A stretch of 61,030 nt of DNA from Acidobacteriota bacterium (GTDB lineage: Bacteria; Acidobacteriota; Terriglobia; Acidiferrales; UBA7541). The stretch spans positions 1-61,030 of the forward strand of contig QHYS01000018.1 in NCBI GenBank assembly GCA_003223325.1, given 5' to 3'. The notes below the pieces were generated by a model. The model had not been told where the DNA came from. It did no database searches and was given only the letters and a program-made list of their open reading frames with translations. Below are positions 1-61,030 of the stretch, one piece after another. A program made the translations under genes and the position numbers. How positions within the stretch are numbered: the first letter of the stretch is position 1; every line of letters starts with the position of its first letter.

Positions 1-1126
1 CGTGGTCCACAAAGGTTTCCAAAATATCTTGCTGCACCTCCAGATAGCGGTCGATGATGCCGCCTAGCTTCTCCCGCAAGAGAGGAAGATTCTCCACGGC
101 CTTGCGAATGCCGTAATCGGTGTAGATATTGTTGGTCGCAGGTTCCGTGCGGAGGAGGAAGCGATCGCGGACGTATTGTTTGAGGAACCCCTTGCGGTAG
201 TGGCTGCGGATCACCGGGTTGGGTAGGTTCATATCCTCGATTACGGTCTGGAGCTTGTCGGCGTGATGGCGAGTGATGCGGCGGCCGAAGATCAGGGTGA
301 GTTTGTTGGGTTGACCGATGGTGCGATTGGCGTCGAGGAGCCGTTGCTCGAGGGTATCGACGGCGGCACGACGACGAAAGATCAGATTGTCGCAGTACTC
401 CACCTGCGCAAAAAACAGCCGGTGCTGAACGCCGGCGTGCTTTCTCTCCTCGGCAGTGAAAAAGGGAGTGAAGCGGGTCAGCCACTTCTGGGCACAGGTG
501 ATCAGATCGTCGGCGGTGAGGGAATCGGCGAGTTTCTGCAGGGCCTCCGGATCGGAACATTGCAAGAAGGCGTTGGCACACTGCTGAAAGCGGATGCCAC
601 GCTCTCGCAGGCGCAGGGCCAGCCAGTAATGCTGATTGAGACAGACGCGAGCGGAGAAGGGGAAATAGGGGCAGACCCGTACAAACATTTGTCCCCAACG
701 GGGATCCTGGACATAGAAATTGTATTGCTCGACCCAACGCCGCTTCATCTCTAGATGCCAACGGTCGTCTTTCCCGATGGCGGTCAGGCGCGTGGCGGGC
801 TCGCGCGCTTTGATGATGGCCACCACCTGATCGGGTTGGGCACGTCGGAAGTAGCGCTCCACGAAGTCATCGCGCCGGCCGGGCGGATCTTCTTGAATGG
901 GTACCCCCCATTTCTGGGAGCGGTTCTGGACCCAGTTGTGGTACTGCGTAGCGATGTCGCGCAACACCTGCCGACTGACGGGATAGATCTGGCGATAGGA
1001 CCAGAAGAAGCCGACCGCCCGCTGTTCCTGCTGAAAGGGCTGGATCGCGGCATGGAGCAAGATCCGATCGAAGCAACGATAAGCGAACCGGATGTTATCC
1101 TTATGGTGTTCGTAGAAGGCGTTCAT
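1..1126 (-). CDS. Unrecognised protein, C-terminus cut off by the window edge
   Basis: An open frame of 375 codons starts at an ATG five bases after a clear GGAGG and runs off the left edge without a stop. I do not recognise the family. The protein is rich in Arg, Gln and aromatic residues (it begins MNAFYEHHKDNIRFAYRCFD), has no signal peptide or membrane segment, and looks cytoplasmic and mostly helical. A Cys/Trp/Tyr-rich stretch lies around residues 165-190 and an RRITRHHAD segment around residues 285-295. The gene is divergent from the four-helix bundle gene, with 60 bases between the starts. The basic character would fit a nucleic-acid-binding or mobile-element protein, but that is inference only. 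Real coding is supported by the uninterrupted length, the ribosome site and the protein-like composition. Confidence 0.75.
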   Translation of the reverse strand, partial: MNAFYEHHKDNIRFAYRCFDRILLHAAIQPFQQEQRAVGFFWSYRQIYPVSRQVLRDIATQYHNWVQNRSQKWGVPIQEDPPGRRDDFVERYFRRAQPDQVVAIIKAREPATRLTAIGKDDRWHLEMKRRWVEQYNFYVQDPRWGQMFVRVCPYFPFSARVCLNQHYWLALRLRERGIRFQQCANAFLQCSDPEALQKLADSLTADDLITCAQKWLTRFTPFFTAEERKHAGVQHRLFFAQVEYCDNLIFRRRAAVDTLEQRLLDANRTIGQPNKLTLIFGRRITRHHADKLQTVIEDMNLPNPVIRSHYRKGFLKQYVRDRFLLRTEPATNNIYTDYGIRKAVENLPLLREKLGGIIDRYLEVQQDILETFVDH

Positions 1127-1186
1127 GGGGTCCTCCAGAGGGGGCAGATCCCTGGAGCATACCCCCCTTGGACGCCTCTCTGTTTT

Positions 1187-1561
1187 ATGGCTGCCCCCCG
1201 AGCTGCGGCGCGGACTTTTCAGGACCTGGTGGTGTGGCGCAAAGCGCACGAATTGGTGCTAGCGGTCTACTCGTTTACGGCGGCCTTCCCCCAGCAGGAA
1301 ACTTACGGCTTGACGCTACAGATGCGACGAGCGGCAGTCTCGGTCCCTGCCAACATCGCCGAAGGATTTCGTCGGCGTGGAAAAGCTGACAAAGCACGAT
1401 ATATGAATATGGCCGAGGCTTCCCTGGAGGAGAGTCGCTATTATTTGATCCTGGCGAAAGACCTTGGATACGGCGACACGAGCAGCCTCACAACTTCACT
1501 GGAAGAAGTCAGCCGCTTGCTCAACGCCTATGCGTCTGCCATTCTGGCTTCGGACTCCTGA
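1187..1561 (+). CDS. Four helix bundle protein (23S rRNA intervening-sequence type)
   Basis: A 124-residue protein of the four-helix bundle family (TIGR02436-like; named for ORFs found in 23S rRNA intervening sequences). Seen: the family opening TFQDLVVWRKAHELVLAVY near residues 10-28, the central QMRRAAVSVPANIAEGF near 46-62, and SLEESRYYLILAKDLGY further on. Together these give four amphipathic helices. The ATG at 1187 puts this opening at the usual distance from the N-terminus; the frame stays open far upstream, but only antisense to the neighbouring gene. Members form pentamers, and their molecular role is unknown; many occur as stand-alone genes near mobile or variable DNA. Here it is divergent from an unrecognised gene, not inside rRNA. 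Confidence 0.9.
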   Translation: MAAPRAAARTFQDLVVWRKAHELVLAVYSFTAAFPQQETYGLTLQMRRAAVSVPANIAEGFRRRGKADKARYMNMAEASLEESRYYLILAKDLGYGDTSSLTTSLEEVSRLLNAYASAILASDS

Positions 1562-1933
1562 CTTCCATATCCCGCAGGGATATCAAGGGCGAAGCCCTTG
1601 CCTAGTTAGTTAGTTAGATTTACGCGGCAAAGCCTCGCTGCTAGGGACTTGAGAGCGGCTATCGGTTCAGTTGATTCGGAGAATCCGATTCGGTCAAGAA
1701 GGATGTGCGCCTTCGCCCGCGTAACGAGAATTCCCAAACTTTATCGGTGAGCGCGAACTCTCATCTTCGAGAGAGGCGCCGAAGAACTTGAAAATCCGGA
1801 GCGGATGTATATGATGTCTTCTCTCTGGCTATTTGGCGCCGAATCGGCCTGGCGTGTGGACACACGCAGGCCATCAACGAGAGCGGATCATTTGATTCGG
1901 GTGGTCGCGGCGAATCGCCCGGAGTGGAGGAAG
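1562..1933. other. Intergenic region with two adjacent perfect hairpins
   Basis: No gene is seen in this stretch. It begins with two back-to-back perfect inverted repeats, listed separately, followed by a short TTAG tandem run around 1602-1617. The rest, up to the cytochrome oxidase operon, should hold that operon's promoter. I could not pick out convincing -35/-10 boxes. The frame of coxB stays open upstream to 1805, but that extension is not protein-like. Confidence 0.5.
1567..1600 (+). terminator. Tandem hairpins after the four-helix bundle gene
   Basis: Two perfect stem-loops follow one another without a gap: a 7-bp stem with loop GCA at 1567-1583 and a 7-bp stem with loop GAA at 1584-1600. 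They start a few bases after the stop codon of the four-helix bundle gene. No T-run follows, so an intrinsic terminator is only a possibility; an RNA-stabilising element or a repeat-element remnant is equally possible. Confidence 0.4.
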
Positions 1934-2770
1934 ATGAGAAGAAAAAGCGGAGAGCAAGGCTCGGCTGCAGTGGCATTCACCTTGGCCACCTTCCTTGTGA
2001 TTTTCACTGTCGTTACCGTTTACCTCTTCCTGGCTAAAATTTGGTGGTTTCCGCCGGCGATCAGCGACTTCGGCGCCCAAATTGACGCGCAGTTCCATCG
2101 CACACTGATTATTACAGGGATCGTGTTTGTCCTCGCGCAGCTCGGACTCGCTCTGGCCATATTCCGCTCTAGGGACCGGGGCCAGAAAGCTAGCTTCTTT
2201 GAAGGAAATGCGGTGATAGAGTTTATCTGGACGCTGGCTACAGTGATCATGTTCGTCGGCCTGGGTCTTTACGGCGAGCACGCCTGGGCCGAAGCGCACT
2301 TTCAGGGCGCCGCGCGTGGGGCTTTGCAGCTGGAGGTCACCGGCCAGCAATTCGCTTGGAATTTCCGCTATGCAGGCCCGGACGGCAAATTCGGCGGGAC
2401 AAAGCCGGAACTTGTTAGCGCCTCCAGCGGAAATCCATTGGGTTTGGACCCTCGCGATCCGGCTTCGAAGGATGATGTCGTATCGCCCGTGGCCTACGTG
2501 CCAGTGGGCCAGGAGGTCGAGCTTCTGATTAAGACGCAGGATGTCACGCACAGCTTTTATGTCCGCGAGCTGCGTTTGAAGCAGGACGCGGTCCCCGGGA
2601 TGACCATCCACATGCACTTTAATGCCACAGTCCCGGGCGAGTATGAGCTCGCTTGCGCGGAGCTATGCGGATTGGGGCATTACCGCATGCGCAGCTTCGT
2701 GAGTGTGGTCTCCCGGGACGAATTCGATAAGTGGATGGGCGATCAGGAGGCGGCCTTACAGCAGCAGTAG
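1934..2770 (+). CDS. coxB: Cytochrome c oxidase subunit II
   Basis: Subunit II of an aa3-type heme-copper oxidase; it accepts electrons from cytochrome c through a binuclear CuA centre on the outer face of the inner membrane. The 278-residue protein has hydrophobic segments around residues 14-34, 58-77 and 95-113, then the cupredoxin domain. The CuA ligands are complete: His206, Cys241, Glu243 (backbone), Cys245, His249 and Met252 in the order C-x3-C-x3-H-x2-M. There is no fused cytochrome c domain. The ATG at 1934 follows a GGAGGAAG ribosome site; an upstream in-frame ATG at 1805 would add an implausible basic leader. First gene of the oxidase operon, with subunit I 40 bases downstream. Confidence 0.95.
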   Translation: MRRKSGEQGSAAVAFTLATFLVIFTVVTVYLFLAKIWWFPPAISDFGAQIDAQFHRTLIITGIVFVLAQLGLALAIFRSRDRGQKASFFEGNAVIEFIWTLATVIMFVGLGLYGEHAWAEAHFQGAARGALQLEVTGQQFAWNFRYAGPDGKFGGTKPELVSASSGNPLGLDPRDPASKDDVVSPVAYVPVGQEVELLIKTQDVTHSFYVRELRLKQDAVPGMTIHMHFNATVPGEYELACAELCGLGHYRMRSFVSVVSRDEFDKWMGDQEAALQQQ

Positions 2771-2810
2771 ATTGTTCGATAGGGAGCCGGAAGGTTCCAG
2801 GAGCGATTCG

Positions 2811-4565
2811 ATGGTGACGCACGATAGCGGCGGCCATCACCACCCGCCGACTAGTTTCATCCGCAAGTACATTTTCAGCACCGATCATAAAGTCATCGGT
2901 CTTCAGTACTATTTCTTGGCGCTTTTCTCAGTTTTTCTTGGCATGGCGCTTTCCATGTTGATGCGCATCCACCTGGTGTGGCCGAGCGCAAAGATGCCCT
3001 TCACGCCAGGCGGCCAAATGACACCGGAACAATATCTTGCGCTGATGACCATGCATGGGTCGATCATGGTTTTCATGGTCTTGACCACGGCGCCGCAATC
3101 GGGCTTCGGTAATTACGCCCTGCCGATCCAGATCGGCGCCGAAGACATGGCCTTCCCTGTGCTCAACATGCTTTCCTTCTGGACGACGTTGTTGTCTTTG
3201 ATAGTGCTCGTCTCGGCATTTTTCGTAAACGGCGGAGCACCAATTTCGGGCTGGACAGCTTATCCGCCGCTAAGCGCGCTCGGACAGATCGCCGGTCCAG
3301 GACAAGGCGCGGGGCAGACGTTGTGGGTGGTCGGCGTGGCGATCTTCTGTATTGGTTCGCTGCTGGGCGCCCTGAACTTCATTACCACGACCGTCGACTT
3401 GCGGGCTAAGGGAATGACCTTGGGACGCATGCCGCTGACCGTTTGGGCCTGGCTCGTTACGGCCATACTCGGCCTGCTCGCCTTTGGCGTACTGCTCGCT
3501 GCGTGCCTGTTGCTGTTGCTAGACCGCATCGCGGGGACGAGCTTTTTCATTCCCGGTGGGCTCGTCGTGACCGATACTCCCATCGTTTCGCATACGGGCG
3601 GTTCGCCGCTGCTATGGCAACATCTATTCTGGTTCTTCGGGCATCCCGAAGTTTACATCGCCATTCTTCCGGGGATGGGCGTGGCCTCGCATGTGCTTTC
3701 CACGTTCTCGCGCAAGCCGGTGTTTGGTTACAAGGCCATGGTCGGCGCGCTGGGGGCCATCGGTTTCCTGGGCTTCTGCGTGTGGGGACACCACATGTTC
3801 ATCAGCGGAATGAGCCCCTACTCGGCGTTCGCCTTTTCGCTGCTGACCATGACGATCGGAGTGCCTTCGGCGATCAAGACCTTCAATTGGCTGGGCACGC
3901 TGTGGGGTGGAAGGATCCAGTTCACGACGGCCATGATGTTCGGCCTCGGGTTCGTGTCGCTATTCGTCACGGGGGGCCTTTCGGGGCTGTTCCTCGCCCA
4001 GCCCTCGATCGATCTCTACCTGCACGACACTTATTTCGTCGTAGCCCACTTCCACTTGATCATGGGCGTGGCCGCGATCTTCGGCATCTTTGCCGCGACG
4101 TATTTTTGGTTCCCCAAGATGTTTGGCCGGATGCTGAATGAGACGATCGGCAAGGTTCACTTCTGGTTCACGTTCGTCGGCGTCTACAGCATTTTCATGC
4201 CCATGCACTTTCTGGGACTCGCCGGTCATCCGCGCCGCTATGCCGATACAACCGGGGTCAATTTTCTCGGGCCCCTGCACTCCGTGCATTATTTCATCAC
4301 CCTAGCCGCGATGATTACAATCAGCGCTCAGTTGATCTTCCTATTCAACTTCTTCTACAGTATGAAGGCGGGGCAAAAGGCCTCCGAGAATCCATGGAAC
4401 GCGACCACGCTCGAATGGAGCATTCCCTCTCCGCCCCCGTTTGATAATTTTGCCGGCCGCATCCCGGTGGTTTATCGCGGGCCGTATGAATTCAGCGTTC
4501 CGGGCGCGACGGATGACTACATTCCTCAACACCTGACGCCGGAGAGGGTGGGCAAGGCACACTGA
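2811..4565 (+). CDS. coxA: Cytochrome c oxidase subunit I
   Basis: Catalytic subunit of the oxidase; reduces O2 to water at a heme a3-CuB centre and pumps protons. The 584-residue, 12-helix protein shows the expected ligands: heme a His82 (and His413/415 in VVAHFHLIMG), CuB His278 and cross-linked Tyr282 in GHPEVY, and His327-His328. The tyrosine in GHPEVY and the K-channel lysine in GYKAMVG place it in the A family of heme-copper oxidases. The chosen ATG follows AGGAGC by six bases; the frame is open upstream from 2703 but only inside coxB. The histidine-rich N-terminus (HDSGGHHHPP) is a common variant. Confidence 0.96.
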   Translation: MVTHDSGGHHHPPTSFIRKYIFSTDHKVIGLQYYFLALFSVFLGMALSMLMRIHLVWPSAKMPFTPGGQMTPEQYLALMTMHGSIMVFMVLTTAPQSGFGNYALPIQIGAEDMAFPVLNMLSFWTTLLSLIVLVSAFFVNGGAPISGWTAYPPLSALGQIAGPGQGAGQTLWVVGVAIFCIGSLLGALNFITTTVDLRAKGMTLGRMPLTVWAWLVTAILGLLAFGVLLAACLLLLLDRIAGTSFFIPGGLVVTDTPIVSHTGGSPLLWQHLFWFFGHPEVYIAILPGMGVASHVLSTFSRKPVFGYKAMVGALGAIGFLGFCVWGHHMFISGMSPYSAFAFSLLTMTIGVPSAIKTFNWLGTLWGGRIQFTTAMMFGLGFVSLFVTGGLSGLFLAQPSIDLYLHDTYFVVAHFHLIMGVAAIFGIFAATYFWFPKMFGRMLNETIGKVHFWFTFVGVYSIFMPMHFLGLAGHPRRYADTTGVNFLGPLHSVHYFITLAAMITISAQLIFLFNFFYSMKAGQKASENPWNATTLEWSIPSPPPFDNFAGRIPVVYRGPYEFSVPGATDDYIPQHLTPERVGKAH

Positions 4566-4577
4566 CGGAGTACGGTT

Positions 4578-5231
4578 ATGCCGGGTACGATCACAGACGA
4601 GATCGAGATAATTGATGCCGGTCGCGGCGGGGGGACGAACGTACCTGCCGGTGGCGACGATGACGGTGAAGGCTCCTTCGGCTCCCCCGGTATACCGCAG
4701 CGCGCATACTTCACGGTCATTCAGCTGGGACTTGCCGGCATCATCATGTTTTTCATGGCGCTGACCAGCTCTTTTCTCGTGCGCAAGGGATTGGGAAATG
4801 ATTGGGTCGCATTCAATTTTCCGCGTATCCTCTGGCTGAACACACTGATTCTTCTGGCCAGCAGCATTACCATTCAAATCGCGCGCCGGCATCTGCGTGA
4901 AGACGAGAAGGCCGCCTTCAAGCGATGGTGGAGCGTAACCACAAGTCTCGGGATCCTTTTTTTGGCTGGCCAATTCATCGCCTGGCGCCAGCTGGCGCGT
5001 CAGGGTGTTTTCCTGGTCACCAATCCAAGCAGCAGCTTCTTTTATGTCCTGACTGCGGCGCATGGCTTGCACCTTTTCGGCGGAATCCTGGCCCTGGTCT
5101 ACGTATCCCATCGGAGTTGGCGGCGCTCCCGAGTTTCTCAAGCGACCGCCACCGATGTGGCGTCGATTTATTGGCATTGCATGGACGGCCTTTGGGTCTT
5201 TTTATTCGCGCTTCTTTATCTCGGACGGTGA
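4578..5231 (+). CDS. Cytochrome c oxidase subunit III-like protein (first copy)
   Basis: A 217-residue, five-helix subunit III-family protein. A soluble, acidic and glycine-rich N-terminal tail of about 45 residues (GGDDDGEGSFG) precedes the first helix. Family features are the helix with SSFFYVLTAAHGLHLFGG and the C-terminal IYWHCMDGLWVFLFALLYL, where a Trp-His pair sits in the last helix. Subunit III supports proton uptake and stability of the oxidase core. It is preceded by GGAG and followed after three bases by the next subunit III-like gene. With only five helices each, this and the next protein probably act as two separate subunit III paralogues, or together replace one longer subunit III. 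Confidence 0.88.
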   Translation: MPGTITDEIEIIDAGRGGGTNVPAGGDDDGEGSFGSPGIPQRAYFTVIQLGLAGIIMFFMALTSSFLVRKGLGNDWVAFNFPRILWLNTLILLASSITIQIARRHLREDEKAAFKRWWSVTTSLGILFLAGQFIAWRQLARQGVFLVTNPSSSFFYVLTAAHGLHLFGGILALVYVSHRSWRRSRVSQATATDVASIYWHCMDGLWVFLFALLYLGR

Positions 5232-5234
5232 ATC

Positions 5235-5876
5235 GTGGCTGAAACGAAGACCGTAGTGGGTGTGCCGGTCAGCTCCGCCTGGTATGGTGGAGGCTCACCT
5301 TTTGCCATCAATTCGAAAAAATTCGGGATGTGGCTTTTCATTGTCTCGGATACGCTCACGTTTTCAGTGCTTCTGCTTGCTTATAGCTACAGCCGACTGG
5401 CGAATCCGAACTGGCCCCGCCCCTTCGAGATCTATCCGGCAATCGCCAAATCGACTTCCATGACGCTCATTCTTCTTGCCAGCAGCTTGACTATGGTGCT
5501 GGGCGTGGCGGCGGCCCACCGCAATGATCGCGCCAAGGCAGTTCGCTGGCTGCTCCTGACCGCGCTTGGCGGCGTGGCTTTCACGGTTTTGCACCTAACG
5601 GAGTGGTTCAATCTCTTCCGTGAAGGTTACACACCCTGGAGCACTCCCCAGGGCGTGCCGCTCTTTGGCGCGACCTTCTTCGGGATCACTGGCCTTCACA
5701 TGACCCACGTTAGCATCGGCGTGATCTACCTGGTGATCGTGTCCATCGGATATGGAAGAGGAAAATTCACCTCCGATGACGTGGAGGTGAGCGGCCTTTA
5801 CTGGCACTTCGTGGACCTGGTTTGGATGTTTGTCTTCCCTATGATTTACCTGATGTCGGTTAGTCTTGCCGGCTAA
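5235..5876 (+). CDS. Cytochrome c oxidase subunit III-like protein (second copy)
   Basis: A 213-residue subunit III-family membrane protein starting at a GTG three bases after the previous stop. It has five predicted helices, including KFGMWLFIVSDTLTFSVLLL, an EWFNLFREG turn, FFGITGLHMTHVSIGV and a last helix with GLYWHFVDLVWMFVFPMIYL. The conserved Glu of subunit III is recognisable near EWFNL. It is only distantly similar to the preceding gene, so this is an old duplication typical of acidobacterial and related oxidase operons, not a recent tandem copy. It overlaps the open frame of the following subunit IV gene only if that gene is given its longest start. Confidence 0.88.
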   Translation: MAETKTVVGVPVSSAWYGGGSPFAINSKKFGMWLFIVSDTLTFSVLLLAYSYSRLANPNWPRPFEIYPAIAKSTSMTLILLASSLTMVLGVAAAHRNDRAKAVRWLLLTALGGVAFTVLHLTEWFNLFREGYTPWSTPQGVPLFGATFFGITGLHMTHVSIGVIYLVIVSIGYGRGKFTSDDVEVSGLYWHFVDLVWMFVFPMIYLMSVSLAG

Positions 5877-5892
5877 ATTGAGCGAGGAGCGC

Positions 5893-6219
5893 ATGAGCGC
5901 ACACGAGAGCGGATTGGAAGTCCACGCCGTCGGAAGCACGCGGCTTTTCGTGATGGTGTGGGTCTGGCTGGCGGTAATCACCTTTATCGAGGTCTTTCTG
6001 GCTTATGAGAGATTGCGTCCGGATTTGATGCTCACGCTGCTTGTGGTGTTATCTCTCGTGAAATCGGCGCTCATCGTTTCCTATTTCATGCACTTGAAAT
6101 ATGAAAAGATCGGTCTCGCGCTGCTGCTGATTCCCGCGGCCATATTCTGCATCTGCATGATCATTATTTTCTTTATGCCCGATGGAGCGCGACTTTTGCA
6201 GATGCGCCTAACACCATGA
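5893..6219 (+). CDS. Cytochrome c oxidase subunit IV-type small membrane protein
   Basis: A 108-residue protein with three hydrophobic helices, matching the prokaryotic subunit IV (COX4_pro/CyoD-like) family. The landmark is VKSALIVSYFMHLKYEK around residues 60-76: a helix ending in F-M-H-L, as usual in this family. The role is stabilisation of the oxidase. The ATG at 5893 follows GAGGAGCGC closely. A longer frame from 5866 would overlap the previous gene and lacks a ribosome site. Its stop overlaps a possible ATG at 6216 of the next gene. Confidence 0.88.
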   Translation: MSAHESGLEVHAVGSTRLFVMVWVWLAVITFIEVFLAYERLRPDLMLTLLVVLSLVKSALIVSYFMHLKYEKIGLALLLIPAAIFCICMIIIFFMPDGARLLQMRLTP

Positions 6220-6242
6220 GGTTTTGGGGGGGTGGTGACTAC

Positions 6243-6548
6243 ATGAAGTTTTCTTACCGGGCTGTTGCCATCGCGGTCGCGGCGTTCAGCTTCACGCCGG
6301 GCGCTTGGGCGCAGGGATGCGTACTCTGTTACACTTCGCTCGCGTCCAGCGGCCCCACGGCCATGCATGCCTTCCAAATGGCCATGTTTGCTCTATTGAT
6401 TCCCGCACTATTGCTGTTTCTAGGTGTGTGTCTCCTGATTTTCCGATGCGCCCGGACAAAGACTCCCTACCCCGCTATCCAGAGGAATCACGTTCCCCGC
6501 AGGCGCCTTTCTTCCTCCATCGCCAAACCCGTAGAAGGGGGCGCGTAG
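6243..6548 (+). CDS. Small secreted or membrane protein at the end of the oxidase operon
   Basis: A 101-residue protein of unknown function. A signal peptide ends at GAWAQG (about residue 24). Directly after it comes a C-V-L-C pair, then one strong membrane helix around residues 45-66 (ALLIPALLLFLGVCLLIF) and a basic tail. The topology suggests an extracytoplasmic dithiol near the membrane, so a role in oxidase assembly or copper handling is possible but unproven. The start chosen follows a GGTGGTG stretch. An alternative ATG at 6216 overlaps the preceding stop as ATGA, adds nine residues, and would make the pair translationally coupled. Confidence 0.7.
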   Translation: MKFSYRAVAIAVAAFSFTPGAWAQGCVLCYTSLASSGPTAMHAFQMAMFALLIPALLLFLGVCLLIFRCARTKTPYPAIQRNHVPRRRLSSSIAKPVEGGA

Positions 6549-6562
6549 CTCAGGAGCGCGCT

Positions 6563-7744
6563 TCAAAGCACTTCGATTACCGAATCCGCCACTCGGTCGA
6601 CCTGTTCGGTTGTCATTTCCGGATAGAGCGGCAGCGACAGTACTTCATGAGCCGCGCGTTCGGCGACGGGCAATTGTCCGGCCTTGCCACCCAGAGAAGC
6701 ATAGGCCGGCTGAAGATGTAGCGGCAGCGGATAAAAAATCGAACTGGCGATTCCTCGCGAAGCCAGATGTCTCGCCACGTGGTCGCGCCTCACCGCTGGA
6801 TTATCTCCCAGGCCTCTCTCGCTGGCGATTTGTACCGTATAAAGATAATAGCTGTGGACCGAGTTCGGTTCATCGCTGGGCGTTCTAATCGCGTTTACGT
6901 TAGTGAACCGTTGCTTATATCGTGCGGCATGTGAACGGCGGGCGGCGATCCAACGGTCTAGATAGCGGGCCTTCACACGCAGTACGACCGCTTGAATTTC
7001 GTCGAGACGGCTGTTGCAGCCGGGCTCTGCGCCGATGTAACGGCCGGTTTGGCCGTGGTTACGGAGTCTCGCAACTCTTTCGGCAACCTCGTCGTTATCT
7101 GTAAGGATCATACCCGCATCGCCATACGCGCCCAGATTCTTACTCGGGTAGAAGCTCGTCGCCGCGCAGGTGCCGAACGATCCCAGCTTTTTTCCACTGA
7201 GACTTGCTCCGAGCGACTGCGCATTATCCTCAATAAGGACAAGCCCGCGGCGTGAGGCAAGCTCGAGCAAAGCGTTCATCTCGGCCGCACCGCCGTAGAG
7301 GTGCACCGCGATAACGGCTTTGGTCCGCTGGGTGACAAGAACGCGAACCGATTCTGGATCGATGTTCAGCGTTTTGGGATCGCTATCGGCAAAGACCGGC
7401 CGCGCTCCGGCTGCGATTACAGCGCCTGCCGTGGCCAGAAATGTGAAGGCAGGCAGGATCACTTCGTCGCCCGATCCGACTCCGCAGGCACGTAGGGCAA
7501 GCGTCAAGGCATCTGTTCCTGATGCCACGCCGATTGCTAGCCGCCTCCCGCAATACTGGGCCATTTCTCGTTCGAAGGCCTCGAGCTGCGGTCCGAGGAT
7601 AAAGATTTGGGTAGTAAGCACTTCGTCGATGGCTTGGCGAACTTCTTTTTCGATGGTGGCAAATTGCGCCCGTAGGTCGACCATCGGAATTTCTCGGGTG
7701 CTCACGCTGGTGGTCCTTGCGTCAGGTTGTGAGTTGAATTTCAA
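6563..7744 (-). CDS. DegT/DnrJ/EryC1/StrS-family aminotransferase
   Basis: A PLP-dependent enzyme of the sugar aminotransferase type (393 residues, usual length about 370-400). Such enzymes transfer an amino group to a keto-sugar nucleotide for surface polysaccharides or secondary metabolites. Seen: the PLP-binding lysine Lys202 in FYPSKNLGAYGD, the Asp173 region IEDNAQSLGA, and the GTDAL phosphate-cup motif near residue 76. The substrate cannot be read from the sequence, and no sugar-nucleotide genes lie nearby. A shorter start at MVDLRAQF (residue 21) is possible; about 20 low-complexity residues would then be lost. It lies 11 bases after the small zinc-ribbon gene on the same strand and converges on the oxidase operon. 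Confidence 0.93.
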   Translation of the reverse strand: MKFNSQPDARTTSVSTREIPMVDLRAQFATIEKEVRQAIDEVLTTQIFILGPQLEAFEREMAQYCGRRLAIGVASGTDALTLALRACGVGSGDEVILPAFTFLATAGAVIAAGARPVFADSDPKTLNIDPESVRVLVTQRTKAVIAVHLYGGAAEMNALLELASRRGLVLIEDNAQSLGASLSGKKLGSFGTCAATSFYPSKNLGAYGDAGMILTDNDEVAERVARLRNHGQTGRYIGAEPGCNSRLDEIQAVVLRVKARYLDRWIAARRSHAARYKQRFTNVNAIRTPSDEPNSVHSYYLYTVQIASERGLGDNPAVRRDHVARHLASRGIASSIFYPLPLHLQPAYASLGGKAGQLPVAERAAHEVLSLPLYPEMTTEQVDRVADSVIEVL

Positions 7745-7755
7745 TGAGGCAGCGT

Positions 7756-8013
7756 TCAGCGCAGGCGCCCAGGCGGATCGGCAGGCTCGGGAATCAACGG
7801 GTGGGCCGAAGGCGGAGCGTTGCTCGGCGCAATCTTTGAGGGTGCGGGTTGCGGAATCCCAATCCCCTTATTGAGATCCAGATGTTCTTTGGCGCAGCGG
7901 GGACAGTACCCTTTGCCTGTATCTTCATCGCGCAGACTAGCCAGTTCGTAACATCCGTGGATACAGTCGCAGTAGCCAGTTGCCGATGCCGTTTTTATAG
8001 GAACCAATGCCAT
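7756..8013 (-). CDS. Small zinc-ribbon-like protein
   Basis: An 85-residue protein of unknown function. It has a Cys-rich half (Y-C-D-C-x3-C around residues 14-21, then Y-C-P-R-C near 37-40) that could bind one zinc ion, followed by a proline-rich tail (PQPAPSKIAPSNAPP). It lies 11 bases upstream of the aminotransferase gene on the same strand, so the two are probably cotranscribed. No confident function is assigned. The start ATG has only a weak upstream purine stretch. Confidence 0.6.
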   Translation of the reverse strand: MALVPIKTASATGYCDCIHGCYELASLRDEDTGKGYCPRCAKEHLDLNKGIGIPQPAPSKIAPSNAPPSAHPLIPEPADPPGRLR

Positions 8014-8106
8014 GGGCGTATAGCCCCCCCGGGATAAGGAGAAAAATACTACATTTCGTCAGGGGTTTGCGCAAGGAGGAAGCCGCGTCAACCCGCGTCA
8101 ACCGCG

Positions 8107-9189
8107 TCAAACCAGCACTGCGCGACTGGCCAGGCGGAAATGCTCCTGCGCATTTTCGCGCAATTCCAGCCAGATGGATTCGGGAAGGCAGAGGAAGACC
8201 TCCACTACCTTTGGATCGAACTGTGTGCCGCTGCAGCGTTTCACTTCCTGGCGCGCATGGTTGACGCTCAGGGCTTTGCGGTAAGGCCGGTCGGATAACA
8301 TGGCGTCCACGGCGTCGGCTACGGCGAAAATCCTGGCACCTAGCGGAATCTCTTCTCTTCGCAAACTTCTCGGATATCCTGAGCCATCGTAAAATTCCTG
8401 GTGAGACAGAACGATTTCAGCAGCCTCACGCAAAAAGGGAATGCGCAGCAGCATTTTGTAACCGATTTCGCAATGAGTGCGCATGACGGCGCGTTCCTCG
8501 TCATCGAGCGGTCCTGGCTTTTGAAGGATTCGGTCCGGAATGGCCATCTTCCCGATGTCGTGCAGGAAGGCGGCGCGCGCAATCTGCGGAAGCGTTTCGA
8601 CGGGAAGGGTCATCGCCTTGGCCATGGCCATGGTGTATGCGGTTACGCGCTTGCAATGGCCTACCGTCTCGGAGTCCTTCAAGTCGAGCGCTCCGCCCAA
8701 TGCCTCCAGCGTTGCATCATAGGACTGCTCGAGCTCGCTCAGGGCCTTAGTCAACTGGCCCGTGCGCTGCTCCACTAACTGTTCCAGATTCCGCTGGTAA
8801 TGGCGATTTTCGAGTAGCAGGCGGCGATGTTCCAGGGCTCGCCGGACGCTGAGAAAGAGCTGGTCTTTTTCGAACGGTTTCAAGATGTAATCGTAGGCGC
8901 CGCAGCGAATGGACTCGAGTGCAGTAGAGACATCATGCATGGCCGTGACCATGATCATGGGGACCTCCGCATCATGCCCACGCAGCCAGGAGAGCAGTTG
9001 CAGGCCGTCCATTTCCGGCATCAGCATGTCGCTGAGCACCACATCGGTGGAATTCGACTTCAGATGCTCAACAGCCAGCCGACCATTCTCTACCGCCGAG
9101 CAATGATATCCCTGATTCTCGAGCAAGGTCGAGACGACCTCGCGTATCGCCTCCTCATCATCCACAATGAGGACTTGGGCTTTACCCAT
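8107..9189 (-). CDS. Response regulator with HD-GYP domain (c-di-GMP phosphodiesterase)
   Basis: A two-domain signalling protein of 360 residues. Residues 4-120 are a receiver domain with phospho-acceptor Asp54 (SDMLMPEMDG) and the switch lysine in LKPFEKD. A coiled linker follows at about 115-165, then an HD-GYP domain: His178, His210-Asp211 (FLHDIGK), His239, His263 and the DGSGYP signature at 268-273. HD-GYP domains hydrolyse cyclic di-GMP. All metal ligands I can identify are present, so activity is expected, controlled by an unlinked histidine kinase. The ATG at 9189 follows AGGAGG at good spacing; a 12-residue upstream extension lacks one. Confidence 0.93.
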   Translation of the reverse strand: MGKAQVLIVDDEEAIREVVSTLLENQGYHCSAVENGRLAVEHLKSNSTDVVLSDMLMPEMDGLQLLSWLRGHDAEVPMIMVTAMHDVSTALESIRCGAYDYILKPFEKDQLFLSVRRALEHRRLLLENRHYQRNLEQLVEQRTGQLTKALSELEQSYDATLEALGGALDLKDSETVGHCKRVTAYTMAMAKAMTLPVETLPQIARAAFLHDIGKMAIPDRILQKPGPLDDEERAVMRTHCEIGYKMLLRIPFLREAAEIVLSHQEFYDGSGYPRSLRREEIPLGARIFAVADAVDAMLSDRPYRKALSVNHARQEVKRCSGTQFDPKVVEVFLCLPESIWLELRENAQEHFRLASRAVLV

Positions 9190-9451
9190 TTGGCCCCTCC
9201 TGAAGGACCGGGGCTGATGCATCGGCCATTATAGAAGGCGCGCGAACGATCGCCCTAAGACTGTTCGGCCGCGATGACGAACTTGCTAAGTGCGCCTCTG
9301 CACACGCATTATCACCGATCGCGCCTCGGTCGCCACGCCCCTCCGGGCGGGATGTCGCCCGTCTGGGTGTACTACAGTGGCGCCCGGGAACATCTGCCTG
9401 ATCTTGCCTTTAGGCAAGAGGGCGAGCTTCGGTTAATCTATCGAGGTACCT
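9190..9451. promoter_or_regulatory. Divergent promoter region with hairpin
   Basis: This stretch separates the divergent HD-GYP and metallopeptidase genes and must hold both promoters; no clear boxes are seen. A perfect 6-bp stem with loop TTTA lies at 9403-9418, 33 bases before the metallopeptidase ATG, so it would sit in that mRNA leader. Confidence 0.4.
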
Positions 9452-10900
9452 ATGGAGAAAACGCGACGATTCGTAGCCGCTCTGTGCCTGCTCACCGCGG
9501 CGGCCCTGTCTTGCTGGGCAGGGCAAGAGAACAGGCCCGGCGATCAGCCTCAAGCTTCGGGCGCGGCCGACGCGGAGTTCCTGCAGGCTGCCGACGAGGT
9601 CTTGGCCGAGATGAGTAAGATCCTCTCGATGCCGATTAAGGAACCGCTGAAAAAGAGTGTGCGTTCGCGTGAGGAAATTCGGCAGTTTCTGCTCCGCCAG
9701 ATGCGCGAAGATAAAGATGATGCGAAGCGCTACGCAGACCAGAAAGCTCTGGAGGCGCTGGGCCTGATTCCCAAAGGCTATCCCCTCGATCAGAAGTTGC
9801 TCGCGTTGCTCACCGAACAGATCGCCGGACTCTATGATCCCAAAGAGCGCGAATTTTTCATTGCCGACTGGACGCAACCCGCCGAACAACGCGTGATCAT
9901 GGCGCATGAGCTGACGCACGCGCTCCAAGACCAATATTTTCACGTGGAAAAGTGGGAAGAGGAAGTTAAGGCCAACGACGACGCGCAGCTGGCGCGAGAA
10001 TCCGTGCTCGAAGGCTCGGCCACCATCGCCATGGTCGACTACCTCCTGCGCAAAACCGGCAAAACGACGCGGGATATCAGCGATTTCGATCCCAGCCTGC
10101 TAATCGGGGATGTGAACGACAGCCCCGAGCTTTCGCAAGCGCCCATGGTCATAAAGGACGAAATCACCTTCCCCTATATTCGCGGAGCGAGCTTCGTGCA
10201 ACGCGCGCTCAAGGCGTGGAATGGCTGGCCCGATTTGCACCGACTATTTGAAAATCCGCCCGCTTCAACGCAGCAAATTCTCCATCCAGACCTGTATTTC
10301 CGGGGCGTCATGCCCGCGCGCGTCGATCTTTCGCCGGTGACCAGGGCCGTTCCGCCAGGCTGGAAGAAGCTCGATGAAAATGTCTTGGGCGAATTCGCGA
10401 TCAATGAAATCCTTAAGGAATTTCTCGGAAAAGAGCGCGCCGATGAACTCGCACCTTCCTGGACCGGCGATCGCTACGCAATTTATCAACGTGATTCCGG
10501 CGCGCAAACGCTTCTCTTGATCCGTCTGAAGCTTTTAGACCAATCCGCGGCCACGCGCTTTTTTGAGGCTTACCGCAATCTGCTGGAGAAGAAGGACGAA
10601 CAGCGCACTACAGTTTCGCGTCGCCAGAACTTTTTCTCGTTCAACACCTCCGCGGGTGGCGTTTTCCTGCGCTGCCAGGGCGACGAATGCCTGATTGCGG
10701 AGGGCACAACCCCGGATGTTTTCGAGGCCATGACCCGAGCCATCCATTGGCCGCCGGCTCCGCCGGCTGTTCCGGAATCCGATCGGCCGGGCATTACGGT
10801 CATGCGGCGAGATCGCTCGTCTGTGAAGCCGGTGGGGTTCCGAAAAAGCGCTTTACCGGTAAGCTCACAGAGTTCGATCTCGGCGTATTCACCTTACTAA
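9452..10900 (+). CDS. Secreted zinc metallopeptidase-like protein
   Basis: A 482-residue protein with an N-terminal signal sequence (hydrophobic residues 7-20) and a zincin motif HELTH at 152-156. Glu187 in ESVLEGSA is a plausible third ligand (gluzincin-like spacing). The short LYDPKEREFFIADW before the motif is typical of an acidobacterial family of putative extracytoplasmic metalloproteases. Substrate unknown. The ATG follows GAGGTACCT. The last roughly 28 residues (Ser-rich, ending AYSPY) look unlike protein, which suggests that the original stop was lost or that a small frameshift occurred near 10810. The next gene follows after 23 bases. Confidence 0.82.
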   Translation: MEKTRRFVAALCLLTAAALSCWAGQENRPGDQPQASGAADAEFLQAADEVLAEMSKILSMPIKEPLKKSVRSREEIRQFLLRQMREDKDDAKRYADQKALEALGLIPKGYPLDQKLLALLTEQIAGLYDPKEREFFIADWTQPAEQRVIMAHELTHALQDQYFHVEKWEEEVKANDDAQLARESVLEGSATIAMVDYLLRKTGKTTRDISDFDPSLLIGDVNDSPELSQAPMVIKDEITFPYIRGASFVQRALKAWNGWPDLHRLFENPPASTQQILHPDLYFRGVMPARVDLSPVTRAVPPGWKKLDENVLGEFAINEILKEFLGKERADELAPSWTGDRYAIYQRDSGAQTLLLIRLKLLDQSAATRFFEAYRNLLEKKDEQRTTVSRRQNFFSFNTSAGGVFLRCQGDECLIAEGTTPDVFEAMTRAIHWPPAPPAVPESDRPGITVMRRDRSSVKPVGFRKSALPVSSQSSISAYSPY

Positions 10901-10923
10901 CGCAATACGATGTGCTGGCCGCG

Positions 10924-11646
10924 ATGACTTGGCCCTCTAAATATTTTGGCCTGCCTCGCCTTCCCGAACCCGAGGTGATGGATGATTCGAGCGAGGTGCA
11001 AGCCTACTCCTCGGCGGCTGCTGACGCATACCTCAGCAAAATCGACGATAGCTTCGTGGAACATGCGCTTTGCCTGATCGGCCCTCTCCCGGGTTGCGCG
11101 CTCGATATTGGCTGCGGGCCCGGTCAGATTCTTGTGAAGCTTTCCGCGCGATTGCCGGAATGGAGACTTCTTGGCATCGACCGCTCGCCAGCGATGATTC
11201 ATCGTGCCAGAGAAGCTCAAGAGCCGCGTGTGAGCCAAGGGGGGACGTCTGCGGCGGGGAACCTCTGCTTCTTCCAGGGCGACGCCACCGCACTGCCGTT
11301 TCGCGATTCCAGCTTCGACCTCGTCCTGTGCAATTCGGTGCTGCATCACATCGGCGATCCTTCGGGTCTGTTTGCCGAGATTCGCCGCATCGCCAAACCT
11401 GATGCCGCTATCCTCTTGCGCGACCTGCGCCGCCCGTCCCGATTTCGCTTTCCCCTTCATGTGCGCTGGTATGGCCGGCATTACGAAGGGCTAATGTACA
11501 AGCTTTACTGCGATTCCGTTCGCGCAGCCTACACGCGCGAAGAGCTTTACGCGATGTTGCGCACGGCGGCGATTTTCGGCGCTCGCCCGTTTACGCACGG
11601 CTCCACTCATCTCGGTGTCGAGCGCCGCGCCCGAGCCGTTAACTGA
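10924..11646 (+). CDS. Class I SAM-dependent methyltransferase
   Basis: A 240-residue cytoplasmic methyltransferase with the Rossmann SAM-binding motif ALDIGCGPGQ (residues 59-68), an acidic residue ending strand 2 (GIDRS), motif II/III GDATALPF and DLVLCNSVLHHI. This is a methyltransferase type 11-like fold; the substrate is unknown. The frame is open upstream, and the residues before the chosen ATG (LTEFDLGVFTLLTQYDVLAA) look protein-like, so the true start may lie further upstream inside the end of the metallopeptidase frame, for example at GTG 10912. No good ribosome site is seen for any candidate. Confidence 0.85.
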   Translation: MTWPSKYFGLPRLPEPEVMDDSSEVQAYSSAAADAYLSKIDDSFVEHALCLIGPLPGCALDIGCGPGQILVKLSARLPEWRLLGIDRSPAMIHRAREAQEPRVSQGGTSAAGNLCFFQGDATALPFRDSSFDLVLCNSVLHHIGDPSGLFAEIRRIAKPDAAILLRDLRRPSRFRFPLHVRWYGRHYEGLMYKLYCDSVRAAYTREELYAMLRTAAIFGARPFTHGSTHLGVERRARAVN

Positions 11647-11653
11647 TCGCCGA

Positions 11654-12295
11654 CTAGTCTCGTTTCATCTTGGGACGAGAGCGTCTTTCCGAGCTCGCGC
11701 TTAGCGAATCTCGCGAGCTCCTGCCGGGCTCGCTGGCGATGTCGGTGTTGGGAACTGGCACGCCGTCGATAAGCCAGCTGTACTGATGTCCCCCCGCGAA
11801 TGTGAAGCATGTCATGGAACCATGTAAGCCCCGGGCACGTAGTCGGGGATCCATCGCCAGGTTGTTGGTTTGGTCGGCGCCCGGCGTGTCCTCAATATCC
11901 TGGCGGCTCGTCGTGGTTGTGGGCGTCACGCTATCCCTGGGAGCGTTATCGCTTCTCCGGTGACTACCGTGGCTAGTGCTTAGCTAGAAATGAAGCACCG
12001 GGCTGCTATCCGACCTCACGATTAGCGCCTGCTCTTGTTGCTGAAATCCTTCCAGCGCGACCGTGGCCGTATAGTTGCCGATCGGCACGGCAGAGAATTC
12101 AAATACTCCGTTCTCGTTTGTTTTCTGAACTTGCGTCCAGTCGGAATCCTGAGCTTTCAGCGTGACCGTGGCGCCTGGAATCGGAAGCTGCTGCGAATCA
12201 TGCATCACGCCCCGTACCGTGCCAAAAATTGTGGCTTGAAGCGTAGCCAATTCCACCAAACAGAAGACGACTCCAGCAAGTCTCACCGTACACAT
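11654..12295 (-). pseudogene. Fragment of a carboxypeptidase-regulatory/TonB-dependent receptor gene, N-terminal part
   Basis: The first 103 codons (12295 to 11984) encode a signal peptide and a carboxypeptidase-regulatory-like beta-sandwich (GTVRGVMHDSQQLPIPGATV), then a stop. After a gap, the plug region of a TonB-dependent receptor of the acidobacterial Oar-like type appears in pieces from all three frames: TPTTTTSRQDIEDTPGADQ, then PDYVPGAYMV, then MLHIRGG, then HQYSWLIDGVPVPNTDIAS. At least three frameshifts are therefore visible. Nothing of the beta-barrel remains. The intact family has about 1000 residues, so this is a decayed 5' remnant. The fragment is convergent with the upstream methyltransferase gene. 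Confidence 0.85.
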
Positions 12296-12423
12296 ACACC
12301 CCCCTTGGTAAACCAGGGCGGTAACCTTAATCCTTTTGGCGAATTCGATGCAATGCCTTGCGTCATTGGCGCGTCAACAGTTGCGGACTTGACAGCCGCC
12401 CGCATCACCGCTATACAAAATTC

Positions 12424-12840
12424 ATGGCTCAATCTTTTCTTGTCTTCGACTTTGGTTCTGACGAGGAATTAGCGCAGCAAGCGCGCCACCGGGTGGCTGG
12501 TTGGAAGCAGGGTTTCCGGCTCGACAAGAAGCTCTTGCTGAAATTTGATCGCAGCGAGATGCCTCAAGGCGATGGGAAAGCTCAAGATGAAGAGAAAGCT
12601 CAAGGCGAAGGGAAAGCCAGCGCAAAATCTCGTCGCAAGAGGCCGGCCGACACCTCCGCAAAAGAAAATATCCAGTTGATTATTCGGCTGGATTTCTCGG
12701 ACCACGAACGCCTTTCTCATCAGAGATGGCTCGAGCGCATTCCTGCCGAAGCTCCTTTTAAGGACGCACAGTCAAAGATCATTCGGCAGAGTGACGCGGA
12801 ATTTGCGAGGACCTCGGAGCGATTTGATTCTTTGCCTTGA
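12424..12840 (+). CDS. Small hypothetical protein
   Basis: A 138-residue protein I do not recognise. It starts MAQSFLVFDFGSDEE, has a charged, low-complexity middle (repeated KAQ-D/G-E units around residues 45-65) and a more ordered C-terminal half with IQLIIRLDFSDHERL. No signal peptide or membrane helix is present, so it is probably cytoplasmic. The ATG at 12424 is preferred over the longer frame from 12358, which runs into non-protein-like sequence. A strong stem-loop follows directly after its stop. Confidence 0.6.
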   Translation: MAQSFLVFDFGSDEELAQQARHRVAGWKQGFRLDKKLLLKFDRSEMPQGDGKAQDEEKAQGEGKASAKSRRKRPADTSAKENIQLIIRLDFSDHERLSHQRWLERIPAEAPFKDAQSKIIRQSDAEFARTSERFDSLP

Positions 12841-12865
12841 AATCTCTCGCGCGGACGAGAGATTT
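12840..12865 (+). terminator. Stem-loop terminator candidate
   Basis: A perfect 10-bp stem (AAATCTCTCG with CGAGAGATTT) and 6-base loop begins at the last base of the preceding stop codon. The T-run is part of the stem, not a separate tail, so termination is likely but not certain. Confidence 0.55.
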
Positions 12866-12954
12866 GCTACTCGCGGCCTAGGTTGCGGAGGCCCGCGATC
12901 TAGGGTTTAGTTCTCATGTTGTAGCCACCTGAATGTCTGGAGTTGCGCATCAGT

Positions 12955-12960
12955 TATAAT
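12955..12960 (+). promoter_or_regulatory. Candidate -10 box upstream of the E1 gene
   Basis: A perfect TATAAT lies 43 bases before the E1 start codon. No matching -35 hexamer is seen at 16-18 bases, so the promoter assignment is tentative. Confidence 0.35.
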
Positions 12961-13003
12961 GAAGTTTCGGCGGAGGCCCTTCGCCGATCAGAGGTGAAGC
13001 TGC

Positions 13004-15160
13004 ATGGCCGTGCAAGCGCACCCGAAGACGAGCACCCTCCTCTCTCACAAGTACCACGGACTCCAAACCGGCGATCTCATTCGAATGTACCGGCTGATGT
13101 ATTGCTCTCGGCGCCTTGACGACCGTGAAATACAGCTCAAGCGCCAGCACAAGATCTATTTCCAAATCAGTGGAGCGGGTCACGAAGCAATATTGGTGGC
13201 TGCCGGACAGGTTCTGCGGGCTGGCCATGACTGGTTCTTTGCCTACTACCGCGATCAGGCCCTTTGTTTGAGTCTGGGCCTCACGCCTCAGGAGATCCTT
13301 CTGCAAGCCGTCGGAGCCGAGGAGGATCCTTCATCCGGCGGCCGTCAAATGCCTTCGCATTGGGGCAAGCCCGAGCTAAATATCGTGACCCGCTCGTCCA
13401 CGGCAGGGATGCAATGGCTCCAGGCTGTGGGCGCGGCCGAGGCCTCGCTCTATTTTGAACGACATCCGCAAGCCGTCGATCAAGCTCAGCACGCCCCGTT
13501 GGGAGAGTCGGTGCGGCACAGTTCCGATGAGATCGTTTACGTTTCTGGCGGCGATGGGATGACTAGCCAGGGAGAATTTTTCGAAGCCTTGAACGCGGCA
13601 TGCCTAAAGCGCTTGCCCGTTCTTTTTCTGGTCGAAGACAACGGTTACGCCATTTCTGTGCCGATCAAAGCGCAGACCGCGGGCGGCAGCATCTCGAGAC
13701 TCGTGCGGGACTACCCGCAGCTGCACGTCGCGGAATGCGACGGAACCGACCCGCTGGTGAGTTATGACGTCCTACAGCAGGCGGCGGAATATTGCCGCGC
13801 GCGCAAAGGACCGGCGCTCGTTCACGCGCACGTGACGCGCCCCTATTCGCATTCGCTCTCGGATGACGAGAAACTCTACAAAACGCCGGAGGAGCGCCAG
13901 GAGGAGGCCCATCGCGATCCAATCCCGAAGTTCGGACTCTTTTTGGTGCGTGAGGGCATTCTGGACGAGCAGGAGCTGGAACAACTCGAAGCAGAGGTCG
14001 ACCGCGAAATTCTGAAGGCGACGGATTTCGCGCTTGCGGCCGAGCTGCCGTCTGAAAGATCAATCCTGCAATGGGTTTATTCTCCCGATGTCGATCCCTC
14101 GTCGTGTCGATTCGAATCAGAGCCCAAATACGACGGCGAACCGAAGACCATGCTGGAAATGATTCCCGCCACCCTAGCCGACGAGATGGAGCGCGACGCC
14201 CGAATTTTGGTTTTTGGCGAGGACGTGGCCGATTGCAGCGTCGAAGAACATCTGTCGCAGGTCAAGGGCAAGGGCGGTGTCTTCAAAGCCACGGCCGGCC
14301 TGCAACGCCGTTTTGGATCGGACCGCGTTTTCAATACGCCCCTTGCGGAAGCGGCGATCGTAGGCCGCGGCATCGGGATGGCTGTGCGAGGTCTTAAGCC
14401 CGTCGCTGAAATACAATTCTTCGATTACATCTGGCCGGCCATGATGCAGATTCGCGATGAACTGATTGTGACCCGTTGGCGCTCGGCCGGTCGCTTCAAG
14501 GCTCCGGCCGTGATTCGCGCGGCCATTGGGGGTTACCTGACCGGGGGCGGACCCTACCACAGCCAATCCGGCGAGGTCATCTTCACGCATTTGCCTGGGC
14601 TCCGAGTGGTCATGCCCTCCACTGCGGTCGAACTTTGCGGCCTCTTGCGCACAGCGATCCGTTGCGACGACCCCGTGCTATTCCTGGAGCACAAGCACCT
14701 CTACCGCCAGCCCTATAATCGCTCGCCCTATCCCGGTCCCGATTTTACAATTCCTTTCGGCAAAGCACGGTTGGTTCGGGAAGGCGCCGACGTTAGCGTA
14801 ATCACTTATGGCGCCTTGGTGCATCGTGCGGAAGTGGCTGCCGCCGAACTCCAGCACGAGGGTATTGCGCTCGAGGTTCTGGACCTTAGGTCGCTATCTC
14901 CTTACGATTGGGAAGCTATCGTCCGCACGGTGACCAAGACTAACCGCGTGATCGTCGCCTACGAGGACATGCGTTCCTGGGGCTATGGAGCTGAAATCGC
15001 CGCGCGCATCGCCGATGAACTTTTCAGTGAGTTGGACGCTCCGGTGCGCCGTCTCGCGGCCATGGATAGCTTCTGCGCTTACCAGCCCCGGCTCGAGGAG
15101 AAGATACTGCCACAGAGCCGTGATATTGTCACAACGGCTCGAGAACTAGCTGCCTTTTGA
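13004..15160 (+). CDS. 2-oxoacid dehydrogenase E1, fused alpha and beta subunits
   Basis: Thiamine-diphosphate-dependent E1 of a branched-chain or related 2-oxoacid dehydrogenase complex; it decarboxylates the 2-oxoacid and passes the acyl group to the E2 lipoyl domain. The 718-residue protein joins both subunits: the alpha part is residues 1 to about 370, with the TPP motif Gly183-Asp184-Gly185 and EDNGYAIS about 27 residues on; the beta part runs from about 385 ([22 protein letters not shown]) to the end with its transketolase C-terminal domain. Fused E1 proteins are known in several phyla, including Acidobacteriota. No E2 or E3 genes are adjacent, so they must be encoded elsewhere. GAGGTGAAG precedes the ATG. 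Confidence 0.93.
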
Positions 15161-15386
15161 CGTCTGTTCTTACCCCTCCGGAGCCATCTATTCACTCTAA
15201 GTATTTGAAACATAGTTGTTTATTGGCGATACCAACTACCGAAAAATGACCTGTATGGCCAACATTTGCAGGGTACCAAGCGTCTGAATAATCAGGAAGC
15301 TCATACCGGGGGCCCGAGGCAAGGGCAGAATTGACGAGCCGAGGGGCTTGGCTCCAATTGAAAGGCCTAGTTAGAAGGAGGGAACA

Positions 15387-15757
15387 ATGTCTCGCAAGGC
15401 GCTTGGGACCATTTTGGGGTGTCCTAGCGCTGGCTGGCGTTTATTGCTTTCCTGCCTTATGCGCAGGCCGATGCCCGAAGTGGTTCTTCGGTCTCGGCCG
15501 AAACGCCGAGCGTGTTGCGGAGCCTTGAGAAGTGGACCAGACGTCGGCTGCGATCGGCGATCTGGAAGCAGTGGAAGCACGGCAGGAAACGATTTGCGGA
15601 ACTGCGGAAACGGGGAGTGGGCACGGACCTCGCTGCTCAAACAGCAGGCAGCGCCCACGGTCTGTGGCAGTTGGCAAACAGTCCGGCCCTCGCTATCGCG
15701 CTGCCCAACGCTTACTTTGTCTCACTCGGGATTCCCCCTTTGGCTAGGCGCCCGTAG
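15387..15757 (+). pseudogene. Group II intron reverse transcriptase/maturase relic fused to a broken 5' end
   Basis: From about 15498 to 15757 the translation AETPSVLRSLEKWTRRRLR, then WKQWKHGRKRFAELRKRGVG and ANSPALAIALPNAYF matches the extreme C-terminal maturase-associated region of group II intron-encoded proteins. The reverse transcriptase domain is absent. Upstream, an ATG at 15387 follows an ideal AGGAGGGAACA ribosome site and opens a different frame that looks like the start of a secreted protein (hydrophobic GVLALAGVYCF in a neighbouring frame). The unit therefore looks like two broken genes joined. No reading frame spans it, and it is very unlikely to make a functional protein. Confidence 0.78.
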
Positions 15758-15768
15758 CTTAACCTACC

Positions 15769-15840
15769 GAATCGCCTATACGGACCCGTACGTACGGTGA
15801 TGTGACAGGGACAGCGGGTGACCGCTTACCTATGTCGATA
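15769..15840 (+). ncRNA. Group II intron ribozyme 3' end (domains V and VI), relic
   Basis: Directly downstream of the maturase relic, the sequence can fold as a domain V-like hairpin: ATCGCC pairs with GGTGAT, and TACG-GACC-CGTA forms the upper stem with a two-base CG bulge. It is followed by a domain VI-like hairpin around AGCGG-GTGA-CCGCT and an end resembling the CGAT intron terminus near 15838. Order and spacing match bacterial group II introns. The 5' domains I-III and most of domain IV are missing, so the element is dead. Confidence 0.65.
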
Positions 15841-15853
15841 GGCCGGTTCGTCT

Positions 15854-15897
15854 TTTCGAATCTCCACCGCCCGCGAAAGCTCCCTCGCGATTCGAAA
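15854..15897. repeat. Inverted repeat after the intron relic
   Basis: Nine-base perfect arms, TTTCGAATC at 15854-15862 and GATTCGAAA at 15889-15897, separated by 26 bases. They lie between the intron relic and the converging doxX-like gene and may form a bidirectional terminator. Confidence 0.4.
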
Positions 15898-15903
15898 GGT
15901 GTT

Positions 15904-16329
15904 TCACGTCTTGGCTCTCGCTTTGCCACCACGTTCAAACGTGGCTCCATCGACGGAAAGTATCCCAGCTCCCACAGTGAATAGCGTAAAGCAGGCCACG
16001 CCAAGCATCAACGGCAGGCCATAGCCTTCCACGTTGTAAATTCCCGAATACGGTAAGCTGACTTTCCAAACCGCGATGGCCATTTGGATAGCTAGCAGCA
16101 GGCCAATAAGCCTTGTGAGCAATCCCAGAACGAGTAACACACCTCCGAAAAGTTCCAATGAGCCTGCAATGTATGCGAAATACGAAGGGAAGCCCTGTTT
16201 GGGGAACCACGCCAGCCACTTCCCAGGCGCGCCAAAAAGTTTATCGTAACCTGTTGAGAGGAAGATTGCGGCGACTCCCAGCCGTAGCACGAGCAAACCC
16301 AGCGGCTTCAGTTTGTCCAGAATTTGCAT
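15904..16329 (-). CDS. DoxX family membrane protein
   Basis: A 141-residue inner-membrane protein with four hydrophobic helices and the family pattern LRLGVAAIFLSTGYDKLFG near the N-terminus and YFAYIAGSLELFGGVLLVLGL in the second helix. DoxX-type proteins resemble the small subunit of thiosulfate:quinone oxidoreductase; many are of unknown function and linked to redox stress. The ATG at 16329 follows GAGGGAAATGAG; a 36-residue upstream extension is not membrane-like. No partner gene is adjacent. Confidence 0.88.
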   Translation of the reverse strand: MQILDKLKPLGLLVLRLGVAAIFLSTGYDKLFGAPGKWLAWFPKQGFPSYFAYIAGSLELFGGVLLVLGLLTRLIGLLLAIQMAIAVWKVSLPYSGIYNVEGYGLPLMLGVACFTLFTVGAGILSVDGATFERGGKARAKT

Positions 16330-16572
16330 CTCATTTCCCTCTGTGCACAGATTGTAGCAAAGCCCATGTTCATGACGGGGATGCGTCGTATTGATCGTCT
16401 GGACTTCAGTTCTGGTGACCGAGAGTCGCCGTCGCAAACGTCACGAAGAAATATGAGGGATCGTGTAGAATTCATGGGTGTGCCCTTTTAGACTTGGGAC
16501 AGCCGCGAGGCCGTCGGGCGCAAATCGAAATTCGGCACCGAACGTGCTTCAGTTCTTGCCGGTGAGAGACTG

Positions 16573-17592
16573 ATGAATCATCGGCGTTGGCTTCTGATTT
16601 TTGTTCTCGTCGCGCTTATTGTCGGAGTCTGGTGGGCTCGCCGGAATCCGTCGCGTTATTCTAGTGCCTACATCGCCGATCGAAGTGCCACGCTCTGGAG
16701 TGCGACGGCGCAGGTGCGTCGGCAGGTGGGGACCCTGGGCTATGGCCAAAAGGTGAACGTTCTGGGACGTGCAGGTGAATTGGCGGAAGTGCGGGCGACA
16801 GATGGGACTCAAGGCTGGGTTGATAGCCGCTTGCTGATGGCCCCGGCGCTTTGGAGTCGCGTGGGACAACTCCTTTCCGATGCCAGCAATATGCCTGTCC
16901 AAGCCAAGGGACACACGCGGACCATCAGCAACGTACACATTGATCCCGGCCGGGATGCACCCCGCATTTTTCAATTTGGACGCAACGTTCCCTTAGTCGT
17001 CCTGCGGCGGCAAGTAGCCGCCGCGCCTTCCTCCCGCAGCGAAGAGGGACGTGGCAGCGAAGAACCAGCGCCGTCCGCCGAGGAGAAATCCGATCTGGAG
17101 GATTGGGCGCTGGTCCTGTATTCCCCGGACTCAGGCTCGGCTTCGGCCGCCGTCGCGCCTGATACCGGTCCGGCCATACCCATTGCGGGCTGGGTTCTTT
17201 GGCGATTCGTTGAACTCGATCCTCCGCCCCCGGTCGGCGATTATACCGGCGCCGCAGGCAGGCGGGTGGTCGCCTGGGTCCAACTCGATACCGTGCACGA
17301 TCCCGCAGGTGAGAAGCCGCAATATGTGGTTGCGGCTGCCAAGGGCGGAGAAGGACAGCCTTGCGATTTCACCTCCATTCGCGTCTACACCTGGGGCGCC
17401 CAGCGCAGGCAATACGAGACCTCGTTCGCCGACAACCGCGTCTGCGGCCGGCTTCCCGTGCGCATCAGCCAGACTCCGTCTGGTCCTGAGTTCCGATTTA
17501 ATGACGACAAAAGTGCCGAGCACGCTTACCGCTTGGTGCATACGGTGGTACACCGCCTCACGCCGCCTAGCGCGGCCCGAAGGCCAAAGTAA
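16573..17592 (+). CDS. Membrane-anchored SH3-domain protein
   Basis: A 339-residue protein with an uncleaved N-terminal anchor (residues 6-21) and a large periplasmic part. Residues about 35-90 form a bacterial SH3 (SH3b-like) domain (SATLWSATAQVRRQVGTLGYGQKVNVLGR, ending in GTQGWVDSRLL). A second SH3-like segment is less clear, around 190-215 (IAGWVLWRFVELDPP). A low-complexity Ser/Glu-rich linker lies around 150-175. Such proteins usually bind cell-wall components, but no catalytic domain is present. GGTGAGAGACTG precedes the ATG. Confidence 0.75.
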   Translation: MNHRRWLLIFVLVALIVGVWWARRNPSRYSSAYIADRSATLWSATAQVRRQVGTLGYGQKVNVLGRAGELAEVRATDGTQGWVDSRLLMAPALWSRVGQLLSDASNMPVQAKGHTRTISNVHIDPGRDAPRIFQFGRNVPLVVLRRQVAAAPSSRSEEGRGSEEPAPSAEEKSDLEDWALVLYSPDSGSASAAVAPDTGPAIPIAGWVLWRFVELDPPPPVGDYTGAAGRRVVAWVQLDTVHDPAGEKPQYVVAAAKGGEGQPCDFTSIRVYTWGAQRRQYETSFADNRVCGRLPVRISQTPSGPEFRFNDDKSAEHAYRLVHTVVHRLTPPSAARRPK

Positions 17593-17698
17593 TTGCAAAT
17601 TCCTCCGTCCGATCGTGCCGGTTTCGCACGGAACATCGCATTTCCCTGCTTGCGCAAGGCCTCATTATGCTAATTTGATGCGCTAGCATGGATCCGAC

Positions 17699-18655
17699 TT
17701 GCGTCGCGTCACACTACATTTACGCCACTGCCTTGGGTTTTGGATTATCCTGATCGCCATCTCCCCCCTAATTTCTGGTTGTTCACGCGCGCATTCTCAA
17801 GCGGCCACGGCGGTAAAACCCCCGCCAATCGAATTCGTCCAGCAATGGGGCGTTCGCGGCTCTGACCCTGGCCAACTGGAAAAACCCATCGGCCCTGCCC
17901 TGGATCCGGTGGGCCGGGTCTATTTTGCCGATCGCGCGACCAGCTTTGTACAGAAGTTTGAAGCCGCCGGAATACCTCTGCTGTGCTTTGAACATCCCGC
18001 CGCGCACAGCGCCGATGCCATTGCAGTCGATTCTGGAGGAGCCATTTACCTCGCGAATCTACACCTCGGCTTGATTCATTTGTTTTTCCCGGAAGGCGAC
18101 CCGTTACGCACCTGGCGCGTTGCTCCGCAGCGCAATTTCGAAGGCCCATTTATCTTCAGCATAGATACGGATGGCAGGATTTATGTCCCTGACCCCGGGG
18201 GCGCAAGGGTGCAGGTTTTCAGCAGCCGGGGACTACTTCTGCGGATTTGGAGGATTCTGCCGGACGCTTCAGAGAAGGCGGCGCATCCCTTTGCCGCGGT
18301 AGCCGACCAGGACAGCGCAGTATATGTCGGAGATGGGGCCGACGGCCGCATTCTCAAGTTCACTCGCGATGGCGTGCAGAGCGCAGGATTCAAACCGCCG
18401 GATTCCGGAGATGTTCCCCACTTGCTGGGGCTGGCCGCTGCCGCTAAGCACATCTTCGCGCTGCGAGGCTTTCCGGTGCGGCTGGAGGTTTGGAGTGAAG
18501 ACGGTCGCCGCGAATTGATCGATACGCTGGGAGGCCGGCTTTCTGCGGTAGAATCCGCAGCCTACCTTGCTGCCGATGCAGCCGGTAATTTGATAGTGCT
18601 TGATCCGGAGGCGCGCCGCATACTTCGTTTCCGCGCGCATTTGGATCTTCCCTGA
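17699..18655 (+). CDS. NHL-repeat beta-propeller lipoprotein
   Basis: A 318-residue protein exported as a lipoprotein: the hydrophobic segment ends in the lipobox LISGC, with lipidated Cys at about residue 28. The rest consists of NHL-type blades (GRVYFADRATSFVQKFE, GAIYLANLHLGLIHLF, GRIYVPDPGGARVQVF, AVYVGDGADGRILKF, NLIVLDPEARRILRF), enough for a six-bladed propeller. These act as binding scaffolds in the periplasm; partners are unknown. The start is a TTG, as no in-frame ATG lies before the signal sequence. Its stop is followed after one base by the next ATG, suggesting coupled translation. Confidence 0.82.
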   Translation: MRRVTLHLRHCLGFWIILIAISPLISGCSRAHSQAATAVKPPPIEFVQQWGVRGSDPGQLEKPIGPALDPVGRVYFADRATSFVQKFEAAGIPLLCFEHPAAHSADAIAVDSGGAIYLANLHLGLIHLFFPEGDPLRTWRVAPQRNFEGPFIFSIDTDGRIYVPDPGGARVQVFSSRGLLLRIWRILPDASEKAAHPFAAVADQDSAVYVGDGADGRILKFTRDGVQSAGFKPPDSGDVPHLLGLAAAAKHIFALRGFPVRLEVWSEDGRRELIDTLGGRLSAVESAAYLAADAAGNLIVLDPEARRILRFRAHLDLP

Positions 18656-18656
18656 G

Positions 18657-19637
18657 ATGGGTGCCGCAATGCCTTTGCTACTGACGGAGCAAGACGTTCG
18701 TGCGCTGCTCGATATGCCTGCGGCTATCAAGGCTGTCGAGGAGTCGCTGCTGCGGCAAGCCACAGGCGACGGTTGGACGCACCCCCGGCGTCGCTTGGCT
18801 TTGCCCGAACGAGTGTTCCTGAATTATATGTTCGCAGCCGATCAAAAAGCTGGTTGGATGGGGGCAAAGCTTTACTCCGTCGCGCATGGCGTCGCTCGCT
18901 TTATGGTGCTGCTCTATCGCGCCGATAGCGGCGAATTGGCGGCCCTGATCGAAGCCGATTATCTCGGGCAAGTGCGCACAGGAGCTGCCAGCGCGGTCGC
19001 GACGAAATATATGGCGCGTCCGGAGGCGCGCGTCCTCGGAATCATCGGCACCGGCACGCAGGCCCGTACGCAGCTCGCCGCGGTCGGCCAAGTGCGTGAA
19101 CTCGACAGCATCCGCGCTTTCGGCCGCGACCCCACCCGGCTCGAGAAGTACTGCCGTGAAATGACCGAGACTCTGCGCAAGCCAGTTACCCCGGCGACAT
19201 CGGCGGAAGCGACGGTGCGTGGAGTCGATATCCTGATCACCGCGACCACCGCCATGAACCCCGTCGTTTCAGGCGCCTGGCTCAGCCCGGGCACGCACAT
19301 CAATGCCATCGGCGCAAATTTTGCGCAGAAACGAGAACTCGAAACTGATGCCGTAGACCGCGCCGGCATCATTGCCGTCGACTCGATTCAGCAGGCCAAT
19401 ATCGAATCGGGCGATCTGATTCAGGCTTTTGGTGACGATAATTCGCGCTGGCCCCAGGTGCGTGAACTCTGTGAGATTGTGGCCGCAAAGCGGCCGGGGC
19501 GAAAGAATCCGGAGCAGATCACGCTTTTCAAATCAAACGGAATTGCCTCCTGGGACCTGGCGGTCGGGGCTCATGTTTTCGAGCGCGCCGAAAAACAAGG
19601 TCTCGGCAGCAAAATCGAATTTGGCAGCCACAGATAA
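18657..19637 (+). CDS. Ornithine cyclodeaminase/mu-crystallin family protein
   Basis: A 326-residue NAD(P)-dependent protein. Seen: the GIIGTGTQARTQL dinucleotide-binding motif near residue 125, the EADYLGQVRTGAASAVATKYMA helix and SPGTHINAIGAN. The family includes ornithine cyclodeaminase, alanine dehydrogenase, ketimine reductase and imine-forming enzymes, so the substrate cannot be decided from the sequence alone. Two starts are possible, four codons apart (18657 and 18669); the first overlaps the region of the preceding stop and is preferred. It converges on the anti-sigma gene. Confidence 0.9.
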   Translation: MGAAMPLLLTEQDVRALLDMPAAIKAVEESLLRQATGDGWTHPRRRLALPERVFLNYMFAADQKAGWMGAKLYSVAHGVARFMVLLYRADSGELAALIEADYLGQVRTGAASAVATKYMARPEARVLGIIGTGTQARTQLAAVGQVRELDSIRAFGRDPTRLEKYCREMTETLRKPVTPATSAEATVRGVDILITATTAMNPVVSGAWLSPGTHINAIGANFAQKRELETDAVDRAGIIAVDSIQQANIESGDLIQAFGDDNSRWPQVRELCEIVAAKRPGRKNPEQITLFKSNGIASWDLAVGAHVFERAEKQGLGSKIEFGSHR

Positions 19638-19657
19638 TCCGAGGGTAAAGGATGGCG

Positions 19658-19900
19658 TCAGGCGCTTGGTCTGCGTCCCAGCCGCTTGGTCAAAGCCTGG
19701 TGCAATCTCTCTCGGACGTCATTGGGAAGGGCGAGCGGCTGGGCATTGTAATAGATTTCAATCGTCTTCCGGGTCGTATCGACGATGAGCCGGCAGTCCT
19801 TACAGCGCTCCAGGTGGCGTTCGATATCGCCAAGAAGCTCCGGTGCGAGCTCGCCATCCAGATAAGCAGAAATTTCCCGAATCAGTCCCCGGCAGTTCAC
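19658..19900 (-). CDS. Anti-sigma factor with zinc-finger domain
   Basis: An 80-residue protein with a zf-HC2-type ZAS motif: Cys3, then H-x3-C-x2-C (HLERCKDC) near residues 30-37. This binds the partner sigma factor and releases it on oxidation or another signal. It has no membrane helix, so it is a soluble cytoplasmic type. The GTG start overlaps the TGA of the sigma gene (GTGA), which indicates translational coupling and fixes the start. A longer frame to 20146 is antisense-free but lies wholly within the sigma gene and is rejected. Confidence 0.85.
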   Translation of the reverse strand: MNCRGLIREISAYLDGELAPELLGDIERHLERCKDCRLIVDTTRKTIEIYYNAQPLALPNDVRERLHQALTKRLGRRPSA

Positions 19901-20598
19901 GCCTGCTGCCTCTGCCCAAAGTATCGGGTAAGTCTTTCCCGCAGTCTCAATCGGGCCCGCAGCAGCCTCGATTTTACCGCGGGCACGGAAATCCCCAGTG
20001 CATCGGCGGTTTCCTCGGTCGAGAGCTGCTCCACATCGCGGAGTACAAAAACGGTGCGAAAGATCGGCTCGAGCTCGGCGATAGCGTTGCTCAGGATCGA
20101 GTTTAGCTCCGTAACTTGATAACGCTGCTCCGGCGTCGGCCCCCAATCCTCGATCTCCCGCGGCATGAGGTCTTCTTCGGTCTGCACCGGCTCGTCGAGC
20201 GAGGTCACATTCGGCCGCCTGCGCCGTAATCTCATCAAGGCTTCGTTCACGGCAATGCGTACAAGCCAGGTGTAAAAGCGCGAGCCACCCTGAAACTCGT
20301 GCAGATGTTGGAACGATTTCAAGAAGGCGTCCTGTGTGGCATCTTCCGCATCTTCGCGGTTCTGCGTTATGTTCATCGTCAGGCGGAAAATTCGGCGCTC
20401 GTAGCGATTCACGAGCTCATCGAAGGCGCCCAGATCGCCGCTTTTTGCCAAAGATACCAGTGGGCCTTCGTCCTCGCGGACGATTGTGGACGGCAGGCGT
20501 TTGGCATCGGATGGGCTCATCAGGGTCGGTCGTGGTTTCGCGGCGATGAACCACTCGCGCTGCAGCAGGTTAGCACAAATTGTTTCTGCCTCAATCAT
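19897..20598 (-). CDS. ECF RNA polymerase sigma factor
   Basis: A group 4 sigma factor of up to 233 residues. Region 2 is clear (YERRIFRLTMNITQNREDAEDATQDAF and FYTWLVRIAVNEAL), as is region 4 (LEPIFRTVFVLRDVEQLSTEETADALGIS with the helix-turn-helix and VKSRLLRARLRLRE). It pairs with the overlapping zinc-finger anti-sigma gene. The protein may start instead at MSPSDAKRLP (20520), which is closer to the usual ECF length; neither start has a strong ribosome site. Confidence 0.92.
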   Translation of the reverse strand: MIEAETICANLLQREWFIAAKPRPTLMSPSDAKRLPSTIVREDEGPLVSLAKSGDLGAFDELVNRYERRIFRLTMNITQNREDAEDATQDAFLKSFQHLHEFQGGSRFYTWLVRIAVNEALMRLRRRRPNVTSLDEPVQTEEDLMPREIEDWGPTPEQRYQVTELNSILSNAIAELEPIFRTVFVLRDVEQLSTEETADALGISVPAVKSRLLRARLRLRERLTRYFGQRQQA

Positions 20599-20951
20599 CC
20601 GAAAACCTTTATAGCGAAACCGATTTGCCGATAGTACAGACCTCTCGCCTCTGCGCCCCCTGCAGTCGTGCGGGACGCGCGTTGCACGAGTCTATACCCT
20701 CACGATTGGACGCTACAGCGTTGTCCGAGGATTCACGGTTGATGGAATATGCCAACCTCGTGCCACTCTGCGGTCTGGATGGGTTTACTGAGATGCTTCA
20801 TCGGCGTCGCATTTGTTTTTTGTAGGATTTTCTCGTGTTAACCTTAGCCCCTTCTGGTCGTCAGTCGTGACTTCGTTGTGCAAGACTGACGGGAAAAGGC
20901 ACGAACCCGCCCGAGGCGGGAACTCTCGCCGTTAGATTGTTAAAGACAGCC
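20599..20951. other. Intergenic region upstream of the ECF module and the DNA glycosylase
   Basis: No gene is supported here. The region should hold the divergent promoters of the sigma gene and the DNA glycosylase. A perfect 6-bp GC-rich hairpin (CCCGCC-CGA-GGCGGG) sits at 20906-20920, shortly before the glycosylase start, and would lie in its leader. A short open frame at 20580-20825 is not protein-like. Confidence 0.4.
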
Positions 20952-21461
20952 ATGCGGACTCTGCCGGACTACCTGAGGCGAGGAATGAAGTTGGTCGTGA
21001 TCGGTTGCAATCCAGCCGATCGCTGGGCCCGTGCCGGACACTATTACGCCGGACGCACCAATGCCTTCTGGCCTTTGCTATACGATTCGGGCATTCTGCC
21101 CGAGTCGCTGCCCTACACGGATGATAAGCGCCTGATCGAATTCGGCATCGGCCTTACCGATCTGGTGAAGCGCGCCACGCGTGACATTGGGGAGCTGGAC
21201 CGGCAGGAAATTGCCGAGGGCCGGATTCTGCTGGCACAAAAGCTCGAGGAATACGCGCCACGCGTGGTCGCTTTCAATGGCAAGGACACCTACGAAAAAT
21301 TCGCCCAGAGACCTTGCAAGCTCGGCTTGCAAACCGAAAAACTCTACGGCGCGAGAGTCTTCGTCCTGCCGGCGACGGGAATCCAAACGTCAAAGGATCG
21401 CGGGATCAGGTTGCGCTACTTCCGCCAGCTTGCCCACGTCCTTCACAGCTTGCCGGATTGA
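20952..21461 (+). CDS. Mug-type mismatch-specific uracil/thymine-DNA glycosylase
   Basis: A 169-residue enzyme of the Mug/TDG branch of the uracil-DNA glycosylase superfamily, which removes uracil or thymine from G mismatches to start base-excision repair. Seen: motif 1 VVIGCNPADRWARAGHYYAG (residues 15-34), with the conserved Asn of the G-x-N-P loop, then N-x-FWPLL in TNAFWPLLYDSG, and a C-terminal LPATGIQ in place of the usual NPS/LPSTS motif. It is close to E. coli Mug in length (168). The ATG chosen is 15 bases after a possible TTG start. Confidence 0.85.
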   Translation: MRTLPDYLRRGMKLVVIGCNPADRWARAGHYYAGRTNAFWPLLYDSGILPESLPYTDDKRLIEFGIGLTDLVKRATRDIGELDRQEIAEGRILLAQKLEEYAPRVVAFNGKDTYEKFAQRPCKLGLQTEKLYGARVFVLPATGIQTSKDRGIRLRYFRQLAHVLHSLPD

Positions 21462-21480
21462 CCCCGCCTGAACGTACAAT

Positions 21481-22317
21481 GTGCTGATTTTCCCAGATAG
21501 GAGCCCAAGGATCGCTCTGGAATCCACTCCCGTGCCCCTTCAGCTGAAATCCGGCCGAGGTGCGATTTCCACGCTCACATTGAATCGGCCGGAGCGCCTT
21601 AATGCATTGAACAGCGCTCTCGGTCAGGCCTTGTTGGACGCTCTGAATGGCCTTGCCGAAGACGCGGCCGTCCGCGCCGTCGTTCTCACCGGCGCAGGAC
21701 GAGGATTCTGCGCCGGCGGTGATATCGATCTCCTCCGCAAGGCTCGCGAACGCGAGGACGTCACGGAAGTCGAGACACTGCTGAAACTGGGCAAGCAGAT
21801 TATCCTGGCTATCGCGATGATGCCCAAGCCGGTTATCGCTGCCGTCAACGGCCCGGCGGCCGGAGCGGGTGTCAATCTCGCGCTTGCCTGCACCACCCGT
21901 ATCGCTTCCGAGCACGCCAGCTTTACGCAAAGCTTCGCTAAAGTCGGCCTCTTCCCGGATTTCGGCGCCACCTATTTTCTACCGCGCCTGGTCGGCGCGG
22001 CAATGGCGTCTGAATTAATGCTGAGCGCCGAAACCCTTACGGCTGCCGACGCGCTCAGGATCAGCTTGGTATCGCGCGTCGTCCCGCACGATCGCTTGGA
22101 AGAGGAAACGGCGCTACTGGCCGGTCGCTTGGCCGCCGCGCCGCCGATTGTCGCCCGCGGGATCAAGCAGACGCTCTGCTTCAACGATCGCGAGCAGCTC
22201 GAAAGAGCGCTAGACGAGGAGATTCGCTGGCAGGTGACCTGTTTTCGTTCGCAGGATTGCCTCGAGGGCCTGCAGGCGTTCTTCGAGAAGCGCCCGGCCC
22301 GATTTCAAGGCGCGTAG
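21481..22317 (+). CDS. Enoyl-CoA hydratase/isomerase family protein
   Basis: A crotonase-fold enzyme of up to 278 residues acting on acyl-CoA thioesters. Seen: LNRPERLNALNSAL, the first oxyanion-hole loop GFCAGGDI, the second PAAGAGVNLALA, and the active-site loop KVGLFPDFGATYFLPR. In that loop an Asp (PDFG) stands where hydratases carry Glu; this favours an isomerase of the PaaG type over a classical hydratase. The reading frame begins with a GTG at 21481; the conserved part starts near the GTG at 21532 (VPLQLKSGRG), which may be the true start. Confidence 0.88.
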   Translation: MLIFPDRSPRIALESTPVPLQLKSGRGAISTLTLNRPERLNALNSALGQALLDALNGLAEDAAVRAVVLTGAGRGFCAGGDIDLLRKAREREDVTEVETLLKLGKQIILAIAMMPKPVIAAVNGPAAGAGVNLALACTTRIASEHASFTQSFAKVGLFPDFGATYFLPRLVGAAMASELMLSAETLTAADALRISLVSRVVPHDRLEEETALLAGRLAAAPPIVARGIKQTLCFNDREQLERALDEEIRWQVTCFRSQDCLEGLQAFFEKRPARFQGA

Positions 22318-22425
22318 CACGGCTCCCATGTGGCACAGGCGCGGCCGCTGCGCTCGCCCGTCGGAATGACCGTCAACCGGAAAGTCGGCATGTTCACATG
22401 TTATATAACTAGAGGCGAAGGTTTT

Positions 22426-22962
22426 ATGAGTGGCGACTCCGTACCGTTGGTTCTGCCGCTCTCGCGCCTGGCAACTGGCTGCGAGGCCACCACGCTGTAT
22501 CGCGAGCTGCGCAAACCTCTGCTTCGCTACCTGGTATGTCTCGGCCTTTCGGCCGATGAGGCGCAGGACGTGCTCCAGGACGCGTTCCTTAGCCTCCAGC
22601 GGCATTTGGCTTCCGACGGATCACAGGAGAACATCCGGAGTTGGCTCTTCCGCGTTGCTCATAATGCCGCCAGGAATCGCCAGAATCGTTATGACCGCCG
22701 GTTTGCTGCGCCTCTGGAAGAGGGCCTGGATTCTGCATTGGACGAAGCGACCCCCGAGCACGTCGTGCTGGAGAAAGAAAAATTCCGTAGGCTGCAAAAG
22801 GCGATCCCCCTGCTCACCAAATCGGAACGTCAGTGCTTGCTATTGCGGTCTAGGGGATTGCGTTATCGGGAAATCGCCGAGGTTTTGGACCTTCCCATCT
22901 CGACGGTCGGAGATACGGTCGATCGCGCGATCAGGAAATTAGCGGAGAAATGCAATGTGTGA
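22426..22962 (+). CDS. ECF RNA polymerase sigma factor
   Basis: A 178-residue group 4 sigma factor. Region 2: LVCLGLSADEAQDVLQDAF and IRSWLFRVAHNAARNRQNR. Region 4: LLTKSERQCLLLRSRGLRYREIAEVLDL followed by STVGDTVDRAIRKLAEK. The ATG at 22426 follows GAGGCGAAGG; the frame extends upstream to 22330, but without family similarity. Its last codons overlap the start of the following anti-sigma gene by eight bases, a typical coupled pair. Confidence 0.92.
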   Translation: MSGDSVPLVLPLSRLATGCEATTLYRELRKPLLRYLVCLGLSADEAQDVLQDAFLSLQRHLASDGSQENIRSWLFRVAHNAARNRQNRYDRRFAAPLEEGLDSALDEATPEHVVLEKEKFRRLQKAIPLLTKSERQCLLLRSRGLRYREIAEVLDLPISTVGDTVDRAIRKLAEKCNV

Positions 22963-23623
22963 CTTTGCAGGAACATTAATAGCTTGGCTCGACGGCGAGC
23001 TTGGCATCGGCGAGGCCGCCGATGTCGAGCGGCACCTCCAACTTTGCGTGGAATGCCGCAGCCGGGTCGAAGTGTATGGTCAGGTGAGCCGAGCGTTCGA
23101 AGCATATTGTGATGCTTATTGCGAAGCCGCCATGGCGGCGCCTCGCCCTAAGCTTTCCCGCCGCACGCTTACGGTTTCGGCCGTGGCGGCGGCAATCGCT
23201 GCTGTGGTCGCGCTGTTCTTCTTCGCGTCGCCGGGACGCGTCCAGTTATCGCCAGCCCGTACTCCTGGGCCGATGGCTACCTCAAACATTGTGTCTCAGC
23301 CGGACCCACCGGCGGCAGCGCCGGCAGTGCAGGCAGCGCCCGCGCCTGCATCGGTTCAGACCGTCCCTGAGCTCGAGCGACGCCACGGAGCAGAGCAAAC
23401 GGGGCATGCAGCTCCGCAGCCGCGATTTGCGGAAACCAACTGGCCGCCCGCAGCACCCGCACTCGAAATCGCCATCCCCGCCGAGGCCATCTTGCCTCCG
23501 GGCGCGGTCCCGGAAGGCGTCAGCTTTACCGCGGACGTCACCATCGCCCCCGATGGTTCCGCGCAACAGATTCGCTTGAGGCCGCAACTTACCGAATTGG
23601 AAAGGAGACCCCCTCGGCCATGA
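22955..23623 (+). CDS. Membrane-bound anti-sigma factor with zinc-finger domain
   Basis: A 222-residue single-pass protein. Residues 1-40 form a cytoplasmic zf-HC2 domain (Cys2, HLQLCVEC with H-x3-C-x2-C), an alpha-helical linker follows, then one membrane helix near 75-95 (VSAVAAAIAAVVALFFFA). The outer part is a long Pro/Ala-rich stalk ending in a small conserved segment with GVSFTADVTIAPDGSAQQIRL. This should hold the overlapping sigma factor and sense a periplasmic signal. Its TGA overlaps the next ATG (ATGA). Confidence 0.88.
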   Translation: MCDFAGTLIAWLDGELGIGEAADVERHLQLCVECRSRVEVYGQVSRAFEAYCDAYCEAAMAAPRPKLSRRTLTVSAVAAAIAAVVALFFFASPGRVQLSPARTPGPMATSNIVSQPDPPAAAPAVQAAPAPASVQTVPELERRHGAEQTGHAAPQPRFAETNWPPAAPALEIAIPAEAILPPGAVPEGVSFTADVTIAPDGSAQQIRLRPQLTELERRPPRP

Positions 23624-24516
23624 AAACTATAACCATCAAACGACTCTCTATTTTTCTTCTCGTGGCCTCTTCCTGGGTATTCGCGCAGCAGGACCGAAAA
23701 GTTCGGGTATCGCAAGAGGCCGGGGCCGGCCCCCTTTTTGAAGGTCCCGGCCCCGTTACCGTTGGAGTAGGCGGGGCCTTCGAAAACGCCTCCGGCACTC
23801 CGGTGGAGGGCGCGCCTTATTCCGCCTCCATCAAGAACGAATCTGTCCAGACGCTGGCGGACGGAAATCGTATCGTCCACAACAGCACCGGGACGGTCGC
23901 GCGCGATTCGCAGGGCCGCACGCGCCAGGATACGATGCTTCCGGCCATCGGCAATCTCTCTGCCGCCCATGCGCCGCATTTAATCTTCATCCACGATCCT
24001 GTAGCGCAGACTTCCTACACCCTGAATTTGACGGATAAGACCGCGCATAGGCTGCCGCCCATTCCTCCGACCCCGGTCGGCGCCACCGGCCCTGCTAGCT
24101 CCGATATGCTCTTCATACAAACGGGAGGCCCGGCAACTCCTCGCGGTCCCTTGCCACCGCCCATGGTTGTTAGCCGGAAGGCGCTCCCGAAAACTGAGAA
24201 AGGACAAGTGAGCACCGAGGACCTCGGTTCGCAAACGATGGAAGGCGTCTATGCGACCGGAGTGCGCACGACTCGGACGATTCCGGCAGGGCAAATCGGC
24301 AACGACAAACCCATCACCGTCGTCACCGAAGTTTGGACTTCGCCCGATCTCAAGACGGTCGTCTATAGTAAGAGAAGCGATCCACGCACGGGCGACCAAA
24401 CGTTCCAACTTACGAACATCACACGATCCGAGCCGGATCCTTCGTTATTCACCGTACCGGCCGATTTCAAAATCGTCGAAGGGCCCAAGCCCATCATCTA
24501 CCGCACGAACCAGTAA
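23620..24516 (+). CDS. Secreted protein coupled to a sigma/anti-sigma pair
   Basis: A 298-residue exported protein of a family widespread in Acidobacteriota but without known function. A signal peptide ends at VFAQQ (about residue 23). Diagnostic stretches are GTPVEGAPYSASIKNE, VQTLADGNRIVHNSTG, VARDSQGRTRQD and TRTIPAGQIGNDKPITV. The four-base overlap with the anti-sigma gene indicates one transcript and coupled translation, so the protein is either the sensed ligand or a target of this sigma factor. There is no lipobox or membrane helix, and it is probably periplasmic. Confidence 0.82.
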   Translation: MKTITIKRLSIFLLVASSWVFAQQDRKVRVSQEAGAGPLFEGPGPVTVGVGGAFENASGTPVEGAPYSASIKNESVQTLADGNRIVHNSTGTVARDSQGRTRQDTMLPAIGNLSAAHAPHLIFIHDPVAQTSYTLNLTDKTAHRLPPIPPTPVGATGPASSDMLFIQTGGPATPRGPLPPPMVVSRKALPKTEKGQVSTEDLGSQTMEGVYATGVRTTRTIPAGQIGNDKPITVVTEVWTSPDLKTVVYSKRSDPRTGDQTFQLTNITRSEPDPSLFTVPADFKIVEGPKPIIYRTNQ

Positions 24517-24642
24517 TCTTCTTCGCATGGAGCCTGGGGCGCCGCAACACGTTTTTTGCACTGCGGGCCGAAGCAATCCTCTCTCTACACAAGACGATTC
24601 CTGCCCAGTGCGATAGGATGTCTCCGTTGCGGGAGGCACACC

Positions 24643-25296
24643 ATGGACGGAAATGAATTTGTCAACAAGCTGAAGGCCGAAAACGAATCGATCCTAGCGA
24701 AAATCGATGAACCGCCGATTGCCTCAGGCATTCCCAACGGCGAGCTTCTTGCCACGCTGATCAAGATGGCCCTCAAGAACGAAATGGAGGCGGCGGAAAT
24801 CGCCGCCGAGTGGGTCTCCACGACACAAGAGCTCCCTGCCAAGCTGGCATTGGCCCGCCATGCCGGCGATGAGGCCCGGCATTATCAACTTATTGAGGAG
24901 AAAGCCCGCGCCATGAGGGTCCCGCTCGAAGGTTTTCGTCCGCTCGATCCTCCCAGCCCGGTGCTGACTTATCTTCGTACGCTGACCACTACTCCAGAAC
25001 GCGTCGCCGCCGCGCTCGTCGCGCGAGAAGCCATGGGTGGCCGCCGGAACGTGCAGTTCCTTGCCTTCCTCGACCGCATCGGGCAGCACGATCTGGCCGC
25101 GCTGTATCGCGACGTCATCAATCCCGATGAGGACTGCCACCACCGCTCCGGCTGCGCGGTACTGGCAGAGCTGGCTACTGCGCCCGAAACGCAGCAAGCC
25201 GCCCGCCGTGCCGCCGTGAGTTTGCTGGAGACCGGCGACCGCGTCCGTTCGAAGGCCCTGCAAAGCACCGGCGCCCCGGTCATTCCTGGCTGCTGA
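24643..25296 (+). CDS. Ferritin-like domain protein
   Basis: A 217-residue, all-helical protein with a likely di-iron site. A Glu-rich helix KNEMEAAEIAAEW near residue 47 and EARH at 77-80 supply the E...E-x2-H half-site. REAMGG near 128 and EDCHH near 165 supply the second half. The protein is soluble and cytoplasmic. Possible roles are iron storage, a hydroxylase-type diiron oxidase, or ferritin-like stress protection; the sequence does not decide. GGGAGGCACACC precedes the ATG. Confidence 0.7.
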   Translation: MDGNEFVNKLKAENESILAKIDEPPIASGIPNGELLATLIKMALKNEMEAAEIAAEWVSTTQELPAKLALARHAGDEARHYQLIEEKARAMRVPLEGFRPLDPPSPVLTYLRTLTTTPERVAAALVAREAMGGRRNVQFLAFLDRIGQHDLAALYRDVINPDEDCHHRSGCAVLAELATAPETQQAARRAAVSLLETGDRVRSKALQSTGAPVIPGC

Positions 25297-25374
25297 CGGC
25301 TCTTCAGCCCGGTCATCGCCGGCCTCTGACGCTGGGTAAAGCTGGAATTCGGCTCTGGTATCATCACGAGAGCT

Positions 25375-25935
25375 ATGAGTATCGCGGAAAAAATCGTTTT
25401 GCAGCAGGGCGATCTCACTGAGACGGACGCCGACGCCATCGTCAACGCCGCCAATAACGACCTCAAACTCGGTGGAGGCCTTGCTGGCGTGATTCGCCGA
25501 AAAGCCGGTGACGCCCTGCAGCGGGAATGCGACGCGATCGGCACGATTCCCGTGGGAGGGGCGGCGATCACTTCCGCGGGGAAGTTGAAAGCAAGGCACG
25601 TCATTCATGCGGCGAGCATGCAGCTTGGCGGCTTGACTACCGGCCGTGCCTTGCGCAGTTCCACGGCACATTCCTTGCGCATCGCCGCCGAGAAAGGACT
25701 TCGTACGATCGCGTTTCCAGCCATCGGCACGGGCATCGGCGGTTTTCCGCTTTCCGAATGCGCGGCCATTATGCTGAAGGAGGCCGCGGAGCATCTGAAG
25801 AGCCCCACCTCGCTGGAAAAAATCTACTTCGTTCTCTTTGATAAGCCAGCGCTGTCCGCGTTTGAAAAGGCTTGGCGCGAAATGAAGGAACGTGGGGATC
25901 TGGAAAGCGGCAGCCATTCGGGAGATTCGCGGTGA
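25375..25935 (+). CDS. Macro domain protein (ADP-ribose binding)
   Basis: A 186-residue single macro domain. Motif 1 is DAIVNAANNDLKLGGGLAGVI (residues 20-40); the second ligand loop is PAIGTGIGGFPL near 117-128. Macro domains bind or hydrolyse ADP-ribose derivatives. The family split is open: the Asn-Asn and Gly-rich loop are consistent with hydrolases of the YmdB/MacroD type or TARG1-like. A basic/acidic tail follows after residue 160. It is the first of three overlapping genes; its TGA overlaps the next GTG (GTGA). Confidence 0.9.
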   Translation: MSIAEKIVLQQGDLTETDADAIVNAANNDLKLGGGLAGVIRRKAGDALQRECDAIGTIPVGGAAITSAGKLKARHVIHAASMQLGGLTTGRALRSSTAHSLRIAAEKGLRTIAFPAIGTGIGGFPLSECAAIMLKEAAEHLKSPTSLEKIYFVLFDKPALSAFEKAWREMKERGDLESGSHSGDSR

Positions 25936-26252
25936 GCGGCACGGGTTCGTCTTTTTCGCGGCGCCCCCAGCCGGCTTCGGCGGAAGAACTCCTGGAAAAA
26001 GTAAAGCGGGAGTTGGAGCGCTACGAGCATCCACTTTTTGATTTCGACGCACGCTCCGCTTCCGGTGGAATCGAAGTCACGATTCGTTTCACGCCGGCGG
26101 GCGTTGACGTGCACACGTACTATTTCCTGCTTCAGGCCCGCGAGATCGAGCATCCGCAATTTCCCTGGTCATTTCAGCGCCAGCTTTACGACTGCCTGCA
26201 CGACTATGTCATCGAAATGTTTGTTCGCAATCCACAAAGGAGGGACGCTTGA
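25932..26252 (+). CDS. Hypothetical protein between macro domain and methyltransferase genes
   Basis: A 106-residue protein without a recognised family. A short Ser/Pro-rich N-terminus is followed by AEELLEKVKRELERYEHP (a helix), and then by an alternating strand region (IEVTIRFTPAGVDVHTYYF) and a conserved-looking end with FPWSFQRQLYDCLHDYVIEMF. The shape suggests a small alpha/beta fold. It is locked between two genes by four-base overlaps on both sides, so it should be made in step with the macro domain protein and the methyltransferase. Confidence 0.7.
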   Translation: MSGTGSSFSRRPQPASAEELLEKVKRELERYEHPLFDFDARSASGGIEVTIRFTPAGVDVHTYYFLLQAREIEHPQFPWSFQRQLYDCLHDYVIEMFVRNPQRRDA

Positions 26253-27406
26253 CGGCGTCTGTTAGGGGAGCGCAAGTAAACGCCGTCCTAGCGACGCCGC
26301 TCGCTCGCACGCTCGCTGAACGCATTCGCGCCGCCGGACCGATTCCTTTCGCCGAATACATGCACGAGTGCCTCTATCACCCGCAGTTTGGCTATTACAG
26401 CAAGGCCGAAACGGGGCGTTTCGCGGATTTCTACACTAGCGCGGACGTGCATCCGATTTTTGGCCGGTTATGGGCCCGGCAGTTCGCGGAGATGTGGGAT
26501 GTGCTCGGCCGCCCGAGCGAATTTTTTGCCGTGGAAGCTGGTGCGGGTACAGGCCGCCTGGCTGGGCACGTACTCGATTTCAGCGCGCAAAAGCTCCCCG
26601 AATTTTACGGCGCTCTCCGTTATTTTGCCGTTGAGCAATCCGTGGCTCGGCGGGAGAAGCAGCGCGATACGTTGGGAATTCATCTGGAGAACGGCACGGC
26701 AAGATTGGCAGCCGAATTGCCACGCGATATTCCCGCCGGATGCATCTTCTCCAATGAATTGCTCGATGCATTTCCCGCGCATCGTGTTCTCGTGGAGCGC
26801 GGCAGGTTGCGTGAGATTTATGTCGCTCTCAACGGCGAAACATTGACGGAAGAGCCCGGTCCGCTTACTTCTGACGAAATCGAGAAATATTTTCAGCAGC
26901 AGAAGATCACCCTGCAGGAGGGCCAAGAGGCGGAAGTAAATCTCGACGCCTGTGAATGGATTATGGACGCAGGCCGGCGGCTCGGTCGGGGCTTTGTCCT
27001 GACCGTGGATTACGGGTATGAAGCTGTCGAACTTTACAACGAGCGCCACATGCGCGGGACTCTCATGGCTTATTCGGCCCATCGCGCTAGTGAAGACTTT
27101 TTCGCGCACCCTGGCGAGCAGGATTTGACCGCGCACGTGAATTTCACCGCACTCGATTTGTGGGGCCGCCGCGCGGGTCTCGGGCGCACAGGATGCGTTT
27201 CGCAGATGGCTTTTCTGGTTGCGCTAGGTCGCGGCAACCAGTTCGCCGACCTTTACGATGAGGGCGCAAGCGAAGTCGAGCGCATTCGTGCCCGCTTGTT
27301 GCTGAAATCCTTGATTCACCCCGAAGGGATGGGCGAGACGTTTCAGGTTTTCATCCAGCACAAAGGAGTCGTCCAGCCGCGTCTCACGGGCTTGTCGGGT
27401 GTATGA
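26249..27406 (+). CDS. SAM-dependent methyltransferase, MidA/NDUFAF7 family
   Basis: A 385-residue member of the family of human NDUFAF7, the arginine methyltransferase that modifies NDUFS2 during complex I assembly. Seen: RIRAAGPIPFAEYMHECLYHPQFGYY at the N-terminus, SAM motif VEAGAGTGRLA (GAGTG 98-102), SNELLDAFPAHRV and the C-terminal FTALDLWGRRAGL. The start is a TTG that overlaps the previous stop and follows a very strong AAAGGAGGG. In bacteria the target is uncertain; complex I genes are not in this window. Confidence 0.9.
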   Translation: MTASVRGAQVNAVLATPLARTLAERIRAAGPIPFAEYMHECLYHPQFGYYSKAETGRFADFYTSADVHPIFGRLWARQFAEMWDVLGRPSEFFAVEAGAGTGRLAGHVLDFSAQKLPEFYGALRYFAVEQSVARREKQRDTLGIHLENGTARLAAELPRDIPAGCIFSNELLDAFPAHRVLVERGRLREIYVALNGETLTEEPGPLTSDEIEKYFQQQKITLQEGQEAEVNLDACEWIMDAGRRLGRGFVLTVDYGYEAVELYNERHMRGTLMAYSAHRASEDFFAHPGEQDLTAHVNFTALDLWGRRAGLGRTGCVSQMAFLVALGRGNQFADLYDEGASEVERIRARLLLKSLIHPEGMGETFQVFIQHKGVVQPRLTGLSGV

Positions 27407-27438
27407 CTCGCGAGAATTCAGCGCTTATGTCGCGCGGT

Positions 27439-29697
27439 CTACGAGCCTTCTTTGTAGGCTTGGGCGAGGTACTTCTTGGCTTCGTCTTGAGCGCCGCCAG
27501 TGTCATCGTTGGTTTGTTGCGCTTTGCTGTACTCGTTGACGGCCCGCGCGCGATCGCCGGCGATATCGTAAACCTTGCCGAGATAAATGTGCGCCCATAC
27601 CTCGACCCATTTGAAGCTGGGATCAATATTGCCGTCGAGGGAGTCTCGAAAAGCGTTGGCCGCAGCTGAGTAATTTTTCTGATAAAAGAAGGCCTCGGCC
27701 ATGCGAAATTCCGCGAGCGCGTTGTCTTTTTGTTGATCGAGCGCCTGCTGGTACTGCTGGATAGCGTCGTAATAACGCCCCTGCTCCGCAAGAGCTTCGC
27801 CGCGAGCAATGATGGCGCGAACGCGAAGTTGCAGATTGGATTTCAGGATCGCGTTATGAGGATCGAGGGTGATGCCCCCTGGCTTGGGCCGGCCGAAAAC
27901 TTCGGTGGTAAAGCTGGAATCGGTGCCGCTAACTTCGATGGTCTTGAACTCGGGATTCCCTTCGGTTTGGACCTCAATCTCCACGGGCATGCGGAAAAAG
28001 TCGAGATTCTGTTTCACCCTGCCATCGAGGCGGAAGCCGGTCTTGGTTCGATACACGGTGTAGGTAATGTTGAATTCGGGAATGCCGGTGGAGTTGATCC
28101 ACTGCGCGAAAAACGACTGGACGTTGGCCGGTGCAGTCTGCTCCGACGCCGCGGGCTTGCTGCTGGAAGGTGCTGCATTTCCTAAAGCAAAGTTGGCAGG
28201 CTTCGCCGGAGCCTGTGCGACGTGCTCCTGCGCCATCTTTTGGAAATCGGCAAGCGAGGCTGCTTTGCCAGAAAACTGGTTGTAATAATCATGCAAGAGG
28301 GAAGAGAAAGTCGAATCGCCGATCTGCTCTCGAAGCATGTGAAACACCATGGCGCCTTTGTTCACAACCACGGAGGTGTAGTTTGGCGTGAATGGTGTTA
28401 GACGCCCAGCTTCGGCGATAGGCGCGCTATCGTCGTACATTAACGCGCCGATGGCAAAATCGTTTAGGGCCTTGTTCATCCCGTCGTGTCCGACGGTTTG
28501 CTCGACGTACAGCGCTTCGGAATAGCGCGCCAATCCGTCGGTCAGCCAGACGTCAGAGGGAGACGCAGCCATGACCTGATCTCCCCACCATTGGGCGGCC
28601 ACGAGATTGGCCAATTGCCGCGCGTTAGCCGCCGGCCCCCATTGGCGCTGGCTTACGAGCAGCAAGCCCGGAGCGGCATAAGCAGGCAGTGTGCCATCAG
28701 GAATCTGCGCGATTGCCAAATTAGGCTTGGGCAGCGGACCAAACTGATCGGAAAGGACGTTGACGATGCGCGCGACTGCCCCGCCGTATTCCTGCGCCGA
28801 ACTCGCGGCGCTGGGAGGCAGGTAAACGGAAATGTTCAAGCCTTCTGCTTGTATGGGGAAGAGCTGCAAGGAGCCGGCGACAAAAGTCCCTGCGGCTTCT
28901 GGGTGATCGACCCGAAAGGTGTACGTGATGCGCGGGCTCGGGCTCGGCGGCGTGGCCGAAGTAGGTGGCAGAGCGGCACCATCCAGAGTGCGGGCGAGCT
29001 CCCGAGGGACCTGACCGGCTGGATTTCGGTTACCGAGCATCGGTCTCGGTGCGGTGGGAGCTGCGCTTACAGGTGCAGGAGCTTCGCTAGCGCCCGTGCC
29101 GATCACGACGAAGCTTTGTGGCACCTCGATGTGGAAGGTGCCGGTGAAACGGTTCGATGGGTAGCCCGTGAGGGGGAACCAGCGGGCGGGCAACAAAAGA
29201 TAGGCGCCATCTTTTCCGATAGACGCCAGGCGAACGCCAGAGATGGGGCTGTTCTCCTCATTGGCCAGAACGCCGCTGTATTCAAACGTTAGTTTGATTC
29301 TTTGGCCGGCGGGGACAACATCGGGTAGGGAGACGACTACATCCACTCCGCTTTGACCACCGCGGTCAATTTGGAGGACTTTGCCGGAGGCGTCGCGCAC
29401 ATCGCTCAGGCTCAGGTTTGGGTGCAGCTCGCAGTCGACGACGCGGGAAGGCGTTTGCGCTTCGAATTCCACGATCGCGCGCGCCGTAAGCATTTGTTTC
29501 TCAGGAGCCAGAGAAGCGGAAACCTCGTAAGAGACGGCGCGAAGTCCTGTCTTCTGGCGCGCTTGTGCCGTTACTGTGGGCGGCCGCACCGGCGCCTCTA
29601 CTTGCCCGGACGCGGCCCAAGCCGCGACAAGCAGGCAAACAGAGAGGGCACTCAGGTAGCCGCGAAGATTGAATTGGAACGTCCGGTTTTCAGTCAT
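27439..29697 (-). CDS. M1 peptidase homologue without zinc site, with C-terminal TPR repeats
   Basis: A 752-residue exported protein. A signal peptide (residues 13-33) is followed by the N-terminal beta domain of M1 aminopeptidases, then the catalytic-like domain. There LVAAQWWGDQV (about 364-374) stands where active members have HExxHQWWG, so both histidines and the glutamate are lost. The downstream third ligand region WLTDGLARYSEA has Asp instead of the usual Glu. It should therefore not cleave peptides. The last 110 residues are TPR-like (ALAEQGRYYDAIQQYQQAL). Probably a periplasmic binding or scaffold protein. It lies downstream of lpxB on the same strand. Confidence 0.88.
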   Translation of the reverse strand: MTENRTFQFNLRGYLSALSVCLLVAAWAASGQVEAPVRPPTVTAQARQKTGLRAVSYEVSASLAPEKQMLTARAIVEFEAQTPSRVVDCELHPNLSLSDVRDASGKVLQIDRGGQSGVDVVVSLPDVVPAGQRIKLTFEYSGVLANEENSPISGVRLASIGKDGAYLLLPARWFPLTGYPSNRFTGTFHIEVPQSFVVIGTGASEAPAPVSAAPTAPRPMLGNRNPAGQVPRELARTLDGAALPPTSATPPSPSPRITYTFRVDHPEAAGTFVAGSLQLFPIQAEGLNISVYLPPSAASSAQEYGGAVARIVNVLSDQFGPLPKPNLAIAQIPDGTLPAYAAPGLLLVSQRQWGPAANARQLANLVAAQWWGDQVMAASPSDVWLTDGLARYSEALYVEQTVGHDGMNKALNDFAIGALMYDDSAPIAEAGRLTPFTPNYTSVVVNKGAMVFHMLREQIGDSTFSSLLHDYYNQFSGKAASLADFQKMAQEHVAQAPAKPANFALGNAAPSSSKPAASEQTAPANVQSFFAQWINSTGIPEFNITYTVYRTKTGFRLDGRVKQNLDFFRMPVEIEVQTEGNPEFKTIEVSGTDSSFTTEVFGRPKPGGITLDPHNAILKSNLQLRVRAIIARGEALAEQGRYYDAIQQYQQALDQQKDNALAEFRMAEAFFYQKNYSAAANAFRDSLDGNIDPSFKWVEVWAHIYLGKVYDIAGDRARAVNEYSKAQQTNDDTGGAQDEAKKYLAQAYKEGS

Positions 29698-29804
29698 CTT
29701 TTTCTATGGCCTCGTTCCGGCAGGCTCCCACCAGGAGCGATATCTTATATCTTTAGGATAGCAAAAATGGCTTCTCGAGTTGCCATCGCTCTAAAGGAGA
29801 GTTG

Positions 29805-30950
29805 CTACGTAACCGGCTGATTTCGGATCATTTCGGCAATGATATCGGCGGCGCGCTCGATGGCGCCGGGCGGGCCGAGCTTCTCCCGAACGCCGGCGAG
29901 CTCCCGCCGCATTGTTTCGCGAGCTTCCGCTGAAGCCAGGAGCCGTTCCGTCTCCCGCACGACGCGTTCAGTCGTGAAGGCATCCTGGATGAGCTCCGGG
30001 ACGATCTCTTTGCCAGCGAGCACGTTGACCATGGCGAAAAAGCGTGTATGCACCAGATGCCGAACGACCCATGCAGTGAAGGGCGCGACGCGATAGACCA
30101 CCACCATCGGAACACCGAGTAACGCGGCTTCGATGGTTGCCGTGCCACTCGAGACGATGGCCACCTGTGCGGCTCCAAGCAATTCGTATGTCGCGTTTTC
30201 CACTGTGGTTATGGCCGGCGCGAGCCCAGCCATATGCGCTTTCAGTTGTGCCTGCGTGAGTCCCGGCGCCGCCGCGAATACGAATTGCCGCTTAGTGGTC
30301 GAGTTCATCTGCGCGACAGCCGCCATTAACTGCGGCATATGATGAGCCAGCTCGCTAGGACGGCTACCTGGCAGGACGGCGACGATTGCAAGCATCGTAT
30401 CGAGTCCGTAGCGCGCGGCGAAGGTTTCGCGGTTTGCCGGTGCCCGTACGGCATCGACGAGCGGATGCCCGATCCAGTCCGTTTGCACGCCGGCCTTGCG
30501 ATAGAAATCCTCCTCGAAAGGGAAAATGCACAGGCCACGGACAAAACGGCGCTTTACCAGCCGGACGCGCCACGGCCTCCAGGCCCAAAACTGCGGACAA
30601 ACGAAATAGATGTTCCGTACATGCTTGCGGCGGAGAACACGAGAGAGGCGCAGGTGAAATGCAGGAAAGTCCGTCAAAATTGCAAGCCTCGGTCCGCGCC
30701 GCTCGATTTCCGAAATCAGACGTTTCCAGGCTCGACGTAGCGCCGGAAGTTTTCGCACGATCTCCACAACCCCAAGCACACCGACATCCGCAGCGTCGAC
30801 GACCGTATCGACCCCGGCTTCACGCATCCGGGGACCACCCATGCCAAACAAGTCGACCTCGGTTCGCCGACGGAGCGCCAAGGCCAGCCGCGCAGCATAC
30901 ATATCGCCGGAAGCCTCGCCGGCGGAGATCAACACCGGGATGCGAGTCAT
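29805..30950 (-). CDS. lpxB: Lipid-A-disaccharide synthase
   Basis: A 381-residue GT19 glycosyltransferase that joins UDP-2,3-diacylglucosamine and lipid X to the lipid A disaccharide on the inner face of the cytoplasmic membrane. Signatures: SAGEASGDMYAARLALAL (residues 9-26), FDFP-type TDFPAFHLRLSR, CPQFWAWRPWRVR, IGHPLVD and the late SSGTATIEAALLGVPMVVVYR. Length matches the E. coli enzyme (382). It lies 25 bases downstream of an ABC half-transporter gene, in the order transporter-transporter-lpxB, consistent with lipid A transport and synthesis. Confidence 0.96.
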   Translation of the reverse strand: MTRIPVLISAGEASGDMYAARLALALRRRTEVDLFGMGGPRMREAGVDTVVDAADVGVLGVVEIVRKLPALRRAWKRLISEIERRGPRLAILTDFPAFHLRLSRVLRRKHVRNIYFVCPQFWAWRPWRVRLVKRRFVRGLCIFPFEEDFYRKAGVQTDWIGHPLVDAVRAPANRETFAARYGLDTMLAIVAVLPGSRPSELAHHMPQLMAAVAQMNSTTKRQFVFAAAPGLTQAQLKAHMAGLAPAITTVENATYELLGAAQVAIVSSGTATIEAALLGVPMVVVYRVAPFTAWVVRHLVHTRFFAMVNVLAGKEIVPELIQDAFTTERVVRETERLLASAEARETMRRELAGVREKLGPPGAIERAADIIAEMIRNQPVT

Positions 30951-30975
30951 TCAGGCGAGCTTTCCGCGATTCGCG

Positions 30976-32847
30976 TTAATCATCGGCGGGAAGCGGAGCG
31001 CCCGCGGAACTGGCGGGAGCCACAGGAAGGCGGAGTTCCTGATCTTTGTACTGAAGCTGGTACAAGCGGTAGTAGATGCCTCTTCCGGCCAACAATTCCT
31101 GGTGCGTTCCCTGTTCGCGTAGACGGGACTTGTGGAAGACGAGAATTCGGTCGGCATGCTGGATGGTGCTCAATCGATGCGCAATGACGATAGCGGTGCG
31201 GCCGCTGAGCAGGCGGTCCAGAGCCTCGCGGATCATTAGCTCGGTGCGAGTGTCCACGCTGGAAGTGGCTTCGTCGAGGATCAGAAAACGCGGATTATGT
31301 GCCAACGCGCGCGCGAAACTCACCAATTGCCGTTGGCCGACGGAAAAAGTCGAGCCGCGCTCACTCACCATCGTTTCGAGGCCCTGGGGCAGGGAATCGA
31401 GGAATGGTCCCAAGCCGACTTCGCGAAGCGCAGATTCCGCCGCTTCGCGGCTGACGCTCTCGGTGCCCAAGCGAACGTTGGATTCGAGCGTGCCTGTGAA
31501 AAGAAAGGGATCTTGCAACACGATTCCGAACTGGCGCCGCAAGTCTTGCACACTGAGTTCGCGTATGTCCGTTCCGTCCAGGAGGATTTGGCCGCGCTGG
31601 ATATTGTAGAAGCGGAGCAGCAGCTGAATGGTGGTGGTTTTGCCCGCGCCGGTGTGCCCGACGATAGCCATGGTCTCGCCCGGGCGCACACGGAAGGAAA
31701 CGTCGCGAAGCACCCAATCGTCCTCTGTCGGATTGGAGCCTCCGTGATAGGCGAACCATACGTTATGGAATTCGATTTCGCCTCTCACGTCGGAAAGCGG
31801 AAGGCCGGCAGAGAGCATGGCCGGAGCCGGTTCGTCGAGCAACCTGAAAATGCGTTCGGATGCGGCCATGGCGGATTGCAGAATATTGAATTTTTCGCTG
31901 AGATCCTGAATCGGCTGGAAGAATCGTTGCGCGTATTGCATGAACGCGAACAACACGCCTACAGGAATGGCTCCGGCCAGCGATCGCAAGCCTCCGTACC
32001 AGAAGACGACGATAATTGCGACCACGCCGAGGAATTCGACTCCGGGATAAAAAAGCGCAAAGGCCAGAATGGCGTCTTTGTAAGCTTCCATGTGGATGCG
32101 ATTGAGTTCAGCGAATTGGGCGCGCGCCTTGCGCTCGCGGTTGAACAACTGGACCACGCTCATGCCGCTAATGTGTTCCTGCAAGAAGGCATTGATGCGT
32201 GCAATGGCGGTGCGAATGCGGCGGTTGGCGTCACGAACTTTGCCGCGAAAAATCCAGGTGCAGAGAAACAGGAGAGGGAGCACGGCGAAGGTAGCCAGCG
32301 CCAGTTTCCAGTTCATCCTCAGCATGACGAAAATGAAGAGAACCAAAAGGAAGGCGTCATTCACCATGGCCGCAATTCCTGTGGCGAAGAGGTCGTTCAG
32401 GGCGTCCACATCAGTGGTTACGCGGGTGACGAGACGGCCCACCGGACTGCGGTCATAGAAGCTGATCGGCAGGCGCTGCAGGTGCTCGAAAATTTCCTTG
32501 CGCAGGTCATACATAGTGTCCTGGCCGACTTTCTGCATGACCCGCACCTGGAAAAACATGAAAGCAAAGCCTAGAGCCAGGGTGGCCAGGTAGGCTTGTG
32601 AGATCCAGCCAAGGCCATTAACCGCCGCCTCTCGGGTAATTTGATGATGGAGAGAAGGAACGAAATAGCGGTCTACCGCGATCTCGAAGAGATAGGGGCC
32701 CAATGCGGCGAGCGGCGCCACAGGCAAGGTCAGCAGAGCGGCAAGGGCTACCCAGCCGCGGTACGGGCGCAAGTAGCGGAAGAGCCGCCTCGCCAGACGC
32801 GAGTCGTAAACCTTGCCTAGGGCTTCTTCTTCCCTGAAATCACTCAT
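30976..32847 (-). CDS. ABC half-transporter, MsbA-like (second of pair)
   Basis: A 623-residue fusion of a six-helix transmembrane domain (about residues 20-330) and an ATPase domain. Walker A GHTGAGKTT lies near 397-405, the Q-loop at VLQDPFLFTG, and the signature is SVGQRQ near 502. Serine at the second position with Val in place of the usual Gly (LSGGQ) makes a degenerate C-loop. Walker B is FLILDEATSSVD, and the switch His is in AHRLST. The partner 32844-34784 has a canonical LSGGQ, so the pair likely forms a heterodimer with one consensus and one weaker ATP site. Export of lipid A or a lipid-linked substrate is inferred from lpxB next door. Confidence 0.9.
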   Translation of the reverse strand: MSDFREEEALGKVYDSRLARRLFRYLRPYRGWVALAALLTLPVAPLAALGPYLFEIAVDRYFVPSLHHQITREAAVNGLGWISQAYLATLALGFAFMFFQVRVMQKVGQDTMYDLRKEIFEHLQRLPISFYDRSPVGRLVTRVTTDVDALNDLFATGIAAMVNDAFLLVLFIFVMLRMNWKLALATFAVLPLLFLCTWIFRGKVRDANRRIRTAIARINAFLQEHISGMSVVQLFNRERKARAQFAELNRIHMEAYKDAILAFALFYPGVEFLGVVAIIVVFWYGGLRSLAGAIPVGVLFAFMQYAQRFFQPIQDLSEKFNILQSAMAASERIFRLLDEPAPAMLSAGLPLSDVRGEIEFHNVWFAYHGGSNPTEDDWVLRDVSFRVRPGETMAIVGHTGAGKTTTIQLLLRFYNIQRGQILLDGTDIRELSVQDLRRQFGIVLQDPFLFTGTLESNVRLGTESVSREAAESALREVGLGPFLDSLPQGLETMVSERGSTFSVGQRQLVSFARALAHNPRFLILDEATSSVDTRTELMIREALDRLLSGRTAIVIAHRLSTIQHADRILVFHKSRLREQGTHQELLAGRGIYYRLYQLQYKDQELRLPVAPASSAGAPLPADD

Positions 32848-34784
32848 GCCCGCTCAAGCTCTTCTTCGAGCAATTGCTTTTGGTATAGGTCCTCATAATA
32901 GCCGTCTTGAGCCAGGAGCTCTTCGTGTGTACCGCGCTCCACGATGCGGCCATCGCGCAGCACAATAATCTGATCCGCATTGCGGACTGTGGAGACACGA
33001 TGGGAGATCAGCAGGGTGGTCCGCTGCTTCATCAATTCTTTGAGCCCCCCGAGGATACGCTCCTCGGTATCGGTGTCTACGCTAGAGAGAGCATCGTCGA
33101 GGATCAGGACACGCGGGTCGCGCGCCAAGGCCCGCGCCAGAGCGGTGCGCTGCTTTTGGCCGCCGGAAAGCGTGATTCCTCTTTCCCCGACCAAGGTGGC
33201 ATATCCCATCGGAAAGCCGGCGATTTCCGACGCTATACTGGCCGTTTCGGCCGCTTTGTAGACGGTTTCATCGGAGCAGTCTTCCGTTCCGAAGGCAATG
33301 TTCTCCCGAAGAGGTTCGCTGAACAGATACGTGTCTTGCGGCACAAACCCGATGGATCGGCGCAAGCTAGCGAGCGGCCATTCCTGAATTGACCGGCCGT
33401 CGATTAGCAAGTTGCCTCGAGGCGCTTCCCAGAGCCTGGCGACCAAGGCGGCTAATGTGCTCTTGCCGCTTCCGGTGGGGCCTACAATGGCCAGAGTCGA
33501 ACCGGCTGGGACGCGCAGGTTTATATCATGCAGCACAGGCGTGCCGGACGGCCTGCCATTTTCCCTGCCTGAGGCTACCTCGCGCGCCGTGGGATAGGTG
33601 AAATCGAGATGTCGAAATTCAATTTCGCCTCGCATTGGCGCTTCTTGTTCCTTGCTGTGGGCCGGTGCGGCGGAATCGTCGATGGAAGGCTTGGCGTCCA
33701 AAATGTAATTGAGCCGCCCCATGGAAGCGGCGCCTCGCTGAAAAATGTTCGTGACGAAACCGAGGGCGACGATGGGAAAAATCAATTGAATCATGTAGGC
33801 ATAAAAAGCAACGAATTCGCCGAGAGAGATCTGCTCGAAGATGACCTGCCGGCCTCCGAACCATAGCACCAGGACGAAGGACATGCCGATCAGAGCCGTC
33901 AGCGCGGGCATAAACAAGCTCCAAGTGACGATCAGCTTGAGATTGCGCGTCACGTACTCGCGATTGGGCGCATCAAATGCGCGCATCTCTGCGTCTTCCT
34001 GGGCGTAGGCTCGAATGACGCGCACGCCGGCCAGATTTTCCTGCGCTTTGGCGGAAAGCGTGGCGAGGGCGGCCTGAATGGTTTCGTACAGCGAGTGTAT
34101 GGTTCTGCCGAAATAGCGTACGGCCACGACCACAATGGGCACAGGTATGAGGACCCACAGGCTGAGGGTGGGCGAGAGCCGGAACATCAGCACCACCGCC
34201 AGCAGCATTGTTACCAGCGTGGTGGCGCTATACATGATTCCCGGGCCTAGAACCATGCGCACGGCGTTCAGATCGTTGGTGGCGCGCGACATCAGCTCGC
34301 CGGTGCGATTGCGCACGTAAAACTCCGGCTCCATAAGCAACAGCCGATCGAGCAGGTCGTTGCGAAGATCGAATTCAATGTCGCGGGAGAGGCCAATCAG
34401 AATCCAGCGCGTCCAGAAGGAGAAGACACCCTTGAGGGCGACGATGACAACCGCTGCAAGGCAGTAAATGATCAAGGTTCGGACGCTCGATGACGCATAG
34501 GCGGGGATCAGCAAATGCACGAGGCGTGGAGACACCTGACTCAGCCGCCCGAGCGGCTGAGCATTTCCGGAAAGACAGTCCATGATCACGCCAAAGGCCA
34601 GCGGTTGGAGCGTTCCGACAATGCCCATAGCCGCGAGAGTCAGCATTCCGATGGCGACTTGTCCTTTGGACCGTGCGATATAAGGAAGCAGCTTTTTGAG
34701 GTGCTTCCAACCGGGGATGGGTTTCGAGGCTGGGAGTTTCGGCGGCTCCGTCGCGAGTACTGTCGCACCCGGGGCGCCGCTCAT
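32844..34784 (-). CDS. ABC half-transporter, MsbA-like (first of pair)
   Basis: A 646-residue half-transporter: transmembrane domain from about residue 30 to 340, ATPase domain after 385. Walker A GPTGSGKST near 433-441, signature LSGGQKQR near 538, Walker B VLILDDALSSVD (Asp in place of the usual Glu after the first Asp, DD instead of DE), switch His in SHRVST. The Walker B Asp for Glu would impair hydrolysis in the site it contributes to. The ATG at 34784 follows CGGAGCTCAA; a 13-residue longer frame lacks a ribosome site. The stop overlaps the next start (ATGA). Confidence 0.9.
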   Translation of the reverse strand: MSGAPGATVLATEPPKLPASKPIPGWKHLKKLLPYIARSKGQVAIGMLTLAAMGIVGTLQPLAFGVIMDCLSGNAQPLGRLSQVSPRLVHLLIPAYASSSVRTLIIYCLAAVVIVALKGVFSFWTRWILIGLSRDIEFDLRNDLLDRLLLMEPEFYVRNRTGELMSRATNDLNAVRMVLGPGIMYSATTLVTMLLAVVLMFRLSPTLSLWVLIPVPIVVVAVRYFGRTIHSLYETIQAALATLSAKAQENLAGVRVIRAYAQEDAEMRAFDAPNREYVTRNLKLIVTWSLFMPALTALIGMSFVLVLWFGGRQVIFEQISLGEFVAFYAYMIQLIFPIVALGFVTNIFQRGAASMGRLNYILDAKPSIDDSAAPAHSKEQEAPMRGEIEFRHLDFTYPTAREVASGRENGRPSGTPVLHDINLRVPAGSTLAIVGPTGSGKSTLAALVARLWEAPRGNLLIDGRSIQEWPLASLRRSIGFVPQDTYLFSEPLRENIAFGTEDCSDETVYKAAETASIASEIAGFPMGYATLVGERGITLSGGQKQRTALARALARDPRVLILDDALSSVDTDTEERILGGLKELMKQRTTLLISHRVSTVRNADQIIVLRDGRIVERGTHEELLAQDGYYEDLYQKQLLEEELERA

Positions 34785-34879
34785 TTGAGCTCCGAGGCGG
34801 GAATGGCCCAGCGCCCGCAACAATTTCTATAACAGCCTAGAAGTCCGATTGCGGAGATCAAGAACACACCTCGAATTTG

Positions 34880-35494
34880 TCACTCGCTTTGGGCGCGCTT
34901 CGTTTCGCGGCGGCTGCCGGCGGAAAGAGTAATTTCAACCACTCGCCCGGAGTCTCGTTGGCAATAAACTTGCATTGCCTGAGGCACGTCGAGACCGACG
35001 TTTTCAAAATCAAACTGGAGCAGTTCAAGATCTGTGTCAGCCCGCACTACGGGTTCACTGGACTTTGGTTCACCGTAGAGCTCCACCACGTGATTGCGCG
35101 AATCGCCCAGGCGTAAACCCTTTCCGGTCACCCAATCATCGAGATTCAGGAATTCAAAGCGCCGATTATCGCAATTTCCATCGCGAGGGACGAGCAAAGA
35201 CACCGTAATCTCCTGGATCACAGAGCCTGGGTCGAGCGCAAGTGCTAGGGAACGACCGGTGCAGGTGTCCCGCCATTCTTTGCTCTCTGCGTTCGTTTTG
35301 CTCAAGAGGTATTTTTGCTTGTAGTGCTTGAACGCATTCGTGAGGGGGTCGCGACCGGGGCGAAGTCCAGCGAGCGTCAGCTCATTCGTAGGTTTGGGCG
35401 CACTGGCACGTTGCGCCGGAAGGGCGGATGCCGAAAGCGCGGCGACCACCACGAGACTAGTGCACTGCGAGAATTTCGTCCAACCGCGCCTCAA
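34880..35494 (-). CDS. Secreted hypothetical protein
   Basis: A 204-residue protein with a signal peptide (hydrophobic SLVVVAALSASALPAQ, cleavage near residue 28) and a mature part of unknown family. Features are LTLAGLRPGRDPLTNAFKHY, a single Cys pair that could form a disulfide (in DTCTGRS and RDGNCDNRR), and LDDWVTGKGLRLGDSRNHVV followed by ELYGEPKS; the last resembles a small lipoprotein or outer-membrane assembly-type fold (SmpA-like) only by appearance. The start is TTG and overlaps the upstream gene by 38 bases; a later start would destroy the signal peptide. Confidence 0.65.
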   Translation of the reverse strand: MRRGWTKFSQCTSLVVVAALSASALPAQRASAPKPTNELTLAGLRPGRDPLTNAFKHYKQKYLLSKTNAESKEWRDTCTGRSLALALDPGSVIQEITVSLLVPRDGNCDNRRFEFLNLDDWVTGKGLRLGDSRNHVVELYGEPKSSEPVVRADTDLELLQFDFENVGLDVPQAMQVYCQRDSGRVVEITLSAGSRRETKRAQSE

Positions 35495-36128
35495 GATTCT
35501 CTTCTCCTTCGGACCACAGGAAGTGGCGTTCCAAGGCCAGGGCCCTTTCCACGGAGTCGGCCCAATTCAGCAAGAGCTGAATGTTGGCACGCGTTTTCTC
35601 ATAGTACTCGTGCAGGTGTTCCTCACTCGTCATCCAGGCCAAGAACTCCGCTTCCACGGGATCGGAGGGCGCACTCCGAGCGGCGTAACCTCCGAGCAGG
35701 CCCGCATGGCCGGTAAACATATGCTCAAAACCGACGTCGGCGAGAAAATCGCCTGATTCATCCGCAACGCCATCATCGTACAAACGGCCGTTGCAAATGA
35801 GGAGCACCTGCTCCGGGCCTTTTTGCCACGCGCCCGTTTCCAAACTACGCTGCCAAACATCCCAGTGGGCTTGCACTTCGTAGGAGCAGTCTGCATTCTC
35901 GTGCTCGCGCACTAGGGCAATCACGTCCGAAGCGGCAGCCGTAGTGCCGCGAAGGTCATGTTCTGCTAAGGGAGCTTCTGCCGGACTCACGGCGCGAATA
36001 GTCAAACTGGTGAACCCTCGTTGAGCGGTGGAATGAGGAAATGCTTCCAGCCACTGCCTGAACCGGTCAAGCATGGTTTCTGCCGCGCGCTCGCGTGTCC
36101 AGAAGCTCACATAGGCATGATTGGTCAT
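35457..36128 (-). CDS. Hypothetical cytoplasmic protein
   Basis: A 223-residue protein of no recognised family and without signal peptide. It reads as a well-folded alpha/beta protein: MTNHAYVSFWTRERAAETML at the start, then RGFTSLTIRAVSPAEAPL, EQVLLICNGRLYDDG and a helical C-terminal half with EFLAWMTSEEHLHEYYEKTR. A perfect TATAAT ends nine bases before the ATG, which points to a very short or absent 5' leader. The downstream secreted gene overlaps by 38 bases, so the two may be cotranscribed. Confidence 0.7.
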   Translation of the reverse strand: MTNHAYVSFWTRERAAETMLDRFRQWLEAFPHSTAQRGFTSLTIRAVSPAEAPLAEHDLRGTTAAASDVIALVREHENADCSYEVQAHWDVWQRSLETGAWQKGPEQVLLICNGRLYDDGVADESGDFLADVGFEHMFTGHAGLLGGYAARSAPSDPVEAEFLAWMTSEEHLHEYYEKTRANIQLLLNWADSVERALALERHFLWSEGEENLEARLDEILAVH

Positions 36129-36136
36129 ACGTGCCT

Positions 36137-36142
36137 ATTATA
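36137..36142 (-). promoter_or_regulatory. -10 box close to a start codon (leaderless candidate)
   Basis: On the minus strand TATAAT is followed by only eight bases before the ATG at 36128. If this box is used, transcription would begin at or next to the A of the start codon. No good -35 match is seen at 16-18 bases. Confidence 0.4.
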
Positions 36143-36225
36143 CCGATTCAGTTGCCGGAGAGGTTGAAGTCTCGCTGGTTTGCGATGGATCAATTCGGTT
36201 TGCGAACGCCAAAGCAGGCGGCGGA

Positions 36226-38979
36226 TCACTCGTCGGTTTTTCGTGGCGACGGAGGAAGAGAATCGACGTCCAGCAGCCCACGGCGAAGAGCGTTGCCTAC
36301 GCCGGAGAAAATTTCCGTAACGGCAGCGCGGAGGCGCTCCTCGGCCGCTTTGGTGAGTGCTTGAAGATGCTGTTCGGATTGCTGGCTGAGCTTCGAGACG
36401 GTGGTTAGCAGCCAGGAGTTCGAGGCGGCCTCAAGTCTTCGCTTGTAATCCTCAATGGCCTGGTTGTTGAAGCCTGCTATGCTCTCGGCTAGTTTATGTT
36501 GCTGTGCCTCAGATTCCAGGTCCAGTTGTTCCCGGGCAGATGCTAGTTGCGTGAGCAATTCCTTCCTGGCACTGCCCAGCTCCTCCTGTGCCTGCAGTTT
36601 CAGAGCGGCCCGGAACTCCGCAGAGAGTTGCAGGGAACCGGCTTCTGAGATTGTGCGCGCTTCGGCGACCTGCCTTTCGAATTGCATTTTGATCTGACCG
36701 GAAAGGCTGGTGGCCTGCGCGCGAAAGTCCGCCAAAGCCGCTTCCGTATCTTCCCGAGCTTGTTGCACGATGGAGCCTGCAGAAGCTGCGGCCATCTCCT
36801 CTGCTTGTTTACGCAACCGTTCCAGGCTTTCTCGAGCCGCCTCTTCCACCTGTCCCTGAGTATGTTCTACATAGCTGCGGCTGTAATGATCGAGCTCAGC
36901 GCCAAAAATACCCGACATTTCGCGCGCTTTTTCTTTGAGGGCAGTAAGGGCGTTTTCCATACCCTTGTCGATTGCCGCCTGCATTTGCGTGTGCACTTTC
37001 TTTTCGTACCATTCCGCGGTTTTGAACAACGATTCGAATGCGTGATGGGTTGTGTCGGCAGCCTTGGCATCGATTTCGGAAGTCCACTTTTCAACTGCGG
37101 CGCGGCCCGATTCGTGAAAGTCACGAGTAAGGGTGCTAACCAGGTCTTTCACCCGATCGCCGGCCGACTGGATAGCAAGCTCCGAAGCTCTCGTCAGGCT
37201 TTCCTGGCGGCTACGCAAGGCTTCTTCGGCCGAGCCAATTGTGTTTTCCAGGCGTGCAGCCATTTCCGCGGCACTCTCGACCCTGTCTTTCAGTTCGGCC
37301 TTGATCTGAGCCGCGAGCCGCGTCACGGTCTGCTGGCCCGTGGCTTCCAGGGCAGGCTGCAGGCGTTCCGCCCAGGCGATGATGGCACCCTCGGCGCGCC
37401 GTGCCATCTCCTGGCTTTGCGCTTCGAGCAAGGCGCTGGCACGCTGCTCGAGCGCTTGCTCCACGGCCCCGGCAACTCCATGGAGCTTAGCCGTTTGATT
37501 GTCGATTTGATTGTGGATGGATTGCAAACTCCGCACGGATTCCTGAGCGCGCTCGCTTTCCTGATCCAGCGACGCCCGCAAGAGATTGAGCCTGACCTCA
37601 GAATCATTGGTTGCAGCCTCGAAGGTCTTGTTCATCTCGGCTATTCGCAGAGCGAGCTCTCGCTCCACGTGTTCTCCGGCAGATTGCGCATGGCGCGCCA
37701 GTCGTTCCACAAACTCTTGCTTTGCGGATTCGGCCGACCTTCCGATCTGCTGATGCCAGCGATCGACCGCGCCGGACAGGTCCGCCTCGACTCGCGTTTT
37801 CCAATCGGATTGTGCTGAGATAAAAGCCGAGGCAGCCTGATCCCTCAAATCACGTGACGCGCTTTCAATCTCGGAGAGGCTGCGGTTTGCCTGTTCGATT
37901 TGAGCGCGAACGTGCTGTTCTATTTCCTGAAGTTCCGGAATGGTAGCTTGCGGGCCGTGCGTCTCAACGCTGGGGCTCTCAGGTGGGATTGGCGCCCGCA
38001 AATCGGCAGCCTGCTTTTGCAGTTGCTCCAAGCTTTCGCGGACCCGTGTTTCGAGCTGCTTCTCGAAGGTCGCGCTCCGTTCCTTTTCGAGTTCCTCCAA
38101 CCGAGATGTCAACTGCTGAGCCGAGCGTGCGACGCTTTCCGCCATGCTGAGGTTACATTCCTGGAGGAAGGCGTCCACCTGAAGTTGCTTAACTTGCTGA
38201 AAGGCCTTTTCGGCAGCCGGGCCGGCGGCCGCTTCGAGAGATTTTTCCGCGGCGCCCTTCAGTTGGAGTTCCAGCGAGGCAATGAGGGGACGGGCCTCGA
38301 GAGAGACGGCTTCAGCAGCGCTCTGACGGAGAGCCGCTTGCACTTCTTGTTTGGCCTCTTCGAGCATCTGCGCTATTTCAGGGGCTGCGGACGATTCGAT
38401 CAGGGGCGCCTGCTGAACTGAGGGCACCAGCGGCAGTGTGCGCACATTGCCCTCTGCAGGCGCTACGGGCGGCGGCGTCCGAGGGGGCTGAGCCGGCGCG
38501 GGAGGGGATATTGTGGTCACAGGCGACGACGGCACAGGTGCGAGGCCTTCTGGAACAGGTGCGAGGCCTTCTGGAAAAGGAAACCAGTCTGAAGGTGGGA
38601 AAGCAATACCCCAGAAATTGCCGGTCACTTCGAGTTCCACGCCGACCTGAAATAACTCGCGCACCGTCCGGGGCCGCTGGATCCACATCACGCGGGCGCG
38701 CACGTTTCGCACGGGATGTCCCGGTTCCGGATGAGGGACTTCCAGCGTGACCCACATGTTTTTGAGAACGTAATGCTTAGACTGATAGCGGCAACCGTGG
38801 CAATTAATGATCAGTGTGGAAGTGCGCTCCTGAAAAGGGCGCCCCAGCGCATCAACTCCGACCACCGTAAGCGGAACCGCCTGGACGATACGGGTACTGC
38901 GGCGTTTCGATACATCCGGTTCGTTCGTTGGCACAGACTCCGGCACGCGTCTCTCCAGAGCGAAGAACAAGCGTATCAC
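36226..38979 (-). CDS. Large PilZ-like/coiled-coil protein
   Basis: A 917-residue protein. Residues about 20-130 resemble a PilZ-type beta-barrel: a basic KRRSTRIVQAVPLTV start, strands with TLIINCHGCRYQSKHYVL, and VRARVMWIQRPRTV. A Pro-rich linker spans about 135-185 and contains a repeated EGLAPVP unit. The remaining 700 residues are almost unbroken coiled coil rich in Ala, Gln and Glu, with 11/33-residue periodicity like apolipoprotein or methyl-accepting filament-like proteins (EKSLEAAAGPAAEKAFQQV). The RxxxR plus (D/N)xSxxG motif that binds c-di-GMP is not clear: NCHGCR stands where D-x-S-x-x-G is expected. No membrane helix is present. The start is GTG; a later one is possible. Confidence 0.75.
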   Translation of the reverse strand: MIRLFFALERRVPESVPTNEPDVSKRRSTRIVQAVPLTVVGVDALGRPFQERTSTLIINCHGCRYQSKHYVLKNMWVTLEVPHPEPGHPVRNVRARVMWIQRPRTVRELFQVGVELEVTGNFWGIAFPPSDWFPFPEGLAPVPEGLAPVPSSPVTTISPPAPAQPPRTPPPVAPAEGNVRTLPLVPSVQQAPLIESSAAPEIAQMLEEAKQEVQAALRQSAAEAVSLEARPLIASLELQLKGAAEKSLEAAAGPAAEKAFQQVKQLQVDAFLQECNLSMAESVARSAQQLTSRLEELEKERSATFEKQLETRVRESLEQLQKQAADLRAPIPPESPSVETHGPQATIPELQEIEQHVRAQIEQANRSLSEIESASRDLRDQAASAFISAQSDWKTRVEADLSGAVDRWHQQIGRSAESAKQEFVERLARHAQSAGEHVERELALRIAEMNKTFEAATNDSEVRLNLLRASLDQESERAQESVRSLQSIHNQIDNQTAKLHGVAGAVEQALEQRASALLEAQSQEMARRAEGAIIAWAERLQPALEATGQQTVTRLAAQIKAELKDRVESAAEMAARLENTIGSAEEALRSRQESLTRASELAIQSAGDRVKDLVSTLTRDFHESGRAAVEKWTSEIDAKAADTTHHAFESLFKTAEWYEKKVHTQMQAAIDKGMENALTALKEKAREMSGIFGAELDHYSRSYVEHTQGQVEEAARESLERLRKQAEEMAAASAGSIVQQAREDTEAALADFRAQATSLSGQIKMQFERQVAEARTISEAGSLQLSAEFRAALKLQAQEELGSARKELLTQLASAREQLDLESEAQQHKLAESIAGFNNQAIEDYKRRLEAASNSWLLTTVSKLSQQSEQHLQALTKAAEERLRAAVTEIFSGVGNALRRGLLDVDSLPPSPRKTDE

Positions 38980-39082
38980 CCGGGAGCTGAGCAGGTCGAG
39001 AAATCCCCGGGACCGCCGTGCGAAAGATGCTAATAACCCGCTCGTGCCGGGAATGGGAAGGTGCCCGGTTCAGGGGCGGGGC

Positions 39083-39682
39083 TTACAGATCGCGGCGACC
39101 TTCCATGGCCTTAAGCATCGTGATTTCATCAGCATACTCAAGGTCCGAACCTACGGGTATTCCCACGCCAATGCGCGTGACACGCACTCCCAGGGGCTTA
39201 ATCAATTTCGAAACATATACGGCGGTAGCTTCGCCCTCCGCAGTGGGATTGGTGGCGATAATGATCTCCTGCACAGGTCCAGTCTTCAGCCGCTCGATCA
39301 ATCCCCTCAGCTTCAGCTGATCCGGGCCTACTCCTTCCAAGGGAGAAAGGGCGCCGCCCAGCACGTGGTAAAGACCGTTGTACTGGCGGGTTCGTTCAAT
39401 GGCGATGATATTGTGAGGTTCTTCGACAACGCAGATCACAGTGCGATTGCGCGTCGCACTGGCACAGTAGAGGCAGGGATCGGCATCAGTGATGTTGTTA
39501 CAGACGCTGCATTCACGAATCTTCAGCTTAGCATCGCGAATGGAGTCAGCAAGGGCGATCGCCTCTTCTGGGCCGGCGCGAAGGAGATGAAAGGCCAGGC
39601 GTTGCGCTGTCTTTTGACCGATCCCGGGCAGGCGCTTGAATTGATCGATAAGCCGGGCGATGGGTTCGGCAAAGTCAGGCAT
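39083..39682 (-). CDS. recR: Recombination protein RecR
   Basis: A 199-residue recombination mediator that works with RecF and RecO to load RecA at single-stranded gaps. Seen: the N-terminal helix-hairpin-helix ([18 protein letters not shown]), the zinc finger [16 protein letters not shown] and the Toprim domain ([17 protein letters not shown], then [19 protein letters not shown]). Length is typical (about 200). The ATG at 39682 removes an un-protein-like 35-residue upstream extension. It lies downstream of ybaB and dnaX, the usual housekeeping order. Confidence 0.96.
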
Positions 39683-39822
39683 CAGCGAAGCCCGGGGTCC
39701 CCAGCACGCGCTTCTCGAGCGCGAGTACTCGCGCGGTAAAAGAAAATCGCATGTGCTGGGGTGCAGGAGCCTGGCAGGCGTCCGCAAGCTAAGAGGGAGA
39801 GGGAGAGTGCGTTCACGCGAAG

Positions 39823-40155
39823 TCAGAATAATCCGGGGATTTTCAAACCGGCGATTCCTGGAAGTCCGCTGGCAAGACCCTTCATTTGGCTGGCCAGCTC
39901 CTCATCAACGCGGCGGCATGCCTCGTTCACGGCAGCGCGAATCAGATCCTGCAACAATTCCGGATCCTTGGCGGCAAAAACCTCCTGTTCAATGCGAACA
40001 TCGGTGACTTGTTTCTGGCCATTCATCTTGACAATGATCATGCCGCCGCCTGCAGAGGCTTCCACGCTAACGCTGTCTACCTGTTTCTGCAGATTTTCCT
40101 GAATCTGCCGAAACTGGGAAAGGAGCTGTTGCAGTGCCTTGACTTCCATATTCAT
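39823..40155 (-). CDS. ybaB: YbaB/EbfC family nucleoid-associated protein
   Basis: A 110-residue DNA-binding protein of the YbaB/EbfC family, a small dimer that coats or bends DNA. The central [28 protein letters not shown] is diagnostic, with a long N-terminal helix ([20 protein letters not shown]). The start overlaps the dnaX stop (ATGA), so translation is coupled. About 140 bases separate it from recR, a wider gap than in many genomes, and nothing is seen in that gap. Confidence 0.95.
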
Positions 40156-41918
40156 CCTTCGTCCCGGCGTTTCACTTCGGAGATACGTCCGCCAAACCGC
40201 TCGAGCATCGCGCGCACAATCGGGTCTTGCTCAAATCGAGCGCGCAACTCGCGGCTGGTTTCTCCGGCGCGAACCCCGCTAGCCAACGCCGGTGTGGTCT
40301 CCAGTTTAACACAGACCCGCAATTGCTGGCCGAGTACACGGCTGGCGATGGTGCGCAATTTCTCTATACGATCACGAGACTGCAATAAGTCGGCGAGCGC
40401 ACGGCGTTCGGTCGGAAAATATAGGCGAACTTCTCCGGCCTCGAGCTCCCAGCGGGCCACGCCGTCCACAAGTTCTCCTAGAAACTGCGCTTGAGCAAAA
40501 CTCTCCGCTTTGATCGCGTCCACCTGCGAGGCCTCGAGGCCATTGGCGGAAGCAGAGGAGCTCGTATTTGTGCCCCGCTCGAGCGCCGGCGCCACGGCAG
40601 AAGCAGCACCAGTATTTGAATCAAGAGAGATATTAGGAATGGACGGCAAAGCGGCAAGAGGAGGAAGCCCAGCATTCAAATTGGTTGACACTGGCGCGGG
40701 CGGCGAGACCGCAGACTTCGCCGGAGCGGCATGGGCTGTTGTGCCGGCTTCGGCATTCAATTGGGGCGTTGGCGCCCGAGCAGTAACGTTTCCCGAAAGT
40801 TCAGCCAAGACTTCTTCCAGCGGAGCGAGGCGCGCCGCGTTGACCAGGCGAAGCAGGCCCATTTCTAGGTGGAGGCGGGGATCCGGTTTGCGACGGAGAT
40901 CGTCCTCGGTAAGCAACAAAATCTGGAAGAAACGCGTTAGATCTTCCTCACTGAAGCCGGCCGCTGCGCGGGCAAGTCTGGGGCGGTCTTCAATTGACGC
41001 GGCAATCAAATCCGAATCGGCCCCGCAAACGCGCGCCACGAGTACGTTTCGGAAATGAGAAATTGCTTCGCGGCAGAACTGCTGTAGATTTTGTCCTTCG
41101 GCGAGTAGTCGGTGCACCAGGGCGAGCGCGCGCTCGGTGGAACGATTCTCGATGGCAGCGACTAGTTCGTCGAGTACTTCCGCCGATACAATGCCTAACA
41201 ATTCTCGAAGTTGTGCTTCCGTTATTGCCGCCCCGCAATAGGCGCGCGCCTGTTCAATTAACGAGAGGGCATCGCGCAGGCTGCCGTCCGCCGTGCCGGC
41301 CATCACCGCAACGGCGCCGGCCTCTATCGTCAGTCCTTCCTTGGCCGCGATGTCTTCGAGAGCTGCGACGATTTCGGCGAAGGAAAGCGCGCGGAAATGG
41401 AAATGTTGCGAGCGAGAGCGGATCGTTTCGACCAAATCTTCGGGTTGCGTGGTGGCCATGACGAAGACCACTTTTTCCGGAGGTTCCTCGAGCGTCTTGA
41501 GAAGCGCGTTGGAAGCCTCGTCGGTAAGCATGTGCGCTTCATCGAGGATGATAACTTTGTAGCGTCCGCCCACCGGCGCATACCGCACCATCTCGCGCAA
41601 CTCCCGAACCTGATCGATACCTCGATTGGAGGCGGCATCTATTTCCAGTACGTCCAGCGAACTTCCCGAAGCGATCTCGCGGCAAGAATCGCACTCATTG
41701 CAGGGTGAAGGTGTGAGCCCATGAACGCAATTCAGTGCTTTGGCCAAAATTCGAGCCGTGGTCGTCTTGCCCACGCCTCGGGCGCCGGAAAAAATATAAG
41801 CATGCGCCACGCGACCGCTTTGAATTGCATTTTGCAGCGTTCGCGTGACGTGCTGCTGTCCGACAATTTCCGCGAATGTTTGCGGACGCCACTTTCGTGC
41901 AATGACTTGATAGCTCAT
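40152..41918 (-). CDS. dnaX: DNA polymerase III subunit gamma/tau
   Basis: Clamp-loader ATPase of the replicative polymerase. In 588 residues: the conserved start YQVIARKWRPQTFAEIVGQ, Walker A GARGVGKT (45-52), a zinc module with Cys64, Cys73, Cys76 and Cys79 (CNECDSC), Walker B IILDEAHML near 120, and sensor and arginine-finger regions. Domain III follows, then a Pro/Ala-rich linker with a tau-like C-terminus that ends EVKRRDEG. The ATG at 41918 is the family start; the frame extends 25 codons upstream into non-coding DNA. The gene lies 48 bases downstream of the SRP RNA. Confidence 0.96.
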   Translation of the reverse strand: MSYQVIARKWRPQTFAEIVGQQHVTRTLQNAIQSGRVAHAYIFSGARGVGKTTTARILAKALNCVHGLTPSPCNECDSCREIASGSSLDVLEIDAASNRGIDQVRELREMVRYAPVGGRYKVIILDEAHMLTDEASNALLKTLEEPPEKVVFVMATTQPEDLVETIRSRSQHFHFRALSFAEIVAALEDIAAKEGLTIEAGAVAVMAGTADGSLRDALSLIEQARAYCGAAITEAQLRELLGIVSAEVLDELVAAIENRSTERALALVHRLLAEGQNLQQFCREAISHFRNVLVARVCGADSDLIAASIEDRPRLARAAAGFSEEDLTRFFQILLLTEDDLRRKPDPRLHLEMGLLRLVNAARLAPLEEVLAELSGNVTARAPTPQLNAEAGTTAHAAPAKSAVSPPAPVSTNLNAGLPPLAALPSIPNISLDSNTGAASAVAPALERGTNTSSSASANGLEASQVDAIKAESFAQAQFLGELVDGVARWELEAGEVRLYFPTERRALADLLQSRDRIEKLRTIASRVLGQQLRVCVKLETTPALASGVRAGETSRELRARFEQDPIVRAMLERFGGRISEVKRRDEG

Positions 41919-41965
41919 GAGCCCGTTACTCGAGATGGATGCTGGAGCCGTTTGCTCTCGGCGAT

Positions 41966-42078
<113 letters not shown>

Positions 42079-42140
42079 TCGGCAGGAATTTGAACCCTCC
42101 GCGCAGTCTAGCATAGCGATGGGGTGGGCGAAAGGCGAGG

Positions 42141-42179
42141 CAGTGAGCTCAGTGAGCTCAAGTGAGCTCAGTGAGCTGA
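42141..42179. repeat. Tandem repeat of a palindrome-containing unit
   Basis: Four GTGAGCT units in 39 bases, arranged as two longer copies with one extra A between them; three contain the full palindrome TGAGCTCA. It lies between the end of the NtrC-type gene and the upstream side of the SRP RNA gene. Confidence 0.7.
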
Positions 42180-42199
42180 CGGAATTTAATTTCAGATTG

Positions 42200-43624
42200 T
42201 CAGGCTGCCGGGATCCCCGTGGCCGGGCGCGCTCTACCTTCGCGCTTTAAATAGCGATAAAGGCTAGTGCGGCCGATGCCCAGCATTCGCGCGGCGCGAA
42301 CTCGGTTACCCGAACACAGGTCGAGGACGCGTTCGATATGCTCTCGGCGGACCTCTTCCAGAGGCATCGGTCGCCAGGATTTTGAGGGTGCTTCGGCCCG
42401 CTCCGGCTTTTGCAGATGTTCCGGCAGATCGTGCACATCAATGAAGTCGTTCAGCGACACCAAGGCGGCGCTGGAGATCACATTTTCGAGCTCCCTTACG
42501 TTCCCAGGCCAGGCGTGTTGCAGCAGTACGGTTTGTGCGCGCCCGGTGAGGCCCTGAATCTCCTTTGCGTAAGCAGCATTGTATTTCTTGATAAAGAAAG
42601 TGATCAACGCAGGGACATCTTCCAGGCGCTGGGCCAGGCTGGGCACACGAATTTGGATGGTACTCAAGCGATAGAAGAGATCTTCACGAAATCGTCCTGC
42701 GGCCACGTCGCTGCCCAGGTCGCGGTTGGTAGCCGCGATCAGCCGCACATCCACGCGACGCACTTCGGGCGAACCCACTCGCTGGATTTCCCGGTTTTGG
42801 ATCACGCGCAGAAGTTTTGCCTGCATGGCGAGGGACGTTTCGCCAACTTCGTCGAGAAATACCGTGCCTTCGTTAGCATATTCGAAGAGACCGGCTCGCG
42901 TCTCGGTGGCGCCGGTGAAAGCACCGCGAAGATGGCCGAATAATTGGCTCTCGAGTAGCGTATCGACGATCGCGGAGCAGTTGCAAACAGCGAAGCGATG
43001 ATTAGCTACTGGGCTCATCTGGTGGATGGCGTGCGCCACAAGCTCCTTTCCCGAGCCGGTGGGGCCTGCGAGCAGAACATTCACGTAATGCCGCGAAATC
43101 TTCCGCGCCATCTCCAGAACATCAATCATGGCTGGACTTCGGCCGACGATTCCGTGGACTTCGATATCGCTCACCAACCGCTGCTGGAGATCATGAATTC
43201 TTCGTCGTCGATCGAACTGTTCGGCAAGATCGGCAAGGGTCTTCTTCAGGCGATGGTGGTTGAGCGGCTTCGGGAGATAGTCATAGGCGCCATGTTTAAT
43301 GGCCTCTATGGCGGAATCGATGGAGTAGAACCCAGTCATGAGAATCACATAAACGCCAGGATCCCTGCGCAACGCCTGCTCCAGAAAGGTCCGCCCATCC
43401 ATACTCGGCATCTTCAAATCACATAAAACGATTCGGCCCTTGCCGTTACCGACATATTCAAGAGCCTCCTGAGGGTCGGAAGTTCCAAAGCAGCGATAGC
43501 CGAAGTTAGAAAGAGTTTCCCGCAGCATCTCCACGATTGAGGGCTCATCATCGACCACACAAATGTCGATGATTGTCGGAGAAGAGTCTTGGTCGGTGGC
43601 TTCAGGCTGCGTGCTTACGCTCAT
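42200..43624 (-). CDS. Sigma-54-dependent response regulator (NtrC type)
   Basis: A 474-residue transcription activator: receiver domain with phospho-acceptor Asp69 (VLCDLKMPSMDG) and switch Lys in LPKPLNHH, AAA+ domain with Walker A GPTGSGKE (187-194), GAFTGA loop at 234-239 that contacts sigma-54, and Walker B VFLDEVGE. The C-terminal Fis-type helix-turn-helix (NRVRAARMLGIGRTSLYRYLK) is present. The motifs of an active family member are all there. No partner histidine kinase is adjacent. Two small ORFs lie directly upstream on the same strand. Confidence 0.95.
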   Translation of the reverse strand: MSVSTQPEATDQDSSPTIIDICVVDDEPSIVEMLRETLSNFGYRCFGTSDPQEALEYVGNGKGRIVLCDLKMPSMDGRTFLEQALRRDPGVYVILMTGFYSIDSAIEAIKHGAYDYLPKPLNHHRLKKTLADLAEQFDRRRRIHDLQQRLVSDIEVHGIVGRSPAMIDVLEMARKISRHYVNVLLAGPTGSGKELVAHAIHQMSPVANHRFAVCNCSAIVDTLLESQLFGHLRGAFTGATETRAGLFEYANEGTVFLDEVGETSLAMQAKLLRVIQNREIQRVGSPEVRRVDVRLIAATNRDLGSDVAAGRFREDLFYRLSTIQIRVPSLAQRLEDVPALITFFIKKYNAAYAKEIQGLTGRAQTVLLQHAWPGNVRELENVISSAALVSLNDFIDVHDLPEHLQKPERAEAPSKSWRPMPLEEVRREHIERVLDLCSGNRVRAARMLGIGRTSLYRYLKREGRARPATGIPAA

Positions 43625-43751
43625 GAGGAAGATTCGGGCAAAAGGTGTGCCAGACGGGACGACAGACCGTTTTTGGGGCGGTGAGCCGCAAGGAGAGCTA
43701 AGGCCGGTGCCCCTAAACCGCTAATGAAGCAGGGCTTAGAAGCCACTCGCG

Positions 43752-43868
43752 TTATGCAACAGAAATTGGAAACGCCACGCAGGCTGGAACACAGACGGCA
43801 GGTAGAGTCCCGATCTGGAGCAGGTTCGCGCCGGATTCGTTCCAAGCGCGAACTCGCTCCGTATTCAT
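43752..43868 (-). CDS. Very small Cys-containing peptide, coupled to the upstream gene
   Basis: A 38-residue open frame, too short for standard calling. Its ATG overlaps the TGA of the preceding small gene (TGATG) and is preceded by AAAGGATAAATTG. The peptide starts polar and charged (MNTERVRAWNESGAN) and ends hydrophobic with two Cys in CVPAC and a final ISVA. Such a leader-like N-part and core-like C-part resembles precursors of modified peptides, but no modifying enzyme lies nearby, so this is speculative. The downstream regulator begins after 127 bases. Confidence 0.4.
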   Translation of the reverse strand: MNTERVRAWNESGANLLQIGTLPAVCVPACVAFPISVA

Positions 43869-44137
43869 CAATTTATCCTTTCGCCTTTCCTGCCAAACAA
43901 GGAATCGAGGCTTTCCGCTTCGATGAAGAACCGCTCCTCGCTCGCGCCAGCGTCCTCGAGGATCTCCGCAGGTGTCGCGGCTTGATTGGCTTCCAGAGAG
44001 GCGAACCGGTCACATGTTGGGGCCTGTTCGATGCCCTGGGGTTCTTCGAAAGCACCAATCAGTTCAAGGATCTCGAACAGTTCTTCGCGCGTCGAGGCGC
44101 GGTCAGACAATGAGGGCGCATGCTCGGGCAGTTTCAT
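43868..44137 (-). CDS. Small acidic hypothetical protein
   Basis: An 89-residue, strongly acidic soluble protein that I do not recognise (MKLPEHAPSLSDRASTREEL at the start, then LFEILELIGAF and ATPAEILEDAG). It has no signal peptide or membrane helix. The ATG follows GACGAGGTGAAACC, a good ribosome site; a six-residue upstream extension (MRRGET) exists but is not needed. The stop overlaps the start of the following small ORF. Codon choice is like that of neighbouring genes, which supports real coding. Confidence 0.6.
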   Translation of the reverse strand: MKLPEHAPSLSDRASTREELFEILELIGAFEEPQGIEQAPTCDRFASLEANQAATPAEILEDAGASEERFFIEAESLDSLFGRKGERIN

Positions 44138-44419
44138 GGTTTCACCTCGTCGCACACAAATATAGGATGCTTTGCGGGGATCTTTAGCTCACTTCCGCGA
44201 GTGGACGCGGTGGAAAATCTGTGAGCGACCCGACTTCTGCATCTGTATTCTCCCGGATTATCTGAGCTGCACGCGAAAGACCAAAGGGCAAGGGGAGTTT
44301 ACCCGTTTATTTTGTGACCATTCGACTACATGCGGGAGGCACCATCTAGGGCTGAGCGCTCTCATTTGCGCACAGGTGTTCACATTCGGCGCACTTTGAA
44401 TCGAGCTGGGGAATGCGAC

Positions 44420-45319
44420 CTAGCGGTGGAGACAGTTTTGCTGGTACCAATCTTTGATCTCGCCCCCGGTGGTTAGCCACACTTCTTGGCGCGAAGTGAT
44501 ATGGGCAAGCGCTTGGGCCAAGTATTTGCTCCGGTTGGGATGCCCGATAAGGAAGGGATGCAAACAGATAGCCATGACTCGCCCGGTCTTGGCGCCGTCT
44601 TCGTAGAGCACGTCAAATTGATCGCAAATCATGCGCCCAAACGTCTCAGGGCTTTGTTTGAGGTCCAGAAACGCGGGGATATCGTTGATCTCGATCGAAT
44701 AGGGAATCGAAATCATGGAGCCCCTCTTGACACGCAAAGAATAAGGTTGTTCATCATTGACCCAGTTGCAAACGTACTCGATGCCGCATTCAGCCAGCAG
44801 GTCGAGTGTTCGATGTGATTCGCTGAGGGCCGGACTCAACCACCCACGTGGGTGCTTCCCCGTGCCCATGCGGATCGTATCGACCACTTCGCGAATGAGC
44901 GCGCGTTCCTCGTCTTCGCTCTGCCGACTGATCAGGACCGAGTTGCTCGTCCCATGTCCCATCCATTCCCAGCCGAGCTGGTTTCCTCCCTGAATAATTC
45001 GCGGATAACGGATGCAAACGTCCGAATTGAGTGCCACGGTTCCCTTGACGCCGTAGTGGTCCATGATTTCCATCAGCCGCCAGATTCCCACGCGCACGCC
45101 GTAGTCGCGCCACGAATAATTCAGGACATCAGGAACGAGGCTCGTTGTTGCGTTCGTGACAGACGTGGAAGGGCGATCAAACAGAAAATGCTCAATGTTG
45201 GGAATTACCCAGACCGCGACTCGAGCGCCCTTGGGCCAGCGGAGGGGTTTGCGGTCCACAATCGCGGAATAGGTAAACCGGTTGTGTTCTTGCGGGTTTT
45301 GAGCAGGCGGCTCTGCCAT
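44420..45319 (-). CDS. Polysaccharide deacetylase family protein (PuuE/allantoinase-like)
   Basis: A 299-residue NodB-fold hydrolase without signal peptide. The pattern ALNSDVCIRYP with WEWMGHGTSNS, then GWLSPALSESHRTLDLL and the late AICLHPFLIGHP fit the cytoplasmic branch that includes metal-independent allantoinase PuuE and peptidoglycan deacetylase-like proteins. The D-D-H metal triad of true deacetylases is only partly present (Asp in NSDVC, no DD). Its neighbour is an isochorismatase-family amidohydrolase 19 bases upstream on the same strand, so an amide-degrading pathway (ureide or cyclic amide) is likely. The ATG follows AGAGG. Confidence 0.88.
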   Translation of the reverse strand: MAEPPAQNPQEHNRFTYSAIVDRKPLRWPKGARVAVWVIPNIEHFLFDRPSTSVTNATTSLVPDVLNYSWRDYGVRVGIWRLMEIMDHYGVKGTVALNSDVCIRYPRIIQGGNQLGWEWMGHGTSNSVLISRQSEDEERALIREVVDTIRMGTGKHPRGWLSPALSESHRTLDLLAECGIEYVCNWVNDEQPYSLRVKRGSMISIPYSIEINDIPAFLDLKQSPETFGRMICDQFDVLYEDGAKTGRVMAICLHPFLIGHPNRSKYLAQALAHITSRQEVWLTTGGEIKDWYQQNCLHR

Positions 45320-45338
45320 GGTGTAATCCTCTCCGAGT

Positions 45339-46010
45339 TCAGCCGCGGCTCGGCGCGGCGGCAGCGCGGAGCGTGCTCAGGTATTGAAGGGTCTGTTCGA
45401 GGGTCACAACATCGGCGTATTTTGCATTCAAGTCGAATAGGCTTTGGTCATGAGCTGACTGTGAGCGATCCCCCACAGCTTCGCGCACGACCATCGGGCG
45501 GAAGCCGGTCTGGCACGCATCGACGGCGGAGGCCCGCACGCAGCCGCTCGTCGTGCACCCCGTGATGATCAGCGTATCGACTCCGCGGACGAGGAGGCGA
45601 GAGACAAGGTCGGTTCCGAAAAAGCAGGATGCATACTTCTTGACGAGCAAAGAATCCGTCGGCCGAAAATCGAGCCGCGAGTCAATCTGCACGCCCTCTG
45701 TCCCGGCGCGCAGAGTGGATGATCCCTTTTGCTTCATTCCAAACACGCCGGCGTCCCTAAGGTTTTCGTCCTCGTAGGACACCGTGGAAAAAATCACGGG
45801 CGTGCCTCGATCGTGAGCCGCGCGCAGCAGCAGCTGGATGGCTTCAATCTGACTGTCCAGCTTCGCGCCGAGGGGCATCCCAGGGTTCGTGAACGCCTTG
45901 GCCATGTCCACGATTAGCAGGGCCGGCCGCTGGCCGAATCCAAGCTTCTGCCCGAAGCCCCTCTGATGAAAAAACTCGGCATCTGAGGAACCTGCGTTCG
46001 GCGATGTCAT
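45339..46010 (-). CDS. Isochorismatase family hydrolase (N-carbamoylsarcosine amidase-like)
   Basis: A 223-residue cysteine hydrolase. The catalytic triad is complete: Asp35 in LLIVDMAKAF, Lys124 or Lys125 in LLVKKYASCFFGTDL and Cys157 in GCTTSGCVRASAVDA. The cis-peptide and the YASCFFGTDL stretch resemble N-carbamoylsarcosine amidohydrolase and maleamate amidohydrolase more than true isochorismatase. Together with the next gene it may break down a ureide or cyclic amide. GGGAGACGCTCT precedes the ATG. Confidence 0.92.
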   Translation of the reverse strand: MTSPNAGSSDAEFFHQRGFGQKLGFGQRPALLIVDMAKAFTNPGMPLGAKLDSQIEAIQLLLRAAHDRGTPVIFSTVSYEDENLRDAGVFGMKQKGSSTLRAGTEGVQIDSRLDFRPTDSLLVKKYASCFFGTDLVSRLLVRGVDTLIITGCTTSGCVRASAVDACQTGFRPMVVREAVGDRSQSAHDQSLFDLNAKYADVVTLEQTLQYLSTLRAAAAPSRG

Positions 46011-46203
46011 AGAGCGTCTCCCTTCCTGTTGTGCGGGAACTGTAGCTGATGGAAAACGGTGAATACAAGTCGTTCCAAGCCCTCAAAGTCTCGTGGGTTA
46101 TTCGCGAAGCCGAGTAGTTGCCGAGCATCCCGTCTATCGGAGCGGGCCCTTATAACTGCTTGCTAGCCCGAAGGCGTCGCCTTCCTTCGCTCGTATACAT
46201 CCA

Positions 46204-46498
46204 TTGTCAACTTCCGCGACTCGGGCATTGGCAATTTGGACTTATCCGTGACTAAGGGTTGGAAGTCGCGAGAGAGGCTTACCGCCCGTTCCGAGCGGAG
46301 TTCTTCAACATTTTCAACCATCCCAACTTCACTAATCCGTACGGGTCGTCGAATGGCTTTGGCTCCGGGCTCTATGATGATCCTTCTTCCACGGTTTTGG
46401 GCTGTGGCTGTGCCACACCTGATCAAGCTGGCGGGAATCCGGTGCTGGGATCGGGAGGGAACCGCGCAGTGCAATTGGGACTGAAATTGATCTTCTGA
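46204..46498 (+). pseudogene. C-terminal fragment of a TonB-dependent receptor
   Basis: The 3' end of an acidobacterial Oar-like receptor. VNFRDSGIGNLDLSVTKGWK in one frame switches near 46275-46285 to RAEFFNIFNHPNFTNPYG in another, which continues through LGCGCATPDQAGGNPVLGSG to the typical terminal beta-strand GGNRAVQLGLKLIF. The barrel and plug are missing. It shows at least one frameshift and no start. It belongs to the same family as the N-terminal fragment at 11654-12295, but to a different location and strand. Confidence 0.85.
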
Positions 46499-46578
46499 CG
46501 GCTTTGCAGGTCACGGGAAAGTTGATTTCCCTGTCATTCTGAGGTCGCCAAGGCGACGGAGGAATCTTTCTGTGGCCG

Positions 46579-48131
46579 CTAGTTTCGGGACGACTCGGTT
46601 TTTCTCGTGAGGTAGAAATAACCCACGCGGTTGTTCGTAGGCGAGGCAAACCACATCCGCCCATGCGAATCCAGGAAGAATTCTCTCATCAATCCGTCAG
46701 ACTGGGGGAAAGGATACTCCACAATTTTGCCGGTGTTCGGATCCAAGCGCCCGATCGTATCCTGATCGTTGGAGTTGTACCAAACCGTGTCGTCCTTGTC
46801 GACCGCAATGGCGTAGGGAGTCCCAGCGGGGCCAGGCAACGGATATTCCTTGAACGTCTCGGTCTTCGGATCAAACCTGCCGATCTTGCTTCCTTGGCGT
46901 TCACTGAAATAGACGATCCCATTTGAATCTAGATCGAGTCGCTGTGGCATCCCGTGAGTCGGTGGAGACCAGTGCCTGACCTTTCCAGTCTTCGCGTCGA
47001 TCTTGCCGATTGTCCCGTCCGTCTTCAACACACAGAACCAGACGTTTCCCTCCTTATCGAAAGTGATGCCGTAGGAGGAAGGTGCGTCCATGAAGTGAGT
47101 GAATTTCCCTGTCTTGGGGTCGAACTCGGTCACCGGACTCCCTGAAGTCCAAACGTTTCCCTGTGCATCCACTCGGGTCCCGAGTCTTGATATTCGGTGA
47201 TCTTGCCCGTTTGGGGATCGAGCTTCGCGATCCGGTTCAGAGCAAATTCCGTGAACCAAACGGTGCCCTCAGGCGTGGGCACGGAGGAGTGCACCCCCGC
47301 TGACTCCTCAAACGGCAAGAGGAATCGTTTCATTTCGGCAGTGTTCGGATTGAGCCGTGCGACTTCATTGCCCCTGCCATAGTAAGGCATCCACAGATTT
47401 CCGTCTTTGTCAGGAGCAGCGCTCCAGGGCAAGCCCTTCGACCCCGAGACGTCGTATTCGACATACGCGATGCCCATCGCCTCTTCCCTGAACGAGCGGA
47501 CTGTCTCCTTATATCCTGGAAGGTCAGCCGGAGAACGCGGCGCCGTGGGGTCGTTACCGAACATATGCGAAAGGTAAGAGACGACGGCGTCGGCTTTGTC
47601 GTCATCGAATCTCGGCAACTGCCACCACATGGCCTTCCGCATATAATTGATTCGGTCGCGCCATCCGGCTTCCGTGCGAGGCGTTGAAGCCATGACGTTT
47701 TGGAAGCCGTGGCAGACCATGCAGTTCGACGTCAGCGCGTCCTTCCCTTTGCCCTCCGGCAACAGCTTCCGTCCTTGATAAAGGCTCACATCGCTCCAAC
47801 GGACCGTTCCCGGCTGCAAGGCAAAATCGAAGGATGCGTTTTGATCGCCGGCAAGCTTGACGCCGCTCTGGGGTTCCGCCTTGCACCCGATGGCGCGAAT
47901 TTGAATCTGGTAGCTACCAGCCGGCAGGCTGTCGATGCGGTAGCGGCCCTGTTTGTCCGACAACACGCTAAACAGCACGTTGTTCTGCTGGTTTTTGGCC
48001 TGGACAAACGCTCCCATGTAAGGATCGCCATCGGGCCCTTTAACCGTACCGGTAACGCTCGCCGCGCGTGTACTCAGCGAAGAAGCAGCGGTCAGAGCAA
48101 GAAATGCTAGGAAAGAACGGAATGCGCACAT
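46579..48131 (-). pseudogene. Frameshifted secreted cytochrome c/virginiamycin-lyase-like propeller gene
   Basis: Two frames make one gene. The first (48131 to about 47190) has a signal peptide, a carboxypeptidase-regulatory beta-sandwich (SVTGTVKGPDGDPYMGAFV), a c-type cytochrome with heme motif CMVCH near residue 138, and the first propeller blades (GTVWFTEFALNRIAKLDP). The second (about 47195 to 46579) continues directly with Vgb-like blades (GNVWTSGSPVTEFDPKTGKF, GNVWFCVLKTDGTIGKID). The frame changes near 47180-47195, where about 15-20 expected residues also seem to be missing. It may be a real loss-of-function mutation or a sequence error; as written it cannot make the full protein. Confidence 0.85.
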
Positions 48132-48429
48132 GGAATCTCCTTCGCTGCCAAACTAAGCGCGGTCGACCTCAAGGGGAATGGACGGCGCGGCACACGGGCA
48201 CACGGAAACCATCGAGAAATTCGGGGGCCTGCGAACATTGATGGTTCCGTTTCCGTTCCGGAAACGGCAGCGGGTCCGTCGGCGGCAAGGTGCCATTCGA
48301 TCCTCGAAATGAAAACCAGCGTGCGGGCCTGGTGCTTTCCATCAGGTCGGCACCGCCTCTTAGCAGCGACAGAACGGCGATATTCTCGTTCCTTTGGTGA
48401 GCAGCCCCCGCTGACCCTATTGCGAAGAT

Positions 48430-48504
48430 TGGCTCCGGGGCTTGGACTCGAACCAAGATTCTAGGCTCCAAAGGCCCATGTGCTACCAATTGCACCACCC
48501 CGGA
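48430..48504 (-). tRNA. tRNA-Gln (anticodon TTG)
   Basis: Complete cloverleaf on the minus strand: acceptor stem TCCGGGG pairs with CCCCGGA, D arm GTGC-AATTGGTA-GCAC, anticodon loop CTTTGGA with anticodon TTG, T arm with loop TTCGAGTC, and an encoded 3' CCA. It lies in an otherwise gene-free 616-base interval; nothing else is seen on either side apart from some simple CCCAA-type runs near 48580-48610. Confidence 0.95.
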
Positions 48505-48748
48505 GTAGTGACTTCTTTTGGATCGTGCCGAGCAGCCAAGCCTACCTTATAAGATAAGCGGCGAACTGGAAAGCGTCGCGCACCCAAGCACCCAACCATC
48601 CCAACATCCCAACGGGCCAGGAGTCGCGTATAAGTTTCGCTAAATCGAGAATGCGCGGACGGCCAGAAAGACGGAGATAGGGCAAATTCTCTTCCCTAAA
48701 ACTCTATCAGGGCTCTGCAGAAGTCCGTCAGCTTGCGTCCAACCTCTT

Positions 48749-49627
48749 TCAATTAGCCGCCGCTGATTTGTCCGTGGCCGCCAGCTTGTCGGGCAGTTCG
48801 TGTTCGTAATCCTTCTCGTTGGAACAAGTCACGTCCTCGTACATCTCCTCGTTGGGAACGAGGTTCATGTTCCAATTATAGGTCCAAGGATGTGTGAACA
48901 CCTTTGGGTCATCATCCGTGATTTCTACTGTGAGATGATTAAAATCGGGACGGTGGATTCGTTCGGTCACGTGCAGTGCGTCGCTATGAAACGTGCCGCT
49001 GCCCTCGCCGGCATTCTTGCCCGATCCTAGCCAAGATTTTTCATTGAGATCGATCGTGTCGATGACTAGCGTATCGCCATCCCATTTCGAGACCGAATTT
49101 CCCATCCAAGATGGGTCTGCGTCTGCGGGATGAGACCGCCCGTCTGTGGGGATTATGCGGAAGGCAGTATCTCTCTCATAGAGGATGATCAACTCTCCGG
49201 GCAATTGCACCAACCTTGCGGGATGCGGGCCGCCCCAGATGCGCGGGACGCCATAGGGTTCGCAATGCAACAGCGGATCAGTATTCCCAGCATCGTGCAG
49301 TTGCCTGGCCTTCAAAGCCGCCCACGGCTGATAAGGCAGCTCATCGGACGGGTAGGAGGCAGGCCTTGCTGATCGCGCGCCACCTCCCGGCTTTCCGACA
49401 GCAGGGTCGGTCCCTAGCGCTCCGTATTTCTCAATCCACATTCCCGAAAGGTCCGGATGTCCGTCAGCTCTCCGCGGCGCAGGCTTGGAATGATCGGTCG
49501 GCAAAGAGGGAGGCGCGTACTTCTTAGTTCCCTGGTCCCTATCTGCCTGGGCGGACGCCGTCGTGGAGCTGAGACCCGCGATCATCGCCGCGGCAATTAA
49601 GCAGCCGAGGAGATAACGGTAGTTCAT
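48749..49627 (-). CDS. Secreted hypothetical protein (acidobacterial family)
   Basis: A 292-residue exported protein with a signal peptide ending at TASAQA (about residue 27). It has the family opening ADGHPDLSGMWIEKYG and an all-beta body with GGPHPARLVQLPGELIILYE, RIIPTDGRSHP, SWMGNSVSKWDGDTLVIDT and VTERIHRPDFNHLTVEI. Such proteins are numerous in Acidobacteriota and often next to DUF6152 genes; the function is unknown. GGAGGATCCT precedes the ATG. It lies 28 bases downstream of a DUF6152 gene on the same strand, so the two probably form one transcript. Confidence 0.85.
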   Translation of the reverse strand: MNYRYLLGCLIAAAMIAGLSSTTASAQADRDQGTKKYAPPSLPTDHSKPAPRRADGHPDLSGMWIEKYGALGTDPAVGKPGGGARSARPASYPSDELPYQPWAALKARQLHDAGNTDPLLHCEPYGVPRIWGGPHPARLVQLPGELIILYERDTAFRIIPTDGRSHPADADPSWMGNSVSKWDGDTLVIDTIDLNEKSWLGSGKNAGEGSGTFHSDALHVTERIHRPDFNHLTVEITDDDPKVFTHPWTYNWNMNLVPNEEMYEDVTCSNEKDYEHELPDKLAATDKSAAAN

Positions 49628-49655
49628 AGGATCCTCCTCTCGACGTTCGAAATCA

Positions 49656-50066
49656 CTACGGGTTGTCGTCGCCTACCTTCGGCCCGACCGGAATCACTCG
49701 CCCGTCTGGCAGAACAAAATCTAGCCCAAACATCAGTTTTGAACCGTCTTTGGCGATACGACCGTGAATCGTAACTTCTTTTCCTACAAGCGCCAGCATG
49801 TCTGTTCTCGAGACCCCGTTGCGGTGCAGGTAGCTCGGAGGCAGGCCCTCTACTGACCAGCGTACAACACTCCCGCCCGCATCCTTCGCATCTAGGTACC
49901 AATAAACGTGGGGATTATCCCACTCCACTTTCATGAGGGTGCCCTTCAACTCCGTAGGCTTGCCCATCTGGAACTCTGAGTTCAGCGAATGATGCGCAAA
50001 GGTAGGTAGAGCCGCCAAGAGCACTCCACAAAGGATCACCACGATGCCCCAAGTTCTGTTTGTCAT
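49656..50066 (-). CDS. DUF6152 family secreted protein
   Basis: A 136-residue small exported protein. A signal peptide ends at PTFAHHS (about residue 22); then comes the family core HHSLNSEFQMGKPTELKGTL, VEWDNPHVYWYLDAKD and a C-terminal beta-hairpin region with GKEVTIHGRIAKDGSKLMFG. The two histidines at the mature N-terminus (AHHS) could bind copper, a feature of many DUF6152 members that is not functionally proven here. The ATG at 50066 follows AGGAGGAATAACTCGA. The frame upstream to 50171 is not needed. Confidence 0.85.
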   Translation of the reverse strand: MTNRTWGIVVILCGVLLAALPTFAHHSLNSEFQMGKPTELKGTLMKVEWDNPHVYWYLDAKDAGGSVVRWSVEGLPPSYLHRNGVSRTDMLALVGKEVTIHGRIAKDGSKLMFGLDFVLPDGRVIPVGPKVGDDNP

Positions 50067-50235
50067 TCGAGTTATTCCTCCTGTCCGATTCGCCATTTTC
50101 GGGAGTCGTGATGGAGAGCAGCCGAAAGATTGACCGTGGCTGAACATAGCTTGCCTCCGAGAAAGAGTCAAGCTATGGTCCAGGCATCACCTCATGAGCG
50201 GAAGGCTCCTGAGAATCTGGTGCGTCCGCTTGCGG

Positions 50236-51393
50236 TCAGGGATTTGCGGGTTTTGGCGGGGCCGGTTTTGCGAATTTGACCGCGTCTATGGGCACATTCG
50301 GCTGAAGTTGAGTTACCGTATAGACGGTCTGACCGTCGAGCCAGCTCGTCGTCCACTTAAACGGCATCTTGACTCCGGCGACGTCCCGATAATCATCATA
50401 GTCGATTTGCGTCGCAGAGAGGCCGACTTTCGTGTCCGTATAGCGCACTTGCCGTACCAGCAGCCCAGACTTGCTGTCGAAGTACAGATTGACCGGAGTT
50501 CGACCCGCATCGGCAGTTCCTTGTACGACTTCGACATCCTTATCGTTGATAGTTATCGGCATGCTCACGCGCCATTGTGTGAGCGCCTGCTTGATGGCGG
50601 TGGGAAAACAGATGGTCGCATCTAACCGGGCGCCGACCAGGTCACCCTGGATCAGCGGAAGTAGCGGGATCGGTTTGTCGTCGCTGGGCATGGCTACCCA
50701 GCCGTTGCGGCCATCATAAGCCGTGGTTCTGTCGCCCGCCTCGGTGTGCGTGACGGTCATGAGTTGATTGGGAGCCTTGGCATAGACTTCGAACGGATAA
50801 GCGAGTTCGGCGTAGGCCTGGGATGTTCCCTTAACCACAAAGCTGGTGAGCTTGGCCCATTGCTGTGCTCCGCCAACCGCCTGAATGTATTTGTCCAGAA
50901 TTTGATCGAAGGAAGGTTCGCCGGAAGCGGCCGGAAGCAGCTGATCCGGTTCGATAGTATTGAACGTGGAGTTGTATACGTCGGCAATCGTCGGGGTGAC
51001 TCTCGGCATACGGTCGCCACGATGGCAGGTATAACAGGTCACTTCACGTTTCCCGCCGAAATTGGCCTGATTGATGGAATTCATCATCAACACCATCCTG
51101 CGCGCGGCCTGCTTGAGCGGAGTGTTGTCGGCGTAATGTTCCCAACTGCCGGCGCTGGCATCGCCGTGGCAGGTGGTGCAGTTCGCCGTCAGTGAGACGG
51201 CGAAGAATCCCATGGTTTCGATGAACTCGCTGGCTGGAATCCCTCGCAGCACCTGGACGTCTTTGAACGCCTCTTCGGACATCAGTGGTTTTTGAGCGGA
51301 GTCGCCCTGCCCGCTCGCTGACGCAACGCCCAACAGGCACACGGTGATTATTCCGATGGCACTCCGGAGGCGTGGCTTCCATCCCAAAGACAT
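50236..51393 (-). CDS. Secreted diheme cytochrome, photosynthetic reaction-centre cytochrome c-like
   Basis: A 385-residue exported cytochrome. After a signal peptide (cleavage near residue 29), two c-type heme motifs are seen, CTTCH (72-76) and CYTCH (120-124) followed by RGD, in a domain of the photosynthetic reaction-centre cytochrome c subunit family (PF02276-like, two of its usual four hemes). A second half of about 200 residues is a beta-rich, outer-membrane-lipoprotein-like domain (FEVYAKAPNQLMTVTHT, ATQIDYDDYRDVAGVKMPF). The organism has no phototrophy genes here, so the role is electron transfer. It is divergent from a paralogue at 51826. Confidence 0.88.
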   Translation of the reverse strand: MSLGWKPRLRSAIGIITVCLLGVASASGQGDSAQKPLMSEEAFKDVQVLRGIPASEFIETMGFFAVSLTANCTTCHGDASAGSWEHYADNTPLKQAARRMVLMMNSINQANFGGKREVTCYTCHRGDRMPRVTPTIADVYNSTFNTIEPDQLLPAASGEPSFDQILDKYIQAVGGAQQWAKLTSFVVKGTSQAYAELAYPFEVYAKAPNQLMTVTHTEAGDRTTAYDGRNGWVAMPSDDKPIPLLPLIQGDLVGARLDATICFPTAIKQALTQWRVSMPITINDKDVEVVQGTADAGRTPVNLYFDSKSGLLVRQVRYTDTKVGLSATQIDYDDYRDVAGVKMPFKWTTSWLDGQTVYTVTQLQPNVPIDAVKFAKPAPPKPANP

Positions 51394-51825
51394 ATAAATT
51401 TTCTCCCTTCGTTACTATGAATGCTGCGCGTTCTGGTTCAGCTCCGTCAATCAGCCAGAGACCGTAGAGGGTTATGTTATGACTCTCACCTCGCCCCCGG
51501 TTGGAAAGTAGGCGCCGAGAATACAATGCTCACGCTCACTTTTCAATCGCCCTGCATATGGGCATATGGGCACGGCACGAAGGTTCCTGAAGATCCATGT
51601 GGGAGGGCGCTCGAACGACCGCCTGTGCCAAGGATGCCCCATCTTCCAACCGGGATCCCCAGCATGCGCCGCCATTGCGTACATTGCGTATGCTGGGGTG
51701 GCAACCGGCAAGGTAAGAGTGTATGCTAACGCCCCACCGGAGAAATCAAACGGGAGATTGGCCCGGATTCGATAGCGGCGAACCGGCAGAGGTTCTCGAG
51801 ACTCGCAGGGAGGATCGTCTCATCA

Positions 51826-52968
51826 ATGAGTAAATTATTGGTTTGTCTGAAAAAAATTGGCGTGCTGATGGGGTTGACATTGGCCGCCTCGCTATTGGCA
51901 CACGCTCAGGGAGCGCCGCCGAGCATGGAAGGAAAGACGGCCGAGCAGTTTTATAAGAGCATCAAAGTGCTCAACGGGGTTCCGGCCGACCAGGTCATCG
52001 AGGCCATGCACCAGATCCGGGCCGCCCTGGGCGTAAATTGCGAATTCTGCCATGAGGATCCAGATCGAGCAGCAGACACCAAGGAAGCCAAAGAAACGGC
52101 CCGCATGATGATGCGTATGGTGATGGACATCAACAAGAACAATTTTAAAGGGCAACAAGAGGTCACCTGCTATACCTGTCACCGCGGCAGTACCGTTCCA
52201 ATGACCACGGTGGCTCTGCCGGCCGTCGAAAAGGGAGTAGAGCCGGAGCCCCAAGGTCTGCCGTCAGTCGATCAGATCCTGACCAAATACGTGCAGGCAC
52301 TCGGCGGTGAGCAGGCTCTTCGGAAAATCACGAGCCGCGTGATCATTGGGACTCAGTACATTCCCACGGGGCCCGGTGGAACGATACCTGTGCCGGCTGC
52401 GATCGAACGCAGCCAGAAGGCGCCCAACCTCGTTATGAACACGTACCGCACGGCAACGTACACGGTCTCTGATGGTTTCGATGGGACGCGAGCCTGGGCT
52501 CAGGCTGCGACGGGACGCGTCACCGAGCCTCCCGCCACCGACCAAATGCGCGCCAAGCGAGACTCGGATTTTTATCTGCCTTTGGATTTGAAGCAGGTAT
52601 ATACGCAAATGCAACTGCGAGGCGTTGCAAACGTGAACGGCCACGATGCTTATGTCTTGGGCGCGCGTCCGCAGGGCGATTCCGCGGAGCGGCTCTACTT
52701 CGACGTGCAAACGGGCTTGCTTGTGCGGAAGTGGAGCTCATTGCCGACTCCCGTCGGCGAAGCCCCCTTTCAAGTGGATTACGAGGACTACCGAGACACC
52801 AGCAGCGGAGTGAAATTCCCTTACCTGATCACGATGAATCCCGCTAACGCGCGGACCGAGCCGTCTACGACCGCTACCATCCGCGTCACCAAAGTGCTGG
52901 ATAATGCGCCGCTCGATAGCTCGAAATTTGCGAAGCCGGAATCGAAAGCGGCTGCCGCAGGTCAGTAA
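51826..52968 (+). CDS. Secreted diheme cytochrome, photosynthetic reaction-centre cytochrome c-like
   Basis: A 380-residue paralogue of the preceding cytochrome with the same plan: signal peptide ending at AHAQ, heme motifs CEFCH (72-76) and CYTCH (115-119) with RGS, then the beta-rich C-terminal domain (LVMNTYRTATYTVSDG, FQVDYEDYRDTSSGVKFPY). In both proteins the first motif is preceded by a helix with Met residues and the second by EVTC, so heme ligation is probably similar. The 432 bases between the divergent starts hold both promoters; a short CATATGGG duplication lies at 51556-51573. Confidence 0.88.
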   Translation: MSKLLVCLKKIGVLMGLTLAASLLAHAQGAPPSMEGKTAEQFYKSIKVLNGVPADQVIEAMHQIRAALGVNCEFCHEDPDRAADTKEAKETARMMMRMVMDINKNNFKGQQEVTCYTCHRGSTVPMTTVALPAVEKGVEPEPQGLPSVDQILTKYVQALGGEQALRKITSRVIIGTQYIPTGPGGTIPVPAAIERSQKAPNLVMNTYRTATYTVSDGFDGTRAWAQAATGRVTEPPATDQMRAKRDSDFYLPLDLKQVYTQMQLRGVANVNGHDAYVLGARPQGDSAERLYFDVQTGLLVRKWSSLPTPVGEAPFQVDYEDYRDTSSGVKFPYLITMNPANARTEPSTTATIRVTKVLDNAPLDSSKFAKPESKAAAAGQ

Positions 52969-53670
52969 CTAAATTACAGGTGCGTTAGATAACAAAGAAT
53001 CGGCAGCGACATCCTCTCTGCCGACGCGTCATTTTGTAGGACTTGCTCAGCCAGACATTCTCTCCACGCGTTCACTTTTGCGTCGTGCATTTCTTTTTCC
53101 CGAAACATCGGTGCCCGAAACGGCTCGCCTGCTTCCGACGATCAAACGCCTGCCGAGCCGCTCCTTGCCGGAAGGGGAAAGTATTTCAAAAAGGGGAATT
53201 CTGATCAGAGCTAGTTGAAGCAAGCCAACCCTGAGTTGTTTCAGAACGGTACATAGGTTCGTTTTCCGAACAGCGCCACACTGGTCAACGCCTTTTTCGG
53301 CCCTCCTATCACAGAAATTCTCTCTGACTCAACGAATGGAAATCAAGGCGGCCTTTTGCCTGTTTATAAGCCCATATGGCGAGGTGTGGACAGGCGACGG
53401 AAACAGGTCCGACGCAACGATCGAATGAAGTCTTATCGGCACTGAGACAGTAACAACGCGCGCGCCGGGCTATGGCGGCCTAAGTCTGCGCAAGGGGAAA
53501 CGACGCTCAGGACTAGCGGAGACTCTCGGTGAACGTCATCACGCAAGAGGACATCTAGCGTTCGGTAGCACGGCTTGGGCCCTTATGAAGCGCGACGCTT
53601 ACGCCAAAGTCTGATGGATCCTCTGAATTTGCCACCGTAGCGCCTGCAATTGCCGCTCGCACAGCGAACG
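52969..53670. other. Intergenic region without detectable genes
   Basis: About 700 bases after the cytochrome gene. I see no coding sequence, RNA gene or clear terminator. It leads into degraded YfiR and GGDEF fragments and may be decayed coding DNA itself. Confidence 0.5.
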
Positions 53671-53934
53671 GCCTGGTTCCTGTTCGCCCTCGTGGCTGCT
53701 TTGACCTTCTGTGGCATTTGCGCGGCGCAATCCGACCAGCTCAGCGAGTAAGCAGTCAAGGCAGCGTTCTTATTCAACTTCACCAAATTCGTGGAATGGC
53801 CGGACGGCACTTTTGAAGATCCCCACGCGCCGATTGTGATGGGAATTATCGGAGAGGATCCCTTTGGCGACAGCCTCATTCGCATCGTTGCCGGACAGAA
53901 GGTACAAGGGCGCGCGATCATAAGCAAGAGTTGA
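53671..53934 (+). pseudogene. YfiR (DUF4154) family fragment
   Basis: The frame reads a signal-peptide-like segment (AWFLFALVAALTFCGICAAQ), then QLSE, an in-frame stop TAA at 53749-53751, and continues AVKAAFLFNFTKFVEWPDGTF with IVMGIIGEDPFGDSLIRI. That is the diagnostic N-terminal half of YfiR-type periplasmic proteins, which control the inner-membrane diguanylate cyclase YfiN in other bacteria. The stop replaces a Tyr codon expected in SEYAVKAAFLFNF. The C-terminal half with the disulfides is absent, and the frame ends where a GGDEF fragment begins in another frame. Confidence 0.8.
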
Positions 53935-54195
53935 GGGCCCGATTGCGCGTGGGCTTGCGGATGTTGGAACTCGAAAGCAATCTTGTGGAGGCACGAGAGA
54001 ACTTGCGCTTCAAAGCCAACCATGACGCGCTTACATTGATTTGGAATCGCGGCGCGGCTGGAACGCGAACTGAACCGCGCACGAAGAGACGGCAGCTCCG
54101 TGGGCGTCCTACTGGCGGATATTGATCACTTCAAGAGGATCAATGACACCCGGGGACACCTGGTAGGTGATGACGTGCTTCGTGCGGTAACGGGC
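53922..54195 (+). pseudogene. Response regulator-GGDEF diguanylate cyclase fragment
   Basis: The frame reads KQELRARLRVGLRMLELESN with [20 protein letters not shown], the linker and start of a GGDEF domain as found after a receiver domain. It then shifts frame near 54050 to [20 protein letters not shown] with [20 protein letters not shown]. The fragment stops before the GGDEF active-site loop and lacks the receiver. It is joined directly to a YfiR fragment, so two different c-di-GMP-related genes were truncated and fused here. Confidence 0.8.
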
Positions 54196-54202
54196 CGCTC
54201 GC

Positions 54203-56269
54203 CTACTTTAGGTAAGTAGCGAGCCAGTCCAGAAAGGTCTTGTACCAGAGCCGGCTGTTTTGGGGCTTGGTGATCCAGTGGCCTTCGTCGGGGAAGATGA
54301 GCAGCTTCGAAGGTACGTTTTGGCGTTGCATCTCTGTGAAGAACTGCAACGACTGCGTGTAGGGAACGCGATAATCCATTTCTCCGGCAATGACGAGTGT
54401 TGGAGTCTTGAATTTTCCAAGCGCCGCGGCATAGGCGCTTGGGGACCACTTGCGATAGCTCTCGGGATTCGACCACGGTGTTCCGGCCAAGTCGTGCTCC
54501 ACGAACCAGAGCTCCTCGGTTCCGCCATACATACTCACATTGTCGTAAGGACCGGCATGGCTGATGAGCGCCTTGAAGCGCCCGGTGTGCGTAGCGAACC
54601 AATCCATCATGTAACCGCCGTATGAGCCTCCTGCGGCGGCCGTGCGGCTGGCGTCGATAAAGGCGTAATGGGCTAGCACGTAGTCGGTGCCCTTCATCAA
54701 GTCGTCGTAAACCTTTCCGCCCCAATCATCCCGGATGTCGTCAACGAACTTTTGCCCATAACCCGTCGAACCTCGAGGGTTAATCATCACCGCTGCATAA
54801 CCTGGGGAAGCGAAGAGCTCTTCGTTCCAACGATACCCCCAGTCGTCGGCCCACGATCCCTGCGGGCCGCCGTGCACGAGCAGGAGCAATGGGTATTTCT
54901 TCGAGGCATCAAAGTGAGGCGGCCGGATGAGTAACCCTTCCACGCGCGCGCCATCCGCGCCTTCAAACCAGAACGGCTCGGGTGAATTCATCTCCACCGC
55001 AGAGAGCAGGGCGGCATTATGATGAGTGAGCTGGTGTGCGTGCCCTCCGTCAGCACTGGCGGCGAAGATTTCAGAAGGCATGGTCAGACTGGTACGGGTG
55101 AAAACGAGCATGCCGCCGTCGGCACTGACACTCAGTTCGGAGTTGTAGCTGGCCGGTGCGATTGGATGCGGCGCGCTACCCAGTGTGACGTCGATCGCAT
55201 AGATGGGCTGCTCGGCCTGATCTTCCGCAACAAAATAAATTCGGCGGCTATCGTTCGACCAAAGAGGTTCCTGCACGCTGCGGTCGAAGCTTTCGGTGAG
55301 ATTCGAGATCTTATGCGTCGTGCGATCGTAAAGCATCAGGCGCCAGCGATCGCTTTCATAACCGGCCCCAAATTGTGCGTGATAAGCAATCGAATGTCCG
55401 TCGGGCGAATAGATAGGATGACCGTCGAAACCAGGATTCGTCGTGATTCGCCGAGGATCGCCACCGCCAAGAGCGACCGTGAAAAGATCGCCGTTGGTGC
55501 TGGTGGCCTCGGGCCGGTCGGTAACTGCAGTGAAGCAAATTTCCTTGGAATCGGTAGAAAAGGCGATATCCGCCGCATCGCCTCGCTCGTCGGGCGGCAC
55601 ATCGTAATCCGCACCAGGAGTGAGGTCGCGTGGTGCTCCTCCGGAGGCGGCAATTACGAATAGATGGCTGCGCTTGCCGTCGCTCCAATGATTCCAGTGA
55701 CGAAACAGAAGATGATCATAGATCCGCGCCTTTACAGGGTCTTTCTCTCGTGCTTCATCGCGTTGGCGATTGCACGCATCGTCGCGACAATCCGGATATA
55801 CCGCTGAGGTGAAGGCAATCCACTGGCCATCTGGCGACCACTGTTCGTTCCCGGCCCCAGTTGGGCGGGCGGTAAGAGGATCTCCCTCGCCGCCATTCAA
55901 CGAAAGCAAATAAACTTGTTCGGTGCCCGAGCGGCTGGACACAAATGCCAGCCGCTTACTATCGGGCGACCAGCGCGGACGAGAATCCGAGCCGCCACGG
56001 GTTAATTGCCGCGGCGCGGAGGTCCCACTGGTGCTTACGACCCAGATATTTCGCGCCGGGCGGTTGGCAGCAAGATCCGCTTTCGCGACTGTATAAGCCA
56101 CCCAGAGTCCGTCGGGCGAAACCATCGGCTCGCTCACTCTTTCCACGGAGATAAGGTCGTCGAAAGTAAGTGGGCGCTTTTGCTGGGCACCAACGGGAAC
56201 GGCGGCCAGGATCAGCGCGGCAAAAGAAAAACAGATTCTCCATAAAGGTTTCATTTTGAACCTCGCCAT
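54203..56269 (-). CDS. S9 family prolyl oligopeptidase (secreted)
   Basis: A 688-residue exported serine peptidase. A signal peptide ([13 protein letters not shown], cleavage near 28) is followed by a seven-bladed WD40-like propeller (repeated [10 protein letters not shown]-type units) and an alpha/beta hydrolase domain. The catalytic Ser is in GGSYGG (about residue 549), Asp in GEMDYRVP (about 631) and His in DEGHWI (about 663), so the triad is complete. It resembles dipeptidyl-peptidase IV-like or acylaminoacyl-peptidase-like S9C members. Its start is 24 bases after the M61 stop. A start at residue 6 (MKPLWRIC) is also possible. Confidence 0.93.
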
Positions 56270-56293
56270 ACGAGCGGCTGTTCGCCTCCGGCG

Positions 56294-58198
56294 CTATTTT
56301 CCGTTTTCACGCGATGTGCGCGGCCGCAGTGCATCGCTCAATAAATCCGGCTGGGCAGTATCTCTTACCAGGTGCGGAAAGCGCTCGCCGCCATGATACT
56401 GAACATTATAGGTCAGCACGAAACCACCGTTATCGGCCGTAATGACAATGGGCTTGTTGCTGCCCTTTGCCTCGGCAATGGCCTCATGCAGCGCGCCCGG
56501 CGTGAATCCACGGCCGTTGACGGAAATGAGACGCATGCCGGGAGCAAGCCCTGCCTCCGCCGCCGGCATCATCGGTATGACGTCCTCCAATCGTCCATTT
56601 CCCTCTCCACTGACGGTTTGAACCACGATGCCAACCGAAAAGCTGAGATCCAGAAGGTCGTCAACGGTCTCACGGACGCGCATGACGGCGTTCTCCTGAT
56701 CGTTATAAACCAACTGCCAGCCACCGCGCTCAATTCCTCCGAGAGGAGGGTGCGGATTGACTTGGTAGACGCGGGCATTGAAGAACCCGCGCCAGTCGAA
56801 GGGAAGGGTTGCATTGAGAGCGGCGATCACTTCATCGAGAGTGTAGGGCACCAGCTTGGGACTTGAGTCCGGCGGACCATAAAATCGCCGGCAGAAATCA
56901 TCGAGAGATTTCTGCCCGTGCGATTGCTGGCGAATCAGCGTGTCTGCATCGAGCCAGATGAGCCAGCCCTCGTCATAGAAATCGACGCCACGTCTCCACG
57001 CCGTCCAGTTGCGGCCGGTATCGTAAAGTAGTGGCGCCGCGACCGCCGTATCTTCCAGGCTGCGCCAGGAGCGTCCTGGCCAATCGAGGTAGGCCGCGAC
57101 GCGGGCTAGCGCCTCGCGGTAATCGTCTTCAGTTCGCAAACCGGAGCGAGCAGAGAGGAATTCGCCGATGTATTGCGTCAGCCCTTCGTAAATCCACAAA
57201 AGATCGTCTTTCATGGGCTGGTCGAAATCGGGCGTTGCCAGGCCGGCCGGCCGGCGATACTTGCCGTTCCAGGAGTGCGTGAATTCATGGGAAAGCAAGG
57301 AGTTTGAGTTTTCCTCCTGATCGCTATTGGTAAACGTGCGTTCGGGAATCCGATCGTCGCTCGATTGATGATGCTCGAGGCCGTTGGGATAAAAGTAGTT
57401 CGTCAGCGAGACCAGGAAATCGTAGTGATCGTAATGGCGCGCGCCAAATAGTGCGCCCGCTTCGCGCACCAGGCGGCTATAGGCCGCAACCTCTTCATCC
57501 GATATGGCCAGCGCTGCGGCGCTATCGGCGGCAATATTCAAATGGTGCGGAGGCTTAACGTCGGGAGCGAGAGGAATGGACCGGAAATTCTGTCCGGCAA
57601 GCACCGGCGAATCCACGAGGGTCGTGAGGGAAACCGGAGCAAACAGAATCTCATCGTCATCTTGCTTTTCCGCGGTTAAAGAGCTTGCGAATTTCCATCC
57701 CTGCGGAATGCGCAAACTGGCCTGGTAGGTGAGCGAGTCGGTAGGAGCTCCAGAGGGATAGAGAACGAGCAGATTCCATTCCAGCACCGCCAACATCTGA
57801 TCCGCTGTGGGGCCGGCGGAAAAGCCTTCGCCCCCTGCCGGCGACAAATAATCATAAATGGCTTCGAGTGTGTTTGCTCCGCTGGGCACGTCGATGTGGA
57901 ACATGTACATATCGACCTCATCGCGTCGCCAGGGGATCGTTTTGCCATTGGCGCTGAGCTTTAGGCCCACGAGATCCGCAATGGGACCATCCGGGGCGTG
58001 CTCGCCGGGTATCCACTTGGGATAGAGCAGAGTCATCGGTCCGGGTTTAACCGGCAGCTCCAGACGGGCATGAAAGATGCGGCGGGGAGCCTCGCGCAGG
58101 TCGGCCGAAAGACGAATCGTACCGCTCTGCGCCCACGCAGACGGTATAAATGCCAGCACTCCTAACAGCAGGAACAGTTTCCGCTTAGGTCTGACCAC
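56294..58198 (-). CDS. M61 family glycyl aminopeptidase with PDZ domain
   Basis: A 634-residue exported zinc peptidase. A signal peptide ends near AWAQSG, the N-terminal beta domain is M61-like, the zinc site HEFTHSWNG lies at about 302-310 with the third ligand Glu in IYEGLTQYIGE, and a C-terminal PDZ domain lies around 500-590 (PAAEAGLAPGMRLISVNG). M61 enzymes remove N-terminal Gly or Ala. The GTG start follows a very strong AAGGAGGCAGC; the frame is open upstream to an ATG at 58225 without a ribosome site. It forms an operon with the S9 peptidase, probably for degrading extracytoplasmic peptides. Confidence 0.93.
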   Translation of the reverse strand: MVRPKRKLFLLLGVLAFIPSAWAQSGTIRLSADLREAPRRIFHARLELPVKPGPMTLLYPKWIPGEHAPDGPIADLVGLKLSANGKTIPWRRDEVDMYMFHIDVPSGANTLEAIYDYLSPAGGEGFSAGPTADQMLAVLEWNLLVLYPSGAPTDSLTYQASLRIPQGWKFASSLTAEKQDDDEILFAPVSLTTLVDSPVLAGQNFRSIPLAPDVKPPHHLNIAADSAAALAISDEEVAAYSRLVREAGALFGARHYDHYDFLVSLTNYFYPNGLEHHQSSDDRIPERTFTNSDQEENSNSLLSHEFTHSWNGKYRRPAGLATPDFDQPMKDDLLWIYEGLTQYIGEFLSARSGLRTEDDYREALARVAAYLDWPGRSWRSLEDTAVAAPLLYDTGRNWTAWRRGVDFYDEGWLIWLDADTLIRQQSHGQKSLDDFCRRFYGPPDSSPKLVPYTLDEVIAALNATLPFDWRGFFNARVYQVNPHPPLGGIERGGWQLVYNDQENAVMRVRETVDDLLDLSFSVGIVVQTVSGEGNGRLEDVIPMMPAAEAGLAPGMRLISVNGRGFTPGALHEAIAEAKGSNKPIVITADNGGFVLTYNVQYHGGERFPHLVRDTAQPDLLSDALRPRTSRENGK

Positions 58199-58478
58199 GC
58201 TGCCTCCTTGGCCAAAGGTTTGCAAAATAGATGCTACGCCCGCCGATAAGGAAACGATTATCGCACCTGACCAGAAGCGATGGCTTCACGGGGAAGCGGT
58301 AGGCTCGAAGATAGAAACAAGGACGCCCCCTCCCCATTTTGTGTAAGCATTCATTGCAAAGCTCATCGAGCGAAAGATGCCCATCTGAATACAAAAGCTA
58401 ACCAAAGGCCGACCGCGCTAATCTCGCCATCTCTTTTTGCGTAAATGCCCATTCTAAGGGTCAAGAGAAATCGTAGAA

Positions 58479-58946
58479 TCAGTAAGTTACAGGAAAGGCT
58501 CTTCGGGCTGCTTGTTTCCTTTCACATTCGCGCCGAAGCTCATCTATATGTCTAACTCCGAGGCCTGTTGTTAGGTGCGAGTGTGTTGTCCCACCGGGCT
58601 TAAAAGGATAGAAGGGGCGGTGAACTGAAATTTCGGAAATATTTCGTGCGGGTTCATAGAACTTGGACCACACTTCAGTCCCCGGCCCTTGCAAGAATGT
58701 CTTGAAGTCTCTGATTCCCGCAGACCGGGCATATTTCTCCGGTACCCCGATTGGGAAATCAAAACCGATTAGTGCACAACCTTGCTCTGGGAGGTTGCGG
58801 CGAATTGAAGAAATCAACTCTGTATGATTCGTGATGGGCCTTGGAGCGAATGCGGTGTAGCAGTCTGACCCAAGGATTGCTCGGGCGAGCCAACGTTTCT
58901 TAGGACCAGTTCCCCAATCAGCATGGTAAATCTGCGTCGGAAGCAT
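58479..58946 (-). CDS. Hypothetical protein, probably C-terminally truncated
   Basis: A 155-residue reading frame resembling DUF429-like or related nuclease-fold proteins only weakly (ADWGTGPKKRWLARA at the start, GFDFPIGVPEKYARSAG in the middle). The end (QAARRAFPVTY) looks cut: the family-like sequence stops abruptly after CERKQ, and the downstream DNA shows no continuation in any frame. It is probably a fragment of a protein of about 280 residues. No ribosome site is obvious. Confidence 0.5.
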   Translation of the reverse strand: MLPTQIYHADWGTGPKKRWLARAILGSDCYTAFAPRPITNHTELISSIRRNLPEQGCALIGFDFPIGVPEKYARSAGIRDFKTFLQGPGTEVWSKFYEPARNISEISVHRPFYPFKPGGTTHSHLTTGLGVRHIDELRRECERKQAARRAFPVTY

Positions 58947-59072
58947 TCGTATTTCTCACATGCGCCGGCTCTTCCACTCCTCCCGAGCTTCCCGCAACCG
59001 TATAACAAACGGCTCCCGTGGCGGCTTCCCCAAATTCGCGGCGGGCTGCGCATGTACCGTGCCGACCTTGCT

Positions 59073-59303
59073 TCAGGTGGCATTACGCCGCCGTTCACGC
59101 CTTTCGCGATTCAGATTCCGTACCCATGAGAGTGACAAAGCAAGTCCGGCAAGTGGTGTAAGCGCTCCCAATAGGAAGAAGATGTCGAATGAGGAAGGAC
59201 TGGCAGATAATCGTTGGCCTTGGTTAACTATAACTGTTCCGAAAAGCAGCGCGAGAATCCAGGCGGTAATCGTCCGAGCGAACAACCATCGTTTCACTTT
59301 CAC
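59073..59303 (-). CDS. Small membrane protein (two helices)
   Basis: A 76-residue protein with two hydrophobic helices (TITAWILALLFGTVIVN and FDIFFLLGALTPLAGLALSL) and a very basic C-terminus (NRERRERRRN). No family is recognised. It overlaps the end of the upstream small membrane gene by 80 bases in another frame, which is a large overlap, so one of the two may be wrong or have a later start. Confidence 0.5.
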   Translation of the reverse strand: MKVKRWLFARTITAWILALLFGTVIVNQGQRLSASPSSFDIFFLLGALTPLAGLALSLSWVRNLNRERRERRRNAT

Positions 59304-59418
59304 GGGGGATTGGGGCTCTTCTTTGTATGTTTCCCTTGAGGCCTTGTATGAACCACGTCGCGCAAAAGAATAGAATCACAGCCCATCCAACGTAGCCGAT
59401 GACTGTCGCGGCAGACAT
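59224..59418 (-). CDS. Very small membrane protein (one helix)
   Basis: A 64-residue protein starting MSAATVIGYVGWAVILFFCA, with one strong membrane helix and then a polar tail. A GGCGGAG stretch lies seven bases before the ATG. No family is recognised. The end overlaps the start of the two-helix gene. Confidence 0.45.
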   Translation of the reverse strand: MSAATVIGYVGWAVILFFCATWFIQGLKGNIQRRAPIPRESETMVVRSDDYRLDSRAAFRNSYS

Positions 59419-59491
59419 GCGGGGTACTCCGCCTTGCCGCGCGGATTCTATCACTATTTGGTATACAATCCGCCGCACGGAGGAACAGCGG

Positions 59492-59707
59492 ATGGCAACC
59501 TCACCCAGCAAACCTAAACCCCTATCTACATGCCTATGCGGTAGCACAGACTTCGATGAAAAGAATGTTCAGGTGACCATGACAATCGAACCCAAGTTTT
59601 CGTCGTCAACCGCGCCGAGGCCGTTTTGGATGCGTTCATGCGACCAGTGTGGGCTAGTTACGTTGTGGAATAGAAAGGCTAACAGGAGCGTGGTAACTGT
59701 GGAATAG
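59492..59707 (+). CDS. Small zinc-ribbon protein
   Basis: A 71-residue soluble protein with two CxxC-like pairs, C-L-C-G near residue 14 and C-D-Q-C near 51, typical of a zinc ribbon. The segment between them (MTIEPKFSSSTAPRPFWMRS) is about 35 residues. The function is unknown; small stand-alone zinc ribbons can be nucleic-acid or protein adaptors. GGAGGAACAGCGG precedes the ATG, which fixes the start. A longer frame from 59399 has no ribosome site. Confidence 0.65.
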   Translation: MATSPSKPKPLSTCLCGSTDFDEKNVQVTMTIEPKFSSSTAPRPFWMRSCDQCGLVTLWNRKANRSVVTVE

Positions 59708-59855
59708 CTGTGGAATCCTTGTGGAAAGTTCGACACGTTTTGCTTTTTGGGTAGAATGCCGCCCTTTACTTTACCCCTCGCTCTGCTACAGTGAATCGCC
59801 CCGAAATCCCTTTCATGGAAGAGTGCGGGACATGAGGCCTTTCGCAAGAGGCCCT

Positions 59856-60077
59856 ATGGACCGCAAGGACGAAAATCACCATTACCATATCCGTTGGTCA
59901 CGTGTTGTACCGTTGAATTGGGAATGCTTCAGCACGCGTGCGGAAGCTGAGGCGAGTGCAGAGCAATCCGTACTTCAAGGCGAGACTTACACGATTGAGG
60001 AACATGGCGAAGAGTGTCAGCGATGCAAGGATGCCGAGAAAGGGAAATCGAGGGACCTCTCCCGCTTTCGCCGATGA
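59856..60077 (+). CDS. Small hypothetical protein
   Basis: A 73-residue soluble protein of a type seen in Acidobacteriota: MDRKDENHHYHIRWSRVVPL, then WECFSTRAEAEASAEQSV, YTIEEHGEECQRC. Its helix-strand pattern (HYHIRWS, then TRAEAEASA) resembles small DUF2188-like proteins, only by appearance. Two Cys near the end (CQRC) could bind metal. A start at 59832 is also possible. The function is unknown. Confidence 0.55.
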   Translation: MDRKDENHHYHIRWSRVVPLNWECFSTRAEAEASAEQSVLQGETYTIEEHGEECQRCKDAEKGKSRDLSRFRR

Positions 60078-60307
60078 ATGTCGTGCCAGCGATGCCCGGA
60101 TGCCGCGAGATTCCCGCGCGCTGTGCCGCGCCGCGAGGCTAACCGGCCTTTTGCTTCTTGGGGTAGAATCCGCGCCGGGCATCCCCCCTGAAGGAATCAC
60201 CTAAAAAGCGTGGTCGCCAGGAAATGTTTGAAAACTTCAGGACCAAGACCGAACCGGCCTCCACGGTCCTGGACACCCAGTGACGCCGCTGTCCGGCATA
60301 TAGCAAC

Positions 60308-60670
60308 ATGGTAGAATGTGCGCCCAACAGAGGTGCCTTCCTACGGCTGGGTGCTGACATGCGCGACATTGAATACGTTGTGGCACTGGCGAAAGCTTAC
60401 GGCCGCGCCGAGATTACCCTCGATACGCTGCAAGCAGAAATCCGTAACTGCACGTTGGATACTGTGGCGTTCGGCGTCATCGCTTTCACCGAGGAGTTTA
60501 GCCACGACGCTGCCGCCGCCTTCGTGGTTGCGGCTGAGCTTCCCATTTACTGGGAACGCGTCTTTACACCAGCCGAATTAGCCGCTGATGAAGAGACCAA
60601 CTCGCTGCCTGAGGGTTGTTGGTCGATTGATAAAGGTGACGAGCGGGTGAAAGATTTTCCGCCGGAATGA
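60308..60670 (+). CDS. Hypothetical protein
   Basis: A 120-residue protein I do not recognise. The likely core begins at MRDIEYVVALAKAYGRAEIT (in-frame ATG at 60359), then TLQAEIRNCTLDTVAFGVIA, with an acidic end (DEETNSLPEGCWSID). No signal peptide or membrane helix is seen. The shorter start would give 103 residues. Confidence 0.55.
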   Translation: MVECAPNRGAFLRLGADMRDIEYVVALAKAYGRAEITLDTLQAEIRNCTLDTVAFGVIAFTEEFSHDAAAAFVVAAELPIYWERVFTPAELAADEETNSLPEGCWSIDKGDERVKDFPPE

Positions 60671-60733
60671 CGGGCCGTAGATTTTATTGTAGGAATGCAG
60701 CCCACTCATCAAAGGCACTGTAAGAGGCAGTCG

Positions 60734-61030
60734 ATGGTCACGCGACCGCAGTCGATTAAGAAACATCCAGGAAGGGCTTCTTTCGATCCTCAAGCTTTTC
60801 TTGCCACAGTGGGCGCGGCAAGAACTATTACGCAGTGCCAAAAGGACTACAAGATCTTCTCTCAAGGTGATCCCGCCGAAGCTGTTTTCTATATTCAGCA
60901 AGGCAGGGTGAAGCTCAAGGTCCGATCCCAACAGAAGAAAGAGGCGGTCATTGCAATTTTGGGTGCGGGTGATTTCTTGGGTGAGGCATGCCTAATAGGT
61001 CAGACTGTCCAGGTAGCGACGGCTACGGCG
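60734..61030 (+). CDS. Crp/Fnr-family regulator, N-terminal part (cut by window edge)
   Basis: The frame is open to the right edge. After a polar N-terminus (RPQSIKKHPGRASFDPQAF) it shows the cyclic-nucleotide-binding beta-roll: AARTITQCQKDYKIFSQGDP, AEAVFYIQQGRVKLKV, EAVIAILGAGDFLGEACL. This is a Crp/Fnr or cNMP-binding sensor domain of about 120 residues; the helix-turn-helix expected in such regulators would lie beyond the edge. No Cys for an Fe-S cluster is in the visible part. The start is either this ATG, after AGAGGCAG, or an in-frame ATG at 60695. Confidence 0.85.
   Translation, partial: MVTRPQSIKKHPGRASFDPQAFLATVGAARTITQCQKDYKIFSQGDPAEAVFYIQQGRVKLKVRSQQKKEAVIAILGAGDFLGEACLIGQTVQVATATA

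Follow-up and report, generated by a model that had tools for sequence, protein, structure and literature searches.

Members of peptidase family M1, among them LTA4 hydrolase, ERAP1, PepN and the two-domain M1 enzyme of Deinococcus, have in common an N-terminal domain, a gluzincin domain, a β-sandwich and a helix bearing the QWWG motif. An M1-like fold in a non-enzymatic role is also known from the eukaryotic transcription factor TAF2. In its table of pseudopeptidases, a 2024 review gives yeast Tma108 for family M1, and Tma108 is proposed to bind nascent chains with its substrate pocket (PMC11266112). The protein described here resembles Tma108 in its M1 fold and in having the substrate pocket as a proposed binding site. 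However, Tma108, a partner of the ribosome, still has HExxH and the distal Glu, and shared membership of family M1 is the only relation considered between the two.

A likeness of another kind is found in BepA of Escherichia coli, a periplasmic protein tied to LPS biogenesis in which a metallopeptidase domain is followed by a C-terminal TPR. BepA either helps or degrades LptD, and the protease-dead variant E137Q showed weakened LptD conversion (PMC8423444). BepA, however, belongs to family M48 rather than M1, and it retains both zinc and protease function.

In the accessible part of a survey of lipid A genes, Acidobacteria are named once, in a figure key (PMC3087551). A few literature searches, conducted partly at the level of titles and abstracts, returned no description of bacterial M1 proteins that lack zinc ligands and are linked to lpxB, and a similarly small number returned no paper on such an envelope assembly factor in Acidobacteriota. 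M1 pseudopeptidases are already known, whereas a zinc-less, lpxB-linked bacterial M1 family is apparently undescribed in the literature searched.

Domain organisation and predicted fold

The window is the whole 61,030-nucleotide stretch of acidobacterial DNA that was analysed. One of its genes encodes an M1-fold protein with a TPR tail (M1-TPR), the features of which are collected in Table 1. In comparison with family M1 enzymes, this protein is without the zinc ligands, the catalytic Glu and Tyr and the GAMEN motif, and it seems to carry a TPR where the larger of those enzymes have helical domain IV.

Table 1. Features of the M1-TPR gene and of the genes upstream of it, in window positions.
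Feature	Positions	Strand	Basis
M1-fold protein of 752 aa without zinc ligands, with a TPR tail; ATG start	27439..29697	-	ORF call, Pfam, structure model
Residues 1–32, hydrophobic N-terminus, putative type I signal peptide	29602..29697	-	Translation by eye; model helix 15–26
Residues 45–212, M1 N-terminal β domain	29062..29565	-	Fold match; limits set by hand
Residues 256–500, gluzincin (thermolysin-like) domain	28198..28932	-	PF01433 at 366–493, fold match; limits set by hand
Residues 339–344, AYAAPG at the place of the GAMEN motif	28666..28683	-	Alignment
Residues 364–371, NLVAAQWW at the place of HExxHQWW	28585..28608	-	Alignment
Residues 387–392, DGLARY at the place of EGxATY	28522..28539	-	Alignment; within model helix 380–402
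Residue 445, Val at the place of the catalytic Tyr	28363..28365	-	Alignment
Residues 526–622, M1 domain III-type β-sandwich, strongly conserved	27832..28122	-	Conservation, model; limits set by hand
Residues 623–745, TPR helices, most conserved part	27463..27831	-	Pfam, conservation, dN/dS, model; limits set by hand
lpxB, lipid-A-disaccharide synthase	29805..30950	-	TIGR00215 above cut-off, PF02684
MsbA-like ABC exporter	30976..32847	-	Below MsbA equivalog cut-off
Second MsbA-like ABC exporter	32844..34823	-	Below MsbA equivalog cut-off

A Pfam scan of the protein matched Peptidase_M1 (E 9.7e-14; 51.9 bits against a gathering score of 27.7) and, at residues 628–659, TPR_2; no M48 match was obtained at E up to 0.01. 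On the strength of a PF01433 score above the gathering score and of its predicted M1 fold, the protein is placed in peptidase family M1 by descent. The M1 fold, the sandwich and the TPR occur in one chain with lpxB upstream. Export is read from the N-terminus only, and no lipobox was seen by eye in residues 1–32.

The AlphaFold2 model, which was built with 48 natural sequences, has a mean pLDDT of 88.3 and a pTM of 0.85. Structural comparison with VIA-align matched the model to LTA4 hydrolase (3fui; Z 30.7 over 423 residues) and to the Deinococcus two-domain M1 enzyme (6koy; Z 29.5 over 405 residues). From the confidence of the model and these matches, the M1 fold is therefore predicted to be intact. 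Because alignments to larger M1 enzymes extend into the TPR, up to residues 742–748 at an rmsd of 5–7, the TPR seems to stand in for the helical domain IV of those enzymes.

Dismantling of the active site

Site positions were read from an alignment of the protein with 16 generic M1 proteins. HExxH is read as NLVAA, with Asn364 at the first His, Leu365 at the catalytic Glu and Ala368 at the second His; with Asp387 at the distal Glu, all four HExxH..E positions are substituted. The column of the catalytic Tyr holds Val445, and that of the GAMEN Glu holds Ala341. The protein thus has none of the HExxH-x18-E zinc site, the GAMEN Glu and the catalytic Tyr that mark an active M1 aminopeptidase. Still present are QWWG (residues 369–372), Gly388 and Tyr392.

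A preliminary description of this locus, made from the window's sequence, had proposed an M1 protein with a TPR tail in which every zinc ligand is lost, and the ORF call, the alignment and Pfam agree on this point. Its readings of NLVAAQWWG, with QWWG kept, and of DGLARY hold against the generic M1 proteins, and its suggestion of an intact but non-catalytic fold gains support from low dN/dS, the AlphaFold2 model and the match to M1 structures. Two further losses, those of the catalytic Tyr and the GAMEN motif, had not been mentioned. Taken as a whole, the protein is very probably non-catalytic, and the periplasmic scaffold role that had been put forward for it is plausible.

Loss of the GAMEN Glu is shared across the sampled family: its column is without Glu in all 177 members counted, as against Glu in 13 of the 16 generic proteins. 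In members of Terriglobales type, the alignment shows a Glu three columns further on (AWAPE), which may have taken on a shifted role. Within the window's order, the former His positions lie at the 87th and 96th entropy percentiles of the domain and are thus among its most variable, and the pocket-helix residues Ala367, Gln369, Trp370, Gly388 and Tyr392 are nearly fixed.

Asp or Asn at position 387 is combined with Arg391 in 77 of the 162 zinc-less members, and Arg391 occurs in none of the 15 members that keep the zinc site. The pair is found within three clades, namely the window's order, some members of which lack it, and two that are named, in part from record titles, as of Bryobacterales and Terriglobales type; positions 387 and 391 vary between zinc-less clades. 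Fitch parsimony gives 8 changes of the pair on the family tree, a count that leaves the number of its origins unsure. As a spacing of four residues puts Asp387 and Arg391 one turn from each other on the same model helix, a salt bridge between them in the old metal site is likely, and substitutions of this sort could take up the space left by the metal. A further set of catalytic residues in the pocket was also considered and finds weak support, from this pair only.

Family distribution and repeated loss of the zinc site

When the protein was used as query, all 61 relatives yielded a match, the weakest ones (G010 and G040) being to other M1 proteins. In a profile search, all 299 genomes of the class matched, 287 of them with a best E below 1e-100; the M1-TPR gene is nearly always carried in this class of Acidobacteriota. 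Among the 12 genomes without such a match, eight have assemblies that are also without lpxB, as would be expected if a contig were missing, and in G099 and G247 lpxB stands at a contig end with its downstream side cut away. G172 and G190 (loci L274 and L269) are essentially complete and keep lpxB, preceded by an ABC exporter frame in which the exporter is seen in part, with no family member behind it. The M1-TPR gene is therefore not essential to every LPS producer, and these two genomes are natural deletions that lend themselves to a comparison of outer-membrane traits.

In a phylum sample of 297 genomes, lpxB was found in 272, too many for its co-occurrence with the family to be informative. 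Full-length relatives, among the matches listed, are confined to the class of the window and to another group of families. The latter includes relatives of records titled gp4 (L116, L117; class Blastocatellia). Matches of intermediate strength were obtained in G357, G398, G555 and others, and the remaining rows of the phylum, among the matches listed, match mainly over the M1 part.

The 177 distinct members were counted after exclusion of fragments scoring under 400 or falling short of profile position 600 (including L059–L061, L063–L066 and L260), of five members truncated at the N-terminus (L062, L067, L112, L113 and L118), of L259, which carries an insertion, and of duplicates identical in their middle 300 residues. 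One of the excluded members, L113, has HExxH and Glu intact. About two dozen members of family f6 were added once variation had been seen there, and the sampling is uneven to that extent. Rows assigned to the class include named records placed by similarity. One of these, L109, lies on a contig titled Verrucomicrobia and has an lpxB and M1-TPR pair of Terriglobales type, by mislabelling of the bin or by horizontal transfer.

All four HExxH..E positions are kept in 15 of the 177 members, a proportion that overstates the frequency of the zinc site because f6 was sampled on purpose; three are kept in 6, two in 12, one in 80 and none in 64. The 15 keepers fall in three families of the class (f6, f10 and f12) and may, from their motifs, still be enzymes. 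Only two of them, L182 and L184, combine the zinc site with the catalytic Tyr. Loss across the whole family was considered and is rejected by these 15 members. Because the same class holds members with an intact HExxH and Glu, the family is read from its sequences as having begun with a zinc site, which was then lost several times.

The preliminary description had taken intact homologues in the same clade as the mark of a recent loss. None was found among the 42 sampled members of the window's order (39 by handle, and 3 named records assigned to it on similarity), and the loss in this order is accordingly judged not to be recent and zinc loss to be a property of the clade; intact homologues do occur in the wider family, within the same class. 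Whether homologues share the window's substitutions has a similarly divided answer: the loss itself is common to all 42 members of the order, but the replacing residues differ outside the window's genus.

A tree was obtained by a quick LG+G4 search on 109 thinned members and 6 outgroup rows, with the motif columns left out; 28 of its 112 forks have support under 80. The window's order forms one clade of 21 thinned rows. If the full site was never regained, 12 losses are needed on this tree, and unordered parsimony, in which regain is allowed, counts 6 changes of zinc state. Near-tip losses separate the well supported sisters L047 and L055, L041 and L049, and L058 and L051. One orthologous protein, mostly beside one gene, thus provides a graded series in which the zinc site is intact, partly lost or fully lost, and which makes the conversion of an enzyme into a scaffold directly testable.

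Selection on the M1-TPR gene

Values of dN/dS were calculated by the Nei–Gojobori method for the window's gene against two near relatives in the genus. They are lowest in the TPR (0.017–0.027), about 0.07 in the sandwich and 0.04–0.13 in the M1 catalytic domain, with 0.03–0.05 for region 355–400; the linker 501–525 is far looser (0.54–0.57). Mean pairwise identity in the class, over 74 thinned rows, is 0.56 for the TPR, 0.52 for the sandwich and 0.30–0.43 for the catalytic parts. These substitution patterns indicate strong purifying selection on the gene, tightest in the β-sandwich and TPR.

Genomic linkage to lpxB

Four genes are transcribed in a row from the minus strand, first two for MsbA-like ABC exporters, then lpxB and finally M1-TPR, with 107 nt between the lpxB stop and the M1-TPR start codon. 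This arrangement had already been noted for the window, and its lpxB part extends well beyond it: of the 130 class members that could be tested, 125 have lpxB upstream in the same orientation (6 more have too little upstream sequence). Genes were scored as adjacent at a distance of at most 1,600 nt, measured to where the profile begins, and L080 and L212, which have intervening sequence, count as linked; in L212 an opposite-strand gene (1100–2309) separates the M1-TPR gene from lpxB. One of the five unlinked class members, L219, is related to L212 and has a gene similar to the L212 insert filling the upstream stretch, so lpxB may lie just beyond it, and a gene has probably been inserted before lpxB here as in L212.

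Outside the class, lpxB is linked in 19 of 40 testable members and unlinked in 21 (1 more is too short). Of these unlinked members, 19 have a motif type in common, in which the site begins with Arg-Glu and its final position is Gln or His. Within the class, two of the five unlinked members are L182 and L184, the two with both zinc site and catalytic Tyr, and their lpxB sits on another contig. This pattern of active-site retention without an adjacent lpxB is suggestive; both members belong to f6 and to the same five-row fork, and they may represent a single event.

In a comparison of 52 loci, some of them cut by contig ends, lpxB was found in 41, an ABC exporter in 26 and a methyltransferase in 14, and no other conserved neighbour came near the frequency of lpxB. 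In the window, the gene downstream of M1-TPR is a convergent one for a SAM-dependent methyltransferase (Pfam). The run of genes to which M1-TPR belongs is headed by an ORF of 917 aa (36226–38979, minus strand), which is common to 4 of the 52 loci and for which neither Pfam nor NCBIfam gave a family at E 0.01. Likewise, the genes that open this run match no Pfam family at E 0.01, with weak matches below cut-off at E 0.1, and a scan for promoters and terminators gave results at chance level.

Proposed function and alternatives

M1-TPR is proposed, with a probability of roughly 0.5, to be exported and to bind polypeptides without catalysis during the assembly of LPS or the outer membrane; it would work in the manner of BepA while standing outside its family. 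The protein would be exported to the periplasm, where its TPR would dock it to a partner in the outer-membrane or LPS assembly machinery and its old substrate cleft would hold, but not cleave, an unfolded polypeptide, either an outer-membrane protein (LptD, for instance) or some other client. It would then serve as a chaperone or adaptor, with the lpxB operon keeping its dose in step with lipid A synthesis. The active site would have been lost gradually, from N-terminus recognition (GAMEN) to the catalytic Tyr in most lines and then, repeatedly, to the zinc ligands, proposedly because binding was the function under selection. LptD is present in the window's genome. Four of the genome's M48 proteins were scanned (three shorter M48 frames were left out) and none has a Pfam TPR, so no BepA-type protein is among those four.

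The two parts of this proposal differ in strength. A role in LPS or the outer membrane is favoured at somewhat better than even odds and, if true, would make the protein a factor for envelope assembly in one of the major soil phyla; the BepA-like holding of clients is tentative, with the odds leaning against it. It is more doubtful still that a secreted M1 peptidase became, on some 12 separate occasions within two major acidobacterial groups, a zinc-free LPS or outer-membrane chaperone, with the BepA plan reinvented and the Asp/Asn–Arg pair serving as a structural plug in three clades.

LpxB works in the cytoplasm, so any link between it and an exported protein must be indirect. This favours a different account, in which M1-TPR is a non-catalytic periplasmic scaffold or adaptor unrelated to LPS or outer-membrane assembly and its linkage to lpxB reflects co-transcription of unrelated house-keeping genes. 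The 21 unlinked members outside the class and the two genomes with lpxB and no M1-TPR gene point the same way. However, lpxB stays adjacent throughout nearly all testable class members while other neighbours vary, and close to half of the testable members outside the class are linked as well; an unrelated scaffold is thus considered unlikely, if still a serious rival. Conversion to another chemistry in a re-built pocket is improbable. The conservation of pocket-helix residues in the window's order and the restriction of Arg391 to zinc-less members would suit such an enzyme, but the former His positions are highly variable, positions 387 and 391 differ between zinc-less clades, and the pair could simply fill the lost metal site.

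Pseudopeptidases can regulate active relatives (PMC11266112), and at least one M1 paralogue encoded in the genome looks intact (contig C297, with HELTH and a later EGF); M1-TPR might pair with it as a decoy or regulator. This is slightly less probable again than a re-built enzyme, given that selection peaks in the TPR rather than in the M1 domain and that the gene is linked to lpxB rather than to another peptidase. Recent decay of the gene, or a sequencing artefact, recalls the near-tip losses seen elsewhere in the family but has next to no probability for the window: the frame is open over its full length, dN/dS is low and the site is missing from every sampled member of the order, and recent decay was rejected on the latter two counts. 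The reading of M1-TPR as a non-catalytic binding factor in envelope assembly is the one favoured.

Other M1 genes in the genome

A second degenerate M1 protein, of 480 aa, is encoded at 559–2001 of locus L005 (contig C209). It scores 23.5 bits, below the Pfam cut-off, has DYELARTWFGW at the expected place of HExxH and shows no TPR by Pfam. At 121–2300 of locus L004 (contig C60), an M1 gene with HEVAHQWWG is spread over two frames, as the result of a frameshift or of an assembly error.
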